Below are positions 1 through 64,000 of a DNA stretch of 64,000 nucleotides, piece after piece (within the stretch, counting starts at the first letter, position 1; the number at the start of each line of letters is the position of its first letter). Location: NCBI GenBank assembly GCA_016873805.1, contig VGVZ01000006.1, forward strand, positions 62,001-126,000. The letters run 5' to 3'. The notes below the pieces were generated by a model. That model was not told where the DNA came from. It did no database searches and saw nothing but the letters and a program-made list of their open reading frames with translations. The position numbers and the translations under genes are program-made. The DNA is from Ignavibacteria bacterium (GTDB lineage Bacteria; Bacteroidota; Ignavibacteria; UBA10030).

Positions 1-153
1 GGTGAAATGCTGCGCGATCTTGACGGCGGGATACTTCTTAAGCGTTCTGAGAAAGGGCAGGTATGCCTTCTGATATGCTTCTTCAACCACCCAGTCAAAA
101 TTGCCGAGCGGCTGATGGTTATGGATACCGAGTACAAGATTGATTGTCTTCAG
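1..153 (-). CDS. GH57 4-alpha-glucanotransferase / amylase, N-terminal fragment
   Basis: Only the first 51 codons are inside the window; the gene runs off the left edge. The reading frame opens with a beta strand followed by [14 protein letters not shown] and [12 protein letters not shown], the N-terminal signature of glycoside hydrolase family 57 as in the Thermococcus 4-alpha-glucanotransferase, where the first His pair lies in the active site. The likely role is alpha-glucan remodelling in the cytoplasm. I place the start at a CTG (153) because AGAGGTGA lies about 7 bases upstream and no ATG or GTG is available in frame; a TTG at 189 is the alternative but would overlap the receptor gene. 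Family call is firm, exact substrate and start are not. Confidence 0.8.
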
Positions 154-178
154 CGGAAAGTCACCTCTTGTGTATGTG

Positions 179-2719
179 TTAGATTTCAAACCTCAAACCG
201 ACTCTCACGCGACGCGGATCGTGATACGCCCCGGGATCACCGAGTTCGCCTCCGATCCGTCCACTGGAGTCCATCCACTTAACATTTTTCATGTTCAAAA
301 GATTTCTGATGTCGGCGTACACGACGATGGCAGACTTACTCGCCGGATCGAGCCCAAACCGCCGGGTCAGTTTCAGATTGATGGTGACGAACTCGTCCAT
401 TCTCCGGTTGTTCGGCACCAGTACCTTCGTCGTATCAGCCGGCGAGAATCCGTCGCGAGTCGGGAAATAGGTATAGGGTCGCGCCGAATTGTACAGTACG
501 ATGAGGTTGACGTCGATGTCCCCTTCCAGCCGGAAGTCTGCATCCAGTTTCACCGTATGGCGCTGATCCCAGCTCAATGGAAACGATTGTGTCGCAAGGG
601 GGAAACCCCACTGTTCATAATTCATGCGCTGTCCAACGTATTCGCTCACACCTTCTGTCATCATGTACGTGTACGACAGGCTCCCGGTTAGTCGCTCGTG
701 TTGTTCCCGGTGAAGGACAAACTCCACGCCGGAAGCATTCGCCTCCGCGTTGTTGACATACGAACCAAATCCATAATCTCCCGAATACTTGCTATCGAAC
801 GGCACAAGAGTTTTTGAATCGATTTGATTACGGATAGCTTTCCGGAAGTATGTCGCAGAAGCCACAACACGTTCGCTTACGCCGTGCTTGAATCCTACCT
901 CCCACATGACGGTGCGTTCCGGCTCCAGATCAGGATTCCCGGCGGAGACGTTTTTGGCGCCGCTTCGAAGTGTTGCCGGATTGATCCCCGAGTAAAGATA
1001 GTCAAACAGAGGAAACTGGAAGTAGTGGCCGAAGTTGGCGAAGAAGAAGCTCGCCGGTCCCACGGGAGCCGCCAACGAAATCCGAGGACTGATCTGATGC
1101 TTGAGTCGCGCACGCACGTTTCCGCTCACCACCTGCGTATATTCGTTCGGTCGAACCGGAATGAACTCCACAGTCGGTCGCTCGGCACGAGGATCAAAGA
1201 AATCCCACCTGATCCCAAGACTGACGTTGGAACCTTCCTCGACGATCTGAATTTTGTCCTGGAGAAAGAGACTTCCTGTTCGTGGACGATAGGAATATGC
1301 ATTGCTGTAGTTGAGGAGAGGCGCATCGACCAACGGTTTTCCGAAATACGTCAACTGCGGCTCGTACTTCACGAGGTCAGAGTAGATTTCATACTGGTTC
1401 AACTCGAAACCGATTTTGACCAGATGAATTGCGGAGACGTGCCGGGTGAAATCTCCTTTGACGGTATAGATTGTTTGCTTCGTATCCGACCACCAATTGC
1501 GGTCGCCGCCCGTCACATAGCGAAGAAAGAAATCATATTCGTGCGGGAGCAGCGATAACTCTTCTTTCGATCCGGCGTTGATCCGTGAGCGCATGTGAAA
1601 GGCGTTCGCGCTGAACGTGTAGTACGAGTGAAGAGACAGCGTGTGAGATATATTCGTCGACAATCGCAATGCGTCGCGGGATCTCACGGGAAGACCGTTG
1701 AGATTGAAACGCCAGCTGAATTCATAGTCACGCCATTCCCGCATCGAATAGAGCACTTGCGTGCTCACGCGGAACGTCGGATTCAGGTGGTATTCGACTT
1801 TTCCGAAGCCGCTGATCTCCTGACTGACCGGCGACTGAAAGAAGCGGCTGAAATCCTGCCACCAGCGCGTGTCGGTGACCGTCACATTCGTTGCTGTGAA
1901 ATAGAAGAGTCTTCGTTTCACCATCGGGCCGCCGGCCGACAATTCCAGCTCACTGAATCGATCCTGTTGACGGTGCCATCGTTCCGGCAACCATCCATCC
2001 CGTTCATATCGCACGGATAGATTATGCAGATCGCTCCCCCCTTTGGTGATCACATTGACGACACCCGACATGGCATTCCCATATTCTGCATCGAATCCTC
2101 CGGTATGAACGGTGAGACCGGTAATCGAACTCCGGGGGAGATTGGTGCCCAAACCTCCGGTGATGACGTCCTGAGCCGGTATTCCATCGATCAAGTACAT
2201 CACTTCGGTCGTTCTCCCCCCCCGAACATTGCCCTCCAGCGTCGTTCCGGGTTGGAGACTCAGCACCTCCGAAAAACCCGAAATCGGCAGGCGCTCGATC
2301 TTCGCCTCACTGATCGAGAACGCCGTCGCGGCAAGATCTTTTTGGATCAACGGACGCTCCGCGCGGATTTCCACGACCTCCATTTCAATCGCCGCCTGAC
2401 TCAGGTCAACATCAATTCGCGTCTTCAGGTCGGGAAGAATGGTCACCCGCCGCATCACGACGGTCGCATACCCCACCATACTGAAGCGAACATCATAAAC
2501 ACCGGCGCGAACGTTGTTGATCAGGTATTTGCCCTCCACATCGGTCGCGGCGCCAAAGCTTGTACCCATGATGAGAATGTTCACGCCGATGAGAGGTTCC
2601 CCGGACGATTTGTCCGTCACACGTCCCTCGAGCATCCCCGTCGTACCGCCAAGCGCGTTCGAAATGACGATAACCGTAAGCACAGACCCAATGAATTTTC
2701 TTGTCACATACAAGATCAT
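179..2719 (-). CDS. TonB-dependent outer-membrane receptor with carboxypeptidase-like N-domain
   Basis: This 846-residue protein has an export signal at the N-terminus, a CarboxypepD_reg-like beta-sandwich (about residues 28-107, starting [19 protein letters not shown]), a TonB plug (about 115-230, with VMYLIDGIP and [13 protein letters not shown]) and a long beta-barrel ending in an aromatic-poor RVGLRFEI terminus. Such receptors take up ligands across the outer membrane using energy from TonB-ExbBD. No SusD partner is adjacent; instead a small lipoprotein gene lies 12 bases upstream in the same operon. The start ATG has AAGGA about 9 bases before it. The ligand cannot be told from sequence. 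Confidence 0.93.
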
Positions 2720-2731
2720 AGCTGAATTTCC

Positions 2732-3391
2732 TTACCACTGGCTGCAAGGGAGATCGGTTCGGATGCTGACGCACGCCTTTGGATCGATGAAGGCCGACAC
2801 GTGACAGAACTCATATTCAGATGCCTCCGATTCGACTTCTGCCACTTTTTCGAATACCTTCAGCCGAAACCGGAGTGCGAAGATCTCCATATCCGAGATC
2901 CGACGTAATGTGCAGGCCGGATCGGTCGTGTACCGAAAGAACGACTCGCGCAGATCTCTTCCCAAATCATCACGATAATCCCAGGTGTAGGCCAGCACCA
3001 ATGTGTCGCCAGGGTTCATCGTCAGTCTTCCATTGAGCGGATTGTACTTTCCACGCGCCCAATTCGCCGGCGTTATCCTGAACGTTTTCGTGAACCCGAC
3101 ATCGCGTTTGGGAGCTATCGTTCCAACGCCCTCCAGAATTCCTCTTGCCTCGAGTGTTTCATCGAAGGTGTTGACGACGATGAGATCAATGCGGACGCTG
3201 TTTTCGGTTCGCGAAAGCACATAGCGCCCGCCCGCAATCCCCTTGAATACATCACGCGGGTCTCGGTATTCCGGAAGCAGCTCGCTGCATCCACCCGCGC
3301 CCAACGTGCCAACGAGCAAAAGCAGACCACCCACAACCGGCAGTGCGCGGACCGGACGAGGGTTCATCATCCGAGCGGACACAGACTTCAT
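2732..3391 (-). CDS. predicted lipoprotein of unknown function
   Basis: The 219-residue product has a hydrophobic signal ([17 protein letters not shown]) ending in a lipobox-like GAGGC, so it should be a lipoprotein of the cell envelope. The mature part looks like a beta-sandwich and I recognise no family. Its ATG overlaps the lysS stop by 4 bases (ATGA), so it is probably translationally coupled to lysS, and it precedes the TonB-dependent receptor by 12 bases. That context suggests an accessory of the receptor, but this is inference only. Confidence 0.75.
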
Positions 3392-4929
3392 TCGGGCCTC
3401 ATGTGCGGAAAGAATAGGACGTCACGGATGGATGTTTGATTCGTCATCAGCATGACCAGCCGATCAATACCGATGCCGAGACCGGCTGTGGGAGGCATGC
3501 CGTACTCGAGCGCCCGGAGGAAATCCTCATCCAGGACCTGGGCTTCCTGATCTCCACGCGCGCGGAGGCGGGCCTGTTCCTCAAACCGTGCACGTTGATC
3601 GAGGGGATCGTTCAGTTCGGAAAACGAGTTAGCAATTTCCTGACCGTTGACGATCAGCTCGAAGCGTTCCACCAGCCCCGGCTCGCTTCGATGTTTCTTT
3701 GCCAGCGGGGACATTTCCACCGGATAGTCGATGATGAATGTCGGCTGGATGAGCTTTGGTTCGACCAGCTCGCCGAAGATCGCGTCAATGATGCCACCGA
3801 CACCGATACCGGGTTCTATTTCGAGATGGAGTTCTTTCGCGACCCGTCGAAGGTCCTCCTCGGACTTTCCGCGCAGGTCCTTTCCCGTGATGTCGCGTAT
3901 CACGTCAAACATGGAAATGCGTTTGTATGGAGGTGCGAAACTAATTTCTTTTCCAACAACCTCGATCTTCATGTCGTCCCGCACAGACTTGGCCACCTTC
4001 GAGATGAGTTCTTCAACGAGTTCCATCATCCAGATGTAGTCCTTGTAGGCGACATACAACTCCAGCATGGTGAATTCCGGGTTGTGAGTCCGGTCCATCC
4101 CTTCGTTTCGGAAGTCCTTTGAAATCTCATAAACGGCGTCAAATCCCCCTACAATGAGTCGCTTCAGATAAAGCTCATCGGCGATTCGCAGGTACAAATC
4201 GATATCAAGCGCGTTGTGATGAGTCACGAACGGGCGCGCCGACGCGCCGCCGTACAACGGTTGGAGCACCGGTGTCTCGACTTCGAGATACCCTCGCGCA
4301 TCGAGGAATTCCCTCATCACGCTGATGATCTTGCTTCGTTGAACGAAGACTTCACGGACCTTCGGGTTGACGACGAGATCGACGTAGCGCTGACGGTATC
4401 GGAGCTCTTTGTCAGAGAACGGGTCGTAGACCGTTTTGTTCCCCTGCTCGTCCACTTTCTCCTTGACGATTGGCAGAGGACGCAGGGATTTCGCCAACAG
4501 CGCAACCTCGTTGGCGTGGACCGAGACTTCGCCCATCTTTGTTCGAAAGACGAATCCGCTGACACCGATGATATCGCCGATATCGAGGAGTCGCAGATTC
4601 TCGTACCACGAGCCCAGGTCATCTTTCCTGAGATAGACTTGAATCTTTCCTGTCGAGTCCTGGATGTGACAGAAGGCCGCTTTTCCCATCCTTCGCATCG
4701 ACATGATGCGACCGGCGATCTTCACACTCTTTTGCGGGGCACCGTCAACAAACGCCTCGATCAGAGGACGTGCGCGGGCATCCACATCAAAGTGAGGCGG
4801 GTACGGATCGATCCCATTCTGTCGAAGATGATCCAGCTCCTCGCATCTCCGCCTGATGAGAACGTTGACGTCCTCGATATCCCGATCCTGCGTCGCATCG
4901 TGACTGATGTCTCGTTTCTCGCTTGTCAT
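3388..4929 (-). CDS. lysS: lysyl-tRNA synthetase, class II
   Basis: Charges tRNA-Lys with lysine using ATP. The protein shows an anticodon-binding OB fold (about residues 60-170, [18 protein letters not shown]), class II motif 2 ([18 protein letters not shown]) and motif 3 ([13 protein letters not shown] with the C-terminal FFPHMRPE), as in bacterial LysRS of about 500 residues. The open frame extends upstream to a TTG at 4968, but the ATG at 4929 (MTSEKRD) fits family length; neither has a strong ribosome site. It is the first gene of a lysS-lipoprotein-receptor group and is separated from the pseudouridine synthase gene upstream by about 170 bases. Confidence 0.96.
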
Positions 4930-5101
4930 AACTTCGTTCAATTGATTTTTCGCGAACCATCCCCCCAACGACTATGCGCCGGCGCGCATGCCGCTGGAAG
5001 GAATACTCTCGTGCTCACTGTGGACATGCAGATTGGATTCGCTTGAAGACGGGATTCCACAACCTTCGACGACATGATGAGAGAACCATCCAATGCGGAG
5101 G

Positions 5102-5860
5102 TCAGATCACACCGGCAAGCGACCGCAGTCCGTTGATCTCGGTGGCCGTGAGATACCGCCACTTCCCGCGTGCCAGTCGCTCGGTAGTGATCCCGCAGAA
5201 GGAAATCCTATCAAGTTTCTTTGTCTCGTACCCCAATGCCTCAACCATCCGTCGAATAATCCGATTACGTCCCTTCACCACCGTCACGACAGCTTCGAGT
5301 CGCCGCGTGCCGGGAAGCACCTCCACACGCTCCGCTTTCGCCTTGCCGTCATCCAGCAATACGCCGCGACGAAGCTTCTGCAGCGCGAGATCCGTAATCT
5401 CTTTGTCCACCCGTACATGGTACACCTTCTCCAACCCTCGGCTCGGGTGCGTCAGCGCATGGGCGAGCTCACCTTCGTTCGTGAACAAGAGCACACCGGT
5501 CGTATTCCGATCGAGCCGCCCGACGGGGTAGATCCGCTGCTTTTGCTTCACGTAGTCCATAACCGTCGTTCGACCCCGTTCGTCACTCATCGTCGTGATA
5601 CAATCTTTGGGTTTGTTCAAGACGATGTAAACATGCTTCTGCGTGAGGGAAACCGGTTGACCGTGGACCGTCACTCGATCCCTACCGGGTCTGACTTGCA
5701 CCCCGAGCTCGGTAATCGTTTTTCCGTTTACTTTCACCGCGCCGGAAAGAATGAGCTCGTCATTCTTCCGTCTCGAGCCCTTCCCGGCCATCGCCAGGAA
5801 TCGATTCAACCGAATAGTTTCTTTATGAATGTCTGAACTCTTTGTTTCCATGCTTGCCAT
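5102..5860 (-). CDS. 16S/23S rRNA pseudouridine synthase, RsuA/RluB family
   Basis: Isomerises a specific uridine of ribosomal RNA. An N-terminal S4 RNA-binding domain (RLNRFLAMAGKGSRRKNDEL) is followed by the catalytic domain with VGRLDRNTTGVLLFT, whose Asp is the catalytic residue of this family; length (252) is normal. The start region overlaps the end of scpB by 55 bases, with candidate ATGs at 5860 and 5851 and no clear ribosome site for either. The scpA-scpB-rluB arrangement is common in bacteria, which supports an RluB-like role, though RsuA and RluB are hard to separate by eye. Confidence 0.9.
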   Translation of the reverse strand: MASMETKSSDIHKETIRLNRFLAMAGKGSRRKNDELILSGAVKVNGKTITELGVQVRPGRDRVTVHGQPVSLTQKHVYIVLNKPKDCITTMSDERGRTTVMDYVKQKQRIYPVGRLDRNTTGVLLFTNEGELAHALTHPSRGLEKVYHVRVDKEITDLALQKLRRGVLLDDGKAKAERVEVLPGTRRLEAVVTVVKGRNRIIRRMVEALGYETKKLDRISFCGITTERLARGKWRYLTATEINGLRSLAGVI

Positions 5861-7182
5861 CGCGACGTTGACCGTTGTTCACCGGCGTCCTGCGGTTCGA
5901 GGACCGTCGGCTCTTCGATGCTTCTTTCAATCACGCTCTCCTCTGCAAAAGGTCGGTGGAGCAGACTCTGCTCGTCCGCAGGAATCGATGCGCGTGCAGC
6001 TTCCATTTCTTCATGCTTCAGCGGTTCGACTTGCGATAACTGATCGAGCTCTGCGCTGCGTTTCACAGGGCCGAGCGCCGAGTCGGACAACGCCGGCTCG
6101 ATATCTGTTTCCTTTTGCTCCTCCAGAGCTTCGAGCTGTTCGGTGGGTGGTGGAGCCGGACTTGTCTCCGGTTCAAATGAGATGAAGGGGCTTTCAACAA
6201 CCTCCCTCACCTCGGTCGGCGGCAGAAACGGGGGTAAAGGAACCGTCTGATCAATTGCCGTAGCCGATGAACTGGACGGCGGAAGGATATCAGCGAAGGA
6301 ATTGTTGATCTCCCCGACTTCAGCGACTCCGGGCACACTCACATCCTGCTGCTCGACCGGTTTCTTTGGGTGTGACGGCGCGACAAACATCTCAGTTTGG
6401 TTTTCCGGGGGGCGCAGCTTGATATCACGGGGGCGCTTTTTCGGAACGATCTGAACGGTCTCATCCATTTCGGGCTTCCGCTTCGGGATATGTGGAAGCC
6501 GTGATTTGAAATCTTCCGCTTCCTTCTTCGCCTTTTCGGCGGCCTGCTGCGCTTCCAGCATCCGGCGTTCGGTCTCGAACTGGCTCTCGCCGAGGATTTC
6601 CTCGATCTCACGCGGGCGCGGCAAATCCGTTACGTTGTTCAAACCGAAATGCATCAGGAACTGTCTTGTCGTCCCGTAGAGAAGCGGCCTTCCAACCGTG
6701 TTGGCCCGGCCTGTAATCGTGACGAGATCTTTCTCGAGAAGCGACTTCAGCACGTAGTCACAATTGACCCCGCGGATCGCTTCGATTTCTGGCTTCGAGA
6801 TGGGCTGCTTGTATGCAATGATCGCCAGTGATTCGACGGCCGACTGGGAAAGTTTTCGCCTCGATTGTTCCCAGCTCAACAAACCAATCCACTCAGCATA
6901 TTCTTTACGCGTTGCGAATAGATAGCCCCCACCGATGTTGATGATACGGTACGGACGATCTGCAGATTGATACTCTTCATTCAACATCGCCACGGTGCGC
7001 TCAATCTCGATCGGGTCCAGATCGCGCTGTTCCAGGCCGCTCGCCGATTCACCATAGAGGACGCGAATATCCTTAACGCTCAAAGGTTCGTCGGCGGAAA
7101 AAATCAGAGCTTCGAGAAGACTCTTCAACGTCGTCGGAATCTGGATTGCCCGCTTCTCTTCGATGGCTTTCTGCTCTTCCAT
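5806..7182 (-). CDS. scpB: segregation and condensation protein B with long C-terminal extension
   Basis: ScpB is the winged-helix (kite) subunit that dimerises and binds ScpA in the SMC condensin. The core is residues about 15-195, with AVESLAIIAYKQPISKPEIEAIRG and a GRPLLYGTT hairpin typical of the family. Usual length is about 180-250; here 458. After the core come a charged helix (about 200-228), some 210 residues rich in Pro, Glu, Ser and Thr that look disordered, and a final WQAWKQRVQTFIKKLFG stretch that forms an amphipathic helix with Trp, Val, Phe, Ile and Leu on one face and Lys/Arg on the other. The start lies 3 bases after the scpA stop. Confidence 0.93.
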   Translation of the reverse strand: MEEQKAIEEKRAIQIPTTLKSLLEALIFSADEPLSVKDIRVLYGESASGLEQRDLDPIEIERTVAMLNEEYQSADRPYRIINIGGGYLFATRKEYAEWIGLLSWEQSRRKLSQSAVESLAIIAYKQPISKPEIEAIRGVNCDYVLKSLLEKDLVTITGRANTVGRPLLYGTTRQFLMHFGLNNVTDLPRPREIEEILGESQFETERRMLEAQQAAEKAKKEAEDFKSRLPHIPKRKPEMDETVQIVPKKRPRDIKLRPPENQTEMFVAPSHPKKPVEQQDVSVPGVAEVGEINNSFADILPPSSSSATAIDQTVPLPPFLPPTEVREVVESPFISFEPETSPAPPPTEQLEALEEQKETDIEPALSDSALGPVKRSAELDQLSQVEPLKHEEMEAARASIPADEQSLLHRPFAEESVIERSIEEPTVLEPQDAGEQRSTSRWQAWKQRVQTFIKKLFG

Positions 7183-7185
7183 GTC

Positions 7186-7902
7186 TTATGCCGGTGCCTT
7201 CATCATCGATAGTTCTCCAAACGGCTCATGCTGTCGAACCAGGATTGTCTTGGCTCGAATAAGTTCCAGCAAAGCCAGAAACGTCACCACCACACGGATT
7301 TTTTCTTCCATCTCGGCGGTGAGTTCTGCGAACGTCGCTTCCGATCTCTTGGTAAAGAACTGCCGGATAAACTCAAGTTGCTGATCGATGGTGACTTGCA
7401 GTCTGATAATCTCGTGGACAAACTTCTTCGGCATGCGATCCATCGCAAACTTGAACGACGCAATCAGATCGAACAACGTGACGTCTCTCAGAAGATCTCC
7501 GTCATCCTGCTGAGGCATGATCTTCTCGTCATGATCGAACGATCCTCGCAGAAAGATCTTCCGGCGCTCCGATTCCATCTCGGAGATTTCGCCGGCGAGC
7601 TCTTTGAACCTCTTGTATTCGACCAATCGCTTGATGAGGTTGGCCCTCGGATCTTCTTCTTCCTGCTGACCGGGTTCGGGTGGAAGCAGCAACTTGACCT
7701 TGATCTGCATCAACTCTGCCGCCATGACAAGAAATTCTCCGGCTACCTCGAGATCGAGCGACTCCATATAGTGGACGTAGTCGAGAAACTCCCGCGCAAT
7801 GCGCGCAATGGGAATGTCGTAGATATCCAGCTCGTCTCTCTTGATGAAAAAGAGAAGCAGATCAAGCGGGCCTTCAAAATCTTGCAGTTTTACGGTGTAC
7901 AT
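7186..7902 (-). CDS. scpA: segregation and condensation protein A
   Basis: ScpA is the kleisin that bridges the SMC heads and binds ScpB in chromosome segregation. The 238-residue protein opens with the family signature FEGPLDLLLFFIKRDELDIYDIPIA and ends with a small winged helix (VVTFLALLELIRAKTILVRQ). The ATG has GGAGAT about 8 bases upstream. It sits 18 bases after trpS and 3 bases before scpB, so the three are probably one transcript. Confidence 0.96.
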   Translation of the reverse strand: MYTVKLQDFEGPLDLLLFFIKRDELDIYDIPIARIAREFLDYVHYMESLDLEVAGEFLVMAAELMQIKVKLLLPPEPGQQEEEDPRANLIKRLVEYKRFKELAGEISEMESERRKIFLRGSFDHDEKIMPQQDDGDLLRDVTLFDLIASFKFAMDRMPKKFVHEIIRLQVTIDQQLEFIRQFFTKRSEATFAELTAEMEEKIRVVVTFLALLELIRAKTILVRQHEPFGELSMMKAPA

Positions 7903-7920
7903 TCAGCGATCTCCAAGCCG

Positions 7921-8934
7921 TCATCCCATCCGCATTGCTGTGCGGACCTCCGTCATCGTCTGCCGAGCAACCTCCCTGGCGCGCGATTCGCCGTCAGCCA
8001 GGATGCTCCGGACTTCGTCCTTGCGAGTTTCGTAATACCCTCTTCGGTCCCTGTGCGGAGCAAGCGCGTCCACGATGCGGTCCGCACATCGCATCTTGCA
8101 GCCGACACAGCCAAGCGCTCCGCTTTCACATCCCGCACGGATTTCGGGCGTTTCGGCCGCGTTGAATTTCTGATGGTAGTTGAAGACAAGACAAACGTCC
8201 GGTCTCCCGGGATCTCCCTTGCGCACCTTCCGGGGATCGGTCACTGCGCTCCGCATCTTCGTCCGAATCACGTCGGGAGGATCCGAAAGAAGAATTGTGT
8301 TGCCGAGGGATTTACTCATCCTATTGCCGTCGAGCCCGGTCAATCGTGCGAACGTTGTCAGCTTCGCTTCGGGCTCTGGAAAGACCGGCTTCTCCGGTGC
8401 GTACTGGGCGTTGAACCGTCGCGCAATCTCCCGCGTAATCTCGATATGAGGAAGTTGATCCTCGCCGACGGGTACTACATCTCCCTTGTAGAGAAGTATA
8501 TCGGCGGCCTGCAGAACCGGGTACCCGAGATGCCCGTAGGCGATATTCTCAAGCTTCAGATCTCTCACCTGTTCCTTGAGTGTGGGGTTCCTCTCAAGAC
8601 GGGCGGTTGTGATGAGCATCGAAAAAATCAGGTGGAGCTCGGTATGTTCCTTGACCTGTGATTGACGGAACATGGGACTGATCCTCTCATCAATTCCCGC
8701 CGCGAGCCAGTCCATCACCATCTCGATTGCATTCTCCTCGAGATCTCTGGAATCCGGATTTGTGGTCAACGCGTGGTAATCGGCGATAAGATGATAGTTC
8801 TGGTACTCCTGCTGAAGGTCAACCCAATTCTCAAGGGCACCGACCAGGTGACCCAAATGCAATTTTCCTGTCGGGCGCATGCCGCTCAGGATGACCTTTT
8901 TTGGCTGTGGCAATCCGCTGATGTTCTCCTTCAC
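7921..8934 (-). CDS. trpS: tryptophanyl-tRNA synthetase
   Basis: Class I synthetase charging tRNA-Trp. HIGH-type motif appears as KLHLGHLVGA and the KMSKS-type motif as NRMSKSLGN; length (337) is typical. The first codon used here is GTG at 8934; an internal ATG at residue 19 is too close to the active-site motif to be likely. It appears to head the trpS-scpA-scpB-rluB transcript. I see no T-box element upstream, as expected outside Gram-positives. A four-cysteine knot-like stretch (CESGALGCVGCKMRC) before the C-terminus suggests a metal site, as in some thermophile TrpRS with an iron-sulfur cluster; that part is inference. Confidence 0.95.
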   Translation of the reverse strand: MKENISGLPQPKKVILSGMRPTGKLHLGHLVGALENWVDLQQEYQNYHLIADYHALTTNPDSRDLEENAIEMVMDWLAAGIDERISPMFRQSQVKEHTELHLIFSMLITTARLERNPTLKEQVRDLKLENIAYGHLGYPVLQAADILLYKGDVVPVGEDQLPHIEITREIARRFNAQYAPEKPVFPEPEAKLTTFARLTGLDGNRMSKSLGNTILLSDPPDVIRTKMRSAVTDPRKVRKGDPGRPDVCLVFNYHQKFNAAETPEIRAGCESGALGCVGCKMRCADRIVDALAPHRDRRGYYETRKDEVRSILADGESRAREVARQTMTEVRTAMRMG

Positions 8935-8982
8935 AGGTTCGGGATAGACCCCCGCTTCATCCAGACATACGATGCAGGGGAG

Positions 8983-9486
8983 TTAGTTCATGAAGAGATA
9001 TGGTTTCCAACCCTCGTCTACGCGACCCGAGAAATTTCTGAGAAACATGACATGGTTGGGTCGAAACGGTTTTCGATGAAGATTCATTTGAGATTCGGCG
9101 GGAGTCCGGTCCCCTTTCTTGTTATTGCATCGAACACACGCAGAAACGAGATTCTCCCACGAATCGGCTCCACCGCGTGCTTTGGGGATAATGTGGTCCA
9201 CAGTCAAAGGAACATCGCCACGACCGCAATACTGGCAGCGGTGCCCGTCACGACGAAGAATGTTCTTTCGCGAGAGAATGATCTTCTTGTAGGGAACCCG
9301 TATGAAGAGGGACAGCCTCACAATGCTTGGCAAAGGCATAGAGATACTGACCGAGCGGACCAAATCTCCGTTCCGAGCTTCCACTAGCTCTGCCTTTCCA
9401 AGGTAAAGGAGAACCACGGCTTTCCGGACATTGCAGACGCTCAAGGGCTCGTAATTGTGGTTCAGTACGAGCACCTTGCGATTCAT
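8983..9486 (-). CDS. HNH endonuclease-family protein
   Basis: The 167-residue protein contains a zinc-finger HNH module: CQYCG, then LTVDHIIPKARGGADSWENLV, then ACVRCNNKKGDRTP, with His-Asn-Asn/His catalytic residues and two Cys pairs. The N-terminus (VLVLNHNYEPLSVCNVRKA) matches a chromosomal HNH family found widely in FCB and other bacteria that is not tied to mobile elements. Function is unknown; nuclease activity is inferred from the motif. It has its own strong promoter about 120 bases upstream. Confidence 0.88.
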   Translation of the reverse strand: MNRKVLVLNHNYEPLSVCNVRKAVVLLYLGKAELVEARNGDLVRSVSISMPLPSIVRLSLFIRVPYKKIILSRKNILRRDGHRCQYCGRGDVPLTVDHIIPKARGGADSWENLVSACVRCNNKKGDRTPAESQMNLHRKPFRPNHVMFLRNFSGRVDEGWKPYLFMN

Positions 9487-9607
9487 CTTGCCATTTGGCC
9501 TAGAATGCTTTGCGATGGTACTGAAGTCCTACACACCTCCCCGAGAACGCAAACATACGGTTCTTGAATAACAAAATCCTTGAGCATTGCCCATTTTGGG
9601 TATGAAA

Positions 9608-9636
9608 AATATAGCACAAACGATGAGTAGAGTCAA
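9608..9636 (-). promoter_or_regulatory. sigma-70-type promoter for the HNH gene
   Basis: On the minus strand TTGACT (9636-9631) and TATATT (9613-9608) are separated by 17 bases. Transcription would begin near 9601, giving a leader of about 115 bases with a short CCCAAAATGGG hairpin at its start. Confidence 0.72.
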
Positions 9637-9663
9637 GATCCGGCTGGAATAGATCAAATTTGG

Positions 9664-10839
9664 CTATTTTGCGGATTCCCGGTGTCTTCGAAGCTCGTCG
9701 ACGCTATCGCCACCAAATTTCTCCAAAAACGCATTTGCAAGGAGCGGGGCGACGACGGCCTCGCCAATTACCGAACATGCGGGGACGGCGCATACGTCTG
9801 AACGCTCGTAGCGTGATCTTACTTCTTTTCTAGTCGCAAGGTCGATTGATCGAAGCGGTTTTGCGAGTGTTGAGATCGGCTTCATCGCTGCCCGGAGGAC
9901 GATCGGCTGGCCATTGGTGACGCCCCCCTCCAAACCTCCTGCGCGATTGGTTGTCCGGACAATGTCGGTCCCTTTCATTCTCATCTCATCATGAGCTCTG
10001 GAGCCAACGCGCGACGCTATGGTGAACGCATCGCCGATCTCCACGCCTTTGACCGCATGAATCGACGCGAGCGCCTGACACAGCTGGCCGTCGAGCTTTC
10101 GATCATACTGCGCATACGACCCGAGCCCGATGGGAACACCCGTCACGAGAACTTCAAAGATGCCCCCAAGGGTATCGCCATTCTTTTGGGCGCGCTTGAT
10201 TTCAGCGATCGCCTTGGCAGATACTCGTGGCTCAAGCATTCGGACCTCTGAGAGGTCCGCCTCTTCGGTGATCTTGTACGCGCCGCATGAGGCCTCAGTC
10301 AGTTTTGCGATTCGCCGATCGAGTGCGCTTCGCTTGGCAGGACCGGCGGTACCGATCGAGAGAACGTGACTTCCAATGAAGATGCCGCATTCTTCAAGGA
10401 GTTTCCGTGCTATGGTGCAACACGCGACGCGCATCGCGGTCTCCCTCGCACTGGCGCGTTCAATGACATTGCGAATGTCGTCGAGACCGTACTTGGCATA
10501 GCCGGCAAAGTCAGCGTGACCGGGGCGGGGAATCGTGATCTTCTCGACATCTTCAACTCTCGGAAGCACCGACATCTGCCTCTTCCAGTTTGTCCAATCT
10601 TTGTTTCGGATGAGCATGGCGATGGGAGAACCGATTGTCTTTCCAAATCGGATGCCTGAGAGGATCTCCACCTCGTCCGATTCTATCTTCATGCGGCCGC
10701 CGCGTCCATAGCCCATCTGCCTCCGCTTCAACTGATGGTTGATGTATTCAGGAGCAATCGAAAGGCCCGCGGGGATTCCTTCAACAATTCCGACCAGCGC
10801 CTGGCCATGCGATTCTCCGGCGGTCAGATAACGGATCAC
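9664..10839 (-). CDS. aroC: chorismate synthase
   Basis: Catalyses the last common step to chorismate, removing phosphate from EPSP with reduced FMN. The start is a GTG (IRYLTAGESHGQALVGIVEG), with AAGGAGGA 9 bases upstream; the longer open frame to 10920 would run through a terminator hairpin and is rejected. Signature regions include GRGGRM, the ERASARETAMRVA segment and QYDRKLDGQLCQA. Predicted length is 391 residues, normal for the family. The gene follows htrA but a strong hairpin with a T-run lies in between (see terminator at 10868-10912), so expression probably depends on read-through. Confidence 0.95.
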   Translation of the reverse strand: MIRYLTAGESHGQALVGIVEGIPAGLSIAPEYINHQLKRRQMGYGRGGRMKIESDEVEILSGIRFGKTIGSPIAMLIRNKDWTNWKRQMSVLPRVEDVEKITIPRPGHADFAGYAKYGLDDIRNVIERASARETAMRVACCTIARKLLEECGIFIGSHVLSIGTAGPAKRSALDRRIAKLTEASCGAYKITEEADLSEVRMLEPRVSAKAIAEIKRAQKNGDTLGGIFEVLVTGVPIGLGSYAQYDRKLDGQLCQALASIHAVKGVEIGDAFTIASRVGSRAHDEMRMKGTDIVRTTNRAGGLEGGVTNGQPIVLRAAMKPISTLAKPLRSIDLATRKEVRSRYERSDVCAVPACSVIGEAVVAPLLANAFLEKFGGDSVDELRRHRESAK

Positions 10840-10867
10840 GACAGGTTCTCCTCCTTGACATGAGATG

Positions 10868-10912
10868 AGAAAAGGCGCAAACTCCACCGGAGAGTGTCGC
10901 TTGCGCCCTTTG
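10868..10912 (-). terminator. intrinsic terminator after htrA / possible attenuator of aroC
   Basis: Read on the minus strand, a stem of 10 near-perfect pairs (AAGGGCGCAA with TTGCGCCTTT) plus an inner ACTC/GAGT stem is followed by TTTTCTC. The structure lies just after the htrA stop. Only about 20 bases separate it from the aroC Shine-Dalgarno sequence. Confidence 0.6.
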
Positions 10913-10926
10913 AGAATCACGTTGAT

Positions 10927-12471
10927 TTATCGCTTTGGAATTTCGACCGCGACGTACTTCGTTCGCTTGTCCGTACCTTTCGCCCGCAGGAGTACAGCGT
11001 CGCCGGTTTTCATGGTCTTGATGAACTCTGCAAACTGTCCGGCGTTGGCGATCTGCCTGTCGCCGACGCTCAGAATCACATCCCTCGGCACGATCCCACG
11101 CGCGGCGGCTTCGCTACCGGGCTCGACGGACTCTACGATCACTCCACTGTCTACGTTGTATTCTTTCTTGAGTTTGTCGTCGAGGTTTTTCACCGTGAGG
11201 CCGATACTCTCCACCTTCGCCGTCTGTGCTCCGGTCTCCTTCTTCATTTCCTCGCCTCGACGCGCATCCCCGGCCGCCACAAGGGCCTCTTCTTCGTCAT
11301 CCCTCGGCTTCAGCTTCACCCGGATCTCAAGGGTCTTCTTGTTTCGGAACACCTTCAGGACAACGGTTTCACCTGGCGCCTTGTTGCCGATGATACCCTG
11401 GAGTTCGTTCGAGCTATTCACGTCGCGACCGTCGACCGAAAGAATCACGTCGCCGCTCTGCACCCCGGCCTCCTCACCCCCGCTCCCCGGATTCACCGAC
11501 ACGACGAATGCTCCTTTCGGCGTATCAAGCCCGACCGCCTTTGCGACGGTGGCATCAACCGATTGTATCCGGACTCCGATATAGCCGCGACGAACCTTGC
11601 CGTGCGCAACGAGATCACTTGCGACTTTCTTCGCGATGTTGATCGGGATTGCGAAGCTGTATCCTTGAAACCTTTGGTTTGTCGTGGCGATGGCGGTGTT
11701 GATGCCGACAACTTCCCCTTTCGTATTGACGAGCGCTCCTCCACTATTTCCCGGATTGACCGCTGCATCGGTTTGGATGAAGTTCTCAATCCCGTACCCG
11801 GAGCTCTCTCGAATGATGTTGAGCTGGCCGCGCCCCAGCGCACTGACGATTCCCTGCGTCATGGTCGACATGAGTCCCAGCGGATTTCCGAACGCGTACA
11901 CGACATACCCCACTTCGAGTTCGTCGGAATTACCAAGACGCGGAACCGGAAGATCTTTTGCATCGATCTTGACGATTGCCAAATCGGTCAGGGGATCATT
12001 GCCGAGAACTTTTGCGTTCTTAAACTTCCGGTTGTCCCAGAGCGTGACTTCGATGCCGCCGGCATCCGCACCCTGCACGACGTGATTGTTGGTCAGGATA
12101 TGTCCATCCGGCGTAAGAATCACTCCCGATCCAGCGCCGCGCTCCGGCAACTGGCGGGGCATATCGAATCGGAATTCCGGTCCGAAGAAGTGGAAGAACG
12201 GATTACTCTGAGGTTGTTCTGAGGACTTTTTTGTTGTCGTCACCTCGATGTACACAACAGTCGGGATCAATTCTCTTGCAATCGCCGCGTTCGATTCGTT
12301 TTGCGATTGAAGGGCCGCGCTCGTTCGTGGCGACGGGTTGTCGGATCCGAGTTGAACCGGACCCCCTGCAAAGGTGAGGTCGACTCCCTTGTAGCTCGAT
12401 ACCAGAACAACACCGAAGATAATCCCGAGTCCGATCAATAAGATGGCGGTGACGATGGACCTTGTAGACAT
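10927..12471 (-). CDS. periplasmic serine protease Do/DegQ (HtrA family)
   Basis: Degrades or refolds damaged envelope proteins. The 514-residue protein has one N-terminal membrane anchor/signal (about residues 6-26), a trypsin-like domain with catalytic His130 (NNHVVQGAD), Asp163 (LTDLAIV) and Ser243 (NPGNSGGALV), and two PDZ domains (about 285-375 and 410-505). The ATG at 12471 has AAGGAGG 7 bases upstream; the TTG two codons earlier is not needed. It lies downstream of recO with a 65-base gap. Confidence 0.95.
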   Translation of the reverse strand: MSTRSIVTAILLIGLGIIFGVVLVSSYKGVDLTFAGGPVQLGSDNPSPRTSAALQSQNESNAAIARELIPTVVYIEVTTTKKSSEQPQSNPFFHFFGPEFRFDMPRQLPERGAGSGVILTPDGHILTNNHVVQGADAGGIEVTLWDNRKFKNAKVLGNDPLTDLAIVKIDAKDLPVPRLGNSDELEVGYVVYAFGNPLGLMSTMTQGIVSALGRGQLNIIRESSGYGIENFIQTDAAVNPGNSGGALVNTKGEVVGINTAIATTNQRFQGYSFAIPINIAKKVASDLVAHGKVRRGYIGVRIQSVDATVAKAVGLDTPKGAFVVSVNPGSGGEEAGVQSGDVILSVDGRDVNSSNELQGIIGNKAPGETVVLKVFRNKKTLEIRVKLKPRDDEEEALVAAGDARRGEEMKKETGAQTAKVESIGLTVKNLDDKLKKEYNVDSGVIVESVEPGSEAAARGIVPRDVILSVGDRQIANAGQFAEFIKTMKTGDAVLLRAKGTDKRTKYVAVEIPKR

Positions 12472-12536
12472 TGACAATCCTCCTTTACATCTCTCCTACA
12501 CATGAGTCAGTGAATAATAATTACCGATCTGCGATG

Positions 12537-13376
12537 TCACACCTTCGCTTGAAACATCGTGAGGGATCGTGGCATTCGCAGATCATCAAAGTGGCTTTGA
12601 AGATACAAACGCACAAGTTCAAGAAGTTCGTTCCCCATCGAATCACCAAACGCGAGGGACGTTACTCGATCCATAGAAACGGATGACAGGCGCTCGAGCA
12701 GTTTCGCCGCAGGAACCGATATTCGGATGAGGGGCGTTCCCGCGATTCCGGCAACGTCCGGTCGCCGAACACTCTTTTCCCCCCGGAAGGCCTCGTACTC
12801 AGTTTCGTCAAGGTGGCCGCTGCACGACCGACAGTAGAAGCCCCCTTTTGGGGCGCTGAAGAGGATTCGGTGCGTTCCAGATTCCGAGCTCAATAATCCA
12901 CCGCATCTCAGACATTTCCGGAATTCGGGTCGATAGCCGAAGAGTCCTGCCAGTCGCAGCGCGAATGCCAGAAAAACGCTATTGGCCCCTCGCGATGAAA
13001 CCTCCAACGCGTGGAGACTACCTCTCAGAAGATCAAAGAGCGCCGGATTCTGTTCCTCTTCGTGCGTCACCTGATTCAAGAGCTCCACCATCGCAAGACC
13101 CGAAGGCAAGCGCTCGAGATCGGATTGAATGTTCTTATGATGACGAAGCGTATCGCACTGCGAGATGAGATGAAGCTCCCGCCCTTCCTTCTTGTAGAGC
13201 ACGAGAGCAACATACGTCAACGGTTCCAGCGACGCGCCGAATTTGTTCCATGCGCTCCGCGCTCCCTTTGCGATTCCACTGATCTTGCCGAACCGATCCG
13301 AATAGAAGGTGACAATCCTGCTCGAATCACGATATCGCATCGACTTCAGGACAATCGCTTCGGTCTTCTCAATCAT
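12537..13376 (-). CDS. recO: DNA repair protein RecO
   Basis: RecO loads RecA onto SSB-coated DNA with RecR in the RecFOR pathway. The 279-residue protein has the N-terminal OB fold (TEAIVLKSMRYRDSSRIVTFYSDRFGKISGIAKGAR) and a central zinc site made of CLRCGG and YCRSC. The start overlaps the end of mtnA by 8 bases, so the two genes are co-transcribed. Confidence 0.94.
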   Translation of the reverse strand: MIEKTEAIVLKSMRYRDSSRIVTFYSDRFGKISGIAKGARSAWNKFGASLEPLTYVALVLYKKEGRELHLISQCDTLRHHKNIQSDLERLPSGLAMVELLNQVTHEEEQNPALFDLLRGSLHALEVSSRGANSVFLAFALRLAGLFGYRPEFRKCLRCGGLLSSESGTHRILFSAPKGGFYCRSCSGHLDETEYEAFRGEKSVRRPDVAGIAGTPLIRISVPAAKLLERLSSVSMDRVTSLAFGDSMGNELLELVRLYLQSHFDDLRMPRSLTMFQAKV

Positions 13377-14421
13377 GTTTGTCGACCGTCAGCCGTTGCT
13401 GGCGGCGGAACGCGTCACGATAGGGAGCCCGGCAAATTCCCCGGTCGGTGACAATTGCAGTGATCAACCGGTGGGGCGTCACATCAAATGCCGGTGCATA
13501 CGCCGCCGTTCCGTTGGGGGCAATCCGCGTGCCGACAACTCGCGTGATCTCCTCGTCCGCACGCGTTTCAATCGGAATCTGTGCACCGCTTTTAATGTCC
13601 CAATCGATCGTCGACCTTGGCGCCGCGACGATGAACGGAACGGAATGGGCCGCAGCGAGCACCGCAAGCCCGTACGTGCCGATCTTGTTCGCCACGTCGC
13701 CGTTGGATGCGATGCGATCGGCCCCGACGACGATACTCTGAACGCGTCGTTGCTGCATGAGAAAAGCAGCCGCGTTGTCCGTGATCAACGTATGCGGGAT
13801 CCCCATTTTGCCCAACTCCCAAGCGGTCAATCGTGAACCCTGAAGCAAGGGGCGTGTTTCGTCAATATAGACGTGTTTGATCTTTCCAAGTTCCCAGGCC
13901 CTGACAATCATCCCCAAGGCCGTCCCTCTTCCCCCCGTCGCAAGCGCCCCGGTGTTGCAGTGAGTCAGGATCGTCGATGCTTCGCCGAGCAACCCCGCTC
14001 CGAATTGCGAAATCGATTCACACATCGCCCGGTCTTCGTCATGAATGGCATGCGCTTCACGGAGAAGGGACGAACTCCGATCGGCGATCGGCTGTCCTTC
14101 GGACTCGGCAACAACCCGGCGGATCCTGTTGAGCGCCCACGACAGGTTCACGGCAGTCGGGCGTGTGGATTCAAGCTCGGCAGCCGCCTGTTCAACCTGC
14201 TTGGTAAAATGTGATTGGTCATCGCCCGAAGAGTTCCGAACCGCAAGAGCCGCCCCGTAAGCGGCCGCGATGCCGATCAGAGGCGCCCCCCGGATCGCCA
14301 GCCGGCGAATCGCGTCGGCGATGACGCGATAGTCTCCCGTCACAACATACTGTTCTTCCTGCGGCAATCTGGTCTGGTCGAGAAATCGCACGCGATCGTT
14401 ATCCCACACGATCACATTCAT
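13369..14421 (-). CDS. mtnA: S-methyl-5-thioribose-1-phosphate isomerase (MtnA family)
   Basis: Converts methylthioribose-1-phosphate to methylthioribulose-1-phosphate in methionine salvage; relatives isomerise ribose-1,5-bisphosphate. Key residues are present: Cys155 in HCNTGALATGG and Asp235 in VVGADRIASNGDVANKIGTY, with the RGAPLIG substrate loop near 44. Length is 350. The ATG shares its A with the TGA stop of the upstream PfkB kinase gene (TGATG), a sign of translational coupling. No other methionine salvage gene is in the window, so the substrate could also be another sugar-1-phosphate. Confidence 0.9.
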   Translation of the reverse strand: MNVIVWDNDRVRFLDQTRLPQEEQYVVTGDYRVIADAIRRLAIRGAPLIGIAAAYGAALAVRNSSGDDQSHFTKQVEQAAAELESTRPTAVNLSWALNRIRRVVAESEGQPIADRSSSLLREAHAIHDEDRAMCESISQFGAGLLGEASTILTHCNTGALATGGRGTALGMIVRAWELGKIKHVYIDETRPLLQGSRLTAWELGKMGIPHTLITDNAAAFLMQQRRVQSIVVGADRIASNGDVANKIGTYGLAVLAAAHSVPFIVAAPRSTIDWDIKSGAQIPIETRADEEITRVVGTRIAPNGTAAYAPAFDVTPHRLITAIVTDRGICRAPYRDAFRRQQRLTVDKHD

Positions 14422-15341
14422 CAATCGTATCCCTCATCGAATTTCGAGAGTTGCATAAATGATCGATAGCGATCCTGGATCTGAAAATATGAAAGGTCGC
14501 GCAGTCCATCGATGCTGAACTTCTCCACACAGAACGATGCCAGCGTGCTTCCATAGATGACTGCGCGCTTGAGATTCGCAGGAGACAGATCATCCGTTTT
14601 CGCGAGCCATCCAACAAATCCACCGGCAAACGAGTCTCCTGCTCCGGTCGGGTCGAAGATCGTCTCCAAGGGATACGCGGGGGCCGAAAAGATCGTGTCA
14701 CTTGTGACCAGCAACGCCCCGTGCTCCCCCTTCTTGATGATCACGATCGAGGGTCCCATGTCGATGATCGATTTCGCCGCTTTGATGAGATTCGGTTCCT
14801 GCGTGAGAAGCCGCGCCTCGGAATCGTTCACGACGATCACATCCATCACTTTGAGGGTTTTACGAAGTTCGTCCGGACTTGATTCGATCCAGTAGTTCAT
14901 CGTATCGCCGACGACCAATCGCGGTTTCGATACTTGAGCGAGGACATCGCGCTGAAGAATCGGATCCATGTTTCCGAGACAGACATATGCGCTGCCACGA
15001 AATCGATCGGGGATATTCGGCTTGAAGTCTTTGAACACGTTCAGTTCGGTATAGAGCGAATCGCGCGAATTCAAATCGTAGTGGTATCGTCCGCCCCACC
15101 GGAATGTCTTCCCCGTCTCCACAATCTGCAGTCCGTCCAGATCGATTTCGTGGTTTTCGAGGAACCGGATGTGCTCACGCGGAAAATCGCCTCCCACCAC
15201 CGCCACCATGCGGATGGGAGGGGAAAAATAGCTGGACGACACAGAAATGTACACCGCCGATCCCCCGAGGGCGTCCTCAACTTTGCCAAACGGCGTCTCC
15301 ACCGAATCAAACGCGATCGAACCGACGACGAGTAGACTCAA
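14421..15341 (-). CDS. PfkB-family carbohydrate kinase
   Basis: ATP-dependent sugar or nucleoside kinase of 306 residues. The anion-hole motif DPTGAGDSFAGGF with the catalytic Asp lies near residue 245; the N-terminal GGSAVYISVSSSYF matches the substrate-binding glycine pair of the fold. The substrate is unknown. It is coupled by a one-base stop/start overlap to mtnA, which suggests that kinase and isomerase act in one route, for example on a thio- or pentose phosphate. Confidence 0.85.
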   Translation of the reverse strand: MSLLVVGSIAFDSVETPFGKVEDALGGSAVYISVSSSYFSPPIRMVAVVGGDFPREHIRFLENHEIDLDGLQIVETGKTFRWGGRYHYDLNSRDSLYTELNVFKDFKPNIPDRFRGSAYVCLGNMDPILQRDVLAQVSKPRLVVGDTMNYWIESSPDELRKTLKVMDVIVVNDSEARLLTQEPNLIKAAKSIIDMGPSIVIIKKGEHGALLVTSDTIFSAPAYPLETIFDPTGAGDSFAGGFVGWLAKTDDLSPANLKRAVIYGSTLASFCVEKFSIDGLRDLSYFQIQDRYRSFMQLSKFDEGYD

Positions 15342-15365
15342 GGTCCGCTCCTTTCTGATGTGAAC

Positions 15366-15836
15366 TCACGTGACAAACTGCTGGAAGACCGGATATTGTT
15401 CCCCCGACCGGATGAATTGATCAATGAGTCGGACGCATTCAGCCTGTCCGGGAAATGGAATGATCGCAGCAACTTCCTCGATCGTGCACCATCGACACTC
15501 CGTGTGTTCCGGAGAAAGTTCGATTCCATCAAGCGCCTCTACTTCGGCTGCAAAAAACGGGCTCAAACATACAGTATTCCTCGCGGCGGAATAGAACATG
15601 TTGACCCTGGGGACTACCCACATTCTCCTTGGACTCAGCCCCGTCTCTTCCTTGATCTCCCGTCTCGCGGCAACTTGCACATGCTCATCCGGCTCAAGCG
15701 TCCCGGTGACGACTTGCCAGATACCGGGATAGAGCGTATCCTCCTGTGACCGTCGGAGAAGGAGGTACTCGGGAGATTTCTCTTTTCGCCGAAACACGCA
15801 CACTTCAAAAACGTTTGACTCAATCTTCGTCACCAT
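15366..15836 (-). CDS. Nudix hydrolase
   Basis: A small (about 156-residue) pyrophosphohydrolase. The Nudix box is visible as GTLEPDEHVQVAARREIKEETG, with the REIKEE metal-binding Glu residues. The open frame extends to 15866, but the upstream part overlaps the end of the YqaA gene; ATG 15836 or GTG 15833 follow a GGAGG sequence, the GTG at better spacing. Substrate unknown; the general fold includes dihydroneopterin triphosphate and oxidised nucleotide hydrolases. Confidence 0.87.
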   Translation of the reverse strand: MVTKIESNVFEVCVFRRKEKSPEYLLLRRSQEDTLYPGIWQVVTGTLEPDEHVQVAARREIKEETGLSPRRMWVVPRVNMFYSAARNTVCLSPFFAAEVEALDGIELSPEHTECRWCTIEEVAAIIPFPGQAECVRLIDQFIRSGEQYPVFQQFVT

Positions 15837-15853
15837 TCCTCCGCGACAACTTC

Positions 15854-16453
15854 CTACAACAACCACTTCACGACGACAAATCCCGTGATCAGCAAGACCA
15901 CAAACGCGATGGTCAACCCCTCGAAGTACCTATCGATGAGGGGCTTTACCCGCGGCCCAAACCAGTAGAACAGGCCGGCAACGAGAAAGAAACGAGCGGG
16001 CCGACTGATCGCGGACGCGACAACCAGAGTTGTGAATGACACCTGAAACGCGCCCGCGGCGATCGTGAACACTTTGTACGGAATCGGCGTGAATCCTGCG
16101 ATCGCGATCGCCGCAAATGCATTTTCCGAGTAGAGACGCTGGACGTGAAGATACTGTCCCTGAACCCCATAGAATTCGATGATCGGTCTTCCGAGGAATT
16201 CATAGAATTCCAGACCAACCAGATATCCGAACATCCCTCCGAGCACCGAGCCGACCGAACAGATGAGCGCGTACCGGAACGACTGCTTCGGGATCAGAAG
16301 AGCGAGTGCGATAAGCAACACGTCGGGAGGTATGGGAAAGAACGACGATTCGATAAATGCCACAACGAAGAGGGCCCATCCGGCCCACGGCTTCGACGCA
16401 TATGCTTCAACCTGCTCTTTGAGCCGACGCAGCCACCCGAAAACCCATTTCAA
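15854..16453 (-). CDS. YqaA/DedA (VTT-domain) family membrane protein
   Basis: The 199-residue protein has about five hydrophobic segments and the VTT-domain hallmarks ESSFFPIPPDVLLI and GFTPIPYKVFTIAAG with the conserved SRPARFFL motif. Members are inner-membrane proteins; DedA relatives have been linked to lipid-carrier flipping and proton balance, but the YqaA branch is not well defined. It is the first gene of the group running through Nudix, PfkB, mtnA, recO and htrA. Confidence 0.88.
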   Translation of the reverse strand: MKWVFGWLRRLKEQVEAYASKPWAGWALFVVAFIESSFFPIPPDVLLIALALLIPKQSFRYALICSVGSVLGGMFGYLVGLEFYEFLGRPIIEFYGVQGQYLHVQRLYSENAFAAIAIAGFTPIPYKVFTIAAGAFQVSFTTLVVASAISRPARFFLVAGLFYWFGPRVKPLIDRYFEGLTIAFVVLLITGFVVVKWLL

Positions 16454-16613
16454 AGAAGGAATCCTGTCTGTTCAGAGTGAGAGAGATGATCGGATAATCA
16501 GCAAAACGTACGAAAAATAAGGTTGAATGAAAAGAAGAAAGAACCTACTGCAGAGGAGCACCGAGGTGAAAGATTGCACTCGGGGCGGCCGCTTGAAGGA
16601 TCATCAATGGCCA

Positions 16614-17528
16614 TCAACCGTCCCCAGTGGGTGGACTTACGCCTCGGCGTATCGCCTCGGCCGTAAGGTCGGCGGCGAGCTCGGCGACAAGATCAAGATC
16701 TGCGGAGACAACACCGTGCGAGAGGGTGAACGTGACGTCCCCGTCGTAGGTTGTGTGGACGGGGACAATCGCCCGCGCCATCCCGTCGTGCATTCGTTGA
16801 GAAACTTTGTGGCAATCGAGTTTTGTGAGCGAAGCGTTTGTTGCGGCCACCACCAATGTTGTATTCGATGTCTCGAGTCGTCCTCCCCTCGCGAACTTCC
16901 GCACGCGCTCGTCAGATCCCACGAAGATCCCGTGTTTGTCCCTGGCTCCGGCAATGATCGTTCCATTCTTATCGACGACATCCCCCACCGCGTTCACCAC
17001 AGCAACAACGTGCACAATCAAATCGCCGATCGAGGCGCTCGCAGATCCAAATCCCCCTTTCGTCGCAAATTCGATTCCCCGCCACTTGCCGACCATCGCA
17101 CCTGTCCCTGCTCCGACATTACCTTCCTCAATCGGGCCGTCGGATGCTTTCGAACAGGCATCGTACCCATCTTCGGCGGTCGGCCATGTCGTGTTGCTCC
17201 CGACATTCAAATCGAAAATAACGGCACCCGGAACGATAGGCACTTTCGCCCAGGGAGTCTGATATCCGATGCTATGCTCGAGCAGCCATTGCACAACCCC
17301 GTCCGCCGCGCGAAGGCCAAACGCACTTCCCCCCGTCAGTAGAATCGCATGAACTTCCTGCATTGATTTTTCGGGGGCAAGAAGCGACAGTTCGCGACTG
17401 CCGGGCGAATTTCCCCGCACATCGCAACTGCCTCTCGTTTTCGGTGGACAGAGAATGACGGTGCATCCCGTCAATGCCTCTTGATCACTCACGTGACCGA
17501 GTTTGAAACCCGGGACAGCCGTCGCCAT
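16614..17528 (-). CDS. P1/DmpA-type peptidase (S58 family)
   Basis: An Ntn-fold hydrolase of 304 residues that matures by self-cleavage. The cleavage and nucleophile region reads SNTTLVVAATNA, where Thr after Asn is the expected N-terminal nucleophile, as in the NylC-like branch rather than the Ser of DmpA. Other family marks are TGGSAFGL near the N-terminus and GNVGAGTGAMVGK. Members act on N-terminal amino acids, beta-peptides or nylon oligomers; the real substrate is unknown. It lies 2 bases after the SpoU methyltransferase gene. Confidence 0.88.
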   Translation of the reverse strand: MATAVPGFKLGHVSDQEALTGCTVILCPPKTRGSCDVRGNSPGSRELSLLAPEKSMQEVHAILLTGGSAFGLRAADGVVQWLLEHSIGYQTPWAKVPIVPGAVIFDLNVGSNTTWPTAEDGYDACSKASDGPIEEGNVGAGTGAMVGKWRGIEFATKGGFGSASASIGDLIVHVVAVVNAVGDVVDKNGTIIAGARDKHGIFVGSDERVRKFARGGRLETSNTTLVVAATNASLTKLDCHKVSQRMHDGMARAIVPVHTTYDGDVTFTLSHGVVSADLDLVAELAADLTAEAIRRGVSPPTGDG

Positions 17529-17530
17529 CG

Positions 17531-18334
17531 CTAATCACCTCTTCCGGATAATGATCGTTCCATGTTCCATCGGACCTGAGCGAGGACGATACCGCAGGCA
17601 ACGACAACGTTAAGCGATTCTGCCGCGCCGAACCGAGGAATCTTGAGAATATGGTCGGATTCCGAGCGAAGCGGAGCTCCTATCCCGTGCGCCTCGCTTC
17701 CAACGACGAACAGTTGCTTCTGCGTGAACTCCACTTCGTGAATTGCCTGCTGTCCGTCAGCGGAAAGGGACGAGATGGAAAATCCCTTTCTGCGCAGTTT
17801 TGATGCTGCATCAACGAGATTCACCTTCTCGACGATCGGGAGATGAAAGATCGAACCGGCCGTCGACCGGATAACTTTCTCGTTGTGCAGCTCGACACAT
17901 CCTTCCCCCAGCAGAACTGCCGAAGCACCGAACCAATCCGCGGTCCGGATGATGGAACCAAGATTCCCTGGATCGCTGATCCCGTCGAGGGCAACAACAA
18001 TCACATGGCCGTCGAGTGGGACATCTTCAAGCGTCCACGTGCACTGATGGACAAGCGCCACCACTCCCTGCGCGTGCACCGTGTCGCTGACTTTTTGAAG
18101 TTCACGGTGGGAGATTTCCTTGATGGGGATCTTCTTTTCTCGGATCAAGCGTAGCAGCGAGCGATGTTCCGGGTTCTCCCGTTGCTCCGGCACCACTGCC
18201 ACATACTCGATGACAAAGGATGAATGGACGGCCTCATGAAGTCCCCGCCATCCCTCGAGGACGAATTTCCGTTCCGCTCGACGGGCTTTCTTCAATGAGA
18301 GCGTTGCGAGATATTTCAGTTCACTCTTCGTCAT
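17531..18334 (-). CDS. TrmH/SpoU-family RNA 2'-O-methyltransferase
   Basis: Uses SAM to methylate a ribose in rRNA or tRNA. The knotted SPOUT domain is clear: motif 1 NLGSIIRTADWFGASAVLL, motif 2 FVVGSEAHGIG and motif 3 IPRFGAAESLNVVVACGI; an N-terminal L30e-like substrate domain occupies about residues 1-100. Length 267 is normal. A TATATT hexamer at 18351-18346 lies so close to the ATG that a nearly leaderless transcript is possible, but its upstream -35 (TTTTTG) is poor. Confidence 0.92.
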   Translation of the reverse strand: MTKSELKYLATLSLKKARRAERKFVLEGWRGLHEAVHSSFVIEYVAVVPEQRENPEHRSLLRLIREKKIPIKEISHRELQKVSDTVHAQGVVALVHQCTWTLEDVPLDGHVIVVALDGISDPGNLGSIIRTADWFGASAVLLGEGCVELHNEKVIRSTAGSIFHLPIVEKVNLVDAASKLRRKGFSISSLSADGQQAIHEVEFTQKQLFVVGSEAHGIGAPLRSESDHILKIPRFGAAESLNVVVACGIVLAQVRWNMERSLSGRGD

Positions 18335-18460
18335 TCATTCGAAGCAATATAGACAAAAACGGGAGGAACAAAAAGATCTCAATTTGATTGTTCACCGCCG
18401 CGGAAGGCGGGCAATGCATCACGAGTCGAAAACCGGTGAGATCGAATCCTCCCACAATCA

Positions 18461-20107
18461 TCACTGTTCGTGTTCACCGAAGACACTCCGGAGCGTATCG
18501 GATATTTCCCCGACGGTCGCATATGCTTCGACCGCAGCAAGGATCGCCGGAATCAGATTCCCGGTGGACTCGGCGACTCTCCTGAGGGAATTCAGCGATG
18601 CCGCCACAGATTCCGGGTTTCTCTCCCTCTTCATTGTTCGGAGTCGATCAATTTGTTTCTCCCGAACGCTTTCGTCGATCCTCAGAATATCGACGCTTGA
18701 ATCCTCGACAACCTGGTACTCGTTCACACCCACGATGATTTTTTCTTTTGCCTCGATCGCTTTCTGGTATTCGTACGCACTGGCCGCGATGTGAGATTGA
18801 TAGAATCCCCGTTCGATGGCCGGGACCGCTCCCCCCATCTCGTCGATCTGTCTGATGTAATCGAGTGCACGCGCCTCGATTTCGTCGGTGAGTTGTTCCA
18901 CGAAGTAAGATCCACCGACCGGATCGATGGTGTCGGCCACACCCGATTCATTGGCAATGATCTGCTGCGTCCTGAGCGCAATGCGGACCGATTCCTCGGT
19001 GGGCAGGGCGAGCGCTTCGTCGCGCGAGTTCGTGTGAAGCGATTGACATCCTCCAAGAACCGCAGCGAGCGCCTGAATCGTCACCCGCGTAACGTTGTTA
19101 TCGACTTGCTGAGCTGTGAGTGTCGCGCCCCCGGTCTGTGCGTGGAAGCGGAGCTTCATCGTTTCTGGATCGGCCACATGAAATCGGTCTTTCATGATCC
19201 GGGCATACAGTCGCCTCGCCGCCCGGAATTTTGCTATTTCCTCAAAGAAGTTGTTATGAGAGTTGAAGAAGAACGAAAGCTGTCGGCCAAAGGAATTGAC
19301 ATCCAGTCCTCTCTCGATAGCCGCGTTCACATACGCGATGGCATTCGCGAGCGTAAACGCCACCTCCTGGACTGCCGTCGCTCCGGCCTCCCGAATATGG
19401 TATCCACTAATGGAAATCGTATTCCAACGCGGGAGCTGGCTTGCGCACCACTCAAAGATATCGGTGACAATCCTCATTGACGGCGTTGGCGGATAGATGT
19501 GCGTGCCTCGGGCGATGTATTCTTTCAAGATATCGTTCTGGATCGTTCCGGAGATCCGGGAGAGATTGGCCCTCTGTTTCTTCGCCAGGGCAACGTACAT
19601 GCACAACAACATCGCGGCAGTTGCATTGATGGTCATCGAGGTGGAAACCTTCTCGAGCTGGATTCCCCGAAAGAGTGTTTCCATATCGGCGAGGGAATCG
19701 ATGGCAACGCCTACTTTGCCGACTTCCCCCTCGGCCATCGGATGATCGGAATCGTACCCCACTTGGGTCGGGAGATCAAACGCAACCGAAAGTCCGGTCG
19801 TACCATGATCAATGAGGTACCGATATCGCTCATTGGATTCCTCTGCCGTTCCGAATCCCGCGTACTGCCTCATCGTCCAGAATCGATTTCGATACATCGT
19901 CGGATACACGCCGCGAGTGAACGGGAAGTCTCCCGGAAATCCGAGGGCGGTCACGTAATTGCGATCTACGGGGAGACAGACGCGCTCGATTTCGATTTCC
20001 GAATCGGTCTTGAATCTAACTTTTCGTTCGGGCGCTTTGGCCAAAACCGGTTCAAGCCGTTCCTTGCCCCATCGCTCTTGGTGTACATGCAAGTCTTTGT
20101 TCTTCAT
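18461..20107 (-). CDS. methylmalonyl-CoA mutase large subunit (substrate domain only)
   Basis: The 548-residue protein is the TIM-barrel half of an adenosylcobalamin acyl-CoA mutase, with [61 protein letters not shown] and THTNSRDEA-type ([13 protein letters not shown]) signatures. It ends before the B12-binding DxHxxG domain, so a separate small subunit must exist elsewhere, as in archaeal and many FCB enzymes. The Arg in ARGTHIYPP corresponds to the residue that binds the methylmalonyl carboxylate, favouring methylmalonyl-CoA over isobutyryl-CoA. It interconverts succinyl- and methylmalonyl-CoA. Confidence 0.93.
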
Positions 20108-20130
20108 TGTATTCCCGACGGTGTGGGTGA

Positions 20131-21669
20131 TCAGGCCCCCAGAAGATCTTCGAAGCGATCCTTCAGGAGATCCAACGTAAGATGTGGATAGTGGATTTCG
20201 CGCGCAAATTCCTCGGCAGTGAATTTATGACCCATCGACCAGAGCTCCATGAGTGCAGAGCCCGCGCGCGGATTGACAAACCAATCCGCATCATAGTTTT
20301 CGGTGAGATGCTGACTGAGCATCGATTCTAGAATCCATGCACGAAGATAGCGGACGCAGTAGAACCATGGATCAACATCATGGAGAAAATTTTCGGGTGT
20401 GTAGCGCGCACGCGTGGCTTCGCTCAGAAACTGCACATAGTGACGTTCTTTTCCCGCCGCCGGCCGACCGTCATGCAGGAGAAGCTCATACGAGAGCTTG
20501 GCGGCATAACGTCGGAACATCATCAGATCGATCAATGCCGCGTGACGGATGAAATCGTCGTTTGCTTGAACATCGAGGGTCCGGCGGAGCCAATGGTTGT
20601 TCGATACCAGATGATCGAAGAGGAATGCGTAGCCTTCCGTGATCGAGGAATCGCCAAACCTCCGGTACTCCCACGCGAGAGCAGGATCAGTGTGGCCGAA
20701 ATGGAGCGCATGTCCCAACTCATGCAGAAACGCCTGATAATCCTCAATTCCACCTCCGGGGGCAATCACAAGATGCACCTCCTCCGGAATACGCACCGGC
20801 GAGCAGAACGCGCGTGGAGATTTCGCCGGTCTGGATTCGATGTCGAAAAGAATGAACCCCCTCACGGTCGGATCGATCCCCATCGTGCGGACGAAACCCA
20901 GAATCGCTTCAAGCATTCCATCGACCGGAAAGAAACAATCGTACTCGTGAAGCCGCGCGAGATATGACAGGTCATGCTTTTCGAGATCGGATGGACGGAT
21001 GCCAAGTTTCCGACGTGCGAACCAGGAAAGCACTTCCCGGTACATGTCATCGGTATCGGAGAGAAACTTCTCCGTCATGGTATGGAAGCCGTACAGATCC
21101 AGTCCGCTCAGAGTCTCGCACATGTCGACGGTGTTCTTCCAACCCAGTTCGAGTACTTGTTCGTTCGACAATCCATGAGATTCCGACAAGATCGGGTTCA
21201 GTTCGCTCTGCACAAACCGATCGCGCGCGCGGGAAATAGCGGCACGCCGCTTTCGATTCGGCTCGTTCATCAACGCGATCGCTGACGACCGGTAGGAAAG
21301 TGTTTCTGATTCTTTGCCGACGGTAATCGTTCCACGTCCCTCCGTTTGCAGGAGCCGGTCGGTGAGCGTTCGCGTCGTATTGCTGAGATACGCCTGGACG
21401 GTAGCTTCGAAGAAGAGTCGGGTGCGCCGGAGCGCATCTGCCTGCTCAGACCACTCAGGGGCTCCGGCGAATTGTCGCACCTGGGACTGAAGCGAGAGAA
21501 CAAGTTTCTTCTCCGAAAGTTCGCGATACTTCTCATGAATGCTCGCAGTGTTCACTTCGGATTTCAGTCCTGCTCCTTCGAGATAGAGCTCTGTTTCGAG
21601 TTCGCGGTAGAAATCCTCTGCCTTGCTTCGGAGAGAATCAAGTTGTGGTCGCGTGGGATCTTTCGTCAC
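20131..21669 (-). CDS. M3-like zinc metallopeptidase
   Basis: The 512-residue protein has HELGHALH near residue 315 and, about 30 residues later, [13 protein letters not shown], whose Glu would be the third zinc ligand in a gluzincin fold. The all-helical N- and C-parts resemble oligopeptidase (M3) enzymes. The start is a GTG 3 bases after the comEC stop. Its partner in the transcript, the methylmalonyl-CoA mutase gene 23 bases downstream, gives no hint of substrate. A cytoplasmic oligopeptidase role is inferred. Confidence 0.82.
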
Positions 21670-21672
21670 AAG

Positions 21673-24090
21673 TCAAAACTCTTTCTGGTTTCGAGAGTCG
21701 CGCCATCGGATGCGCTCAATGGTGAAGCCGTCGCTCCGCATGATGATTGCTCCTGCATCGTCGGTGCGAAGCGTTGTGATCCCCTTTCGTGCGAGCCGGT
21801 CGATCACGGCTGGCGAGGGATGGGAAAATCTGTTTTTCTTTCCGACCGATACGATCACCGAACGGGGGGAGACATTTTCGAGAAACGCCGTCGAGGTGCT
21901 TGTTTTGCTTCCGTGGTGTCCGGCCTTGAGCACGTCGCTCCCGAGAAACGTCCCGTAGCGCTTGACCATTTTCGTCTCCGAGGGCGCTTCAGCGTCACCC
22001 GGAAACAGGAACGACGTTCCCCCATAGACCACGCGAACCGCGAGGGACTGATCGTTCTGATTTCTGGGCGGTGCGTCGCCGAAACCGGGATGAATCACAT
22101 AGATACGGATGAGCGAATCGACATCGATGGTTGTCCCTGCGCTCCGCACCTCGACCGGGATCTTTCGCCCTGCGGCAATCCGACTGAGCGTATCATAGGT
22201 TGCCGAATGACCTTGGGCGGCCGACTCGACGAGTCGCATGACAGCAACGTTGCCCAGGATGTGCGCCGCGCCGCCGATGTGATCCGAATGGGGGTGCGTC
22301 AGCAGGATGGCATCGATTAGTTGAATTCCCTTTCTCCGGAGAAATGGATCGATGATTCGTTCCCCTGCATCGAATGCGGGTGATTTCGGACCCGCGTCGA
22401 TAAGAACTCGTCTTCCCTGAGGAGTCTCGAGGAAGATCGCATCGCCCTGTCCGACGTCAAGCACCGTGACTGTTAGAAACCGCCGGTCGGATCGTTGTGC
22501 GCCCGAATAGACGTGGACGATCGCCAGGAGAAGAATCAGGACGAGCCCTTGTTTCACGTATCGTGCATTCTGGACATTGAAAAGAACGACAATGCCAAGA
22601 TAATAAACAAATGCAAAGCTTGCATTCAAATTTGGTGTTTCGACAAATGCATACGGGAGTCGGGCTGCTTGCTCCACGAAGCCGAGAACGAAGTTCACGA
22701 GAAGGTCGTTCACGGCTCCAAAGCAGTGTGCGAGCCATCCCGATGCAGCACTCGCGATCACGGTTGCGAATCCGATCATGACATTCAATCCGATGATCGG
22801 AACGACAACGAGGTTCGCGATCAGAGCAACAATCGATACACGATCAAAGTAGTACGCCGTGAACGGCAGTGTGCCGAGCTGAGCGGCGAGGGAGACTGCG
22901 AACAACTTCAGCACGTAGTCAATTGCCTTGATCTCCTCGTACTTGGCAGGTATGAGTTTGATGAGCCGTTCCAACTTCGGGTACAAATACACAATCGAAA
23001 CCACAGCAGCAAATGAAAGCTGAAAGCCGACGTGAAACAACTGATGCGTCTCGCCAAGCAGAATAATCAAGGCGGCGATCCCAAGGGATTGATAGACATC
23101 GACGTCTCTTTCAAAGAACCGGGCAAAGAGAATGACACACGCCATAATCGTTGCACGCGTGACCGAGGGGGGCGAACCAGTCAGCGCCATGTAGATCACC
23201 AGACCGACCATCGTGCAAATCGTTACTGCATGACGCGGCAGGCGAAGCAATCCGAAGAATGCGTGGAACATGAGCGCCACAATCCCGACATGCAAGCCCG
23301 ATACCGCGAGCACGTGAATCGTCCCGGTATTGACAAAGGACTGCTTCACCTCCTCCGAGATCCCGCTTCGTTCCGCGAGGATGATTCCGCTCAGAAAGCT
23401 CGAGACCTCCGGCCGGTGATACTCCCTGAAGAGGATGCTGAGATGAGTCCGCACCCTCGGGAGGATCGTTTGCATCCCTCCGTCCACTTCCGACTGAAGA
23501 AGCCGAATCTGATCATCACTGCTCAGCACGACGGCATTGATTTCGTTCAGTTCGAGATATCGCCCGTAATCGAACTCTCCCGGATTTCTCCTCATGGGAA
23601 ACCGTTGTAACTGCCCCGCAACACTGATCCGAGTTCCCTGGGTCGGCGGAACAGACTTCGCCGAACGTTTGCGAGCAAACACCAATGCCCGTATTCCCCG
23701 GTGCGTGATCCCTCCCTCCCGCTTGAGTGAATCCGCATTGAGGACAAACCGCCAGCGATCATGCCGTTCCTGCGGCACACTTTCCACCGTGCCGTTCAGT
23801 TCGACCGGTTCTTCGATCGTACGAGACTCGACCCGCTGGTGACGTAATGCCGTCCGATCCTCAGCATACATCAATACACCGAGCGAGACGACCAACAGTA
23901 CGATTGGAATATCGACAGTCTGGCGGAGCCGTTGAATCAGAAAGGCAAGGAGAGCACAAAGCAAGAGGAATGCGCACACGAGGAAAGCGGCCACCCGGGC
24001 GATCTCCAATTCATGAGAGAGGAGAATACCCGCGGCGAAGAGGAGCACGAACCTCAGTGCCGGCTTTGATCCGAAGAATGGACCCCCCAT
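21673..24090 (-). CDS. comEC: competence protein ComEC/Rec2
   Basis: Inner-membrane channel for uptake of single-stranded DNA. The 805-residue protein has an N-terminal DUF4131/OB region (about 60-190), the polytopic Competence domain (about 215-500, GTIHVLAVSGLHVGIVALMF) and a C-terminal metallo-beta-lactamase domain (about 520-790, LLTHPHSDHIGGAAHIL, FLFPGDAEAPSE, LKAGHHGSKTST). The presence of all three parts suggests a functional uptake nuclease/channel. The ATG overlaps the TGA of the upstream gene by one base. Confidence 0.96.
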   Translation of the reverse strand: MGGPFFGSKPALRFVLLFAAGILLSHELEIARVAAFLVCAFLLLCALLAFLIQRLRQTVDIPIVLLVVSLGVLMYAEDRTALRHQRVESRTIEEPVELNGTVESVPQERHDRWRFVLNADSLKREGGITHRGIRALVFARKRSAKSVPPTQGTRISVAGQLQRFPMRRNPGEFDYGRYLELNEINAVVLSSDDQIRLLQSEVDGGMQTILPRVRTHLSILFREYHRPEVSSFLSGIILAERSGISEEVKQSFVNTGTIHVLAVSGLHVGIVALMFHAFFGLLRLPRHAVTICTMVGLVIYMALTGSPPSVTRATIMACVILFARFFERDVDVYQSLGIAALIILLGETHQLFHVGFQLSFAAVVSIVYLYPKLERLIKLIPAKYEEIKAIDYVLKLFAVSLAAQLGTLPFTAYYFDRVSIVALIANLVVVPIIGLNVMIGFATVIASAASGWLAHCFGAVNDLLVNFVLGFVEQAARLPYAFVETPNLNASFAFVYYLGIVVLFNVQNARYVKQGLVLILLLAIVHVYSGAQRSDRRFLTVTVLDVGQGDAIFLETPQGRRVLIDAGPKSPAFDAGERIIDPFLRRKGIQLIDAILLTHPHSDHIGGAAHILGNVAVMRLVESAAQGHSATYDTLSRIAAGRKIPVEVRSAGTTIDVDSLIRIYVIHPGFGDAPPRNQNDQSLAVRVVYGGTSFLFPGDAEAPSETKMVKRYGTFLGSDVLKAGHHGSKTSTSTAFLENVSPRSVIVSVGKKNRFSHPSPAVIDRLARKGITTLRTDDAGAIIMRSDGFTIERIRWRDSRNQKEF

Positions 24091-24998
24091 CAGTCGGTCA
24101 GAAGATCAACGATTGTTGGCGTGATGTGTGTGATGTTGTCGACGCGCTGAACAAGGTCCCCTGCCCGACGTCCCGTGACGATGATCGGAACGTCGTTGCG
24201 CGTATGGGTCTTGGTTGAAAGATCCTCGATGTTGCCGTGATCGCTCACAATTGCCAGGAGCTGATGTTTCAGATCGATATGCTCGAGAATGCCTCCGAGG
24301 AAGTCATCAAATCGCTCGAGCACATCCACCGCAAAAGAAAAATCCAACTTGTGGCCGGCGTGATCCGTCAGCCAGTATTCGAAGAGGGTGAAGTCGACAT
24401 CCCGCGATAGTCGGGCGAGATGTGCGCCGGATTCGCGTGCCGAGATTGGAGTAAGCTCAGGATATCCCAGGTCTGCCCAACGTTCACGCGTGAGGTCAGC
24501 GGAAACAGCGACGTCGTCTGCGAGATCCTCGGCGGTGCGCAGTTCCACGCCGGCTGACAGACACGAGAGCGTCGTGACGGTAAGTCGCCGCGTGCCCCGC
24601 CGCACATATTCAAAAAATTGTCTCGGAAACGCGTTGGCGAATACTCCCTTCTTCTTGCGATGAATGAGTCTTCTGAAAATGTTGTCCGACTCCAACACCC
24701 CTCGGAGACCGGAGGGAGGATACGGACCGAAGTGCGCGCCATGCAGGCGAGGTCCGTTGGCGCCCGTGAAGATCGCGATCTGACCCGTTCCGCTCTGCGG
24801 CAGTCCCTCAATGTCCAAAACGGCATCGATTGGTTTCGCGATCGCTCCGTTGAAAGAGAATCCGGGACTCTTTTTTGTTGGGATTCCGCCGCCCAGCAAC
24901 GCGCGAAGGTTTGTCATGCGCGCACGAAGGAGAGGATTCACGCCGGCATCCTCATCTCCGATACCCAGGCCATCCACAAATAGAAGTATCGTCTTCAT
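24090..24998 (-). CDS. alkaline-phosphatase-superfamily metalloenzyme
   Basis: The 302-residue protein has the metal-binding layout of the phosphopentomutase / cofactor-independent phosphoglycerate mutase superfamily: FVDGLGIGD at the start, a SGTGQIAIFTG nucleophile loop near residue 70, LTDHAGHK near 212 and IVSDHGNIED near 247. It is shorter than true phosphoglycerate mutases and phosphopentomutases, so the reaction cannot be assigned; phosphate or phosphoglycan transfer is possible. It is translationally coupled to comEC. Confidence 0.8.
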   Translation of the reverse strand: MKTILLFVDGLGIGDEDAGVNPLLRARMTNLRALLGGGIPTKKSPGFSFNGAIAKPIDAVLDIEGLPQSGTGQIAIFTGANGPRLHGAHFGPYPPSGLRGVLESDNIFRRLIHRKKKGVFANAFPRQFFEYVRRGTRRLTVTTLSCLSAGVELRTAEDLADDVAVSADLTRERWADLGYPELTPISARESGAHLARLSRDVDFTLFEYWLTDHAGHKLDFSFAVDVLERFDDFLGGILEHIDLKHQLLAIVSDHGNIEDLSTKTHTRNDVPIIVTGRRAGDLVQRVDNITHITPTIVDLLTD

Positions 24999-25042
24999 CC
25001 CTGAACCCGCGTGAAGCAGTGCATCGATTGAACAGTAGATTC

Positions 25043-25510
25043 TTATGAGCCGCTCTCGGTGCCACCCTTGCTTTCGATCATGAGTGTGACCGGTCCATCG
25101 TTCACGAGTTCGACATCCATCATTGCGCGAAAGATACCGGAGGCGACCCGTCCATCTCCCAGCACGTTCCGCAATCGCCGAATGAACACTTCATACAGTC
25201 GTTCGGCAAGTTCCGGAGGTGCCGCGTCGGTATAGCTCGGCCTATTCCCCTTCCTCGTATCCCCGTAGAGCGTGAATTGCGAAACAACCATCACTGCGCC
25301 CGAAACGTCCTGAACGGATAGATTCATCTTGCCTTCGGCATCTTCGAAGATCCTGAATGCGGCGCATCGATCGGCGAGATATTCCGCATCCCGCTCGGCA
25401 TCTCCCTGCTTCATACCGAGGAGCACCAGCAGACCGCGATCGATCCGGCTGTGTACGTTCCCGTCGACGTGAACGGTGCATCGGCTTACGCGCTGAACAA
25501 GCGCCCGCAT
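25043..25510 (-). CDS. dtd: D-aminoacyl-tRNA deacylase
   Basis: Removes D-amino acids (and glycine from tRNA-Ala) from mischarged tRNA. The 155-residue protein carries the family motifs VSQFTLYGDTRKGNRPSYTDA and the cross-subunit NDGPVTLMIES (Gly-cisPro). The ATG has AGGAGGAT 7 bases upstream. It follows prmC by 18 bases; both genes protect translation fidelity. Confidence 0.96.
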   Translation of the reverse strand: MRALVQRVSRCTVHVDGNVHSRIDRGLLVLLGMKQGDAERDAEYLADRCAAFRIFEDAEGKMNLSVQDVSGAVMVVSQFTLYGDTRKGNRPSYTDAAPPELAERLYEVFIRRLRNVLGDGRVASGIFRAMMDVELVNDGPVTLMIESKGGTESGS

Positions 25511-25528
25511 GCTTCCATCCTCCTGCGT

Positions 25529-26446
25529 TCAATTCTTGTTGTGTTCATTGCGAAACCGGGGCGAGCATTGAGCCGTGACCACTCGAGGGATACTTCCAAG
25601 ATCCTCCGTGACGTTCACGTTCCGGTATTCGTGACTCCGCAGCAACCTCACGATTTCCTCGACCTGGCCAAAGCCCATCTCCATCGCCAGCCATCCTTCA
25701 TCCTGCAGAAGATACGGTGCGATGTCCACGATCCGACGATGAAACTCGTAGCCATCCTTGCCGTCACTCACGGCCTCCTTTGGTTCGTATCTCCGGATTT
25801 CCATCTGCAGGTCTTCCCATTCCTTCATCGAGACATAGGGAGGATTGCTGACCAGGATGGTGAAACGCCGGAGGAGTAGTTGGTCGACAGGCTCAAAAAC
25901 GCTCAACTTCCGAAAATCAATTCGATCCGCCACCTCGTGAAGCAGCGCGTTGAAGCGGGCGATTTCCAGTGCATCTTCGCTGATATCAATCGCCGTCGCC
26001 TCGCATCGTTTGACATACTTTGCCAGAGCGATGGCAATATTCCCGCTGCCAGTACCGATGTCGAGGATCGACACGGTCTTTCGTTCATCCATCGTTCCGC
26101 ACAGCAACATGGTTTGTTCGACCAGGCTTTCGGTCTCGGGCCTCGGTATGAGGACGCGCCCATCAACCCGCAACAGCAGACCCATGAAGTTCGCCGTTCC
26201 GATGATGTACTGGAGTGGTTCCCGATTGATTCGTCGCTCCAGGAGCTGCTTGTAGTGACCGAATTCCTTCGCGGAGATGGGTTTCGTGGGATCGGTGTAG
26301 AGGTCAATGCGAGGACATTTGAGCGTATGGGCCATCAGGAGTTCGGCGTTGCGTCGCGCCTCCTCGATGCCTTTCTCCTGAAGAAACTCGATCGCGAACT
26401 TCATCAGGGATCGGACGGTCCAGGATTTCGTCCCCTTCTTGAGCAT
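25529..26446 (-). CDS. prmC: peptide chain release factor N5-glutamine methyltransferase
   Basis: Methylates the Gln of the GGQ motif in release factors. The 305-residue protein has the N-terminal helical domain that docks the factor, RVLIPRPETESLVEQ, a SAM-binding ILDIGTGSGNIAIALAK and the catalytic VSNPPYV. The ATG shares its A with the TAA stop of the upstream gene, so coupling is likely. Confidence 0.95.
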   Translation of the reverse strand: MLKKGTKSWTVRSLMKFAIEFLQEKGIEEARRNAELLMAHTLKCPRIDLYTDPTKPISAKEFGHYKQLLERRINREPLQYIIGTANFMGLLLRVDGRVLIPRPETESLVEQTMLLCGTMDERKTVSILDIGTGSGNIAIALAKYVKRCEATAIDISEDALEIARFNALLHEVADRIDFRKLSVFEPVDQLLLRRFTILVSNPPYVSMKEWEDLQMEIRRYEPKEAVSDGKDGYEFHRRIVDIAPYLLQDEGWLAMEMGFGQVEEIVRLLRSHEYRNVNVTEDLGSIPRVVTAQCSPRFRNEHNKN

Positions 26447-27129
26447 TATCGGCGTGGACGACGGGATGCGGATCTTCGCCCTGTTTCCCTCGACTTCTTC
26501 GGGGAACGAGCGGGTGTTTTCTTTTTCTTCGACGGTTGGACGGATGCTCGGCGGGGAGATGCCTTCTTTTTGGCTTTGGGTTTCCCTGGAGAGTCCTTGG
26601 GTGACTGTATTTTTTTCAGACTTTCCGAGAGACTCTTCATCTTCTCAGGCGAGAAAGTCGTTTGGACTTCCTGCTGGATGCTTTGGGCCTGGGCAAGGAT
26701 GTCGAGGAGTTTTTCTTCGGTTTCGACATCCCCCTGAGGTCGGAGTTCCCACACTTTGGAAAGGGCATCCATCGTCCGGTCGACTTTCGTGCGGAGAATT
26801 TCCCCCAGGGCGTCCGGCGTGAGTTGGATCCTCCTCAATTTTATTCGATCGCCGGAGTAGAAGCCCAGCAGTTCCATCTCGGTCTGCTCATCGCCGACAT
26901 CTTCTCTCTCCGGATCGACGATATCATCCACCACCGATCTGTGTGCGGGGAAGAACTCGAAACGAGGATCTGCCTCTATCATCGCAGTGAAATCGGCAAG
27001 TCCCGCCACGGTAAAATCCTGCGCCCGACCGGCAGCAACCACCTCCTGCCAGACTTTCTTGACTGGCACGATGATATCCTTGTCCACTGCGAGAATGCGT
27101 TCAGCTTCGTCGAGGGATCTCTCAAACAT
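26446..27129 (-). CDS. unknown protein with N-terminal helical (possibly winged-helix) domain and histone-like basic tail
   Basis: I do not recognise a family. Residues about 1-75 look like a small helical DNA-binding fold (IVPVKKVWQEVVAAG, FTVAGLADFTAMIEADPRFEFFP), reminiscent of HARE-HTH/delta-like winged helices. Residues about 75-150 are acidic then helical. From about 175 to the end (227) almost every second residue is Lys, Arg, Pro or Ser (PKAKKKASPRRASVQ, PSKKKKTPARSPKKS), like the tails of bacterial histone-H1-like proteins. A role in binding nucleic acid is inferred. The gene appears to lead the transcript into prmC and dtd. Confidence 0.7.
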   Translation of the reverse strand: MFERSLDEAERILAVDKDIIVPVKKVWQEVVAAGRAQDFTVAGLADFTAMIEADPRFEFFPAHRSVVDDIVDPEREDVGDEQTEMELLGFYSGDRIKLRRIQLTPDALGEILRTKVDRTMDALSKVWELRPQGDVETEEKLLDILAQAQSIQQEVQTTFSPEKMKSLSESLKKIQSPKDSPGKPKAKKKASPRRASVQPSKKKKTPARSPKKSRETGRRSASRRPRR

Positions 27130-27196
27130 CGCCGGCGAATCTCCTCCTTGGCCGGTTCAATGTAGAACTATTTGGAGGAAAGCGCAAGCTGATCTC

Positions 27197-28453
27197 CTAG
27201 CTCAACTCATGAAACTTCATTGCATGTTTCGGCGGCGAGACTTTCAGGAGAAGGTACAATCCGACAAGCGAAAAGAGAATGCTGACTGCAAAAACGATAT
27301 TGTAGCCGAACAGTTCACTGAGAATGCCGCCGAAAAATCCGGCCGCATAGAACGGCGCCAGTGTCGCGCTCATGAGGCCGATGTATTGCGTGCGATTTCT
27401 CTCCGGGGCACAATCGATGACAAAATTGTATCGTGCCATCGTCTCCGCTCCCATGATGAGGCCAACGAGGGCAAAGACGATATACGCCCAGGCGTTCGTG
27501 GAAGCAACGATCGCGATCCCGGTGGACACAACCATCGATCCGGCACAGAGGAGCAATACCAGTTTATGGCCGCGCGCGTCGGCCAGCCATCCCAGAGCTC
27601 CTGCACTGATGATCTGTGATCCCACCATGATCATCGTGTAGATGCCAATCGCGCTGTCCCCCACATTGAACCGGGCAAGAAATGCCACCGTGAAGAACGC
27701 GACAGGCATCGAACCGACAATCGAAACCGACGACGCGACAAGGAAACGACGAAAGTTGTGATCGACCCGAAGCAACGACCGCGCGTGTGCGAGAATCCGG
27801 GAAAACGGAACGGGTGGATCGACGACGGATGGAACCGTCTCCGTCGTCTTTCTCAAAATTCCCCATGACATCATTTGAAGAACAAACGCCAGCAGAAGTG
27901 CGATCGAAAAGCTGAACGGAAATGCTACCACGGAGAGGAGAAGCGTGAGGAGCAGACTATTGAAGAGACCGACGGCAGCACCGATCGATGTCCGAAAACC
28001 CATGAGCCTTCCTCTCGCATTCGGCCCAATAGTTTTGGCGATGTAGTCAAACCACACCGGAGCAGCGATGCCGCCGAAGATTTGATTGAGGGAGAGGACG
28101 ATAAAGAACGCGATGAGTCCGAGTTGTTCATGGATCCATCCCGAGATTCCGACGACTCCCACAAGCACGAGGATCTGGAGCCGCTGCAGGAGGCCTGCCA
28201 CAAGCACCCAGGGTTTCCGATACGGCGTTCGGATCGAGTAATTGGCGGCAAAGAGCTGTGGAAGGAAATGTGCCCCGTAGATGATAATTGGGAGCAAGCC
28301 AACCGAAAGATCAGATCCGCCCATCCGTTTGACAAGGAGCGGAAAGACCGTCTGTGCGTTCAGAAACGCCATGCTGGCGAGATAGAACGATCCCTCAGTC
28401 AGATGGAGCTTGAAGTTTCTTCGCTGATGATATTTGATGTCAGTGGTCTTCAC
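27197..28453 (-). CDS. major facilitator superfamily transporter
   Basis: About 418 residues with 12 predicted membrane segments; the loop DYIAKTIGPNARGRLMGFR after the fourth or fifth segment is the conserved MFS cytoplasmic loop, and ALGWLADARGHKLVLL repeats it in the second half. Substrate unknown. The open frame reaches a TTG at 28465, but that lies on the T-run of the upstream terminator; GTG 28453 is the next candidate. No Shine-Dalgarno sequence is visible for either, so the true start is uncertain. Confidence 0.85.
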   Translation of the reverse strand: MKTTDIKYHQRRNFKLHLTEGSFYLASMAFLNAQTVFPLLVKRMGGSDLSVGLLPIIIYGAHFLPQLFAANYSIRTPYRKPWVLVAGLLQRLQILVLVGVVGISGWIHEQLGLIAFFIVLSLNQIFGGIAAPVWFDYIAKTIGPNARGRLMGFRTSIGAAVGLFNSLLLTLLLSVVAFPFSFSIALLLAFVLQMMSWGILRKTTETVPSVVDPPVPFSRILAHARSLLRVDHNFRRFLVASSVSIVGSMPVAFFTVAFLARFNVGDSAIGIYTMIMVGSQIISAGALGWLADARGHKLVLLLCAGSMVVSTGIAIVASTNAWAYIVFALVGLIMGAETMARYNFVIDCAPERNRTQYIGLMSATLAPFYAAGFFGGILSELFGYNIVFAVSILFSLVGLYLLLKVSPPKHAMKFHELS

Positions 28454-28462
28454 GGCACACAA

Positions 28463-28488
28463 CAAAAAAGGGTCACCGAAGTGACCCT
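28463..28488 (-). terminator. intrinsic terminator after the receiver-domain gene
   Basis: Minus strand: a perfect 8-bp stem AGGGTCAC / GTGACCCT with a four-base TTCG loop, followed by six T. The TTCG tetraloop is unusually stable. It ends about 10 bases before the likely start of the MFS gene. Confidence 0.75.
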
Positions 28489-28522
28489 GGCAGCAACGGG
28501 ACAGTCGCTGTCCTCACATCCG

Positions 28523-28930
28523 TCATTTCTTTTTTATTTTCTGCGCGAACAACTCGGCAACCTTCTCGATGTCGTATCCGACCTTCGGGAGGTAGAATCC
28601 ACCGAACCGTTCGACCATCGCCTTGAGTGTATCGTACGCATCTGCGCTGCAGAAGAAGATGGGCGTGCTACGATTCAAGCCCTCCTTCTTTGCCAGTTGC
28701 AGCAACGCAATACCGGGGAGATGACCCTTCAGATGATTATCCTTGAAGTCATTGTCCAGGATGATCAGATTGAACAGCTCGGTCTTAATCTTTTCCCAGG
28801 AATCAACGCTCGTTGCCGTCTCTACGATATGAATCTCGTCTTCGAGGATGGCGGTTGCCACTTCGAGGGCGAATCCATGTGACTTCCGCTGTCCCTCGTC
28901 ATCATCAGCAACCAGGACTTTGTACGGCAT
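28523..28930 (-). CDS. stand-alone response-regulator receiver protein
   Basis: A 135-residue CheY-like domain with the acidic pair Asp9/Asp10, phospho-acceptor Asp59 (IILDND), Ser95 (FFCSA) and Lys116 (LPKVG). No output domain is fused. It is longer than CheY between beta-3 and alpha-3 because of an insert (KDNHLKGHLPG). No kinase is adjacent; the two histidine kinases in the window are 14 kb or more away. The gene is monocistronic, with its own promoter and terminator. Confidence 0.88.
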   Translation of the reverse strand: MPYKVLVADDDEGQRKSHGFALEVATAILEDEIHIVETATSVDSWEKIKTELFNLIILDNDFKDNHLKGHLPGIALLQLAKKEGLNRSTPIFFCSADAYDTLKAMVERFGGFYLPKVGYDIEKVAELFAQKIKKK

Positions 28931-28969
28931 AATGCCCCACGGTGAAGGAATATTCGAAAGTTGCCCTTG

Positions 28970-28998
28970 AGTTTAGCAATTTTTGAGAGGAAAAACAA
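28970..28998 (-). promoter_or_regulatory. putative promoter of the receiver-domain gene
   Basis: Minus strand TTGTTT (28998-28993), 17 bases, TAAACT (28975-28970), leaving a leader of about 32 bases before the ATG at 28930. The match is moderate. Confidence 0.4.
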
Positions 28999-29028
28999 CA
29001 CGCGACTTCAAACACTCCGACCGGACAT

Positions 29029-30789
29029 TCAATCAGATATGGGAATTGTGTTGTGCAGCACCTTCCCCCCCACGACCGTCATCACAGCATGGATCTGCGG
29101 TATTTGGTCTTCGGCAACTGCCATGATGTCATCCGACAAGACAACAAAATCCGCAAACTTTCCCTTTTCCAGAGATCCTTTTTCTTTTTCCGCGAACTCA
29201 CTCCACGCCGCCCAGGTCGTGAACATCCGCAGCGCCTCTTCGCGAGTCAGTTTCTCCTTGACGTACCAGCCGTTCTCAAAATCGGCAGGATTCGAGATGC
29301 CGGAGGGTGACAACTGGAAGTTGCGAACGACATCCTGCGCGTCGATTGGATGTCCCTGAAGATCGCGTCGCGTCACAGCGGCATAGATTCCATGAATGGG
29401 ATTAGGCCGTTCGACCGGAAAATCCGAGCCGCCTGGAATAATGGAGCCGGCATCGCGGAACGATCGCCATGCATACGCTCCCTTCACGCGCTCAGGACCG
29501 AGCCGCGCCTCCGCCCAATACATATCAGACGTGCAGTGGGTCGGTTGCATGCTTGGCAACACGCCGAGCTGATTGAATCGAGGAATATCGGACCGACTCA
29601 CAACCTGCGCGTGTTCGACGCGGAGCCGATAATCTCCGCTCGGAACGGTCGCCAATGCTTTCTCATAGGAATTGAGGACGATGTTGTTCCCGCGATCGCC
29701 AATAGCATGTGTGCAAACCTGAAATCCATGTTTCAACGCCTCTTCCACATCCGATCGAAATTTCTGTTCGCCGACGATGGTCAGACCTCTGTTTTGCGGA
29801 TCATCGGTATACGGCTCGATGAGCGCAGCCCCTCGTGATCCGAGTGCGCCGTCGATGTACAGTTTGAGGGCACGTACCGTCAGCAGTCCCTCCCCATATC
29901 CCACCAGGGGTCCCTTTTCGACGAAGTGATTCCATGTGGATTCCGTTCCACCGATTGCGGCATAGATGCGAATCATCGGGAGATTGTTGTCGATTGCCTG
30001 TTGGTAAAGGAGAACATCCTCCAGGTCAACTCCCATGTCATGCACCGTGGTGATTCCGAGGGCGGCGCACTCTGCAACGGCGAGCCGCAGGGCCTCCTGA
30101 ATCTCCGCATGAGAGATGCTGGGCATCTTGCTTGAAACGAGTCTCATCGCCGCATCGATGAGGACGCCTGTCGGGTTTCCGCGTCCATCCCGAATGATCT
30201 TTCCACCCGGGGGATCAGGAGTCGCGCGGGTAATTCCAGCGATCTCGAGGGCCTTCTTGTTCACCCACGCTGCGTGTCCGTCGATGCGAGTCAGGTAAAC
30301 CGGGTTCGATGGAGAGACGCGGTCCAGCGTGCGATGTGTCGGGAACGATTTCACAGACCAGTCATTCTGGTCCCATCCCCTGCCGCGCACCCATTGGCCT
30401 GCTTCGACGCGCGCGACCCGATCCTTCACTCTCTGGACAATCGTGTCGGTTGATGTCGTGCCGACAAGATCAACGGTGAGTTTGGAGATTCCCAGACTCA
30501 GCAAATGCGCATGTGCATCGATCAGTCCGGGGACGACGGTCCTTCCCTGAAGGTCTACCGTCGCCGGAGCGCGAAACTTCCGCTCGATGTCATCTCGTGA
30601 TCCGATGCCGATGATTTTGTTGCCGCCGACGGCCATCGCCTCGGCGATTCCGTTTTCTCCATCCATCGTATAGATCTTCGCGTTGACATAGATCGTGTTT
30701 GCGTCGGTCGTGGAAAAGAAGAAATAGAGCCAAAGGGAAAGGACAAAGACAAGGAGGAAGAGAACAAAGTACTTCGCTCTGGGATTCAT
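29029..30789 (-). CDS. membrane-anchored amidohydrolase (YtcJ-like, amidohydrolase family 3)
   Basis: The 586-residue protein starts with one transmembrane anchor (YFVLFLLVFVLSLWLYFFF) and then the composite amidohydrolase domain: VVPGLIDAHAHLLSLG gives the HxH metal ligands, CTHAIGDRGN and RVEHAQ add His ligands, and GGSDFPVE gives the Asp. Members hydrolyse N-acylated or cyclic amides; the substrate is unknown. The ATG has CAGGAGA at good spacing. It lies 46 bases after the symporter gene, so uptake and hydrolysis of the same compound is plausible. Confidence 0.9.
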   Translation of the reverse strand: MNPRAKYFVLFLLVFVLSLWLYFFFSTTDANTIYVNAKIYTMDGENGIAEAMAVGGNKIIGIGSRDDIERKFRAPATVDLQGRTVVPGLIDAHAHLLSLGISKLTVDLVGTTSTDTIVQRVKDRVARVEAGQWVRGRGWDQNDWSVKSFPTHRTLDRVSPSNPVYLTRIDGHAAWVNKKALEIAGITRATPDPPGGKIIRDGRGNPTGVLIDAAMRLVSSKMPSISHAEIQEALRLAVAECAALGITTVHDMGVDLEDVLLYQQAIDNNLPMIRIYAAIGGTESTWNHFVEKGPLVGYGEGLLTVRALKLYIDGALGSRGAALIEPYTDDPQNRGLTIVGEQKFRSDVEEALKHGFQVCTHAIGDRGNNIVLNSYEKALATVPSGDYRLRVEHAQVVSRSDIPRFNQLGVLPSMQPTHCTSDMYWAEARLGPERVKGAYAWRSFRDAGSIIPGGSDFPVERPNPIHGIYAAVTRRDLQGHPIDAQDVVRNFQLSPSGISNPADFENGWYVKEKLTREEALRMFTTWAAWSEFAEKEKGSLEKGKFADFVVLSDDIMAVAEDQIPQIHAVMTVVGGKVLHNTIPISD

Positions 30790-30835
30790 GGACGCGTCTC
30801 CTGTGCAGGATAAATCACTATATCGGAATACGATC

Positions 30836-32593
30836 CTACCGAATCAACGAACCGAAGCCGCGCCGGGCGTTGAGACGGTAGATCGACAGTGCCGCAAGCA
30901 GACTGATGACCACATACGCTGCCGCAATCATCGGCGATCCGAGGATGAGTTCACCGATCCCGAACAACATCGAGTATACGAGGACAATTCCCGCAATCCA
31001 ACTGAGAAACAGGGTTCGATACCCCCGGTCGCCGGTGATGTCTGGAACCAGGGCTGCTATCTTCTTCCATCCTGCTCCGCCCGGATGGACTCGGGTGTAG
31101 AACGCCTTGAGATGCTCCGCCTCTGTCGGGCGCGTGAGATAGGTCACGATCAGCCAGGAGACCGTCGTTCCCCCGACAATGACAAACAGGCTTTGTGGAA
31201 ATTGAATGTTCGTGTACAGCTTCAGGATTCCGAAAATGACGAGCGGAGCCAGCATGGCGGAAATCTCGCTCCATGCATTGATCCGCCACCAGAACCATCG
31301 GAGGATCAGGACGAGACCAAGTCCCGCTCCTGCCTCAATGATGAATGCCCACGCGCCGGAGATCGTCTCGAGAAGACCGGTCACGACAAGTGAAAGGATC
31401 ATGACAATTCCGGTTGTCACGCGTGAAACGAACACGAGGTGTTTCTGCGATGCATCACGACGGACAAACCGATTGTAGAAATCATTGATCACATACGAGG
31501 TCCCCCAGTTCAACTGCGTGGCAATCGTGGACATATAGGCCGCGAGAAAGGCCGCCACCATGATTCCATTCAGTCCTGCCGGCAAATGGTCGCGCATGGC
31601 AAAGACATATCCAAGTCGACGCTGTTCCGGATCCAGATCAGGGTAGAGAACCAGCGTTGCCAATCCGACCAGAATCCAAGGCCACGGCCTGACACAATAG
31701 TGTGCGATCGTGAACCAGAGCGTCGCAAAAAGCGAATGCTTTTCGTCTTTTGCCGACATCATTCGTTGAGCGATGTATCCCCCGCCGCCCGGTTCCGCAC
31801 CGGGGTACCACGATGCCCACCACTGGATTCCCACGAAGGCCAGGAATCCTGTGATACTCAGCGCGAGGGTGGCGCCCACCCCCTGAATGTCCTGTTCGAC
31901 GATACGCGGCAGAAAGCTCAACGTCCACTCGGGAAGCTGCGATTTCAATCCCTCTATTCCTCCGACTTGAGGCAAATCGAGAACGATGATCGCAAGGGCA
32001 ATCGTTCCACCCATGGCGAAAATAAACTGGAAGACATCTGTCGCAGCAACGCCCCACAATCCGGAAAGGGCCGAATAGATTGCCGTGATGACGAGTGCAA
32101 GCGCAACATAGAACATGACCTCATTCGCCGGGATGCCAAACATTCCCTCGAGGATCGCCGCCATGGCAAGATTCACCCACGCCATGATGACGCAGTTCAT
32201 GAATATCCCCAGATAGAGCGAACGAAAGCCGCGCAAGAACGCCGCTGCCCGGCCGGAGTAGCGCAATTCCACAAATTCGACGTCCGTCATGATTCCTGCC
32301 CGGCGCCACAACCGCGCAAAGAAGAAGACGGTGAGCATTCCCCCAAAGACAAAATTCCACCAGAGCCAATTCCCTGCGATCCCGTTTTTTGCAACCAGCT
32401 CCGTCACGGCAAGAGGAGTGTCGGCGGCAAATGTGGTTGCCACCATGGAGGTTCCGGCAAGCCACCACGGAAGATTCCGACCTGACAGGAAAAACTCGCT
32501 TGTGCTGGATCCCGCGCGTCGTGTGAAGTAGAGACCGATGGAAATGGTTATGGCAAAGTAGATCGCAATAATGATCCAGTCGATATTGCCCAT
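30836..32593 (-). CDS. sodium:solute symporter family protein
   Basis: A 585-residue inner-membrane carrier with about 13 hydrophobic segments. The SSS family marks are GRNLPWWLAGTSMVATTFAADTPLAVTELV near the N-terminus and the later AAFLAAYMSTIATQLNWGTSYVINDFYNRF. It should import an organic solute with sodium. The substrate is not evident. The gene is first in a transcript with the amidohydrolase. Confidence 0.92.
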   Translation of the reverse strand: MGNIDWIIIAIYFAITISIGLYFTRRAGSSTSEFFLSGRNLPWWLAGTSMVATTFAADTPLAVTELVAKNGIAGNWLWWNFVFGGMLTVFFFARLWRRAGIMTDVEFVELRYSGRAAAFLRGFRSLYLGIFMNCVIMAWVNLAMAAILEGMFGIPANEVMFYVALALVITAIYSALSGLWGVAATDVFQFIFAMGGTIALAIIVLDLPQVGGIEGLKSQLPEWTLSFLPRIVEQDIQGVGATLALSITGFLAFVGIQWWASWYPGAEPGGGGYIAQRMMSAKDEKHSLFATLWFTIAHYCVRPWPWILVGLATLVLYPDLDPEQRRLGYVFAMRDHLPAGLNGIMVAAFLAAYMSTIATQLNWGTSYVINDFYNRFVRRDASQKHLVFVSRVTTGIVMILSLVVTGLLETISGAWAFIIEAGAGLGLVLILRWFWWRINAWSEISAMLAPLVIFGILKLYTNIQFPQSLFVIVGGTTVSWLIVTYLTRPTEAEHLKAFYTRVHPGGAGWKKIAALVPDITGDRGYRTLFLSWIAGIVLVYSMLFGIGELILGSPMIAAAYVVISLLAALSIYRLNARRGFGSLIR

Positions 32594-32682
32594 TGTGGCC
32601 GCTGTCTATGAAGTGTGACGGAAGATGTTGAGGATCGGGACCGACCTCGCGCTGAATCGGTTCGATCCATGAAGTGCTGCTT

Positions 32683-32711
32683 AATGTACCTTTTCCATCA
32701 AGGATTAGCAA
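32683..32711 (-). promoter_or_regulatory. putative promoter of the symporter-amidohydrolase transcript
   Basis: Minus strand TTGCTA (32711-32706), 17 bases, TACATT (32688-32683). The leader to the ATG at 32593 would be about 85 bases. Confidence 0.42.
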
Positions 32712-33235
32712 CTTGATTTTTGAACGCGGCGGAAAGAGAGGAACATGATCTCCTGCTCGTTCAAGAGCGATGATATCCGGCACTCTCGCCCGGCAAAAAG
32801 ACGTACCTGCAGAGTCAACATCAATTACCTGACCCGAGGATGTGTTCCGCGCTCACGCCAGCGCTGTTCTGCATACACGGTTCAATCAGGGTACCTGTGA
32901 CTGTCGAATCCCCTGCGGGCAAGAGATCGTGTCTGCGACTCAGAGCATCGCACGCACGACAATGGCATCTTCGTCGGTCGAATGCTTTGACACCACCGGA
33001 GTCTCACTCCTCGTGCATCCCGGCTCACCGCTGCTCTTGCCGGACGTTGAGCGAGTCGGCCCTTCCCTGCGTGCGACGATTCTCGCCTCAACGATTCCTG
33101 CTGGAAGGAAACAACAAAAAACCGTCTAAAAACGATGACCAAGCGATCTTTCGGCCATCGCACCCACGGCGAAGCCCGCGAGCAACATGTTATCGTGATG
33201 CTATCAAGCTCTGCTCGAATTTTCCCCTCCTAACC

Positions 33236-33264
33236 TTGCGCTAGTCGGTAAGAATCCATATTTT
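33236..33264 (+). promoter_or_regulatory. putative promoter of the alpha-mannosidase gene
   Basis: TTGCGC (33236-33241), 17 bases, TATTTT (33259-33264), about 35 bases before the ATG at 33305. Confidence 0.4.
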
Positions 33265-33304
33265 CCCCCGATTTCAAACGCTCACATCGGAGACGATCCT
33301 TCCT

Positions 33305-36300
33305 ATGCCGATTGACCTCCTGGATCAGATTCTACTCCACATCCGTCGTTCGATCTATCCCGCAGTGGTCGATCTCAAGACCTGGAAGATCAAAGAGGCG
33401 GATCTCGAGGACGGTTCCTCCACATCGCTCAGAGACAGCTCTTGGTCGGATTTTCACGTCCCGTCGTTTTGGGGCGGATACGATCGTACGGCGTGGTTTC
33501 GAAGAAATGTCACCGTTCCGAACGAGTTTTCGGGCAAATCAGTTGTCCTCCTTCTCGACCTCCCTGGGGGACTCCTCTATGTAGATGGCGAGCCATTTTC
33601 CGGGATCGATGGTAACCATCAGGAGGTGCTTCTTTCCCCCTCCGCGAGGGGGGGTGTTGAACTCCTAACCGCAATCCAAGCATACAGCGGCCGGTCAAAA
33701 GATGTCAGCTATTTCAATCGGGCACAGCTCGCCGTCGTTTCTCCGCCGGCGCGAGCATTGTACCATTCCCTTGTGACTCTGCGCGAACTGGAAAAGCTCT
33801 TCGGTACGGGATCCCCCGAATCGAAAGAATTGAAGGAAGTCATTCGCCGGACCCTCATCTTCCTGAAGTACTTCGATCCGGCGGGGGAGGAATATCCCAA
33901 CGCGATCGGACGCGCTCTTTCCTTCATTGAAAAAGCGATCGACACCGACCTCCGCACCTCCATCGAAGGAGTTCTTCATCTCATCGCCCAATCGCATCTC
34001 GATGTCGCGTGGCTCTCCACAATGCCGGATGCGCGGCGAAAATGCGGACGGACGATTTCGACGGTGTTGCGCCTCATGGAGGAGTTTCCCGAATTCAAAT
34101 TCACACAGAGCCAGGCGTACTTCTACCATTCTCTCAAGCAAGATTATCCGACGCTTTTCAAGCAATTGAAACAGCGGATCCAGGAGCAACGATGGATCCC
34201 CATCGGCGACTCGTGGGTCGAATATGACTGCCACATCCCGTCCGGTGAATCGCTGGTCCGTCAACATCTGTATGGGAGACGGTTTCTTATGTCAGAGTTT
34301 GGTATTTCATCTGACATTTGCTGGTTGCCCAATACGTTTGGTTTTTCCGCTGCGCTCCCTCAAATCCTGAAGAAAGCGGGACTCACGCGGTTTTTCACAA
34401 CGAAGTTGAACTGGAACGATTCTCCAGAGTTTCCGTACCACTCATTCCGGTGGTTTGGGCTTGATGGCACTTCGATCCTCAGTCATGTGCAGCCGACGCG
34501 GTTTGACGGCCAGCTTGCGTCAAAAACGATCAGGAAGGCGTGGGAAGACTATAAGCAGAAAGATCTGTCTCGGGACGCGGTGTTGCTCTTTGGTCATGGT
34601 GACGGCGGAGGAGGACCTGCGAAAGATCAAATCCTTCGGTCGTTCTCACCCAAAGAGGCTCCGGGACTTCCCCGGGTTCGTTGCGCCATTCCCAGGGAAT
34701 TTTTCGAGCGGTTGGGAGAAGTTACTCCGCAACTCCCGATGTGGGAGGGTGAACTGTATCTCCAGAAGCACCGGGGCGCCTATACCACGCAGGGCTGGCT
34801 GAAGCGTGAGAATCGCATGAGTGAGACGGCCTTCTACAACATGGAGCTCCTTTCGACCCTTGCGATGTTGAATGGAAAATCTGCCGCAGCAAGAAAATAT
34901 CCGGCCAGAGAAGTTGAAGAACTCTGGCGGCGGCTCCTCACATTTCAGTTCCATGACCTTATCGCCGGCACAGCGATCGCCGACGCTTATCACGACGTCA
35001 AAGAGGGATTCGAGCAGATCAAACTCCGCACGGCAAGTCTCTCCAACCGTGCGCTGAAAGCGCTTGCAGGTCCCTCCCCGAAGGGGACAAAAGATCAGCG
35101 ATTCACGCTTTTCAATACGTTGGGATGGTCGAGAAGCGAATACGTGGAACTCATTGTGAAATCGCCGGAGAAATTCATCTCTGTCTGCGATGAGACGGGC
35201 GCGCCGCTCGAGTTCCAGATTCTCGGCCACTCGAAAGATACTCTCCACCTTCTCTGCTACGTGCCGGAAATCCTTCCCTTTGGCTCCAGGACGGTGATCG
35301 TGTCGCCTTCTGACAAAGCGCCGTCGCACGATACCGACTGGAAGATCACGGCTCGGATTATCGAGGGACCGATCTACCGCATCCGCACGGATGCGTCCGG
35401 CCGGTTGACCTCGATCTACGACAAGCGGCTGAGACGCGAGCTTGTGAAGAAGGGACAGCGGGCCAATTTCCTCCATACCTATTCCGACAAGCCCGGAGAG
35501 TATGAGGCGTGGGACCTCGACGCGGGTTACGAATCGAAACGAACCGACGTTCTAAAATTCAAGTCCGGCAAGATCGTTCAGAGCGGACCCCTTTGTGTTG
35601 TTCTGCGACTTGTGTACAGATCAGCAAACGGTTCCGTGCTCACTCAGGACATGATCCTGTATCACAAGGTGGCTCGAATCGATTTTCGCACGCATCTGAA
35701 ATGGACAGAAAAACAGACCCTTCTGAAGGTGGCATTCCCAACAAACATCAAAACGGCGCTCGCGACTTACGAAACGCAGTTCGGGAGCATTCAGCGTCCG
35801 ACGAAGCCAAGATCACCCGAAGACGTAGCGAAATTCGAAGTCCCTGCCCAACAGTGGGCCGATCTCTCCGAGCCGAAATTCGGCGTCAGTCTGATCAACG
35901 ATTGCAAGTACGGATATGATGCCCGCGAATCGACGCTTCGTCTCACGCTTCTGCGGTCGCCTCGCTTTGCTCATCCGACGGAACCTGCAGAACGTACGGA
36001 CGATCGCTACACCGACCAGGGGACGCATGAGTTCGCCTATGCGCTCGTCTCTCACAAGGGGGATTGGCGGGCGGGCGAAACGGCGCGCCGTGCAAAGGAA
36101 TTCAACGTTCCGCTGCTCGTTCTGAAAAACACGAACCTCCATCCCGTCGCCCCAATTGTCGCAGGACTCCCTCCCGGCGTTCACATCGATTCCGTCAAGA
36201 AGAGTGAGGAGGGTGATGAGGTTATCCTCCGTATGCATGAGGCCCACGGAGAAGCTTCCAAAGCAAAACTCGAATTCGGCTATTCGATCCTCCAGGCCTC

Positions 36301-36430
36301 CGAGTGTGACCTGATGGAACACGAGACTGCGAGGCTCAAGCCCGCGAAAGGAGCGCTCAGTCTCAAATTCGCTCACTACGAAATTAAGACGCTGAAACTG
36401 AGGCTTAGAGCGAAGAAGCGGAATCGGTAG
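33305..36430 (+). CDS. GH38 alpha-mannosidase (ER/cytosolic type), Asn at nucleophile position
   Basis: The 1041-residue protein has a lectin-like N-domain (about 30-150), the GH38 catalytic barrel (about 222-500), the middle helical domain (about 510-590) and a C-terminal beta domain. Zinc/active-site segments are AQSHLDVAW (His231, Asp233) and FGHGDGGGG (His431). The usual nucleophile motif W-L-P-D-x-F-G reads WLPNTFGFS here, with Asn343 encoded by AAT at 34331-34333. No export signal is seen, so it should act in the cytoplasm on mannose-containing oligosaccharides. GGAGA precedes the ATG. It stands alone on the plus strand. Confidence 0.93.
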   Translation: MPIDLLDQILLHIRRSIYPAVVDLKTWKIKEADLEDGSSTSLRDSSWSDFHVPSFWGGYDRTAWFRRNVTVPNEFSGKSVVLLLDLPGGLLYVDGEPFSGIDGNHQEVLLSPSARGGVELLTAIQAYSGRSKDVSYFNRAQLAVVSPPARALYHSLVTLRELEKLFGTGSPESKELKEVIRRTLIFLKYFDPAGEEYPNAIGRALSFIEKAIDTDLRTSIEGVLHLIAQSHLDVAWLSTMPDARRKCGRTISTVLRLMEEFPEFKFTQSQAYFYHSLKQDYPTLFKQLKQRIQEQRWIPIGDSWVEYDCHIPSGESLVRQHLYGRRFLMSEFGISSDICWLPNTFGFSAALPQILKKAGLTRFFTTKLNWNDSPEFPYHSFRWFGLDGTSILSHVQPTRFDGQLASKTIRKAWEDYKQKDLSRDAVLLFGHGDGGGGPAKDQILRSFSPKEAPGLPRVRCAIPREFFERLGEVTPQLPMWEGELYLQKHRGAYTTQGWLKRENRMSETAFYNMELLSTLAMLNGKSAAARKYPAREVEELWRRLLTFQFHDLIAGTAIADAYHDVKEGFEQIKLRTASLSNRALKALAGPSPKGTKDQRFTLFNTLGWSRSEYVELIVKSPEKFISVCDETGAPLEFQILGHSKDTLHLLCYVPEILPFGSRTVIVSPSDKAPSHDTDWKITARIIEGPIYRIRTDASGRLTSIYDKRLRRELVKKGQRANFLHTYSDKPGEYEAWDLDAGYESKRTDVLKFKSGKIVQSGPLCVVLRLVYRSANGSVLTQDMILYHKVARIDFRTHLKWTEKQTLLKVAFPTNIKTALATYETQFGSIQRPTKPRSPEDVAKFEVPAQQWADLSEPKFGVSLINDCKYGYDARESTLRLTLLRSPRFAHPTEPAERTDDRYTDQGTHEFAYALVSHKGDWRAGETARRAKEFNVPLLVLKNTNLHPVAPIVAGLPPGVHIDSVKKSEEGDEVILRMHEAHGEASKAKLEFGYSILQASECDLMEHETARLKPAKGALSLKFAHYEIKTLKLRLRAKKRNR

Positions 36431-36449
36431 GTACGCGACTGTTGTTGCT

Positions 36450-36836
36450 CTACAACTCACCACGAACGCACGTGGTTCGGAATCCCCCCCTGATGTTGTA
36501 GATCGTCGTCACGCGTAGTCGATCGGTTTCGAGGAGCTTCGTGAGATCCTGATGGATCCGGGTTGTGCACCTCTCCTGATAGATCCCCACATTTCTGAAA
36601 GTAGTGACGTAGTACTTGAGCGATTTCAGCTCGACACATTTCCTGCCGGTCGGATAGTACTCGATCTTCAGGTAGGCATAATCTGGGAGTCCGCTGAAAG
36701 GACAGACGGCCGAAAATTCATGCGTTTCAGTCTTGATATACTGCTCGACGTCCTCAAATACAAATGCCTCAAGGTAAGATGCGTCGATCGCATCCTCTCC
36801 GAGAAAATCAAATTCCATTCCTTCTGCTTTCGCCAC
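36450..36836 (-). CDS. queF: NADPH-dependent 7-cyano-7-deazaguanine reductase
   Basis: Reduces preQ0 to preQ1 in queuosine synthesis. The 128-residue short form carries the catalytic Cys in [15 protein letters not shown] and the QueF motif [10 protein letters not shown]. The start is GTG with AGGAGG 8 bases upstream, the ribosome site overlapping the queC stop. It is the last gene of the que operon and converges with the mannosidase gene 20 bases away. Confidence 0.95.
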
Positions 36837-36848
36837 TCCGCACGCCTC

Positions 36849-37508
36849 CTATGATTCGTACCGGGTAGGATCAGGGACGCCGGCCAATTGAAAGGCCTCC
36901 TTGCGCTCATGGCACGTACCACATCGGCCGCAATGATCTTCTTCCCCTCTGTAGCATGAATAGGTCAGCGAGAGGGGCACCGCGAGTTTGTTCCCCAATT
37001 CGACGATGTCGCTTTTCTTCATCGTGATAAATGGATCTTCCACCACCACGCCTCGATACGTTCCGACTCGTGCACACTGGGCGATGGCTTGGAGAAATTC
37101 GGGGCGGCAATCCGGGTAGATCGCATGGTCGCCCGCGTGACCGGCAAACATCACCACGCCCGCGTCGATCGATTCGGCAAATCCGACCGCAATCGCGAGC
37201 ATGATTCCGTTTCGAAACGGAACGACCGTTCGCCTCATCGACACATCCTCATAGTGCCCCTCGGGGATCTTCCCTCCCCTCAGGAGCAAATCCGATTTGA
37301 ACAATTCGTTCACAAAGGGGAGCGGAACGATGGTGTGGGAAACGTTCGCGCGGCGCGCAATTAAAGACGCTGCGGCTTGTTCCCGCGCGTTGTGCTTTGA
37401 TCCGTAATCAAACGTCAGGGCATGAACATCATGAGATGTTCTTGCGTAATACAGGAGCGTCGACGAATCCAAGCCGCCGGAAAATATGACAACAGCTTTC
37501 GGCCTCAT
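36849..37508 (-). CDS. queC: 7-cyano-7-deazaguanine synthase
   Basis: Converts carboxydeazaguanine to preQ0 with ammonia and ATP. The PP-loop FSGGLDSSTLLYYA is at the N-terminus and a zinc site is formed by CYRGEEDHCGRCGTC near the C-terminus. Length 219 is typical. It starts 3 bases after the queE stop. Confidence 0.96.
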   Translation of the reverse strand: MRPKAVVIFSGGLDSSTLLYYARTSHDVHALTFDYGSKHNAREQAAASLIARRANVSHTIVPLPFVNELFKSDLLLRGGKIPEGHYEDVSMRRTVVPFRNGIMLAIAVGFAESIDAGVVMFAGHAGDHAIYPDCRPEFLQAIAQCARVGTYRGVVVEDPFITMKKSDIVELGNKLAVPLSLTYSCYRGEEDHCGRCGTCHERKEAFQLAGVPDPTRYES

Positions 37509-37511
37509 TTC

Positions 37512-38114
37512 CTACCGGATGTTGAGTAGCTTGTGTTCCTGAACGGACAAGCTCCACTCGGGGTGTTCCTTCACAAGGCGGATGCAATGCTCGATGTTCT
37601 CGCGATCCGGGAATTCGCCGTTGAATTCCGGGCTGAGAAAATAGTGATCCGCACGAACCATCGGCCGGGGAATTCCCTGGGACCGATTGCGAACGTATCG
37701 GAGCTCATGGATGTGGACTCCCTCAAACTTCTGCGATACCACGTGTTCGGCAACCTTCGGACTGACGGCCACGTAATCGATCCCCTTCGGAGGCCGCTCG
37801 GAACCGTTCGTCTCAAGGGCCACAAAGTAGCCGGCATCCTTGAAGGCGGTCGCCACATCTTCGGTCAATTGCAGCAACGGTTCTCCCCCTGTGAAGACGA
37901 CGTTTGGACATTTGTATCTACCGCATTCCGAGAGGAGTTCCTCCAGACTCAATTCGCGGTAGCTCTCGAACTCAGTGTCACAGTACCCGCAGGTGAGGTT
38001 GCAGTGTGCCAGGCGGACAAAGATGTTTGCCGATCCTTTACGCGCTCCCTCACCCTGGAGACTGTAGAAGATTTCGTTAACGCGCAATTTCGGCGTAGGA
38101 ATCATGGGTTTCAT
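37512..38114 (-). CDS. queE: 7-carboxy-7-deazaguanine synthase (radical SAM)
   Basis: Radical SAM enzyme forming the deazaguanine ring from carboxytetrahydropterin. The cluster motif is HCNLTCGYCDTEFE (CxxxCxxC), preceded by VNEIFYSLQGEGARKG and followed by VVFTGGEPLLQ. The start is not clear: ATGs at 38114 and 38105 and a TTG at 38087 are all inside the end of queD and none has a good ribosome site, so coupling to queD is likely. Confidence 0.94.
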   Translation of the reverse strand: MKPMIPTPKLRVNEIFYSLQGEGARKGSANIFVRLAHCNLTCGYCDTEFESYRELSLEELLSECGRYKCPNVVFTGGEPLLQLTEDVATAFKDAGYFVALETNGSERPPKGIDYVAVSPKVAEHVVSQKFEGVHIHELRYVRNRSQGIPRPMVRADHYFLSPEFNGEFPDRENIEHCIRLVKEHPEWSLSVQEHKLLNIR

Positions 38115-38439
38115 AGAGCACAACACGTGTAACAGAATATGATTTGTTCCTGAGGGCTGTGTCGAGTTCGTGAAAAATCAGAAGCGCGATATTTTCGACT
38201 GTTGGGACCTTCAGATGATCGTTGAGATTTTGATGATCAAATCTGTTCAAAATGTGCGTTTCCACCTCGCTATCGAGTTCGGCGAAGTCACAAATCCATC
38301 CATTCTGATTCACCTCCCCTTCAATCTCGATGGTAAGCTCATACCGGTGGCCGTGCATTTGCTGGCACTTCCCGTACTGAGCTCCGTTGAGCTGATGTGC
38401 AGCTTCGAATGTAAAATGTCGGCCAATTTTCGTCTTCAA
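38077..38439 (-). CDS. queD: 6-carboxy-5,6,7,8-tetrahydropterin synthase
   Basis: Acts on dihydroneopterin triphosphate at the head of the que pathway. The 120-residue protein shows FTFEAAHQL, the catalytic Cys and zinc His residues in CQQMHGHRYEL, and DFAELDSEV. The open frame extends to 38595, but the upstream part is unlike the family; a TTG at 38439 has AAGGA about 7 bases before it and gives the right N-terminus. It heads queD-queE-queC-queF. I see no preQ1 riboswitch upstream and no folE in the window. Confidence 0.94.
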   Translation of the reverse strand: MKTKIGRHFTFEAAHQLNGAQYGKCQQMHGHRYELTIEIEGEVNQNGWICDFAELDSEVETHILNRFDHQNLNDHLKVPTVENIALLIFHELDTALRNKSYSVTRVVLYETHDSYAEIAR

Positions 38440-38628
38440 GAGATATCCTTGCGAGAAGTTCAGAATGTGTTGAGTTTTGCAGACAGTGGAATTTACGCAA
38501 ATACAGGAAGAGAGACAATGGATCAGCATCGCGATCCGTACGATGCAACCTCGCACGGAGAATAACGTAACGAGAAACTGAGGCATTCCAATCAACTCGG
38601 TGTCACATCATTTCACCAGGGAGATGTC

Positions 38629-39075
38629 ATGAAGCCCATCACACCTGTTGTGCTCATCGTGGTGGCAACACTCCTCATTGCTGCAAGCGCGTTTGCCTCC
38701 ACTCCTCCCGACCGCGCGGCAAGCCCGTTTTCTTTCGACAGACTGAAGCTTATCGAGGAAAACCTGATTGCCTGTCTCGGTTCTGACATTCCCGGTGTGC
38801 GCGCAACTGCCGCGCTCACATTGAAACAGCTCACCGACCTCGCGCCGGACTATTCGTTCGACCGTTCCATCATCCCATTGATGCGTATTGTGAAGGACGA
38901 GGCTTGCGATGGCCCATCACGCATTGCTGCGGCACTTGCTCTCCATGCGCTCAGATCCGATCGGGGCGATTATGCGATCAAGATGAACGCCCGCTTTACA
39001 CGGTCCCAGCGGATCAAGCACATGTATGAGCATCTCGCCCTCGCGCGATCGCTTGAACGGCAGGCGGTGCGTTGA
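38629..39075 (+). CDS. small exported protein, HEAT-like helical
   Basis: The 148-residue product begins with a clear signal peptide (VVLIVVATLLIAASAFAS, cleavage after about residue 24) followed by helices with alternating Leu/Ala patterns (VRATAALTLKQL, PSRIAAALALHALRS) that resemble two HEAT-type repeats. No family recognised. An AGGGAGA ribosome site lies about 6 bases before the ATG. It is on the plus strand, divergent from the que operon and convergent with the molybdenum hydroxylase genes. Confidence 0.75.
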   Translation: MKPITPVVLIVVATLLIAASAFASTPPDRAASPFSFDRLKLIEENLIACLGSDIPGVRATAALTLKQLTDLAPDYSFDRSIIPLMRIVKDEACDGPSRIAAALALHALRSDRGDYAIKMNARFTRSQRIKHMYEHLALARSLERQAVR

Positions 39076-39104
39076 TCTTCCGCTCACCAGTCCACGAAAT
39101 GCAA

Positions 39105-39135
39105 GGGGGTCACCTCGAGCAAAGAGATGACCCCC
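39105..39135. terminator. hairpin between convergent genes
   Basis: A perfect 8-bp stem GGGGGTCA / TGACCCCC with a 15-base loop lies between the ends of the exported-protein gene and the hydroxylase gene. No T-run follows on either strand, so terminator function is only suggested by position. Confidence 0.35.
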
Positions 39136-39215
39136 GACAGTGGGAGCCCCTTGAAGTTGGAGTTGATGCGCCGACCCCCCTCGCACTCTTCCCCGCGCAA
39201 TTCTTTTTGATCCGT

Positions 39216-41354
39216 CTAGCGTTTTTGTGCCTCGCGGATCCTTTCGGGAAGAAGAGGAAGTCGAAACACCCGGACACCAATCGCGTCATACACTGCATTT
39301 GCTATTGCCGCACCGACCGTCACAATCGCAGGTTCACCACCGCCTTGCGGCGCTGATTCCATATTGTCGATGATAACTGTCTCAATGGACGGCAACCATG
39401 AGAATCTCGGGACCTCATACGTGTCGAAATTCACGTCGAGGATATCGCCTCCCCTGAATCGGATTCTCTCAGTGAGCGCATAACCGAGCCCCATCATGAT
39501 GCAACCCTCCATCTGGACGGTCGCTCCCTCGGGATTGACCACCATCCCCATATCTTGAGCACAACCAATCCGCTTCACTTTGACTTCTCCACTCCGCTTG
39601 TTTGCCTCCACTTCCGCAATCATCGCGACATAAGTCCCAGCGTCCACACCGCACGCCACGCCGCAGCCCCGTCCGCTTGGGGCTTTTTGAGGTTTCCAGC
39701 CGAACTTCTCCGCCGTAGTTTCCAGAACCCGGCGCAATTGCGGATGCGACAGATTCTGAAGTCGGAACTCGACAGGGTCCCGACCAATTGCAGCTGCCAT
39801 CATATCAATTTGCGATTCGCGCGCAAATGTATTGGTGTTGTTTGACGGTGCGCGCCACGCACCCGTCGCGAATGGGTGGGTGCCCGGTCCGGCTGTCCAG
39901 CCGCGTCCATAGCTGGTGGTTCGATGATGCGAGACATCATAGAATTGCTCGGCCCCACGCTCACCGGCAAAATAGACATGATAGTCCCACAATTGGATCT
40001 TGCCGATCTCCGTGACCCCCGAGCGAATCTTCACCACAGCGGCAGGTCTGAACGTGTCATAGAAGAACTCCTCCTTCCGGCTCCAGGCAACCTGGACCGG
40101 CTTTCCGCTCAGTTTCGCCAGTCGAGCGGCTTCCACCACCTGGCGATTGCTGGTTTTGCCACCGAAGCCGCCGCCGACGAAGGGCGTCAGAATCCGAACT
40201 TTGTCGGCGGGGAACCCAAGCTCGCGCGCCACTTCCTCTTTCGCCCGAAACGGGGTCTGGGTCGACGCCCAGACCGTCGCCTTGTCTCCTTCGATCTTCA
40301 CGAGTGCGGTATGCGGTTCGACTGGCGCGTGCGCAACGTAGTCGTTGAGATAGGTGTGTTCCAGGACGACTCTCGAGGCTCTTTTTCCCTCCTCAAGATC
40401 GCCGCGGCTTGAGACAACGTTCGGCGCGGGCGCAACGCGCAGGAGATGGTCGAATATGGAATTCTCATCGAGTGGCGACGCTTCCCGTTCGTACGTAGCC
40501 CGGATCTCGGCGACTGCGCGTACGGCCACATCCGGATATTCATGGAGGGCGGCGATGAAGTCCCCATCGCGCACGATCGCCACCCCTTCGATCTTTTCGG
40601 CCGCCGAGGTGTCCGCGTGAACCAATTTGGCCCCATGAGCAGGCGGGCGCACGATCGAAGCGCAGAGCATGCCAGGGACGCGGATGTCTCCGGCGTATTG
40701 TGCCGCTCCGCTCACCTTGTCAGGGGCGTCCCGCCTCGGAACCGACTTGCCCATAATTCTGAATTCCGAGGGTTTCTTGAGGACAGCTTTGCCGGTTACC
40801 TCTCGCTCGATCTTCTTTCCCTTGGAGAGATCGGCGTATGAAATACCGAGTTTTCTGTTCGTACGGTCGAACACCATCCCGTCCTCGGTCTGCAATCGTT
40901 CTACCGGAACTCCCAACCGCTCGGACGCAAGTTCCTTGAGAACAAGACGCGCTTCGGCCCCGGCTTGCCGGAGTGAAGGTCCGAACGACCTCGTCGACAA
41001 CGATCCAAACGTTCCCATGTCCCACGGGCAGAGGTCCGTATCACCCATCACCATTTCAATCGATTCAAGCTTCACATCCAATTCATCTGCAAGCATCTGA
41101 CCGAGTGAGGTCACGACTCCCTGGCCCATCTCGATCTTTCCGGTCAGGCAGGAAACACGTCCCTCCGGGGCGATGCGAAGAAAGGCATTGAAATCACTCG
41201 GAAGCCGTCCCTGACGCTCCTGAAATTCAAGCAGAGAATCACCCAGCGTGAAGAGGATGAAGATTCCTCCGCCGGTACGTTTCAGAAACTCACGTCGATC
41301 CATCGGCGTGGAGATCGCTCCATCGAGCGAATCGATATCTTTCTCATGTCGCAT
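39216..41354 (-). CDS. xanthine-dehydrogenase-family molybdopterin subunit (aldehyde/isoquinoline oxidoreductase beta-type)
   Basis: Large Mo-cofactor subunit of 712 residues. A Tat-type signal (DRREFLKRTGGG) at residues about 19-30 predicts export in folded form. Cofactor motifs include GKIEMGQGVVTSLGQMLADEL, LTPFVGGGFGGKTSNRQ and GEPAIVTVGAAIANAVYDA at the end. AGGAGG lies 8 bases before the ATG. Its partner is the 2Fe-2S subunit 2 bases upstream; there is no FAD subunit, so electrons probably go to a cytochrome or other periplasmic carrier, as for isoquinoline oxidoreductases. Substrate unknown. Confidence 0.92.
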   Translation of the reverse strand: MRHEKDIDSLDGAISTPMDRREFLKRTGGGIFILFTLGDSLLEFQERQGRLPSDFNAFLRIAPEGRVSCLTGKIEMGQGVVTSLGQMLADELDVKLESIEMVMGDTDLCPWDMGTFGSLSTRSFGPSLRQAGAEARLVLKELASERLGVPVERLQTEDGMVFDRTNRKLGISYADLSKGKKIEREVTGKAVLKKPSEFRIMGKSVPRRDAPDKVSGAAQYAGDIRVPGMLCASIVRPPAHGAKLVHADTSAAEKIEGVAIVRDGDFIAALHEYPDVAVRAVAEIRATYEREASPLDENSIFDHLLRVAPAPNVVSSRGDLEEGKRASRVVLEHTYLNDYVAHAPVEPHTALVKIEGDKATVWASTQTPFRAKEEVARELGFPADKVRILTPFVGGGFGGKTSNRQVVEAARLAKLSGKPVQVAWSRKEEFFYDTFRPAAVVKIRSGVTEIGKIQLWDYHVYFAGERGAEQFYDVSHHRTTSYGRGWTAGPGTHPFATGAWRAPSNNTNTFARESQIDMMAAAIGRDPVEFRLQNLSHPQLRRVLETTAEKFGWKPQKAPSGRGCGVACGVDAGTYVAMIAEVEANKRSGEVKVKRIGCAQDMGMVVNPEGATVQMEGCIMMGLGYALTERIRFRGGDILDVNFDTYEVPRFSWLPSIETVIIDNMESAPQGGGEPAIVTVGAAIANAVYDAIGVRVFRLPLLPERIREAQKR

Positions 41355-41356
41355 GA

Positions 41357-41833
41357 TCAGATCCCTCCTTTCGACGTCGTGCTGACCGATTCGATCGCTT
41401 GCACGATTCGATTATGTGCAGCGCATCGACACAGATTGTCGTTCATCCCTTCAAGAATCTCCGACGGCGTTGGTGTGGGATTCTTGTGGAGCAATGAGAC
41501 CGCGGTCATAATCATTCCGGGAGTGCAGTAGCCGCACTGGAGAGCATTGTGGTCGGCAAACGCCTTTTGGAGCGGATGAAGTGAGCCCCTCTTCGCCAAT
41601 CCCTCGATCGTGACAACGTTCTTTCCGCGTACGTCTTTCAGCGTGACGTGACACGATCGCGTTGCTTCATTCTCCACAAGCACGGTGCAGGCGCCGCAGT
41701 AGTTCTCCCCGCAGCCGTACTTGGTTCCTGTCAGGTGCAGATCGGTCCGGAGGACCCAGAGAAGCATGCGGTTGCTGTCTGTGGTGACCTTCACCGGCTT
41801 GCCATTCAGGGTAAGATCAATAGTCTCCTTCAT
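41357..41833 (-). CDS. (2Fe-2S)-binding subunit of molybdenum hydroxylase
   Basis: The 158-residue small subunit has the plant-type ferredoxin cluster motif CGENYCGACTVLVENEATRSC and the second cluster motif CGYCTPGMIM plus CRCAAHNRI, as in IorA/CoxS. It passes electrons from the Mo site. It has no signal of its own and would travel with the Tat-bearing large subunit encoded 2 bases downstream. Confidence 0.95.
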   Translation of the reverse strand: MKETIDLTLNGKPVKVTTDSNRMLLWVLRTDLHLTGTKYGCGENYCGACTVLVENEATRSCHVTLKDVRGKNVVTIEGLAKRGSLHPLQKAFADHNALQCGYCTPGMIMTAVSLLHKNPTPTPSEILEGMNDNLCRCAAHNRIVQAIESVSTTSKGGI

Positions 41834-41878
41834 TGCATCCTCACGTGTTGAACAAATTGACTGTTGGTTTGTGCGCCT

Positions 41879-42844
41879 TTATTCCTTCACGATTTCCTGA
41901 AAGAGCTCGTGGGTTCGCAGATTCGCAAGATCCGAATCGTTCCGTGCCTGCACTTTTAGCTTTGGATTGAGGCGGATGGCCTCAGCGAGCGCTCCGAGGG
42001 CCCCCTGCGCCTTTCCGTCGGCCAGTCGAATAACGGCAAGATCATAGAGTAGCTCCGGATTGTCCGGCGCGTAGGTCACCGCCCGCTCGATGTGTGGGAG
42101 AGCTTCTCGGGCCTTCCGTTGAGTGAAGAGCGTCCAGCCCTCGTTCCACGCATAGTTCATCTGGGCGTATCGGAGCAGTCGACCGAGTTCCACAAAAGGT
42201 TCCGCATGATCATCGACACGGACGTCAATCGCGCGATCCGTATACCCGCCGTAGCCTGCTCCCCGCTTTACAACAAGAAGCGAAGACGATTGCTTTCCTC
42301 TCGAGTCACCCCCCTCACGATCGCCGGCAATGAGTGAAGCATAGAGCCGATCGGCCAGGGTTCCCTTCGTCGCGAGAAACGCCTCTTCCATGGCGATCAC
42401 GACCGATTCTCCCGTGAGAATGTTCCCCTGAATCGCATAGTTCCTGCCGTTACGTCCGCCGGCCCAGGCGATGCATCCCTGTCCCGTGTACGTGTGGGAA
42501 TGTCCGCGGCTATCCACGATTCCGAACTGTCGGCGCCCCGGATCCTCATCGTTGCGAAGAAGGACAGCCGATACTTCGGTCGGCGTCGCGCCGGCCTCGA
42601 GGAGTTCCAGCCCGCGCCATCCGAACGAGGTGTTGGCGAAGGACTGCGTCGCGATCGCTCCGACATCCGCCTGCGCCCAAGGCACAACGGCACCGACGGC
42701 AAAAAACTTTGATGCGACCGCGATGCCGAGTTCTCCGGTTGAAGAATCCCGCGCCACAATCGAGAAGGTTGAGATGCTCTGTGAACTGGCGGGAAACCCC
42801 GCATACAGGAGAACAAGGATCATGAAGAGACACTGTCTCGGCAT
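41879..42844 (-). CDS. exported DUF1028 protein with C-terminal TPR repeats
   Basis: After a signal peptide (LFMILVLLYAGFPASSQS) the DUF1028 domain runs from about residue 25 to 225 (STFSIVARDSSTGELGIAVASKFFAVGAVVPWAQADVGAIATQ in segments, and CIAWAGGRNGRNYAIQGNIL). DUF1028 has an Ntn-hydrolase-like look but its reaction is unknown. The last 90 residues form TPR-like helices (APDNPELLYDLAVIRLADGK). ATG 42844 follows GGAAGGGA and is preferred over a TTG 21 bases upstream. It is 45 bases upstream of the hydroxylase genes. Confidence 0.88.
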   Translation of the reverse strand: MPRQCLFMILVLLYAGFPASSQSISTFSIVARDSSTGELGIAVASKFFAVGAVVPWAQADVGAIATQSFANTSFGWRGLELLEAGATPTEVSAVLLRNDEDPGRRQFGIVDSRGHSHTYTGQGCIAWAGGRNGRNYAIQGNILTGESVVIAMEEAFLATKGTLADRLYASLIAGDREGGDSRGKQSSSLLVVKRGAGYGGYTDRAIDVRVDDHAEPFVELGRLLRYAQMNYAWNEGWTLFTQRKAREALPHIERAVTYAPDNPELLYDLAVIRLADGKAQGALGALAEAIRLNPKLKVQARNDSDLANLRTHELFQEIVKE

Positions 42845-42998
42845 ACTCTTCCCTTCCATAATCAATGAGCCTATCGTGCTTGAATGCCGCCACCTGGTGC
42901 AAAGAGAATCTCGCTCTTTTCGAATCGAGTCGCAAGTACAGAAATTCTCGCACCATCGCGCACATCATGTTGGAAGCTCACAGAACAGCAGTCGTGGA

Positions 42999-43027
42999 TT
43001 GATTTTCTGGATTTCGTGAAATACATT
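42999..43027 (+). promoter_or_regulatory. putative promoter of the PAS histidine kinase gene
   Basis: TTGATT (42999-43004), 17 bases, TACATT (43022-43027). The ATG at 43045 lies only about 10 bases after the expected transcription start, so the leader would be very short. Confidence 0.5.
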
Positions 43028-43044
43028 CAAATCAGTAACCCGAG

Positions 43045-44199
43045 ATGATCATGGATCAACCGAAACTCCCTACTGCGTTTGCCCCCGCCGAGCGGTACTC
43101 GATAGAAGAGGTCATCACGCAGGCCGACCGCTTCTCGAACGAACAGATTATGCACACCCTCGTCGCCTCGATATTCGACATCTTTCTGATCCTGAACAGC
43201 AAGCGACAGATCGTCTTCGCAAACGACCGGCTCGCGGCAATGGTTGGGGTTGATGACGCAACGTCGCTCCTGGGGCTTCGGCCGGGTGAGGCACTTGGCT
43301 GCAGCCACGCGACCGAGACCGAAGGGGGTTGCGGCACAACGGAGTTTTGCCGGGAATGCGGCGCCGTCAGGGCGATTCTTGAGAGCCAGCGTGGGAACGT
43401 TTCCATTCAGGAGTGTCGAATTTCGAGAAACGATGGGAAGGAATCGCTTGATCTTCGCGTCTGGGCAACGCCGTTACAGAAGAACGGAGAGATGTACACC
43501 GTTATTGCGATCATGGATATTGCCGACGAGAAGCGCCGACGCGCGCTCGAGAGGATTTTCTTCCACGATGTGTTGAATATTGCGGGCGGATTGTACGGAT
43601 ACGCCCAGCTCCTCCTCAAATCGCCCGAAACGGAAAGAGATGAGTACAAGGCCACGCTGCTTCAGTTGACCCGTCAGATTCTCGAGGAGATCGCCGCGCA
43701 GCGTGACTTGACGGCAGCAGAAAGCAACGACCTTGTGACCCATCCATATATACTCTCTTCACATTCCGTACTAAAAGAAATCGCAGAGAAGTATGCAAAT
43801 CACCCAGTCGGGACAGGTCGTACCGTCGTCATTGACCCTGAATCGAAGGATGCGGCGATCCAGGCGGATCCAAAACTTCTGCGGCGCGTCATTGGAAACA
43901 TGTTGAAAAATGCCCTGGAGGCATCATCGAAGCGGGAGATCGTCACCCTCGGCAGTTCGCTGGATGGAGACACGATCATTTTTTGGGTTCACAACAACGG
44001 ATGTATGACGGAATCCGTGAAGCGTCAGATCTTCCAGCGTTCATTCTCCACAAAGAGCAGCGATCGGGGACTCGGGACGTATAGCATGAAGCTACTTGGT
44101 GAACGATATCTGAAGGGGACTGTGGCTTTCACGTCGTCTGTCGAAACGGGAACAACCTTTTCGATTCGACTTCCGATGAAAATGCAAACGAGCAGCTGA
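43045..44199 (+). CDS. PAS-domain histidine kinase with HDVLN-type H-box
   Basis: The 384-residue protein lacks membrane segments and should be cytoplasmic. A PAS domain (about 35-160) contains Cys86, Cys96, Cys102 and Cys105 in GCSHATETEGGCGTTEFCRECG, which could bind a metal or respond to redox. The phospho-acceptor is His174 in IFFHDVLNIAGGLYG, a variant H-box. The ATPase part has the N-box NMLKNALEAS and a GLGTYSMKLLG lid; the usual DxGxG reads HNNGC. No response regulator is adjacent. The in-frame ATG at 43051 is an alternative start. Confidence 0.88.
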   Translation: MIMDQPKLPTAFAPAERYSIEEVITQADRFSNEQIMHTLVASIFDIFLILNSKRQIVFANDRLAAMVGVDDATSLLGLRPGEALGCSHATETEGGCGTTEFCRECGAVRAILESQRGNVSIQECRISRNDGKESLDLRVWATPLQKNGEMYTVIAIMDIADEKRRRALERIFFHDVLNIAGGLYGYAQLLLKSPETERDEYKATLLQLTRQILEEIAAQRDLTAAESNDLVTHPYILSSHSVLKEIAEKYANHPVGTGRTVVIDPESKDAAIQADPKLLRRVIGNMLKNALEASSKREIVTLGSSLDGDTIIFWVHNNGCMTESVKRQIFQRSFSTKSSDRGLGTYSMKLLGERYLKGTVAFTSSVETGTTFSIRLPMKMQTSS

Positions 44200-44308
44200 T
44201 CCGTCGTTTCCAACTCTCCCAGTTTCACCATCTCCACGCCGAAAACTCCAATGGCAGTTAAGTTGGCAATCGCGACCGAATCGGCGCCTGGCTGGACCAT
44301 TCAACAAC

Positions 44309-44334
44309 AAAAAACCCGCCTTGTCTGAGGCGGG
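44309..44334 (-). terminator. intrinsic terminator of tRNA-Phe
   Basis: Minus strand: 7-bp stem CCCGCCT / AGGCGGG, six-base loop, then six T. It lies a few bases after the 3' end of the tRNA gene. Confidence 0.8.
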
Positions 44335-44340
44335 TCATCG

Positions 44341-44413
44341 TGGACAGGGGCGGAATCGAACCGCCGACACATGGATTTTCAGTCCATTGCTCTACCAACT
44401 GAGCTACCTGTCC
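44341..44413 (-). tRNA. tRNA-Phe (GAA)
   Basis: A 73-base cloverleaf: acceptor GGACAGG / CCTGTCC with discriminator A, D arm GCTC-AGTTGGTA-GAGC, anticodon stem ATGGA / TCCAT with loop CTGAAAA (anticodon GAA), and T arm GGCGG-TTCGATT-CCGCC. CCA is not encoded. It is followed by its own terminator and preceded by an 80-bp tandem repeat. Confidence 0.97.
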
Positions 44414-44615
44414 GAAAATTTCGTCACTTAACGAACGAAGTGAAGTTCAGTGACTGAAATTGTCAGGATCCCCGTCGTGTTCTGACGGGATCCAAAAATT
44501 TCGTCACTTAACGAACAAACTGAAGTTCAGTGACTGAAATTGTCAGGATCCCCGTCGTGTTCTGACGGGATCCGAAAACTCGTATTCAACGAACGAAGTG
44601 AAGCTACGTGAGTGG
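44411..44615. repeat. 80-bp tandem repeat upstream of tRNA-Phe
   Basis: Copy 1 is 44411-44490 and copy 2 is 44491-44570, with only 3 mismatches in 80; a degenerate part copy follows to about 44615. Each full copy contains two hairpins: an imperfect AATTTC-TCACT...AGTGA-GAAATT stem and a GGATCCCCGTC / GACGGGATCC stem. Copy 1 begins inside the first three bases of the tRNA gene. No open frame spans the repeats. Confidence 0.9.
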
Positions 44616-44628
44616 CGTCTACCGGAAC

Positions 44629-44657
44629 AAAAACGGTGCGGCTACCTATCCGCACCG
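44629..44657 (-). terminator. intrinsic terminator of the acyl-CoA dehydrogenase transcript
   Basis: Minus strand: perfect 8-bp stem CGGTGCGG / CCGCACCG with an 8-base loop, then TTTTTG. It lies about 60 bases after the stop codon. Between it and the gene there is nothing else of note. Confidence 0.82.
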
Positions 44658-44715
44658 CCCCTATCTTATCGAACTTTCTCCCCAAAGTCAAGATCAGACT
44701 CGAGCGAAGAAGCCA

Positions 44716-45867
44716 TTACGACTGGCGCATCGAGCCGTTTCTCTTTAAGATATCACGTGCAATGACGACTTTTTGAATCTCGTTTGTTCCTTCGAAGATT
44801 CGATTGATCCTTGCGTCACGATAGAACCGCTCGATCGGAAGTTCCCTCGAGTATCCCATCCCACCGTGAATTTGCACTGCCATGTCGGCTACCTCCCCCA
44901 GCGCCTCCGAGCAGTACAGCTTCACGATTGCAGCTTCCCGCGAGACGTTCTTGCCGGCGTCGTATCGAGCCGCCGTTCGATACACCATCGATTCCATGGC
45001 GTAGATCATCGTGGTCATTTCCGCGAGCATGAACTGGATTGCCTGGAACTGTGCGATCGGAACATCGAATTGCTTGCGCTCTTTGGCGTACTTCGCCGAG
45101 CGTTCCAGGAGTTCCTTGGATGCCCCCATGCATGCGGCACCGAGACCAAGCCGACCGGCGTCGAGTGTCTTCATGGCAACCACAAATCCCCGACCGTCTT
45201 CTCCAATCATGTTCGTTGCAGGGACGCGGACGTTGTCCAACGTAATCGCATTCGTCACGCTCCCCTTGATACCCATTTTCTTTTCGGGGGGGCCGGCGAG
45301 ATATCCCGGCATCTTCGTTTCGACCACGAACCCGGTGATTCCGCGCTCCGTTCGTGCGAACACCGATACGATGTCGGCGATGCCGCCATTGGTAATCCAC
45401 AATTTTTCCCCGTTCAACACCCACTCATCTCCCTCTTTGTGGGCCCGCGTTCGCAAATTGAACGAATCGGATCCGGCAAGCGCCTCGGTGAGGGCAAACG
45501 CTCCGATCATCTTCCCTTCGGCCAGTGGAATCACGTATTTCTTCCTCAGTTCCTCTGACCCCCCCAGATAGATCGCATTCGTACCGATCGACTGATGAGC
45601 ACCGATGAATGTCGCTGTTGACAGGCAGCCACGCGCAATTTCTTCTTGGATGATGCAGTAGCCGACTTCGCCGACACCTCCGCCACCGTACTCCGCAGGA
45701 AAGACCGCGCCGAGAATTCCCAGGTCGCGGATCTTGTGGATCAGCTCAGGAGGAATTCTTTCCTCTTCATCGATTCTGTGTGCGACGGGCTTGATTTCTG
45801 TTTCGGTGAAGTCACGCACCATCTCGCGAAGCATCTTCTGTTCTTCGTTGAATTCAAAATCAAACAT
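44716..45867 (-). CDS. acyl-CoA dehydrogenase
   Basis: FAD enzyme of 383 residues that oxidises an acyl-CoA to the enoyl-CoA. The signatures GAFALTEALAGSD, WVLNGEKLWITNG and the C-terminal QIHGGMGYSRELPIERFYRDARINRIFEGTNEIQ (in segments) are complete; the Glu in FEGTNE region is at the position of the catalytic base of short-chain enzymes. The chain length specificity is not certain but resembles butyryl/short-chain types. AAAGGTGA lies before the ATG. It follows the FabL-like gene by 53 bases. Confidence 0.95.
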   Translation of the reverse strand: MFDFEFNEEQKMLREMVRDFTETEIKPVAHRIDEEERIPPELIHKIRDLGILGAVFPAEYGGGGVGEVGYCIIQEEIARGCLSTATFIGAHQSIGTNAIYLGGSEELRKKYVIPLAEGKMIGAFALTEALAGSDSFNLRTRAHKEGDEWVLNGEKLWITNGGIADIVSVFARTERGITGFVVETKMPGYLAGPPEKKMGIKGSVTNAITLDNVRVPATNMIGEDGRGFVVAMKTLDAGRLGLGAACMGASKELLERSAKYAKERKQFDVPIAQFQAIQFMLAEMTTMIYAMESMVYRTAARYDAGKNVSREAAIVKLYCSEALGEVADMAVQIHGGMGYSRELPIERFYRDARINRIFEGTNEIQKVVIARDILKRNGSMRQS

Positions 45868-45920
45868 GGCAAATCACCTTTGTGCAAATGAAACGTCGAA
45901 TGCGGAGATCCTTCGGGCGA

Positions 45921-46742
45921 TTATCCGATGTAGCTTACCACATCCTCAGCCCCGTCAACGCCGATGACGTTTCCGGAGACCCATGAAGCCCCCTCTTCCG
46001 AGAGGAGGACGATTGCCCTGGCGACATCCTCCGGGGTCGTCAAACGACCATGCGGATTCTTGTGTTTCGCCACCTCGAGCATCTTGGTGGCGTTTGGGAT
46101 CTTTCGAAGGGCCGGCGTATCGGTGACACCCGCCATGATTGCGTTTGCCGTGATTCCCATTGGACCCAACTCGAGCGCGAGCTGTCGAATATGAGCTTCC
46201 AGGCTTGCCTTGGCGGCCGACACAGCACCGTAGAACGGAATAGCTGTACGTCCCCCGGAACTCGTCAACCCGAAAATGCGTCCCCCCTTCCGCAGAAGGT
46301 TTCGGGCAATCAATCCTTGGACCCAATAGACGAGGCTATGCGCCATAACGTCGAGGGTCATTTCCATCTGGGCCTGCGTGATCGCCTCTTCAAGTTTCTT
46401 TGCGATGAACGGCTTCAGCGTACCAAACGCGAGCGAGTGAATGACAACCCTGACGTTGTTGCCGGCATTATCCGCAAGCCGCTCGGAAATGTCATCCAAG
46501 GTCTCGTTGCGTTTGATCGAATCGGCAGCATTGATGTTGTAAAACATCGACTTCGCCCCCGCTTTGCTGATATCCTTGATCACATGCTGCACGGCCGGCA
46601 TGGTCGCCTGCCTGTCCAGATGAACGCCGATGATGTTCATCCCGTGACGTGCGAGTTCAATCGCCGTCGCTCCGCCGAAACCGCTCGACGCACCCAGCAC
46701 GAGCGCCCAGTCCGTCGCCTTGAATTTCGCTTCCGCTTTCAT
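45921..46742 (-). CDS. FabL-like enoyl-ACP reductase (SDR superfamily)
   Basis: The 273-residue protein begins with a classical SDR nucleotide loop (LGASSGFGGA) but has the enoyl-reductase active-site spacing Tyr171-x6-Lys178 (YGAVSAAKASLE) instead of Tyr-x3-Lys. IHSLAFG, TDTPALRKIPN and HGRLTTPEDVA recall Bacillus FabL. It would reduce trans-2-enoyl-ACP (or enoyl-CoA) with NADPH in fatty-acid synthesis. A strong promoter is just upstream. Co-transcription with an acyl-CoA dehydrogenase is unusual because the two act in opposite directions. Confidence 0.85.
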   Translation of the reverse strand: MKAEAKFKATDWALVLGASSGFGGATAIELARHGMNIIGVHLDRQATMPAVQHVIKDISKAGAKSMFYNINAADSIKRNETLDDISERLADNAGNNVRVVIHSLAFGTLKPFIAKKLEEAITQAQMEMTLDVMAHSLVYWVQGLIARNLLRKGGRIFGLTSSGGRTAIPFYGAVSAAKASLEAHIRQLALELGPMGITANAIMAGVTDTPALRKIPNATKMLEVAKHKNPHGRLTTPEDVARAIVLLSEEGASWVSGNVIGVDGAEDVVSYIG

Positions 46743-46778
46743 CTCTTCTTCTCCTCTGCTTCACTGAGAATGACGCAA

Positions 46779-46807
46779 AATATAGGAAAATAATAGAGCG
46801 AATTCAA
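46779..46807 (-). promoter_or_regulatory. sigma-70-type promoter of the FabL-like gene
   Basis: Minus strand TTGAAT (46807-46802), 17 bases, TATATT (46784-46779). Leader about 30 bases. The promoter overlaps the 3' end of glmS by a few bases only outside the stop. Confidence 0.72.
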
Positions 46808-46812
46808 AACCT

Positions 46813-48651
46813 CTATTCCACGGTCACACTCTTGGCAAGATTCCGGGGCTGGTCGACATTGGTGCCACGACTCACGGCCATCCAATACGAGAGGAGCTGG
46901 AGCGGAATGATATTGAGGATCGGTCCGAAGAAACCGAACGTGTGAGGGACTCTGATGACGTGATCGACCATCTTGGCAATTTCCTCATCGTCTTCATTCG
47001 CGACGGCGATAATCCGCCCCTTGCGAGCGCGCACTTCCTGGATGTTGCTGGCGACCTTTTCGTAAATCGCATCTTTCGGCACGACAAACACGACGGGCAT
47101 ATGTTCATCGATCAGCGCAATGGGACCATGCTTCATTTCCGCGGCGGGATATCCTTCGGCGTGGATGTACGAAATTTCCTTGAGCTTGAGTGCCCCCTCG
47201 AGGGCGACGGGGAAATTCGCACCGCGTCCAAGATAGAGGAAGTTGCGCGCATCCTTGTATTGTTCTGCGATTGATCTCAGTTCATCGGCATGATCGAGAA
47301 CGCGTGCTGCTTTATCGGGCAAGGATTGCATTTCTTTTGCAAGCACCGCTCCGTCCTTTTGACTCATCCCCTTCGCCCTGGCGAGGAACAACGTCACGAG
47401 CGCAAGGACAGTGAGTTGAGAGGTGAATGCTTTGGTCGAAGCAACCCCAATTTCGGGTCCGGCGTGGATGTAAACGCCGGCTTCAGTCTCCCGAGCAATG
47501 GTGCTTCCGACGACATTCACAATGCCCAGCGCCGTCGCGCCTTTGGATTTCGCAAGTCGCAATGCCGCAAGGGTATCCGCGGTCTCGCCGCTCTGACTGA
47601 TCGCGAACACAACATCCTGGGACGTGACAATCGGATTGCGGTAACGGAATTCAGAGGCGTATTCGACTTCTGTGGGAATCCTGGCAATCTGCTCAAGCAT
47701 ATACTCCCCGACCAGTCCTGCATGCCACGATGTCCCACATCCCAGGAGGATGACGCGTCGCGCATGAATAATCTTCTCGGATACGCCGCTGAGCCCGCCG
47801 AGCTTCACGTCCCCCGACTCCACAAGCAACCGTCCACGGATCGCGTTCCGAATCGTCTCCGGTTGTTCATGAATCTCTTTGAGCATGAAGTGATCGTATC
47901 CCCCCCGCTCGATCTGGGCAAGATCGAATGTGAGTTCGTGCACCTCTTTGTCAACCGTAACATCTTCGATCGTAGTGGTGCGAAATCCTCCCGCGGAGAT
48001 TTCCGCGATTTCGCCGTCCTCGAGGTAGGCAACGTGTCGGGTATATTCGACGATGGCGGCCGCATCAGCGGCGACAAGATGTTCCCCCTCGCCGACGCCG
48101 ACGATCAACGGACTTCCCATCCGCGCCGCAATCATGTTGTCGGGTTCCCGGCTCGAAAGGACCACCAGCCCGTAGGTCCCCTCGACATCCCGCAGCGCGA
48201 TCCGGACGGCTGTGAACAAATCCCCCGCACGGCGATATGTTTGTTCGATCAGGTGGGCAAGAACTTCCGTGTCGGTCTCGCTCTTGAACCTGTGGCCATC
48301 GCGGATGAGCTTCGTCTTGATCGATCGATAGTTTTCGATAATCCCGTTATGAATGACGGCGATCGTCCCGGAACAATCGGTATGAGGATGGGCATTGGCG
48401 TCATTCGGCTCACCGTGGGTTGCCCAACGCGTATGTCCCATTCCCACTGTTGAGGATGCAGATCCACCGTCTCTCTCCACCAGCTGCGCCAAATCGGCGA
48501 CCTTGCCCGCACGCTTCTGCACGCGCAGCTGCCCTCCGTCGATGACGGCGATTCCGGCCGAGTCATAGCCGCGATACTCCAGTCGTCTGAGCCCCTCAAG
48601 AATGACCGGGATGCACTGCTTGGGTCCGATGTATCCAACAATGCCGCACAT
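46813..48651 (-). CDS. glmS: glutamine--fructose-6-phosphate aminotransferase
   Basis: Makes glucosamine-6-phosphate for peptidoglycan and LPS. N-terminal Ntn glutaminase begins with Cys2 (MCGIVGYIG) and contains GHTRWATHGEPNDANAHPH; two SIS sugar-isomerase domains follow, and the C-terminus is PRNLAKSVTVE as in the family. Length 612. The ATG has AAGGGGGAT 6 bases upstream, 2 bases after the pgeF stop. No glmS ribozyme is present upstream. Confidence 0.97.
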   Translation of the reverse strand: MCGIVGYIGPKQCIPVILEGLRRLEYRGYDSAGIAVIDGGQLRVQKRAGKVADLAQLVERDGGSASSTVGMGHTRWATHGEPNDANAHPHTDCSGTIAVIHNGIIENYRSIKTKLIRDGHRFKSETDTEVLAHLIEQTYRRAGDLFTAVRIALRDVEGTYGLVVLSSREPDNMIAARMGSPLIVGVGEGEHLVAADAAAIVEYTRHVAYLEDGEIAEISAGGFRTTTIEDVTVDKEVHELTFDLAQIERGGYDHFMLKEIHEQPETIRNAIRGRLLVESGDVKLGGLSGVSEKIIHARRVILLGCGTSWHAGLVGEYMLEQIARIPTEVEYASEFRYRNPIVTSQDVVFAISQSGETADTLAALRLAKSKGATALGIVNVVGSTIARETEAGVYIHAGPEIGVASTKAFTSQLTVLALVTLFLARAKGMSQKDGAVLAKEMQSLPDKAARVLDHADELRSIAEQYKDARNFLYLGRGANFPVALEGALKLKEISYIHAEGYPAAEMKHGPIALIDEHMPVVFVVPKDAIYEKVASNIQEVRARKGRIIAVANEDDEEIAKMVDHVIRVPHTFGFFGPILNIIPLQLLSYWMAVSRGTNVDQPRNLAKSVTVE

Positions 48652-48653
48652 AC

Positions 48654-49382
48654 TTAATCCCCCTTCTCAGAGATAATTCCAAGAATTCCCATCATACGTC
48701 CCGACCTGTGCCCATCCCGGCGATAGGAATGAAACACATGCGGAGCACAGATCGTGCACCACTCACTCGTTTCGATATTTTCGGAACGGCATCCTGACTC
48801 GACAAGCTGTCGAATATTCTCCGCCACAAGATCCAGATACATCGCTCCTTCCCGACGGTGAATCACTTCGGACCTGAATTGACCCGCAACATCCTCGCCC
48901 ACTGCATAACAGCACCTCCGAGCAGACGCTCCGAGATGGGCGAAGAGATCCTCCGGACGCGAATGAAAATGCTCCCGCATCTTTGCCACCGCACAAGTGA
49001 TGATTCCTGCGGCAGATCCTTTCCAACCGGCATGGATGACTCCGATCGCCCTTTTGCTCGGATCAAAAAGAAAAATCGGCACACAATCGGCAACCGTCAC
49101 CGCCAGGAAAAGGTCTCGCCGATCCGTCACCAGGCCATCGACATCAATATATGACCCCGCGCCGTCTGCAAACATCACATGTGAGGAATGGCATTGTACA
49201 GGGATCGCAATTTGATCTTCCGCACATCCCACCAGTTTGAAAAACGCTTCTCGATTCCGCCGCACATGCTCGGGATCATCTCCCACTCGAAAACTCACAT
49301 TCATTCCATATGGTTCGGAACTGAATTCTCCCTCCCTGGTGGAAAGACCGAATCGAAGGGACGAATGCCTCCGGACAAACAT
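48654..49382 (-). CDS. pgeF: purine nucleoside phosphorylase / laccase-domain protein (YfiH/PgeF family)
   Basis: About 242 residues of the Cu-oxidase_4 family: ADCVPIFLFD, VIHAGWKGSAAGI and GASARRCCYAVGEDVA give the Cys/His metal site. Relatives have purine nucleoside phosphorylase/adenosine deaminase activity, or edit a wrong amino acid in peptidoglycan precursors (PgeF in E. coli). The open frame continues to 49454 inside the upstream kinase gene; ATG 49382 (MFVRRHS) gives the normal N-terminus. Its position before glmS fits a cell-wall role. Confidence 0.9.
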   Translation of the reverse strand: MFVRRHSSLRFGLSTREGEFSSEPYGMNVSFRVGDDPEHVRRNREAFFKLVGCAEDQIAIPVQCHSSHVMFADGAGSYIDVDGLVTDRRDLFLAVTVADCVPIFLFDPSKRAIGVIHAGWKGSAAGIITCAVAKMREHFHSRPEDLFAHLGASARRCCYAVGEDVAGQFRSEVIHRREGAMYLDLVAENIRQLVESGCRSENIETSEWCTICAPHVFHSYRRDGHRSGRMMGILGIISEKGD

Positions 49383-49407
49383 CGGCCGACGATCAATAGA
49401 CTCAGGA

Positions 49408-52400
49408 TCATGCGTGGGTTTTGACGGGAAGGGTGATCTCGATCGTTGTTCCAACGCCCACCTTGCTTGTGATTGTGATCGAGCCGTTCAGATCCTCGAT
49501 GATCTTCTTTGCAATCGCCAGTCCCAGCCCCATTCCCTCCGATTTCGTCGAGAAGTTCGGCTCGAAGACCCGCGCCAGCAGCGGCTCAGGAATGCCCGGA
49601 CCGGAATCTTGGATGCGGATGATGCACGCCCTGTCGTGTGTCTCGGAAGAGAGAACGATTGTTCCCCCGCCTTCCATCGCCTGGATCGCGTTCCGCACAA
49701 CGTTGATGAAGACGCGTCTCAACTCATCACGATCCGCGACGAGGTCCGGGTCAGTATCCGCAAAATTCGATTCAAATTCAATTTCCTTCACCTCGCGAAA
49801 GAGATCAATGGTCTCTTGCAGAACACGGTTCACCTTGACATGTTCGAATCTCCTCTGCGGCATACGAGCGAATTGTGAGAATTCACTTGCGATGCGCGTC
49901 AACGCGTCGATCTGCTCCATCACGGTTTGAGAAACGGTCTGAACGATCTCATCAAAATTCGAGACTTTGTCTTTGAAGGCCTGCCGCAAATGCTGGATCG
50001 AAAGCTTCATCGGTGTGAGGGGATTCCGAATTTCGTGCGCAACCTGCTTGGCCATCTCTTTCCACGCCATTTCACGCTCAGCCTTTGCGAGCTCGAATCG
50101 ACTCTCTTTGATCTCGGCCGTCATCTCATTGAAAGCCTCAACAAGTTCACCGATTTCATCTCTTGATCGAGGGGCAACCTGGATGTCGAGATTCCCCTCC
50201 CCAATTTCTCGTGCAGCCCGGGTCAACACACGAATTGGACCTGCCAGGGTGTACGCCAGCACGATCGCAGTCCCGACGACGAGAACAAGGATGGCGATGT
50301 AGATGCTGAGAAAGAAGACGTTCCTCTCGACGAGTTCGATTTCCAACTCGGCTTGACGAAAGAGTGTGGGCACAGCGATGACACCGAGCGTCCGTCCATC
50401 GATGACGATCGTTTGATATCCGACCGCATAATCCGTTTCGCCGACTCTGTCCTGTCCGATGTATCTGGTGCGGCCCAGCACAAACAGGTTGGCATAGGCA
50501 TCGGCGGGCAGACGCGGATCAAGTATCGTTGCGGCATACAACTCCGGGCGACTGCTTGCCTGGAGGTACGAACGTCCGTAGACCGAAAGGTCGATTCCGA
50601 GCTCCGATGCGAGGATGTCACAGAAGTCGTTGGTGATTCCCTCCTGGAAGTCAAGTTCAGATGAGATAGCCCCAAGCATTCGACGGTGCACGAGGTCAAG
50701 ATGCTGAGATAATTCACGATCGATGCTCGATTCCAGCCGTTCCACTGCGAATTGGGTATTGTAGTATGCCAGAAGGAAGAGCGGCGCGATCGAGAGGAGT
50801 GCAAACGCGGCGATCAACTTGGTTCTGAAACCGAACCCCCGCGGCCCAGTCGCGGATCGTCGCCTCCACATTCGTACTGCTCCCAGCACAACGGAGAGGA
50901 GCGCGTAAATCAGAAAGAGGCGCGCAAGGTTTGAAACGTGCCATCGAAGCGTCGGTTCCTCCAGAGCAACCGCGACGATTCTTCCCGGCGTTGATCGATC
51001 CTCCACAAACAGCGTTTTGAATGACCTGTCCCCGCTTGTCAGTCGGTGCCAGGCCTTTCCATCCGCCGCTGTACGGATCATCTCCCTCACCTTCTCGTCG
51101 AGCGGCATTCCGGCTGCAAACGAATTGTCGGAGGTTGCCGTCAGCGCGTTGTCCTGATACTCGGTCACGATGATGTCTCGAAGTCTTCCGAACCATTCCG
51201 ATTCATCGATCCGACTCAGAGGATGATTCACATCCCCCCGGAAGAAAGTGGGCGGACTCGCCGAAAGCATCAATGAGACGATCGCATGTAATTGACCCTG
51301 CTCGTTCCGGATGGTCCCCCAGATGCCGTAGTATTTGATTGTGGCTGTCGGCGTTCGCCGCTCTACCACCTGGAGCATTTCCTCATCGTATTCGTACAAT
51401 CGTCTGAGAAACTCCGTTTCCTCGTACGTTGTCAAACCAACGGAAAACTTGCTCCGCAGTTCACCAGCTGCGTCGTACAGAAAAACTCCGGAATTGTATC
51501 CCTCGCGACTCATCAGAGTTTCTGCCCACAACGCAAGCGCATCCCCTGAGGAAGTTTCCCGGAGTCCGCCTTCCTGTGACTTACGTTCATCAAACTCAGC
51601 AACGATGGCTTGCAGGCCATCGGAGACAACAAATGACAACCAACTGTCCGCCGGACGAACGAGCCGTTTGGCCAGCGACTCGACATCCTGTTCATCTTTC
51701 CTGTGCGATTGGAAGTTGAGCGCCAACGCGTGCCCGACGAAGGAGAGGATGATCAGCATCCCGAGGGAGAGAAGCGATGAGGTTCCCATACTCATGCGGC
51801 TGTCCTGCAGCCGTCGAGAAACAATAAGCGAGGCCGACCCGCTGCCGTACACTACTAGCGGAAACACCCAAGGAACCTGGGAATGATGATCAAACAATGA
51901 AAATGCCACCCACGCCACAACGAAGAGAAGAGAGAGAAGAAGCCAACGGTTGGAAGATCCCAATGCTCCCGCTCGTCCGGCCTGAATCCATGAAACCCTC
52001 ACGACAAGGCTCGCAATCATCAGAAGGCCGATCGTCAGCAGCAACGCGTTCAGGTGCATGACTCCAGTCGTCAGCGGCGGCAGCAGGCGAGTCGGGTCAT
52101 TGTACCAGATTGTGGAATCGAAGTGAAAACTCCGGATCGCAGCCCCGTACATTCTCGTCAATCCGGCGAGGAGAATGAACAGCGAGAGAACAACGAGTAG
52201 CCTCCCCAGACGGTTTGATCGATCTCCCGGGGTCTGCCGTGCGCCGTCGAAGAATGCGGAGAGCTTTTGGTACGCGTAGCTCAGCGACGCGAACGCAAGG
52301 AGGATGCTGATGAGAGTCTCCCCCGGTGATGCCGCGAGCCCCCCACCAAATGTGCTCCCATAGCGAGCCGGATCGAATAGGTCCCCGCCTATGGTTGCTC

Positions 52401-53319
52401 CTGGAAAGCCCAGGGCCAGCCATGCGTAACGAACGCCGAGGAAGGCGAGAGGTGCGGTGAGCGGTTGGGTCCAGCGAAACCGAACGGCGGACGCGAGTGA
52501 GAGTAGCACAAGTGCCAGACTGAAGATCCCAAATCCTGCCGCTGCACTGAGAATCGGCCAAATGGACTCGGAAATCATCTGCCGCGCGAACTCAGGGGAC
52601 GGCAGCGGAACCAGAACGATCGCGAGCACCTCACCATGCCGCTTCGTCAATGCAACCCGACGGTAATGGTCTCCCTGAAGATCAGACTCGACGGACCCAA
52701 GAATCAGCCGAACTGGACGTCCAATGATTTCCGAAATTGATCTTGCGAAACTTACTTGCGATATGAACCGGTTGGAAATTGGATAATTCACCTCAAACGG
52801 CTCTGCGCACGCAATCCAAAGGGATCCATCACTCGACTTCACTGCGGCAATCAGATATGTATGGAGATCACGCTGGACGATCGCAAGAAGAGAGGAATCG
52901 TTCGCAAGGAACTCACCTGCCTCTTCACTCGGCAGTTCCAACCCGCGACCGCTCCAGGCGATGGGCGTTCCGCGTGGATCGAAGACCGCCAGACTGAGTC
53001 GGTCATCCCGACGATGGGATTCGAGCCTCTCAAATGCCCGCGCAGCATCCAGTCGATCATCCGACAGAATGCAGCGAACTAGTTCGTTGTCCGATTTCAC
53101 CCCTTCGGCAACGCGATAGAGACGTTGCGCGTGCATCTGGAACTGCTCGATCACGAGATCTGCATCACGCTCCATCCGCGCTTCCTGCCATGTATCCCAG
53201 TCGGATTCGACGGTCCACATCCATCCTACGCGGACAAGCACGAGACCCAGGACAACGGCACCGAAAAAGAAAACGCCCCACAGTGCGGGGCGAGCGTACG
53301 GTTGTCGGAAACCCTTCAT
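49408..53319 (-). CDS. large multi-sensor membrane histidine kinase (NtrY-like)
   Basis: A 1303-residue kinase. An N-terminal membrane anchor is followed by a periplasmic sensor (about 40-240), a bundle of about seven membrane segments (about 250-540), a second extracytoplasmic region (about 550-790), two further membrane segments flanking a third sensor (about 830-990), a HAMP domain (about 995-1060), the H-box HEIRNPLTPMKLS with His1095, and an ATPase domain with NVVRNAIQAM, DSGPGIP and GMGLGLAIAKKI. The kinase core resembles NtrY. No response regulator lies next to it. It precedes pgeF and glmS. Confidence 0.9.
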   Translation of the reverse strand: MKGFRQPYARPALWGVFFFGAVVLGLVLVRVGWMWTVESDWDTWQEARMERDADLVIEQFQMHAQRLYRVAEGVKSDNELVRCILSDDRLDAARAFERLESHRRDDRLSLAVFDPRGTPIAWSGRGLELPSEEAGEFLANDSSLLAIVQRDLHTYLIAAVKSSDGSLWIACAEPFEVNYPISNRFISQVSFARSISEIIGRPVRLILGSVESDLQGDHYRRVALTKRHGEVLAIVLVPLPSPEFARQMISESIWPILSAAAGFGIFSLALVLLSLASAVRFRWTQPLTAPLAFLGVRYAWLALGFPGATIGGDLFDPARYGSTFGGGLAASPGETLISILLAFASLSYAYQKLSAFFDGARQTPGDRSNRLGRLLVVLSLFILLAGLTRMYGAAIRSFHFDSTIWYNDPTRLLPPLTTGVMHLNALLLTIGLLMIASLVVRVSWIQAGRAGALGSSNRWLLLSLLFVVAWVAFSLFDHHSQVPWVFPLVVYGSGSASLIVSRRLQDSRMSMGTSSLLSLGMLIILSFVGHALALNFQSHRKDEQDVESLAKRLVRPADSWLSFVVSDGLQAIVAEFDERKSQEGGLRETSSGDALALWAETLMSREGYNSGVFLYDAAGELRSKFSVGLTTYEETEFLRRLYEYDEEMLQVVERRTPTATIKYYGIWGTIRNEQGQLHAIVSLMLSASPPTFFRGDVNHPLSRIDESEWFGRLRDIIVTEYQDNALTATSDNSFAAGMPLDEKVREMIRTAADGKAWHRLTSGDRSFKTLFVEDRSTPGRIVAVALEEPTLRWHVSNLARLFLIYALLSVVLGAVRMWRRRSATGPRGFGFRTKLIAAFALLSIAPLFLLAYYNTQFAVERLESSIDRELSQHLDLVHRRMLGAISSELDFQEGITNDFCDILASELGIDLSVYGRSYLQASSRPELYAATILDPRLPADAYANLFVLGRTRYIGQDRVGETDYAVGYQTIVIDGRTLGVIAVPTLFRQAELEIELVERNVFFLSIYIAILVLVVGTAIVLAYTLAGPIRVLTRAAREIGEGNLDIQVAPRSRDEIGELVEAFNEMTAEIKESRFELAKAEREMAWKEMAKQVAHEIRNPLTPMKLSIQHLRQAFKDKVSNFDEIVQTVSQTVMEQIDALTRIASEFSQFARMPQRRFEHVKVNRVLQETIDLFREVKEIEFESNFADTDPDLVADRDELRRVFINVVRNAIQAMEGGGTIVLSSETHDRACIIRIQDSGPGIPEPLLARVFEPNFSTKSEGMGLGLAIAKKIIEDLNGSITITSKVGVGTTIEITLPVKTHA

Positions 53320-53337
53320 GAAGTTTGCGGACCGGGA

Positions 53338-53811
53338 TCAGTACAGGTTGAATTGGACAATTGCCCAGCGCCCATTTTGCCGGGCGAACGAGACGTAGAC
53401 TTGAACGGACTCCTGCGAACCCTTGTAGACGAAGGTGAGCCTCCCCGTGGCGAACAGAATGGGGGGCGTTGCATTGGTTCGCGAGAAGGCAAATGAAATC
53501 GGTTTCCGGAAGGAGAAATAGTTCTGAAGCAAGGCGGACGCCTGAGCAGTCGAGTACGTTCCTGTCTCTCCCCCGCCGACATGCATCGTCACCTGTTCGG
53601 AAAAATCTGCCGCGAAGCCGCTCACATCCCCCTCGGCCAGCTCCTTTTCGATTCTGCGGACCAACGACTGGAACTCACCTGATTGAGCTTCGCTTTCGGT
53701 TCTCCGTTGTTCGATGAGCGAATTTGCTTTGCGATCTTTCGGTCGGGGACGAACCTGAGCGATGAGATCGGCCGAGAAGAAGAGCATCAATACGATCAAC
53801 GTCAATCTCAT
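53338..53811 (-). CDS. exported DUF4783-like protein
   Basis: The 157-residue product has a signal peptide (LTLIVLMLFFSADLIAQ) and an NTF2-like alpha/beta domain with a conserved-looking end (VYVSFARQNGRWAIVQFNLY). It resembles the DUF4783 proteins found almost only in the Bacteroidota group, which have no known function. It is 18 bases upstream of the large kinase gene, so it may modulate the sensor; that is inference. Confidence 0.78.
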   Translation of the reverse strand: MRLTLIVLMLFFSADLIAQVRPRPKDRKANSLIEQRRTESEAQSGEFQSLVRRIEKELAEGDVSGFAADFSEQVTMHVGGGETGTYSTAQASALLQNYFSFRKPISFAFSRTNATPPILFATGRLTFVYKGSQESVQVYVSFARQNGRWAIVQFNLY

Positions 53812-53860
53812 GGTGTCTTCAAAGTATCAGAAAAGGGATTCAAAGTCAACGAAGAGCAAG

Positions 53861-53896
53861 ACCACTCATGACTCGATGTCACCACGCATGAGTGGT
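53861..53896. terminator. hairpin after the FN3 lipoprotein gene
   Basis: A perfect 10-bp stem ACCACTCATG / CATGAGTGGT with a 16-base loop lies between two minus-strand genes. T-rich sequence (TTTTCCTC) follows on the plus strand; on the minus strand only CTTGCTCTTC follows, so termination in the direction of the genes is uncertain. Confidence 0.4.
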
Positions 53897-53918
53897 TTTC
53901 CTCTTCGCCTTCGACATC

Positions 53919-54716
53919 TCAATACCTCTTGGCCTCATCCCGCGGACGAATCTGACGCACACGAATTCCGCCCAATTTCCTCAACTCCGGATTCCCTTTT
54001 GCGGTCTGATACGCCCAGTCGAAAATGATATACGACGATCGCACCTCTATCAATCGAATCTTTGCGTAGTGATCGTCCCACGTCCAGATCACATACGTGT
54101 GTCCCGCTATTGCCTCGACAGATTTCGATGGAGCCCAACCTGAGGTCGGGGCAACCGAGATGTCGTCGAGGGAGCGGGTGTACCCCATGCCTTGGATATC
54201 CGTGTCGCTCCACACGTTCAGGTAGCTCCGACCATTCACGTATTCGTAGAAGACATCGGTGTAGTCATCATCGTACGGACCTACGGAGTACGTCGAAAAA
54301 TCGTACCCCGATGCATTTGGATTTTGTCGAAAGTTGTTCAGCCGCACGTTGAATCCTTCGGGACGGGGTGTATCATAGACAACTTCCTTGCTCAAAGGAC
54401 TCTCGTTGCCGACAAAATCGAACGCAGTCAAACCATAGTAGTACGTGATGCCGTTCTTCGCGCCGCGGTCGATGAATTCGTTCGTTCGCGTCGTTCCGAT
54501 GAGTTCGTATCTACCGTCGAAGCGGTCGCTGACCCAGATTCGGTACCCATCGAGATCAGGTTCCGTATTGTGCAGCCAGTTCAGCTGGACCGCGTTGTCC
54601 AGGGAGATCGTGGTGATTCCCCGCGGACTTGCCGGCGGTGTCTCGTCGATTTCGTGAAGCCGATCGCATCCCATCAGAATTGGGGCGAAGGCAAAGATCA
54701 AGGTCAAATATCTCAT
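53919..54716 (-). CDS. lipoprotein with a fibronectin type III domain
   Basis: The 265-residue protein has a lipoprotein signal ending in LMGC (Cys17), then a fibronectin type III domain (about 28-110: PPASPRGITTISLDNAVQLNWLHN, DGYRIWVSD, TYYYGLTAFDFVGNES in segments), then about 130 residues of beta-rich sequence with many Tyr and Asp residues. It should sit on the outer membrane. GGAG precedes the ATG. It appears to be a single gene, separated from pyrC by 174 bases. Confidence 0.82.
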   Translation of the reverse strand: MRYLTLIFAFAPILMGCDRLHEIDETPPASPRGITTISLDNAVQLNWLHNTEPDLDGYRIWVSDRFDGRYELIGTTRTNEFIDRGAKNGITYYYGLTAFDFVGNESPLSKEVVYDTPRPEGFNVRLNNFRQNPNASGYDFSTYSVGPYDDDYTDVFYEYVNGRSYLNVWSDTDIQGMGYTRSLDDISVAPTSGWAPSKSVEAIAGHTYVIWTWDDHYAKIRLIEVRSSYIIFDWAYQTAKGNPELRKLGGIRVRQIRPRDEAKRY

Positions 54717-54882
54717 GTTAGGCTCCAGGATTTTTTTCGCTCCGTCGCGGTTGTGACAAACCGCGTGCCACCATGCGAGGATTCACATTCCGGAGTAAAA
54801 GAGAGCGAAAATAGCCGAGACAAGCTTTGCGGCTCACCCGGCGTTCAGAATTCTAAACAGGAATGTACTCAACCACTACCGC

Positions 54883-54898
54883 CCGGCTGATCAGCCGG
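54883..54898. repeat. 16-bp perfect palindrome over the pyrC stop codon
   Basis: CCGGCTGATCAGCCGG is fully symmetric and includes the TGA stop of pyrC. There is no T-run after it. It could be a weak transcription stop or a protein-binding site. Confidence 0.5.
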
Positions 54899-56177
54899 TG
54901 AGGAGAATCTTCCCATGATTGATGATGCCGATTGATCTTCCAACGAGGGCTCTCCCGTGAAACGGAGAGTTTTTGGATTTCGATTGAAATCGTCGGATGT
55001 CAACGGTCCAATCCATGGTCGGATCGATCAGGGTGAGATTTGCCGGCGTTCCCTCGGCAATGACGATTTCGGGAAGCCGAAGCAGACGACGAGGATTCGT
55101 TGAGAGCTTTTCGATCAACTGAAACATGGTGATATACTTCTGCCGCACCAATTCAGTTATCGACAAACCGATCGCGGTTTCGAGACCCACGATACCGAAC
55201 GGAGCAACCGTGTATTCCACTTCTTTTTCATCGATGGTGTGCGGTGCATGGTCCGTGGCAATGACGTCGATCGTACCGTCGCGCAGCCCCTCCTTCATCG
55301 CCATCACATCCTCTTGTGTCCGAAGGGGAGGATTCATTTTTGTATTTGTATCGAAGCTTTCGACCGCCGCGTCTGTAAGGGTGAAGTGGTGGGGGGTGAC
55401 TTCGCAGGAAACGTTGAGTCCCTCAGACTTCGCACGTCGGATCAATTCCACCGTGCGAGTCGCGCTCACATGCGCGACATGATACCGTGCGCTGCGAACG
55501 TACTGCAGGAGGATGAGATCGCGCGCCACCATGAGTTCTTCGGCGATGGGAGGGATTCCGCGCAACCCCAGGCGCGTGGAAACGAATCCCTCGTTCATGC
55601 TCCCTCCCTCTGTCAGCGCCGCCTCTTCGGCGTGTTGAATGACGGGTGCATCATACATCGAGCAGTACTCGAGCACTCGGCGCATGATTTCCGCGCTGGC
55701 GATTGGACTCCCGTCGTCGGAGAATCCGACAGCCCCCGCCTGAACCAGTTCCGCGATTGGCGAAAGTTCCGTTCCTTTGCGCCCCTTGGTCGCCGCAGCA
55801 ATCGGATGGACATCGACGATTCCGTCGCACACGCTTTTTCCCTTTTCATGGACGTAGCGCGCGACCGACTCATCGTCGATCGCGGGCGAGGTATTCGGCA
55901 TACAACAAATTGCCGTAAAGCCACCCGCGGCAGCGGACCGACATCCCGTTTCGATCGTCTCCTTATGTTCAAATCCCGGCTCGCGCAGGTGAACATGCAT
56001 GTCGATCAGTCCGGGGGAAACGATCTTTCCCTTCAGGTCCACCACAGTGAACAACCGATCGGCCGCAACGCTCTTTCCTACCTTCTCAATGACCCCATCG
56101 ACGATGAGAACATCGAGCGTCTCGTCACGTCCCGAGAGGGGGTCGATCAGCGTTCCATTTTTCAGATAAATGTTCAT
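54891..56177 (-). CDS. pyrC: dihydroorotase (type I)
   Basis: Closes carbamoyl-aspartate to dihydroorotate. Metal ligands DMHVHLREPG, the FTAICCMPNT loop and ATDHAPHT are present in the 428-residue amidohydrolase. The frame is open to 56240, but ATG 56177 (MNIYLKNG) has GAGG about 8 bases upstream and follows the pyrB stop by 10 bases. Third gene of the pyr operon. Confidence 0.95.
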   Translation of the reverse strand: MNIYLKNGTLIDPLSGRDETLDVLIVDGVIEKVGKSVAADRLFTVVDLKGKIVSPGLIDMHVHLREPGFEHKETIETGCRSAAAGGFTAICCMPNTSPAIDDESVARYVHEKGKSVCDGIVDVHPIAAATKGRKGTELSPIAELVQAGAVGFSDDGSPIASAEIMRRVLEYCSMYDAPVIQHAEEAALTEGGSMNEGFVSTRLGLRGIPPIAEELMVARDLILLQYVRSARYHVAHVSATRTVELIRRAKSEGLNVSCEVTPHHFTLTDAAVESFDTNTKMNPPLRTQEDVMAMKEGLRDGTIDVIATDHAPHTIDEKEVEYTVAPFGIVGLETAIGLSITELVRQKYITMFQLIEKLSTNPRRLLRLPEIVIAEGTPANLTLIDPTMDWTVDIRRFQSKSKNSPFHGRALVGRSIGIINHGKILLTG

Positions 56178-56187
56178 GACAGCATCC

Positions 56188-57117
56188 TCAGTTGGTTGAT
56201 CCGAGCAGGTACAGGACCGCCATTCGGATAGCCACACCATTTGTCACCTGTTCAAGGATGACGGAATGTTCGCTATCGGCTACGTCGGCGGAGATTTCGA
56301 CGTCTCGATTGATCGGTCCGGGATGCAGGATCGTGATGGGTTTCGGAGCTTTTGAAATACGATCGATCGTGACTCCGAAGTACCGATGGTACTCGCGCAG
56401 GGAGGGAAACAAGCCGCTCTGTTGACGCTCGAGCTGGATACGGAGCACGTTGAGCGCATCGACACGCGGGATGATATCCTCAATCCGATGATACACCTTC
56501 GCGCCGAGAGCTTCGATGTCATGCGGAATCAACGTCGCCGGTCCACAGACGGACACCTCGGCGCCCATCGTACGAAGGCCAAAGATGTTCGACCGTGCGA
56601 CACGGCTGTGCGTGATGTCGCCGACGATACAGACGCGAAGACCTTCGAGTGTGCCGTACTTCTCCCGGAGCGTGTACATATCCAGCAGCGCCTGAGTGGG
56701 ATGCTCGTGCTCGCCGTCTCCCGCGTTGATCACGTTTGCGTCGACGACCCGGCTCAGGAAATGAGCAGATCCCGGGGAGGAATGCCGGATCACCACCATA
56801 TCGATTTTCATCGCCTCGATGTTTCGTGCCGTGTCCTTAAGCGTTTCTCCCTTAGACACGCTGCTGCCGGAAGCGGCAAAATTCACGACGTCAGCAGAGA
56901 GCCGGCGTTCGGCAAGTTCGAACGAGATTCTCGTGCGCGTCGAACTCTCGAAGAAGAGATTGACAATGGTTTTTCCTTGGAGAGGGGGAACTTTTTTGAT
57001 CGGGCGATCCAGCACTTCTCGAAACGACTTTGCCGTATCGAGAATCATCACGATATCCTCTTTCGAGATGCCGTCGAGACCCAGCAAATGCCGACCCTGA
57101 AGCTTGGGTGATCCCAT
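56188..57117 (-). CDS. pyrB: aspartate carbamoyltransferase catalytic subunit
   Basis: Commits carbamoyl phosphate to pyrimidine synthesis. The 309-residue protein has FFESSTRTRISFELAERRL and the loop SSVSKGETLKDT, then HPTQALLDMYTL, as in the family. ATG 57117 has GGAGGG about 9 bases upstream and lies 1 base after the pyrR stop. No pyrI regulatory subunit is present, so control should be at the leader. Confidence 0.96.
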   Translation of the reverse strand: MGSPKLQGRHLLGLDGISKEDIVMILDTAKSFREVLDRPIKKVPPLQGKTIVNLFFESSTRTRISFELAERRLSADVVNFAASGSSVSKGETLKDTARNIEAMKIDMVVIRHSSPGSAHFLSRVVDANVINAGDGEHEHPTQALLDMYTLREKYGTLEGLRVCIVGDITHSRVARSNIFGLRTMGAEVSVCGPATLIPHDIEALGAKVYHRIEDIIPRVDALNVLRIQLERQQSGLFPSLREYHRYFGVTIDRISKAPKPITILHPGPINRDVEISADVADSEHSVILEQVTNGVAIRMAVLYLLGSTN

Positions 57118-57118
57118 G

Positions 57119-57661
57119 TCACGAACCCTCCAGGTCGATGAGATAGGCAGCATCCTCCCCATCGACCTCTTTCAGATGGACCTCGATTTGTTGAGTGGAT
57201 GATGTCGGCAGATTCTTGCCGACGAAATCCGCTTTGATCGGCAGCTCCCGGTGGCCGCGATCGATCAGGACGAGCAGCTGGATACTCGACGGCCGGCCGA
57301 TGTCTGCAAGGGCATCGAGCGCGGCCCGGATGGTGCGTCCCGTATAGAGAACGTCGTCAACAAGGATCAGAATTTTTCCATCGATGTTGAACAGAATCTC
57401 GGTGCTCTTGAGTTCGGGATGATCGAGCCGTCCGCGTAAGTCATCCCGGTACAGCGTGATATCGAGGAATCCGACATCGATCTTTTTTCCCTCGATCTCT
57501 TCGATCGCGCGTGCAAGCCGCGCGGCCAGATGATCACCCCGCTTGCGTATTCCCACAAGCACAATGCGTTCTGCGCCTCTGAACTTCTCCACTACTTCGT
57601 GGGCGAGCCGCATCACGCTCCGCCGGATGCCATCTTCATCGATGACTTGCATTCGATTCAT
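57119..57661 (-). CDS. pyrR: bifunctional pyr operon regulator / uracil phosphoribosyltransferase
   Basis: PyrR binds the pyr leader RNA in the presence of UMP and favours termination; many members also make UMP from uracil and PRPP. The 180-residue protein matches the Bacillus PyrR length and has the PRPP motif ILVDDVLYTGRTIRAAL and GIRKRGDHLAARL. ATG 57661 has GGAG 7 bases upstream, just after the terminator T-run. The same frame is open upstream to an ATG at 57757 with its own ribosome site (see leader ORF). Confidence 0.95.
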   Translation of the reverse strand: MNRMQVIDEDGIRRSVMRLAHEVVEKFRGAERIVLVGIRKRGDHLAARLARAIEEIEGKKIDVGFLDITLYRDDLRGRLDHPELKSTEILFNIDGKILILVDDVLYTGRTIRAALDALADIGRPSSIQLLVLIDRGHRELPIKADFVGKNLPTSSTQQIEVHLKEVDGEDAAYLIDLEGS

Positions 57662-57757
57662 TGTTCGACTCCAAAAAAAAAATGGCCTTCGATCCCACCA
57701 GGGATGAAGGCCACAACCACAACCGAAATCTGGATTGAATTGACTACAGCGGTACAT
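57662..57757 (-). other. in-frame leader ORF of the pyr operon, running through the attenuator
   Basis: An ATG at 57757 has AAGGAG 8 bases upstream. The 32 codons that follow (MYRCSQFNPDFG... ending RRPFFFWSRT) cross the terminator stem, read the T-run as Phe codons and continue without a stop into pyrR. It could be a leader peptide whose translation affects the hairpins, or it may give an N-terminally extended PyrR when transcription reads through. A chance frame is also possible. Confidence 0.5.
57673..57713 (-). terminator. attenuator terminator of the pyr operon
   Basis: Minus strand: stem TGGCCTTC / GAAGGCCA (8 bp) continues as ATCCC / GGGAT with one bulge and a four-base loop, followed by ten T. 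It lies between the PyrR-binding element and the pyrR start. Confidence 0.88.
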
Positions 57758-57774
57758 CGTGATTCTCCTTCCCT

Positions 57775-57785
57775 ACCTCACAGGA
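57775..57785 (-). promoter_or_regulatory. PyrR-binding (anti-antiterminator) element
   Basis: The minus-strand sequence TCCTGTGAGGT matches the core of the Bacillus PyrR recognition consensus ARUCCNGNGAGGYU at every fixed core position. The outermost bases are swapped (U...A for A...U). Short flanking complementarity (ATTCT upstream, AGAAT downstream) can close the hairpin. It lies about 60 bases before the terminator, as expected for PyrR attenuation. Confidence 0.75.
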
Positions 57786-57860
57786 TAAGAATTAAAGGAG
57801 CGTTTGGGGGATACGACGACCCCGTCCGTCATGCATCAACATGGTTTCCCGCCAGATGCG

Positions 57861-57934
57861 TGGACGATGTAGGACTCGAACCTACGACCTTACGGATGTG
57901 AACCGTACGCTCTAACCAGCTGAGCTAATCGTCC
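57861..57934 (-). tRNA. tRNA-Val (CAC)
   Basis: A 74-base cloverleaf: acceptor GGACGAT / ATCGTCC with discriminator A, D arm GCTC / GAGC, anticodon stem TACGG / CCGTA with loop TTCACAT (anticodon CAC), T arm GTAGG-TTCGAGT-CCTAC. CCA is not encoded. No terminator is visible between it and the pyr leader 75 bases downstream. Confidence 0.97.
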
Positions 57935-58017
57935 GAAGACCGACGGGCGAGTTGCTCACCCTGTTCGGACTGCGCGGAAGCGCAAAATGTCCCGCTTTTT
58001 GCAGGATTTCGGCGAGT

Positions 58018-58046
58018 AATGTACCTAAAAGGGGGTCTAATGTCAA
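58018..58046 (-). promoter_or_regulatory. strong promoter of tRNA-Val (and possibly pyr)
   Basis: Minus strand consensus TTGACA (58046-58041), 17 bases, TACATT (58023-58018). Transcription would start near 58011, about 77 bases before the tRNA. The 57935-58345 gap holds only this promoter and the divergent cspA promoter and leader. Confidence 0.78.
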
Positions 58047-58105
58047 GGCGGATTGATTCAACCGGGATGGGGAAGATGATGGCGAAATCGTTAATGAGAT
58101 TTTGC

Positions 58106-58134
58106 TTGAAAGTTCATCGAGATAATTCTATATT
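58106..58134 (+). promoter_or_regulatory. promoter of cspA with a long leader
   Basis: TTGAAA (58106-58111), 17 bases, TATATT (58129-58134). The transcript would begin near 58141, giving a leader of about 205 bases without an open frame before the cspA ATG, like the structured leaders of other cold-shock mRNAs. Confidence 0.75.
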
Positions 58135-58345
58135 GTTGCGTCAATAAAGGTACACCGTTGTTGTCCTTTTGTCACAACCTTTCTCAATCCGTTTTGCGCG
58201 AGTGAAGTAGCACCCGCGGCAGCGATACGGAAGTCAAGTCCAATGATATTCCCTGAGACTGGACTACCAAGGGCACATCTGGCAACTGTACACCGATTCA
58301 TCCGCCGGTAGCGGATGCGAAACACTCATTGAAAGGAATTGTTCC

Positions 58346-58546
58346 ATGGAGAAAGGAACAGTGAAGTGGTTCAACAAGACCAAAGGATTTGGTTTCATCA
58401 CCCGCCCGGGTGGCGAAGATGTCTTCGTGCACTACAAGGCGATTGAAGGAAACGGCTTCAAGAACCTCGAAGAGGGCGAAGCTGTCGAATTCGAGGTCGA
58501 GCGCGGTCCGAAGGGATTCCAGGCGACCAAAGTCGTAAAAATATAG
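58346..58546 (+). CDS. cspA: cold-shock protein (CspA family)
   Basis: A 66-residue single OB-fold RNA chaperone. RNP1 (KGFGFITR) and RNP2 (DVFVHY) are intact and the order [15 protein letters not shown] is canonical. AAAGGA lies 8 bases before the ATG. The gene has its own promoter, long leader and terminator. Whether it is cold-induced cannot be told, since some CspA paralogues are constitutive. Confidence 0.97.
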
Positions 58547-58560
58547 TACGACAAAAACGC

Positions 58561-58597
58561 AAAAAGCCCGATCCGGTTCTTCCGGGTCGGGCTTTCT
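58561..58597. terminator. bidirectional terminator between cspA and the outer-membrane protein gene
   Basis: Stem AAGCCCGA-CCGG / CCGG-TCGGGCTT with one G-T pair and a five-base loop. TTTCTCGTT follows on the plus strand and TTTTTGCG on the minus strand, so it can serve both convergent genes. Confidence 0.82.
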
Positions 58598-58620
58598 CGT
58601 TGTACAACCGTACTGCCAGA

Positions 58621-60024
58621 TCAGAATCGCATACTCATGCCGGCAGCGATGGAGAGCATGTCGTAGCTGTGCGGGGAGAACAACATTCCGGCATTTTCCG
58701 TCCCAACGTCGAGAGTCACGTTGGTCAAATCGAGACTGAATCCGGCACTCCATCGAAATCCGTCCTTTCCGCCGAGTGAGATGCCCGTACGAACGGGAAG
58801 AAAGGGGATCAACCGGTGCTCGATCCCCAGCGCGAAACGCGGCCGCGTCGTATTTCCCATCGACGAATTCAATCCCTGTGTATAGCCCAACGCCACAGAA
58901 AAACTCCCCAATACCCGCCTGACACCGCTCACCGAATCCGAGTCGAACATCACGCCGACCCTCAACACGGTCGGAAGATCCGTCGAAAACACAGATCCCT
59001 TTCTATTCTTTCCTTTGAAGGCCTGTTCGACGCTGTCTTCATTCACTTCTTCGAACGGATCTTCAATGGTGAGATTGTACGATCCGTAGGTCTCAACAAC
59101 ATTCCGACTCCATTCAATCGATCCATAGTCGGTGATGCTGCCATGGATGGAGAAGCTCCCGTAGTGTGCCACGTACCCCAGGTCCACCCCGACACCCGTT
59201 CCTGCAGGTTCCGGAAAGAACGAGAATCCCGGGTCGCGTTCCTCGTGCAAGAGATCGATACCCGATCGTTTCGTCAGGTAGTCGAATACGAGGGATGCCC
59301 GATACTGGTTTGTCCCTATCCGTTCGTTGGCGATCGAGGCATTGTAGCGTTCGGTGAGGAATGCCCCGTATCCGCGCAGAAGTTTGACACTCAGTCCGAC
59401 GAGAATATCTTTGGGGTATTTGAGTTTCAGCGGAAGCCGCATGGCATACGAGAGGTTGTACTCACGCCACCAGTACGCCGAAACATTCGTCTCGTTGAAC
59501 ACGTAGCTCGAGCCTGTGGAATCCAGTCCGAAGAGGAAGAGTCGGGCAAAATCGCGAGACACATCCACCCGTCCGACCATCCGTTCTCTCGTGGTAAAGC
59601 CCAATGCAAACGTTTGCGTTCTGACCCCGAATCCCAACACATCGTACTCGACATCAATCTTTGTCGCCGCTGATCCGTCAGGGAAGGCATCAAGAATCTT
59701 TTCCTTGTCTGCGGAAGTCAGGTACTTTGGTGCCCTTCCCCCAGAGCCATCCGGCACGCCTGTGAAATAGTTGTTGTAGATTTCGTATGAGAGAAGATTT
59801 GAGCTGGCATTCACACCCACCGAGAAGAGACCGAACGATACCGATCCTCTTTCCGGAATGGCCAAATTGGCAGGGTTGATGCCCAGCGCGTGGAATCCCC
59901 TGGCTGTTTCATTCCCCGTCCGCGCCATCCCGACGCCACGGACGTTCGAGCGATCACCCCCGTAGGCAAGACCGACGAGAATTGCCGCAGCGATAATCAG
60001 AACGGTATGTCGGGAAGAATTCAT
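58621..60024 (-). CDS. outer-membrane beta-barrel protein (DUF5723-like)
   Basis: The 467-residue product has a signal peptide (HTVLIIAAAILVGLAYG) and then GMARTGNETARGFHALGINPANLAIPERG (in segments), the N-terminal pattern of FCB outer-membrane proteins whose barrel begins with an Asn-Pro-Ala turn. The rest alternates amphipathic strands and the chain ends in Phe (MSMRF), as expected for BAM-folded barrels. Ligand or role unknown. It starts 1 base after the stop of the lipoprotein gene, so the two probably work together. Confidence 0.82.
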   Translation of the reverse strand: MNSSRHTVLIIAAAILVGLAYGGDRSNVRGVGMARTGNETARGFHALGINPANLAIPERGSVSFGLFSVGVNASSNLLSYEIYNNYFTGVPDGSGGRAPKYLTSADKEKILDAFPDGSAATKIDVEYDVLGFGVRTQTFALGFTTRERMVGRVDVSRDFARLFLFGLDSTGSSYVFNETNVSAYWWREYNLSYAMRLPLKLKYPKDILVGLSVKLLRGYGAFLTERYNASIANERIGTNQYRASLVFDYLTKRSGIDLLHEERDPGFSFFPEPAGTGVGVDLGYVAHYGSFSIHGSITDYGSIEWSRNVVETYGSYNLTIEDPFEEVNEDSVEQAFKGKNRKGSVFSTDLPTVLRVGVMFDSDSVSGVRRVLGSFSVALGYTQGLNSSMGNTTRPRFALGIEHRLIPFLPVRTGISLGGKDGFRWSAGFSLDLTNVTLDVGTENAGMLFSPHSYDMLSIAAGMSMRF

Positions 60025-60025
60025 C

Positions 60026-62158
60026 TTACTGTCGGTTCACCGTGTAGACGGTATTGGCTGAGGCCCGGATACGGATGAAATCCGTGCTTCGGAACTTCAC
60101 CGGTATCTTGCCCCCGCCTGAGGTCTCGAGTTCGAACTTGAACCAGAGGAGATCAGCGTCGTTCACCAGATTCATTTCACTCCCGGTCAGGCTGATCGCG
60201 AACGCGCTCTTGCGGGAGCTCACGGTCACGCCATTCTGGTCCACCGTGCTCGACAGGATCGTCTCCGTTCTGTTTTGCGGTATCCACAGGAGCGTGTCCT
60301 TCCGTCCCTGAGGACCCGAGCGGAGGAACGCGGAGCGGAAGCGCATCTGAAGAGGCAGACCGTTATCCACTTCGATGTACATCGTTCCCTTGAGAATCGA
60401 TTTCGTAACGTCGCGTGGAAACTTTTCTTCATCACCAATATCGACGGTATCCACAAGCTCGCCGCCGGCAATGCCGATCTTCAGCGGGAATCGCATATCA
60501 ATATCGGTATACAATTTCGTCGTGTCCCAGATTGTCTGCAGACCAAGCGGAGTGTTGTAGACATCGGGAGGATTCAGCAGCACCGTGCCTCGGACAAAGA
60601 ACGAATCGGGGAGATTCGGAACGAATTTCTGGATGAACGACTCCAGACCCGAGCTCCGATCAAGCACAATCTGCGTGATTTTGCCGGATGCAGGATAGAA
60701 TCGTTTCTGAAAACTTCCGACGGGCGCCGGCACCGCGAGAGAATCCGTTCTCGCTACTCCCCCATCATACTTCTTGGCAATCAGATAGAGGTTATAGTCT
60801 GCGGGAAAACCGCCGGTCATTCGCACACCGAGCGTCATCTTCAGCGAATCGAAGGTGAGTTCCCCTTTGAATTTCTTGTACGCCTCTCCGAGATTGAGGC
60901 GATAGGCACTCGAGCTGATGCTCAGGAGCGTTGGCTTGATCCTGCCGGTGACACTTTCAACAACGAAGGGCACACCGGGCCGGATTTCTGCTCGCACCTT
61001 ATCGGAACTCCGTAATTCTCTGAAATCCTGTGATTCAATTGTTTCGATCCCCACCGAAAAGGTGAGCAGAGTGCCAACGGTCGAGCCGGCAGCCACCATG
61101 CGATATTCGCGGGCGCTGATCGGCACGATGAGGGTTCCTCTTCCGTTGAACGTGTGACGAATTGTGAGACTCTCACCCGACACGCGGTGACGAATCTCAT
61201 TGAACTTGAGCGAAACCGTCACCTGAACATCGATGTCATTCTGGAATACCGCATTCAGTGATCCGTCTTTGAAGGTGGCAACCTGGATCGAGAGTGAATC
61301 ATCAACTACAAAGACCGAATCGACAACGCTGAAGACGGATTGGCGAGGCACCCGCGCACGGGCCGCCCGCACCGATGTGCCAACGAATGAAAGCGAAAAT
61401 TCCAGACCATCACTTTGCTGGACAAGAACTGGATTGGATGACCCCGGCGTCTGAATTCGGGTCGAAAGGACTCGCAGCAGGTTCTGCATCCGGATGCCTG
61501 CGACGCTGACCGCAAGTTGGCGCGATTCACCGGGCTGGAATTGCTGGACACCGAAGATGAAGCGGGCTACTTCGGACGTATCGACGGGCAAACTTGTTCG
61601 AGCGTTCCTGATGATGATCGGATCCGGGAAGGTCACAACGACCGGAAGACGATTACGCACCTCCAACGCCAACGTTCCGGAAGCGAATTCCACATATTCA
61701 AATGACGAGATCGGAGGATAGTCGCTCGCAGGCAATGTGTAGGTTGCCGGAGGGATCGGAATGGGAACCGGCAGAGGATCACTCCCCGTGATTTGCTTGT
61801 AGCTGAAGGCGGCATTCAAAGAGCCGGGGGATTCAACTTGGAACGTGCCGAGTTCCAGCTCCTGCGCGGACGCCCGGGGATGAGCGGCGATCTCATCGAT
61901 CCCGACGGGTTCGACCGGGCTTCGATACTCGTACGAGTATCCGCTCGTTCCCGTGGGGAGATCACGCCGAATCAGTGTGTCCTTGACAAACTCATCGAAG
62001 TATTTCGTTCTATTGACGAGCGGAACGCTCAGCTGGATGTCCGTTGTCGGGAGAACAGGTTCTTGCGGTATCTCGGTGCATTGGAGGAACGCGATCGAGA
62101 GTAGTGCGGGGAGAAGAAACAGGGTGAGAGATTGTCGGCGCAGTCGAAATTTCCTCAT
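60026..62158 (-). CDS. large predicted lipoprotein of unknown function
   Basis: From ATG 62158 the product is 710 residues with a lipoprotein signal (TLFLLPALLSIAFLQC, Cys at about 26). The mature part is beta-rich throughout with no recognised domain; several stretches of alternating hydrophobic residues suggest repeated beta-sandwich domains. The frame is open to 62278, but that part is unlike a signal. It is encoded between uvrC and the beta-barrel gene and is most likely an outer-membrane surface or periplasmic partner of the barrel. Confidence 0.75.
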   Translation of the reverse strand: MRKFRLRRQSLTLFLLPALLSIAFLQCTEIPQEPVLPTTDIQLSVPLVNRTKYFDEFVKDTLIRRDLPTGTSGYSYEYRSPVEPVGIDEIAAHPRASAQELELGTFQVESPGSLNAAFSYKQITGSDPLPVPIPIPPATYTLPASDYPPISSFEYVEFASGTLALEVRNRLPVVVTFPDPIIIRNARTSLPVDTSEVARFIFGVQQFQPGESRQLAVSVAGIRMQNLLRVLSTRIQTPGSSNPVLVQQSDGLEFSLSFVGTSVRAARARVPRQSVFSVVDSVFVVDDSLSIQVATFKDGSLNAVFQNDIDVQVTVSLKFNEIRHRVSGESLTIRHTFNGRGTLIVPISAREYRMVAAGSTVGTLLTFSVGIETIESQDFRELRSSDKVRAEIRPGVPFVVESVTGRIKPTLLSISSSAYRLNLGEAYKKFKGELTFDSLKMTLGVRMTGGFPADYNLYLIAKKYDGGVARTDSLAVPAPVGSFQKRFYPASGKITQIVLDRSSGLESFIQKFVPNLPDSFFVRGTVLLNPPDVYNTPLGLQTIWDTTKLYTDIDMRFPLKIGIAGGELVDTVDIGDEEKFPRDVTKSILKGTMYIEVDNGLPLQMRFRSAFLRSGPQGRKDTLLWIPQNRTETILSSTVDQNGVTVSSRKSAFAISLTGSEMNLVNDADLLWFKFELETSGGGKIPVKFRSTDFIRIRASANTVYTVNRQ

Positions 62159-62214
62159 GGAATCGAAGACGAATGCGAGATTGGTGCGTAAGGTATCAAG
62201 AGAGATTCTCTCAG

Positions 62215-64000
62215 TCAAGTGCCTCGCGTGACGGCGGACTCGCCCGGGCTGTGGCTGTAGTAATCTTTGATCTGGCACGCTGTTTTGTATCCAACGATCT
62301 CCGCGAGTTGCTCTTCCGTCGCGAATTTGATCCCTTGCACCGACCCAAAGGCTTCGAGTAGCTCCTTCGTGCGCTTTTCCCCAATCCCCTTGATCAAATC
62401 AAGTTCAGATTCAAGGACTCTTCGTGACCGGACCATTCGATGATACGCAACAGCGACACGGTGCGCTTCGTTCCGGATCTGCTGGAGAAGCCGAAGGCCT
62501 GATGATGTTCGGGGAATTGGATGGGGATCAGCGCCCCCCGGGAGGAATACTTCTTCGAGGCGTTTTGCCAGACCGATGATCGCCATGTCTGCGATGCCAA
62601 GCTGACGGAGCACTTCAACGGCGCTCGAGAGCTGACCTTTGCCGCCATCGATCACAACAAGATCGGGCAGCGGCACCTGCGCGTCGAGGAGTCGCCGATA
62701 ACGACGTTCGACGACCTCCCGAAGACTTGCGAAGTCATCCGGGCCGCTGACGGTTCTGATCTTGTATCGTCGATACTCGCCTTTCTTCGGCTTGCCATCG
62801 ATGAAGACGATCATCGACGCGACGGTATCGGAGCCCTGAATATTCGAAACGTCGAAGCATTCCATCCGCCGCGGCGGAACTGCGAGGCGCAGATCGCGCT
62901 GGAGAGCCCGCACAGAATTCGGGACAAAATCGCCTCGCTTCATCTTCTGAATCAAGAGCTCCTCGAGCAGATATGTCGCATTGCTTTGCACCAGGCCGAT
63001 GAGCTTGGTCCGTTGGCCGCCTTTGGGCGTCTCAATCCTCACGCGCTCATTGCGTTTCTGCGTCAACCATTCTTCCATCACTTCCGTGCTCTCCGGTGGA
63101 GTCGAAAGGGTGAGTTCCGGAGGAATATCGTCGTTCTCGAGGTAGAATCGCTTGATCACAGCTTCCATGAGTTCCGAACGGTCAATCTCACTTGCTTGGC
63201 GCATATAGTAGTGATGCCTCCCGAGGACTTTTCCCTCCCGCACTTTGAATATCACCCCGCAGGCATCGTCATCCTTGACGTCGACGGCTATCACATCCCG
63301 ATTCGCGCCCTCGGGATCCACGACTTTTTGTCGTGATCGGTAAACCTCGAGCGCCCTGATGCGATCTCTGATTTCGGCGGCCTCCTCAAATCGCATGTTC
63401 TGGGCATGTGCATCCATTTCCCTTGCCAGTCGCTCCACGACAGTGGCAGTCTTCCCTCGAAGAACATCGGCAGCCTGGGCAATCATTTCACCATAATGAT
63501 CCCTCGTTTCGTACCCCTCACATCCCCCGGCGCACTTCTTGATGTGATAGTCGAGGCATACCTTAAACTTCTTTTTCCGGATCGCCTCGTCCGTCAAGTC
63601 ATAGTTGCAGCTTCGGATCATGAAAATATCACGGATCGTCTTCAACGCGTAACGGACTGTCTTGACATCCGTGTATGGACCGAAGTATCTCGATCCGTCT
63701 CTCACGATCCTCCTCGTCACGAACACACGGGGAAACGGTTCATTCGTGATGACGATGTACGGATAGCTCTTGTCATCTTTCAAATCAACATTGTATCGAG
63801 GCTTCAGTTTCTTGATCAGGTTTGCCTCGAGGATCAGCGCCTCTACTTCAGAATCGGTGATGATTGTTTCGAGATCGGCAATTTTTGAGATAAGGGTTTC
63901 GACGCGGGGATGTTGAGGACGGGAGGATTGGAAATACTGGCGGACACGCGCTCTCAGGTTCTGCGCCTTGCCGACATAGAGTACCTTACCGGCTGCGTTT
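62215..64000 (-). CDS. uvrC: excinuclease ABC subunit C (5' part outside the window)
   Basis: Makes both incisions in nucleotide excision repair. The visible 594 residues start within the GIY-YIG nuclease domain (AGKVLYVGKAQNLRARVRQYF), continue through the UVR motif region (RLAREMDAHAQNMRFEEAAEIRDRI), the RNase H-like endonuclease domain with CFDVSNIQGSD and LVVIDGGKGQL, and end in a helix-hairpin-helix (LIKGIGEKRTKELLEAFGSV, AEIVGYKTA). Only the first 10-20 residues are missing beyond the right edge. The lipoprotein gene follows after 56 bases. Confidence 0.97.
   Translation of the reverse strand, partial: NAAGKVLYVGKAQNLRARVRQYFQSSRPQHPRVETLISKIADLETIITDSEVEALILEANLIKKLKPRYNVDLKDDKSYPYIVITNEPFPRVFVTRRIVRDGSRYFGPYTDVKTVRYALKTIRDIFMIRSCNYDLTDEAIRKKKFKVCLDYHIKKCAGGCEGYETRDHYGEMIAQAADVLRGKTATVVERLAREMDAHAQNMRFEEAAEIRDRIRALEVYRSRQKVVDPEGANRDVIAVDVKDDDACGVIFKVREGKVLGRHHYYMRQASEIDRSELMEAVIKRFYLENDDIPPELTLSTPPESTEVMEEWLTQKRNERVRIETPKGGQRTKLIGLVQSNATYLLEELLIQKMKRGDFVPNSVRALQRDLRLAVPPRRMECFDVSNIQGSDTVASMIVFIDGKPKKGEYRRYKIRTVSGPDDFASLREVVERRYRRLLDAQVPLPDLVVIDGGKGQLSSAVEVLRQLGIADMAIIGLAKRLEEVFLPGGADPHPIPRTSSGLRLLQQIRNEAHRVAVAYHRMVRSRRVLESELDLIKGIGEKRTKELLEAFGSVQGIKFATEEQLAEIVGYKTACQIKDYYSHSPGESAVTRGT

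Follow-up and report, generated by a model that had tools for sequence, protein, structure and literature searches.

What might a long flexible arm with a helix at its tip do on a subunit of bacterial condensin? The question was raised by the scpB gene in a 64,000-nucleotide stretch of Ignavibacteria bacterium DNA, the whole of which is called the window here. An earlier note on positions 5806–6600, which run from about residue 195 of ScpB to the stop codon, had described a 250-residue disordered tail beyond a normal ScpB core, with a charged helix and a long Pro/Glu/Ser-rich linker. The tail was said to end in an amphipathic helix that could tether the Smc–ScpAB complex to the membrane or to a partner protein. 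In the following, the last 18 residues alone are referred to as the tail.

The scpB locus

Pfam and TIGR profiles identified the 458-residue product as an ScpB protein with the tandem winged-helix domain (PF04079, 162 bits against a cut-off of 27.4; TIGR00281, 115 against 89.2), and it was the only ScpB match in the genome. The core was normal, as the earlier note had it, with the Pfam domain SMC_ScpB matching residues 22–189 at E 8.7e-48. The gene is adjacent to scpA, and the Smc partner is encoded in the same genome, on contig C8 (1038 bits). Downstream lies a gene for an RsuA/RluB-type pseudouridine synthase, for which the name rluB is used here. The features of the locus are listed in Table 1.

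Table 1. Features of the scpB locus and of its product, in window coordinates.
Feature	Position	Strand	Basis
scpB, kite subunit of Smc–ScpAB condensin, 458 aa	5806..7182	-	ORF; PF04079 E 8.7e-48
ScpB core (Pfam SMC_ScpB), residues 22–189	6616..7119	-	Pfam match
Charged helix, residues 190–228	6499..6615	-	AlphaFold2; conservation in 26 f1 proteins
FKSRLPHIPK conserved motif, residues 225–234	6481..6510	-	FKSRLPHIP in 30/30 f1 proteins
Linker, residues 235–440, Pro/Glu/Ser-rich	5863..6480	-	Low pLDDT and low identity
C-terminal amphipathic helix, residues 441–458, RWQAWKQRVQTFIKKLFG	5809..5862	-	AlphaFold2; 37/37 aligned tails; codon-position constraint
scpB 3' end / rluB 5' end overlap, 55 nt	5806..5860	-	ORF coordinates
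rluB (name used here), RsuA/RluB-type pseudouridine synthase, downstream of scpB	5102..5860	-	PF00849 and S4; TIGR00093
scpA (kleisin), upstream of scpB	7186..7902	-	PF02616 E 8.3e-40

A variable linker between conserved ends

ScpB sequences were collected from 61 genomes, 32 from the family of the window (f1) and 29 from five other families of the same order, and a match was found in 59 of them. Of the 62 loci read, three duplicates (L001, L061 and L062) and one locus in which ScpB was cut by the contig end (L015) were omitted from the counts. This left 37 C-termini from families f1 and f5 (30 and 7, respectively) and 21 from families f2, f3, f4 and f6.

The structure of the window ScpB was predicted with AlphaFold2 from an alignment of 26 rows, all taken from the 30 complete f1 proteins. 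The mean pLDDT of the model was moderate at 58.6, and it was used for local secondary structure only. It contained the charged helix of the earlier note, at residues 190–228, followed by a linker with a pLDDT mostly below 50 (low-confidence stretches at 255–317, 323–331, 335–340 and 342–436) and a terminal helix at residues 441–457, whose blocks had pLDDT values of 92 and 90. A second fold, of an f5 member, was based on six of the seven f5 proteins, leaving out L059, which has no recognizable N-terminus. It gave the same terminal helix at residues 326–343, with weak confidence (pLDDT about 54).

Sequence conservation followed the same division. Mean majority identity among the 26 f1 proteins was 78% in the core, 85% for residues 190–224 and 95% for residues 225–236; it fell to 21% over residues 261–440 and was 80% over residues 441–458. 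The distance from FKSRLPHIP to the tail ranged from 103 to 317 residues in the 30 f1 proteins, with a median of 166.5. The linker thus varies freely in both sequence and length, while the tail does not. A 250-residue disordered tail is too wide a description: residues 190–236 are for the most part helical and strongly conserved, the unconserved and predicted disordered part starts at about residue 255–261, and conservation returns in the last 18 residues.

Two further features of the extension were observed. The sequence FKSRLPHIP(K) stands just after the charged helix in all 30 f1 ScpBs, with a PHIP variant in two of the seven f5 proteins, and perhaps represents a second binding site. In one f5 ScpB (L045), an acidic unit of 20-odd residues is repeated in tandem within the linker almost without change, which suggests that this linker grew by duplication.

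The 37 tails share the consensus RWxxWKEKIQGFIKKLFG. All seven positions on the predicted face (442, 445, 449, 452, 453, 456 and 457) are hydrophobic in every one of them, and away from this face a hydrophobic residue is often found only at position 444 (9/37). Basic residues occupy position 446 in 37, positions 448 and 455 in 36 each, and position 454 in 34 of the 37 tails; position 447 is acidic in 28 (Glu in 27, Asp in one). K446 and F457 are invariant, and there are near-invariant Trp, Lys and Phe residues. The observation of the earlier note was confirmed: its terminal amphipathic helix was recovered both in the model and in the face kept by all 37 tails.

Distribution of the tail among relatives

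When C-termini were read to the stop codon, the motif ended all 30 f1 and all seven f5 proteins, and was found at the C-terminus of none of the 21 ScpBs from f2, f3, f4 and f6. A profile built from the 37 tails matched 51 of 98 genomes of the order: 31/32 in f1 and 20/22 in f5, against 0/5 in f2, 0/15 in f3, 0/3 in f4 and 0/21 in f6 (0/44 in total). Fourteen of the 51 matched genomes lie outside the rows of the profile, namely 13 f5 genomes, counted by match to the tail profile, and G015, in which ScpB is seemingly split between contigs. The one f1 exception, G010, had no ScpB match at all, and the two f5 exceptions are 71% and 79% complete. The search for C-terminal amphipathic helices in homologues that the earlier note had proposed found the tail in 51 of the 54 f1 and f5 genomes. 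The note's interpretation would have been refuted by a tail absent from, or not helical in, all close relatives, which is not what was seen: besides its presence in these genomes, a helix was predicted in the window protein and, weakly, in the f5 member. The interpretation was partly supported.

In a scan of the phylum, the profile matched 10 of 395 genomes, all of them f1 or f5. Among 294 genomes of the class, it matched 38 f1 or f5 genomes. A further 10, from other families, were matched weakly, with best E values of 0.0044 to 0.044; among these weak matches are some very short open frames and a stretch that looks internal to a 1060-aa frame. Within the window's own genome, the only other match had an E value of 0.6, and the idea of a common sorting tag was discarded. 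A tree of the ScpB core with 85 rows placed f1 and f5 in one clade (support 88/88), which would suit a single gain of the tail but is not decisive.

Constraint on the ScpB reading frame

The last 18 ScpB codons lie almost wholly within the 55-nt overlap with rluB, an arrangement absent from the earlier note. The tail might then be a by-product, with selection maintaining the start of rluB and the same bases being read as ScpB only incidentally. Indeed, the tail Trp codons (TGG) read as NTG in the rluB frame and supply ATG, GTG or TTG at one site at least in all 37 overlaps: at both sites in 27, at the first only in six and at the second only in four. In the window, both yield ATG codons.

The two frames can be told apart, because each third base in the rluB frame falls on the second position of a ScpB codon, so that selection on rluB alone should make ScpB second positions vary most. 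This was not observed. Pairwise differences over ScpB codons 442–458 were 0.227, 0.215 and 0.425 at positions 1, 2 and 3, while over the 30 codons past the scpB stop, where only rluB is encoded, the same positions gave 0.178, 0.637 and 0.235; the pattern flips at the stop codon. An entropy version of the analysis likewise pointed to the ScpB frame as the constrained one, and pairwise amino-acid identity in the overlap was 0.67 in the ScpB frame versus 0.44 in the rluB frame. Moreover, in the 10 genomes with one site unable to start rluB, that site still encodes Trp in eight. From the codon-position differences, the ScpB reading frame is the one under constraint, and the conservation of the tail is not a by-product of rluB; we regard that explanation as highly improbable. 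Dual use of the Trp codons, as ScpB residues and as rluB starts, is possible judging from the codons, and in some genomes rluB could start further upstream.

In two loci (L046 and L050), the rluB frame is open for about 650–660 nt before the stop codon of scpB is reached; this stretch falls within the ScpB linker and reads as Gly/Arg/Lys-rich sequence. This could be a long overlapping N-terminal extension of rluB, or chance.

Amphipathicity of the tail

The helical moment of the window tail was 0.55, a value reached by 414 of 20,000 shuffled sequences (about 2%), which is modest by itself. Mean moments were 0.62 for f1 tails and 0.59 for f5 tails, and 0.14 for the ScpB ends of the other four families (21 proteins). 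FtsA belongs to a membrane-anchored class of proteins, and FtsA tails were used as the in-genome comparison because no MinD was found above the cut-off in the 61 genomes. The FtsA tails of the same order had a mean moment of 0.58 (29 proteins). The net charge of the ScpB tails is +4 to +5, that of the window tail being +5. A D score of 0.944 × moment + 0.33 × charge, with a threshold of 1.34, does not discriminate on its own: among 46 rough gene calls from the window, seven exceeded 1.34 through their charge, with moments of 0.06–0.27. That the tail goes beyond chance rests mainly on evidence across genomes: the face kept in 37 of 37 tails, third codon positions that are about twice as variable as the others, and the 14 matched genomes outside the profile.

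A probable membrane anchor

An amphipathic, Trp-rich and basic segment at the C-terminus, on a flexible linker, is by its sequence the anatomy of a membrane-targeting sequence. Membrane binding by the tail is what we infer: the last 18 residues of ScpB are probably a membrane-targeting amphipathic helix of the MinD, FtsA and RocS kind on a long disordered tether. The points in favor are the hydrophobic face (37/37) with basic residues at 446, 448, 454 and 455, the helix predicted with a pLDDT of about 90, the FtsA-like moment, the alignment of the consensus end with the E. coli MinD anchor, the presence of the tail in 51 of 54 genomes of the two families versus 0 of 44 elsewhere in the order, and the encoded Smc. 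Against an anchor, the residue identity of the last 18 positions is high for lipid binding, at a mean of 76%, though 75% was also measured over 15 residues of the FtsA tails in f1 and f5 (11 proteins). The MinD likeness is short and not significant on its own, and E. coli FtsA does not match. Some of the Trp conservation may be due to rluB starts, as many as 2% of shuffles reach the moment of the window tail, and the f5 helix has a pLDDT of about 54.

As an anchor, the helix would sit in the inner-leaflet surface, its Trp, Ile, Phe and Leu side chains in contact with the lipid interior and its Lys and Arg with the phosphates. A single such anchor would be weak. Published work describes the MinD helix as weak, with membrane binding requiring two or more copies (PMC6803595), and RocS as needing more than one C-terminal helix (PMC11500499). 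Other papers describe two ScpB bound to one ScpA in two characterized complexes from other species (PMC7055376), and ScpB as a stable dimer in a study of Bacillus subtilis Smc (PMC1188057). Because ScpB is a dimer, anchors would act in pairs; with two ScpB per ScpA, each Smc–ScpAB ring would carry two, allowing reversible binding like that described for MinD and RocS. Thanks to its flexible arms, the ring could act on DNA and still stay near the membrane.

Taken further, the condensin ring itself could be a nucleoid–membrane tether in this lineage, with two ScpB anchors per Smc–ScpAB, loop extrusion from a membrane-bound motor, DNA pinned to the envelope and possibly positioning like that by Noc, RocS or Min. 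We consider this extended proposal tentative and rather doubtful.

The strong residue conservation makes a protein partner the main rival, and a serious one: the tail would be a short linear motif that folds on a partner, for example a protein of the divisome or replisome, a ParABS protein or Smc, tethering condensin through the disordered arm. The high identity would fit such a motif, with K446 and F457 invariant and Trp, Lys and Phe nearly so, and a helix-forming tail carried by a disordered linker is likewise a typical form of protein-binding motif. On the other hand, the tail profile gave no significant match to PDB chains, the best (E 1.2) being to an internal stretch of a Smc fragment, and a net charge of +4 to +5 with a broad aromatic and aliphatic face is typical of binding to anionic lipids. 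We consider a protein partner possible but somewhat unlikely.

The charge of +5, and the activity of ScpB in DNA-bound complexes, would also fit a basic helix that binds DNA or RNA instead of lipid, giving the ring more affinity for DNA. A simple DNA-binding tail would not be expected to conserve seven large hydrophobic residues, two of them Trp, on one face, and the acidic residue persists at 447 in 28 of 37 tails, so that this option appears improbable.

Comparison with known systems

Among the closest known systems is RocS of Streptococcus pneumoniae, described in PMC11500499 as a chromosome-partitioning protein anchored to the membrane by a C-terminal amphipathic helix, with more than one copy needed. 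RocS combines a DNA-binding domain of its own and a coiled coil in one protein, whereas the ScpB helix sits on a condensin-ring subunit and a disordered linker. Noc, a well-studied nucleoid occlusion protein, also tethers DNA of the chromosome to the membrane by an amphipathic helix at one terminus (PMC8429893). Its helix is N-terminal and CTP-switched, and Noc is a ParB relative, unrelated to ScpB.

MinD and FtsA share the short C-terminal amphipathic helix, in the case of FtsA of the same order with a similar moment, but in their case the helix is carried by division proteins with different folds. The Escherichia coli MinD anchor, translated from NC_000913.3, ends in KKGFLKRLFGG and the ScpB consensus in KIQGFIKKLFG, where QGFIKKLFG aligns with KGFLKRLFG. 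With the tail profile, E. coli MinD gave E values of 1.8 for the whole protein and 0.09 for its last 30 residues (database size Z 4300), a short match that is not significant alone, and E. coli FtsA gave none. Although ParA/MinD-like ATPases were common, no MinD exceeded the family cut-off in any of the 61 relatives; ParB was found in 56 and FtsA was above the cut-off in 57. Having ParB and FtsA with no recognized MinD leaves room for a possible positioning role.

A literature search on MukB with cardiolipin, and excerpts of a review from 2025 on DNA and membranes (PMC12029325), yielded nothing on Smc at the membrane. Searches of the open-licence literature turned up no report of a ScpB whose tail binds membrane or is amphipathic. 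Canonical ScpB has the same core and the same place beside scpA as the window protein, but in the four remaining families of the order the tails of the 21 ScpBs are mostly acidic, with the mean moment of 0.14 given above.

The usual view of bacterial condensin is that of a soluble machine bound to DNA. A conserved, membrane-anchor-like helix on one of its subunits would link loop extrusion physically to the envelope, and the 18-residue tail would offer a simple handle on the role of membrane tethering in chromosome folding and segregation. The helix can be transferred to laboratory ScpB or GFP, so the question is testable even though the host organisms appear to be uncultured. Set beside RocS, Noc, MinD and FtsA, the window ScpB appears to be a known protein that has acquired a known kind of device.
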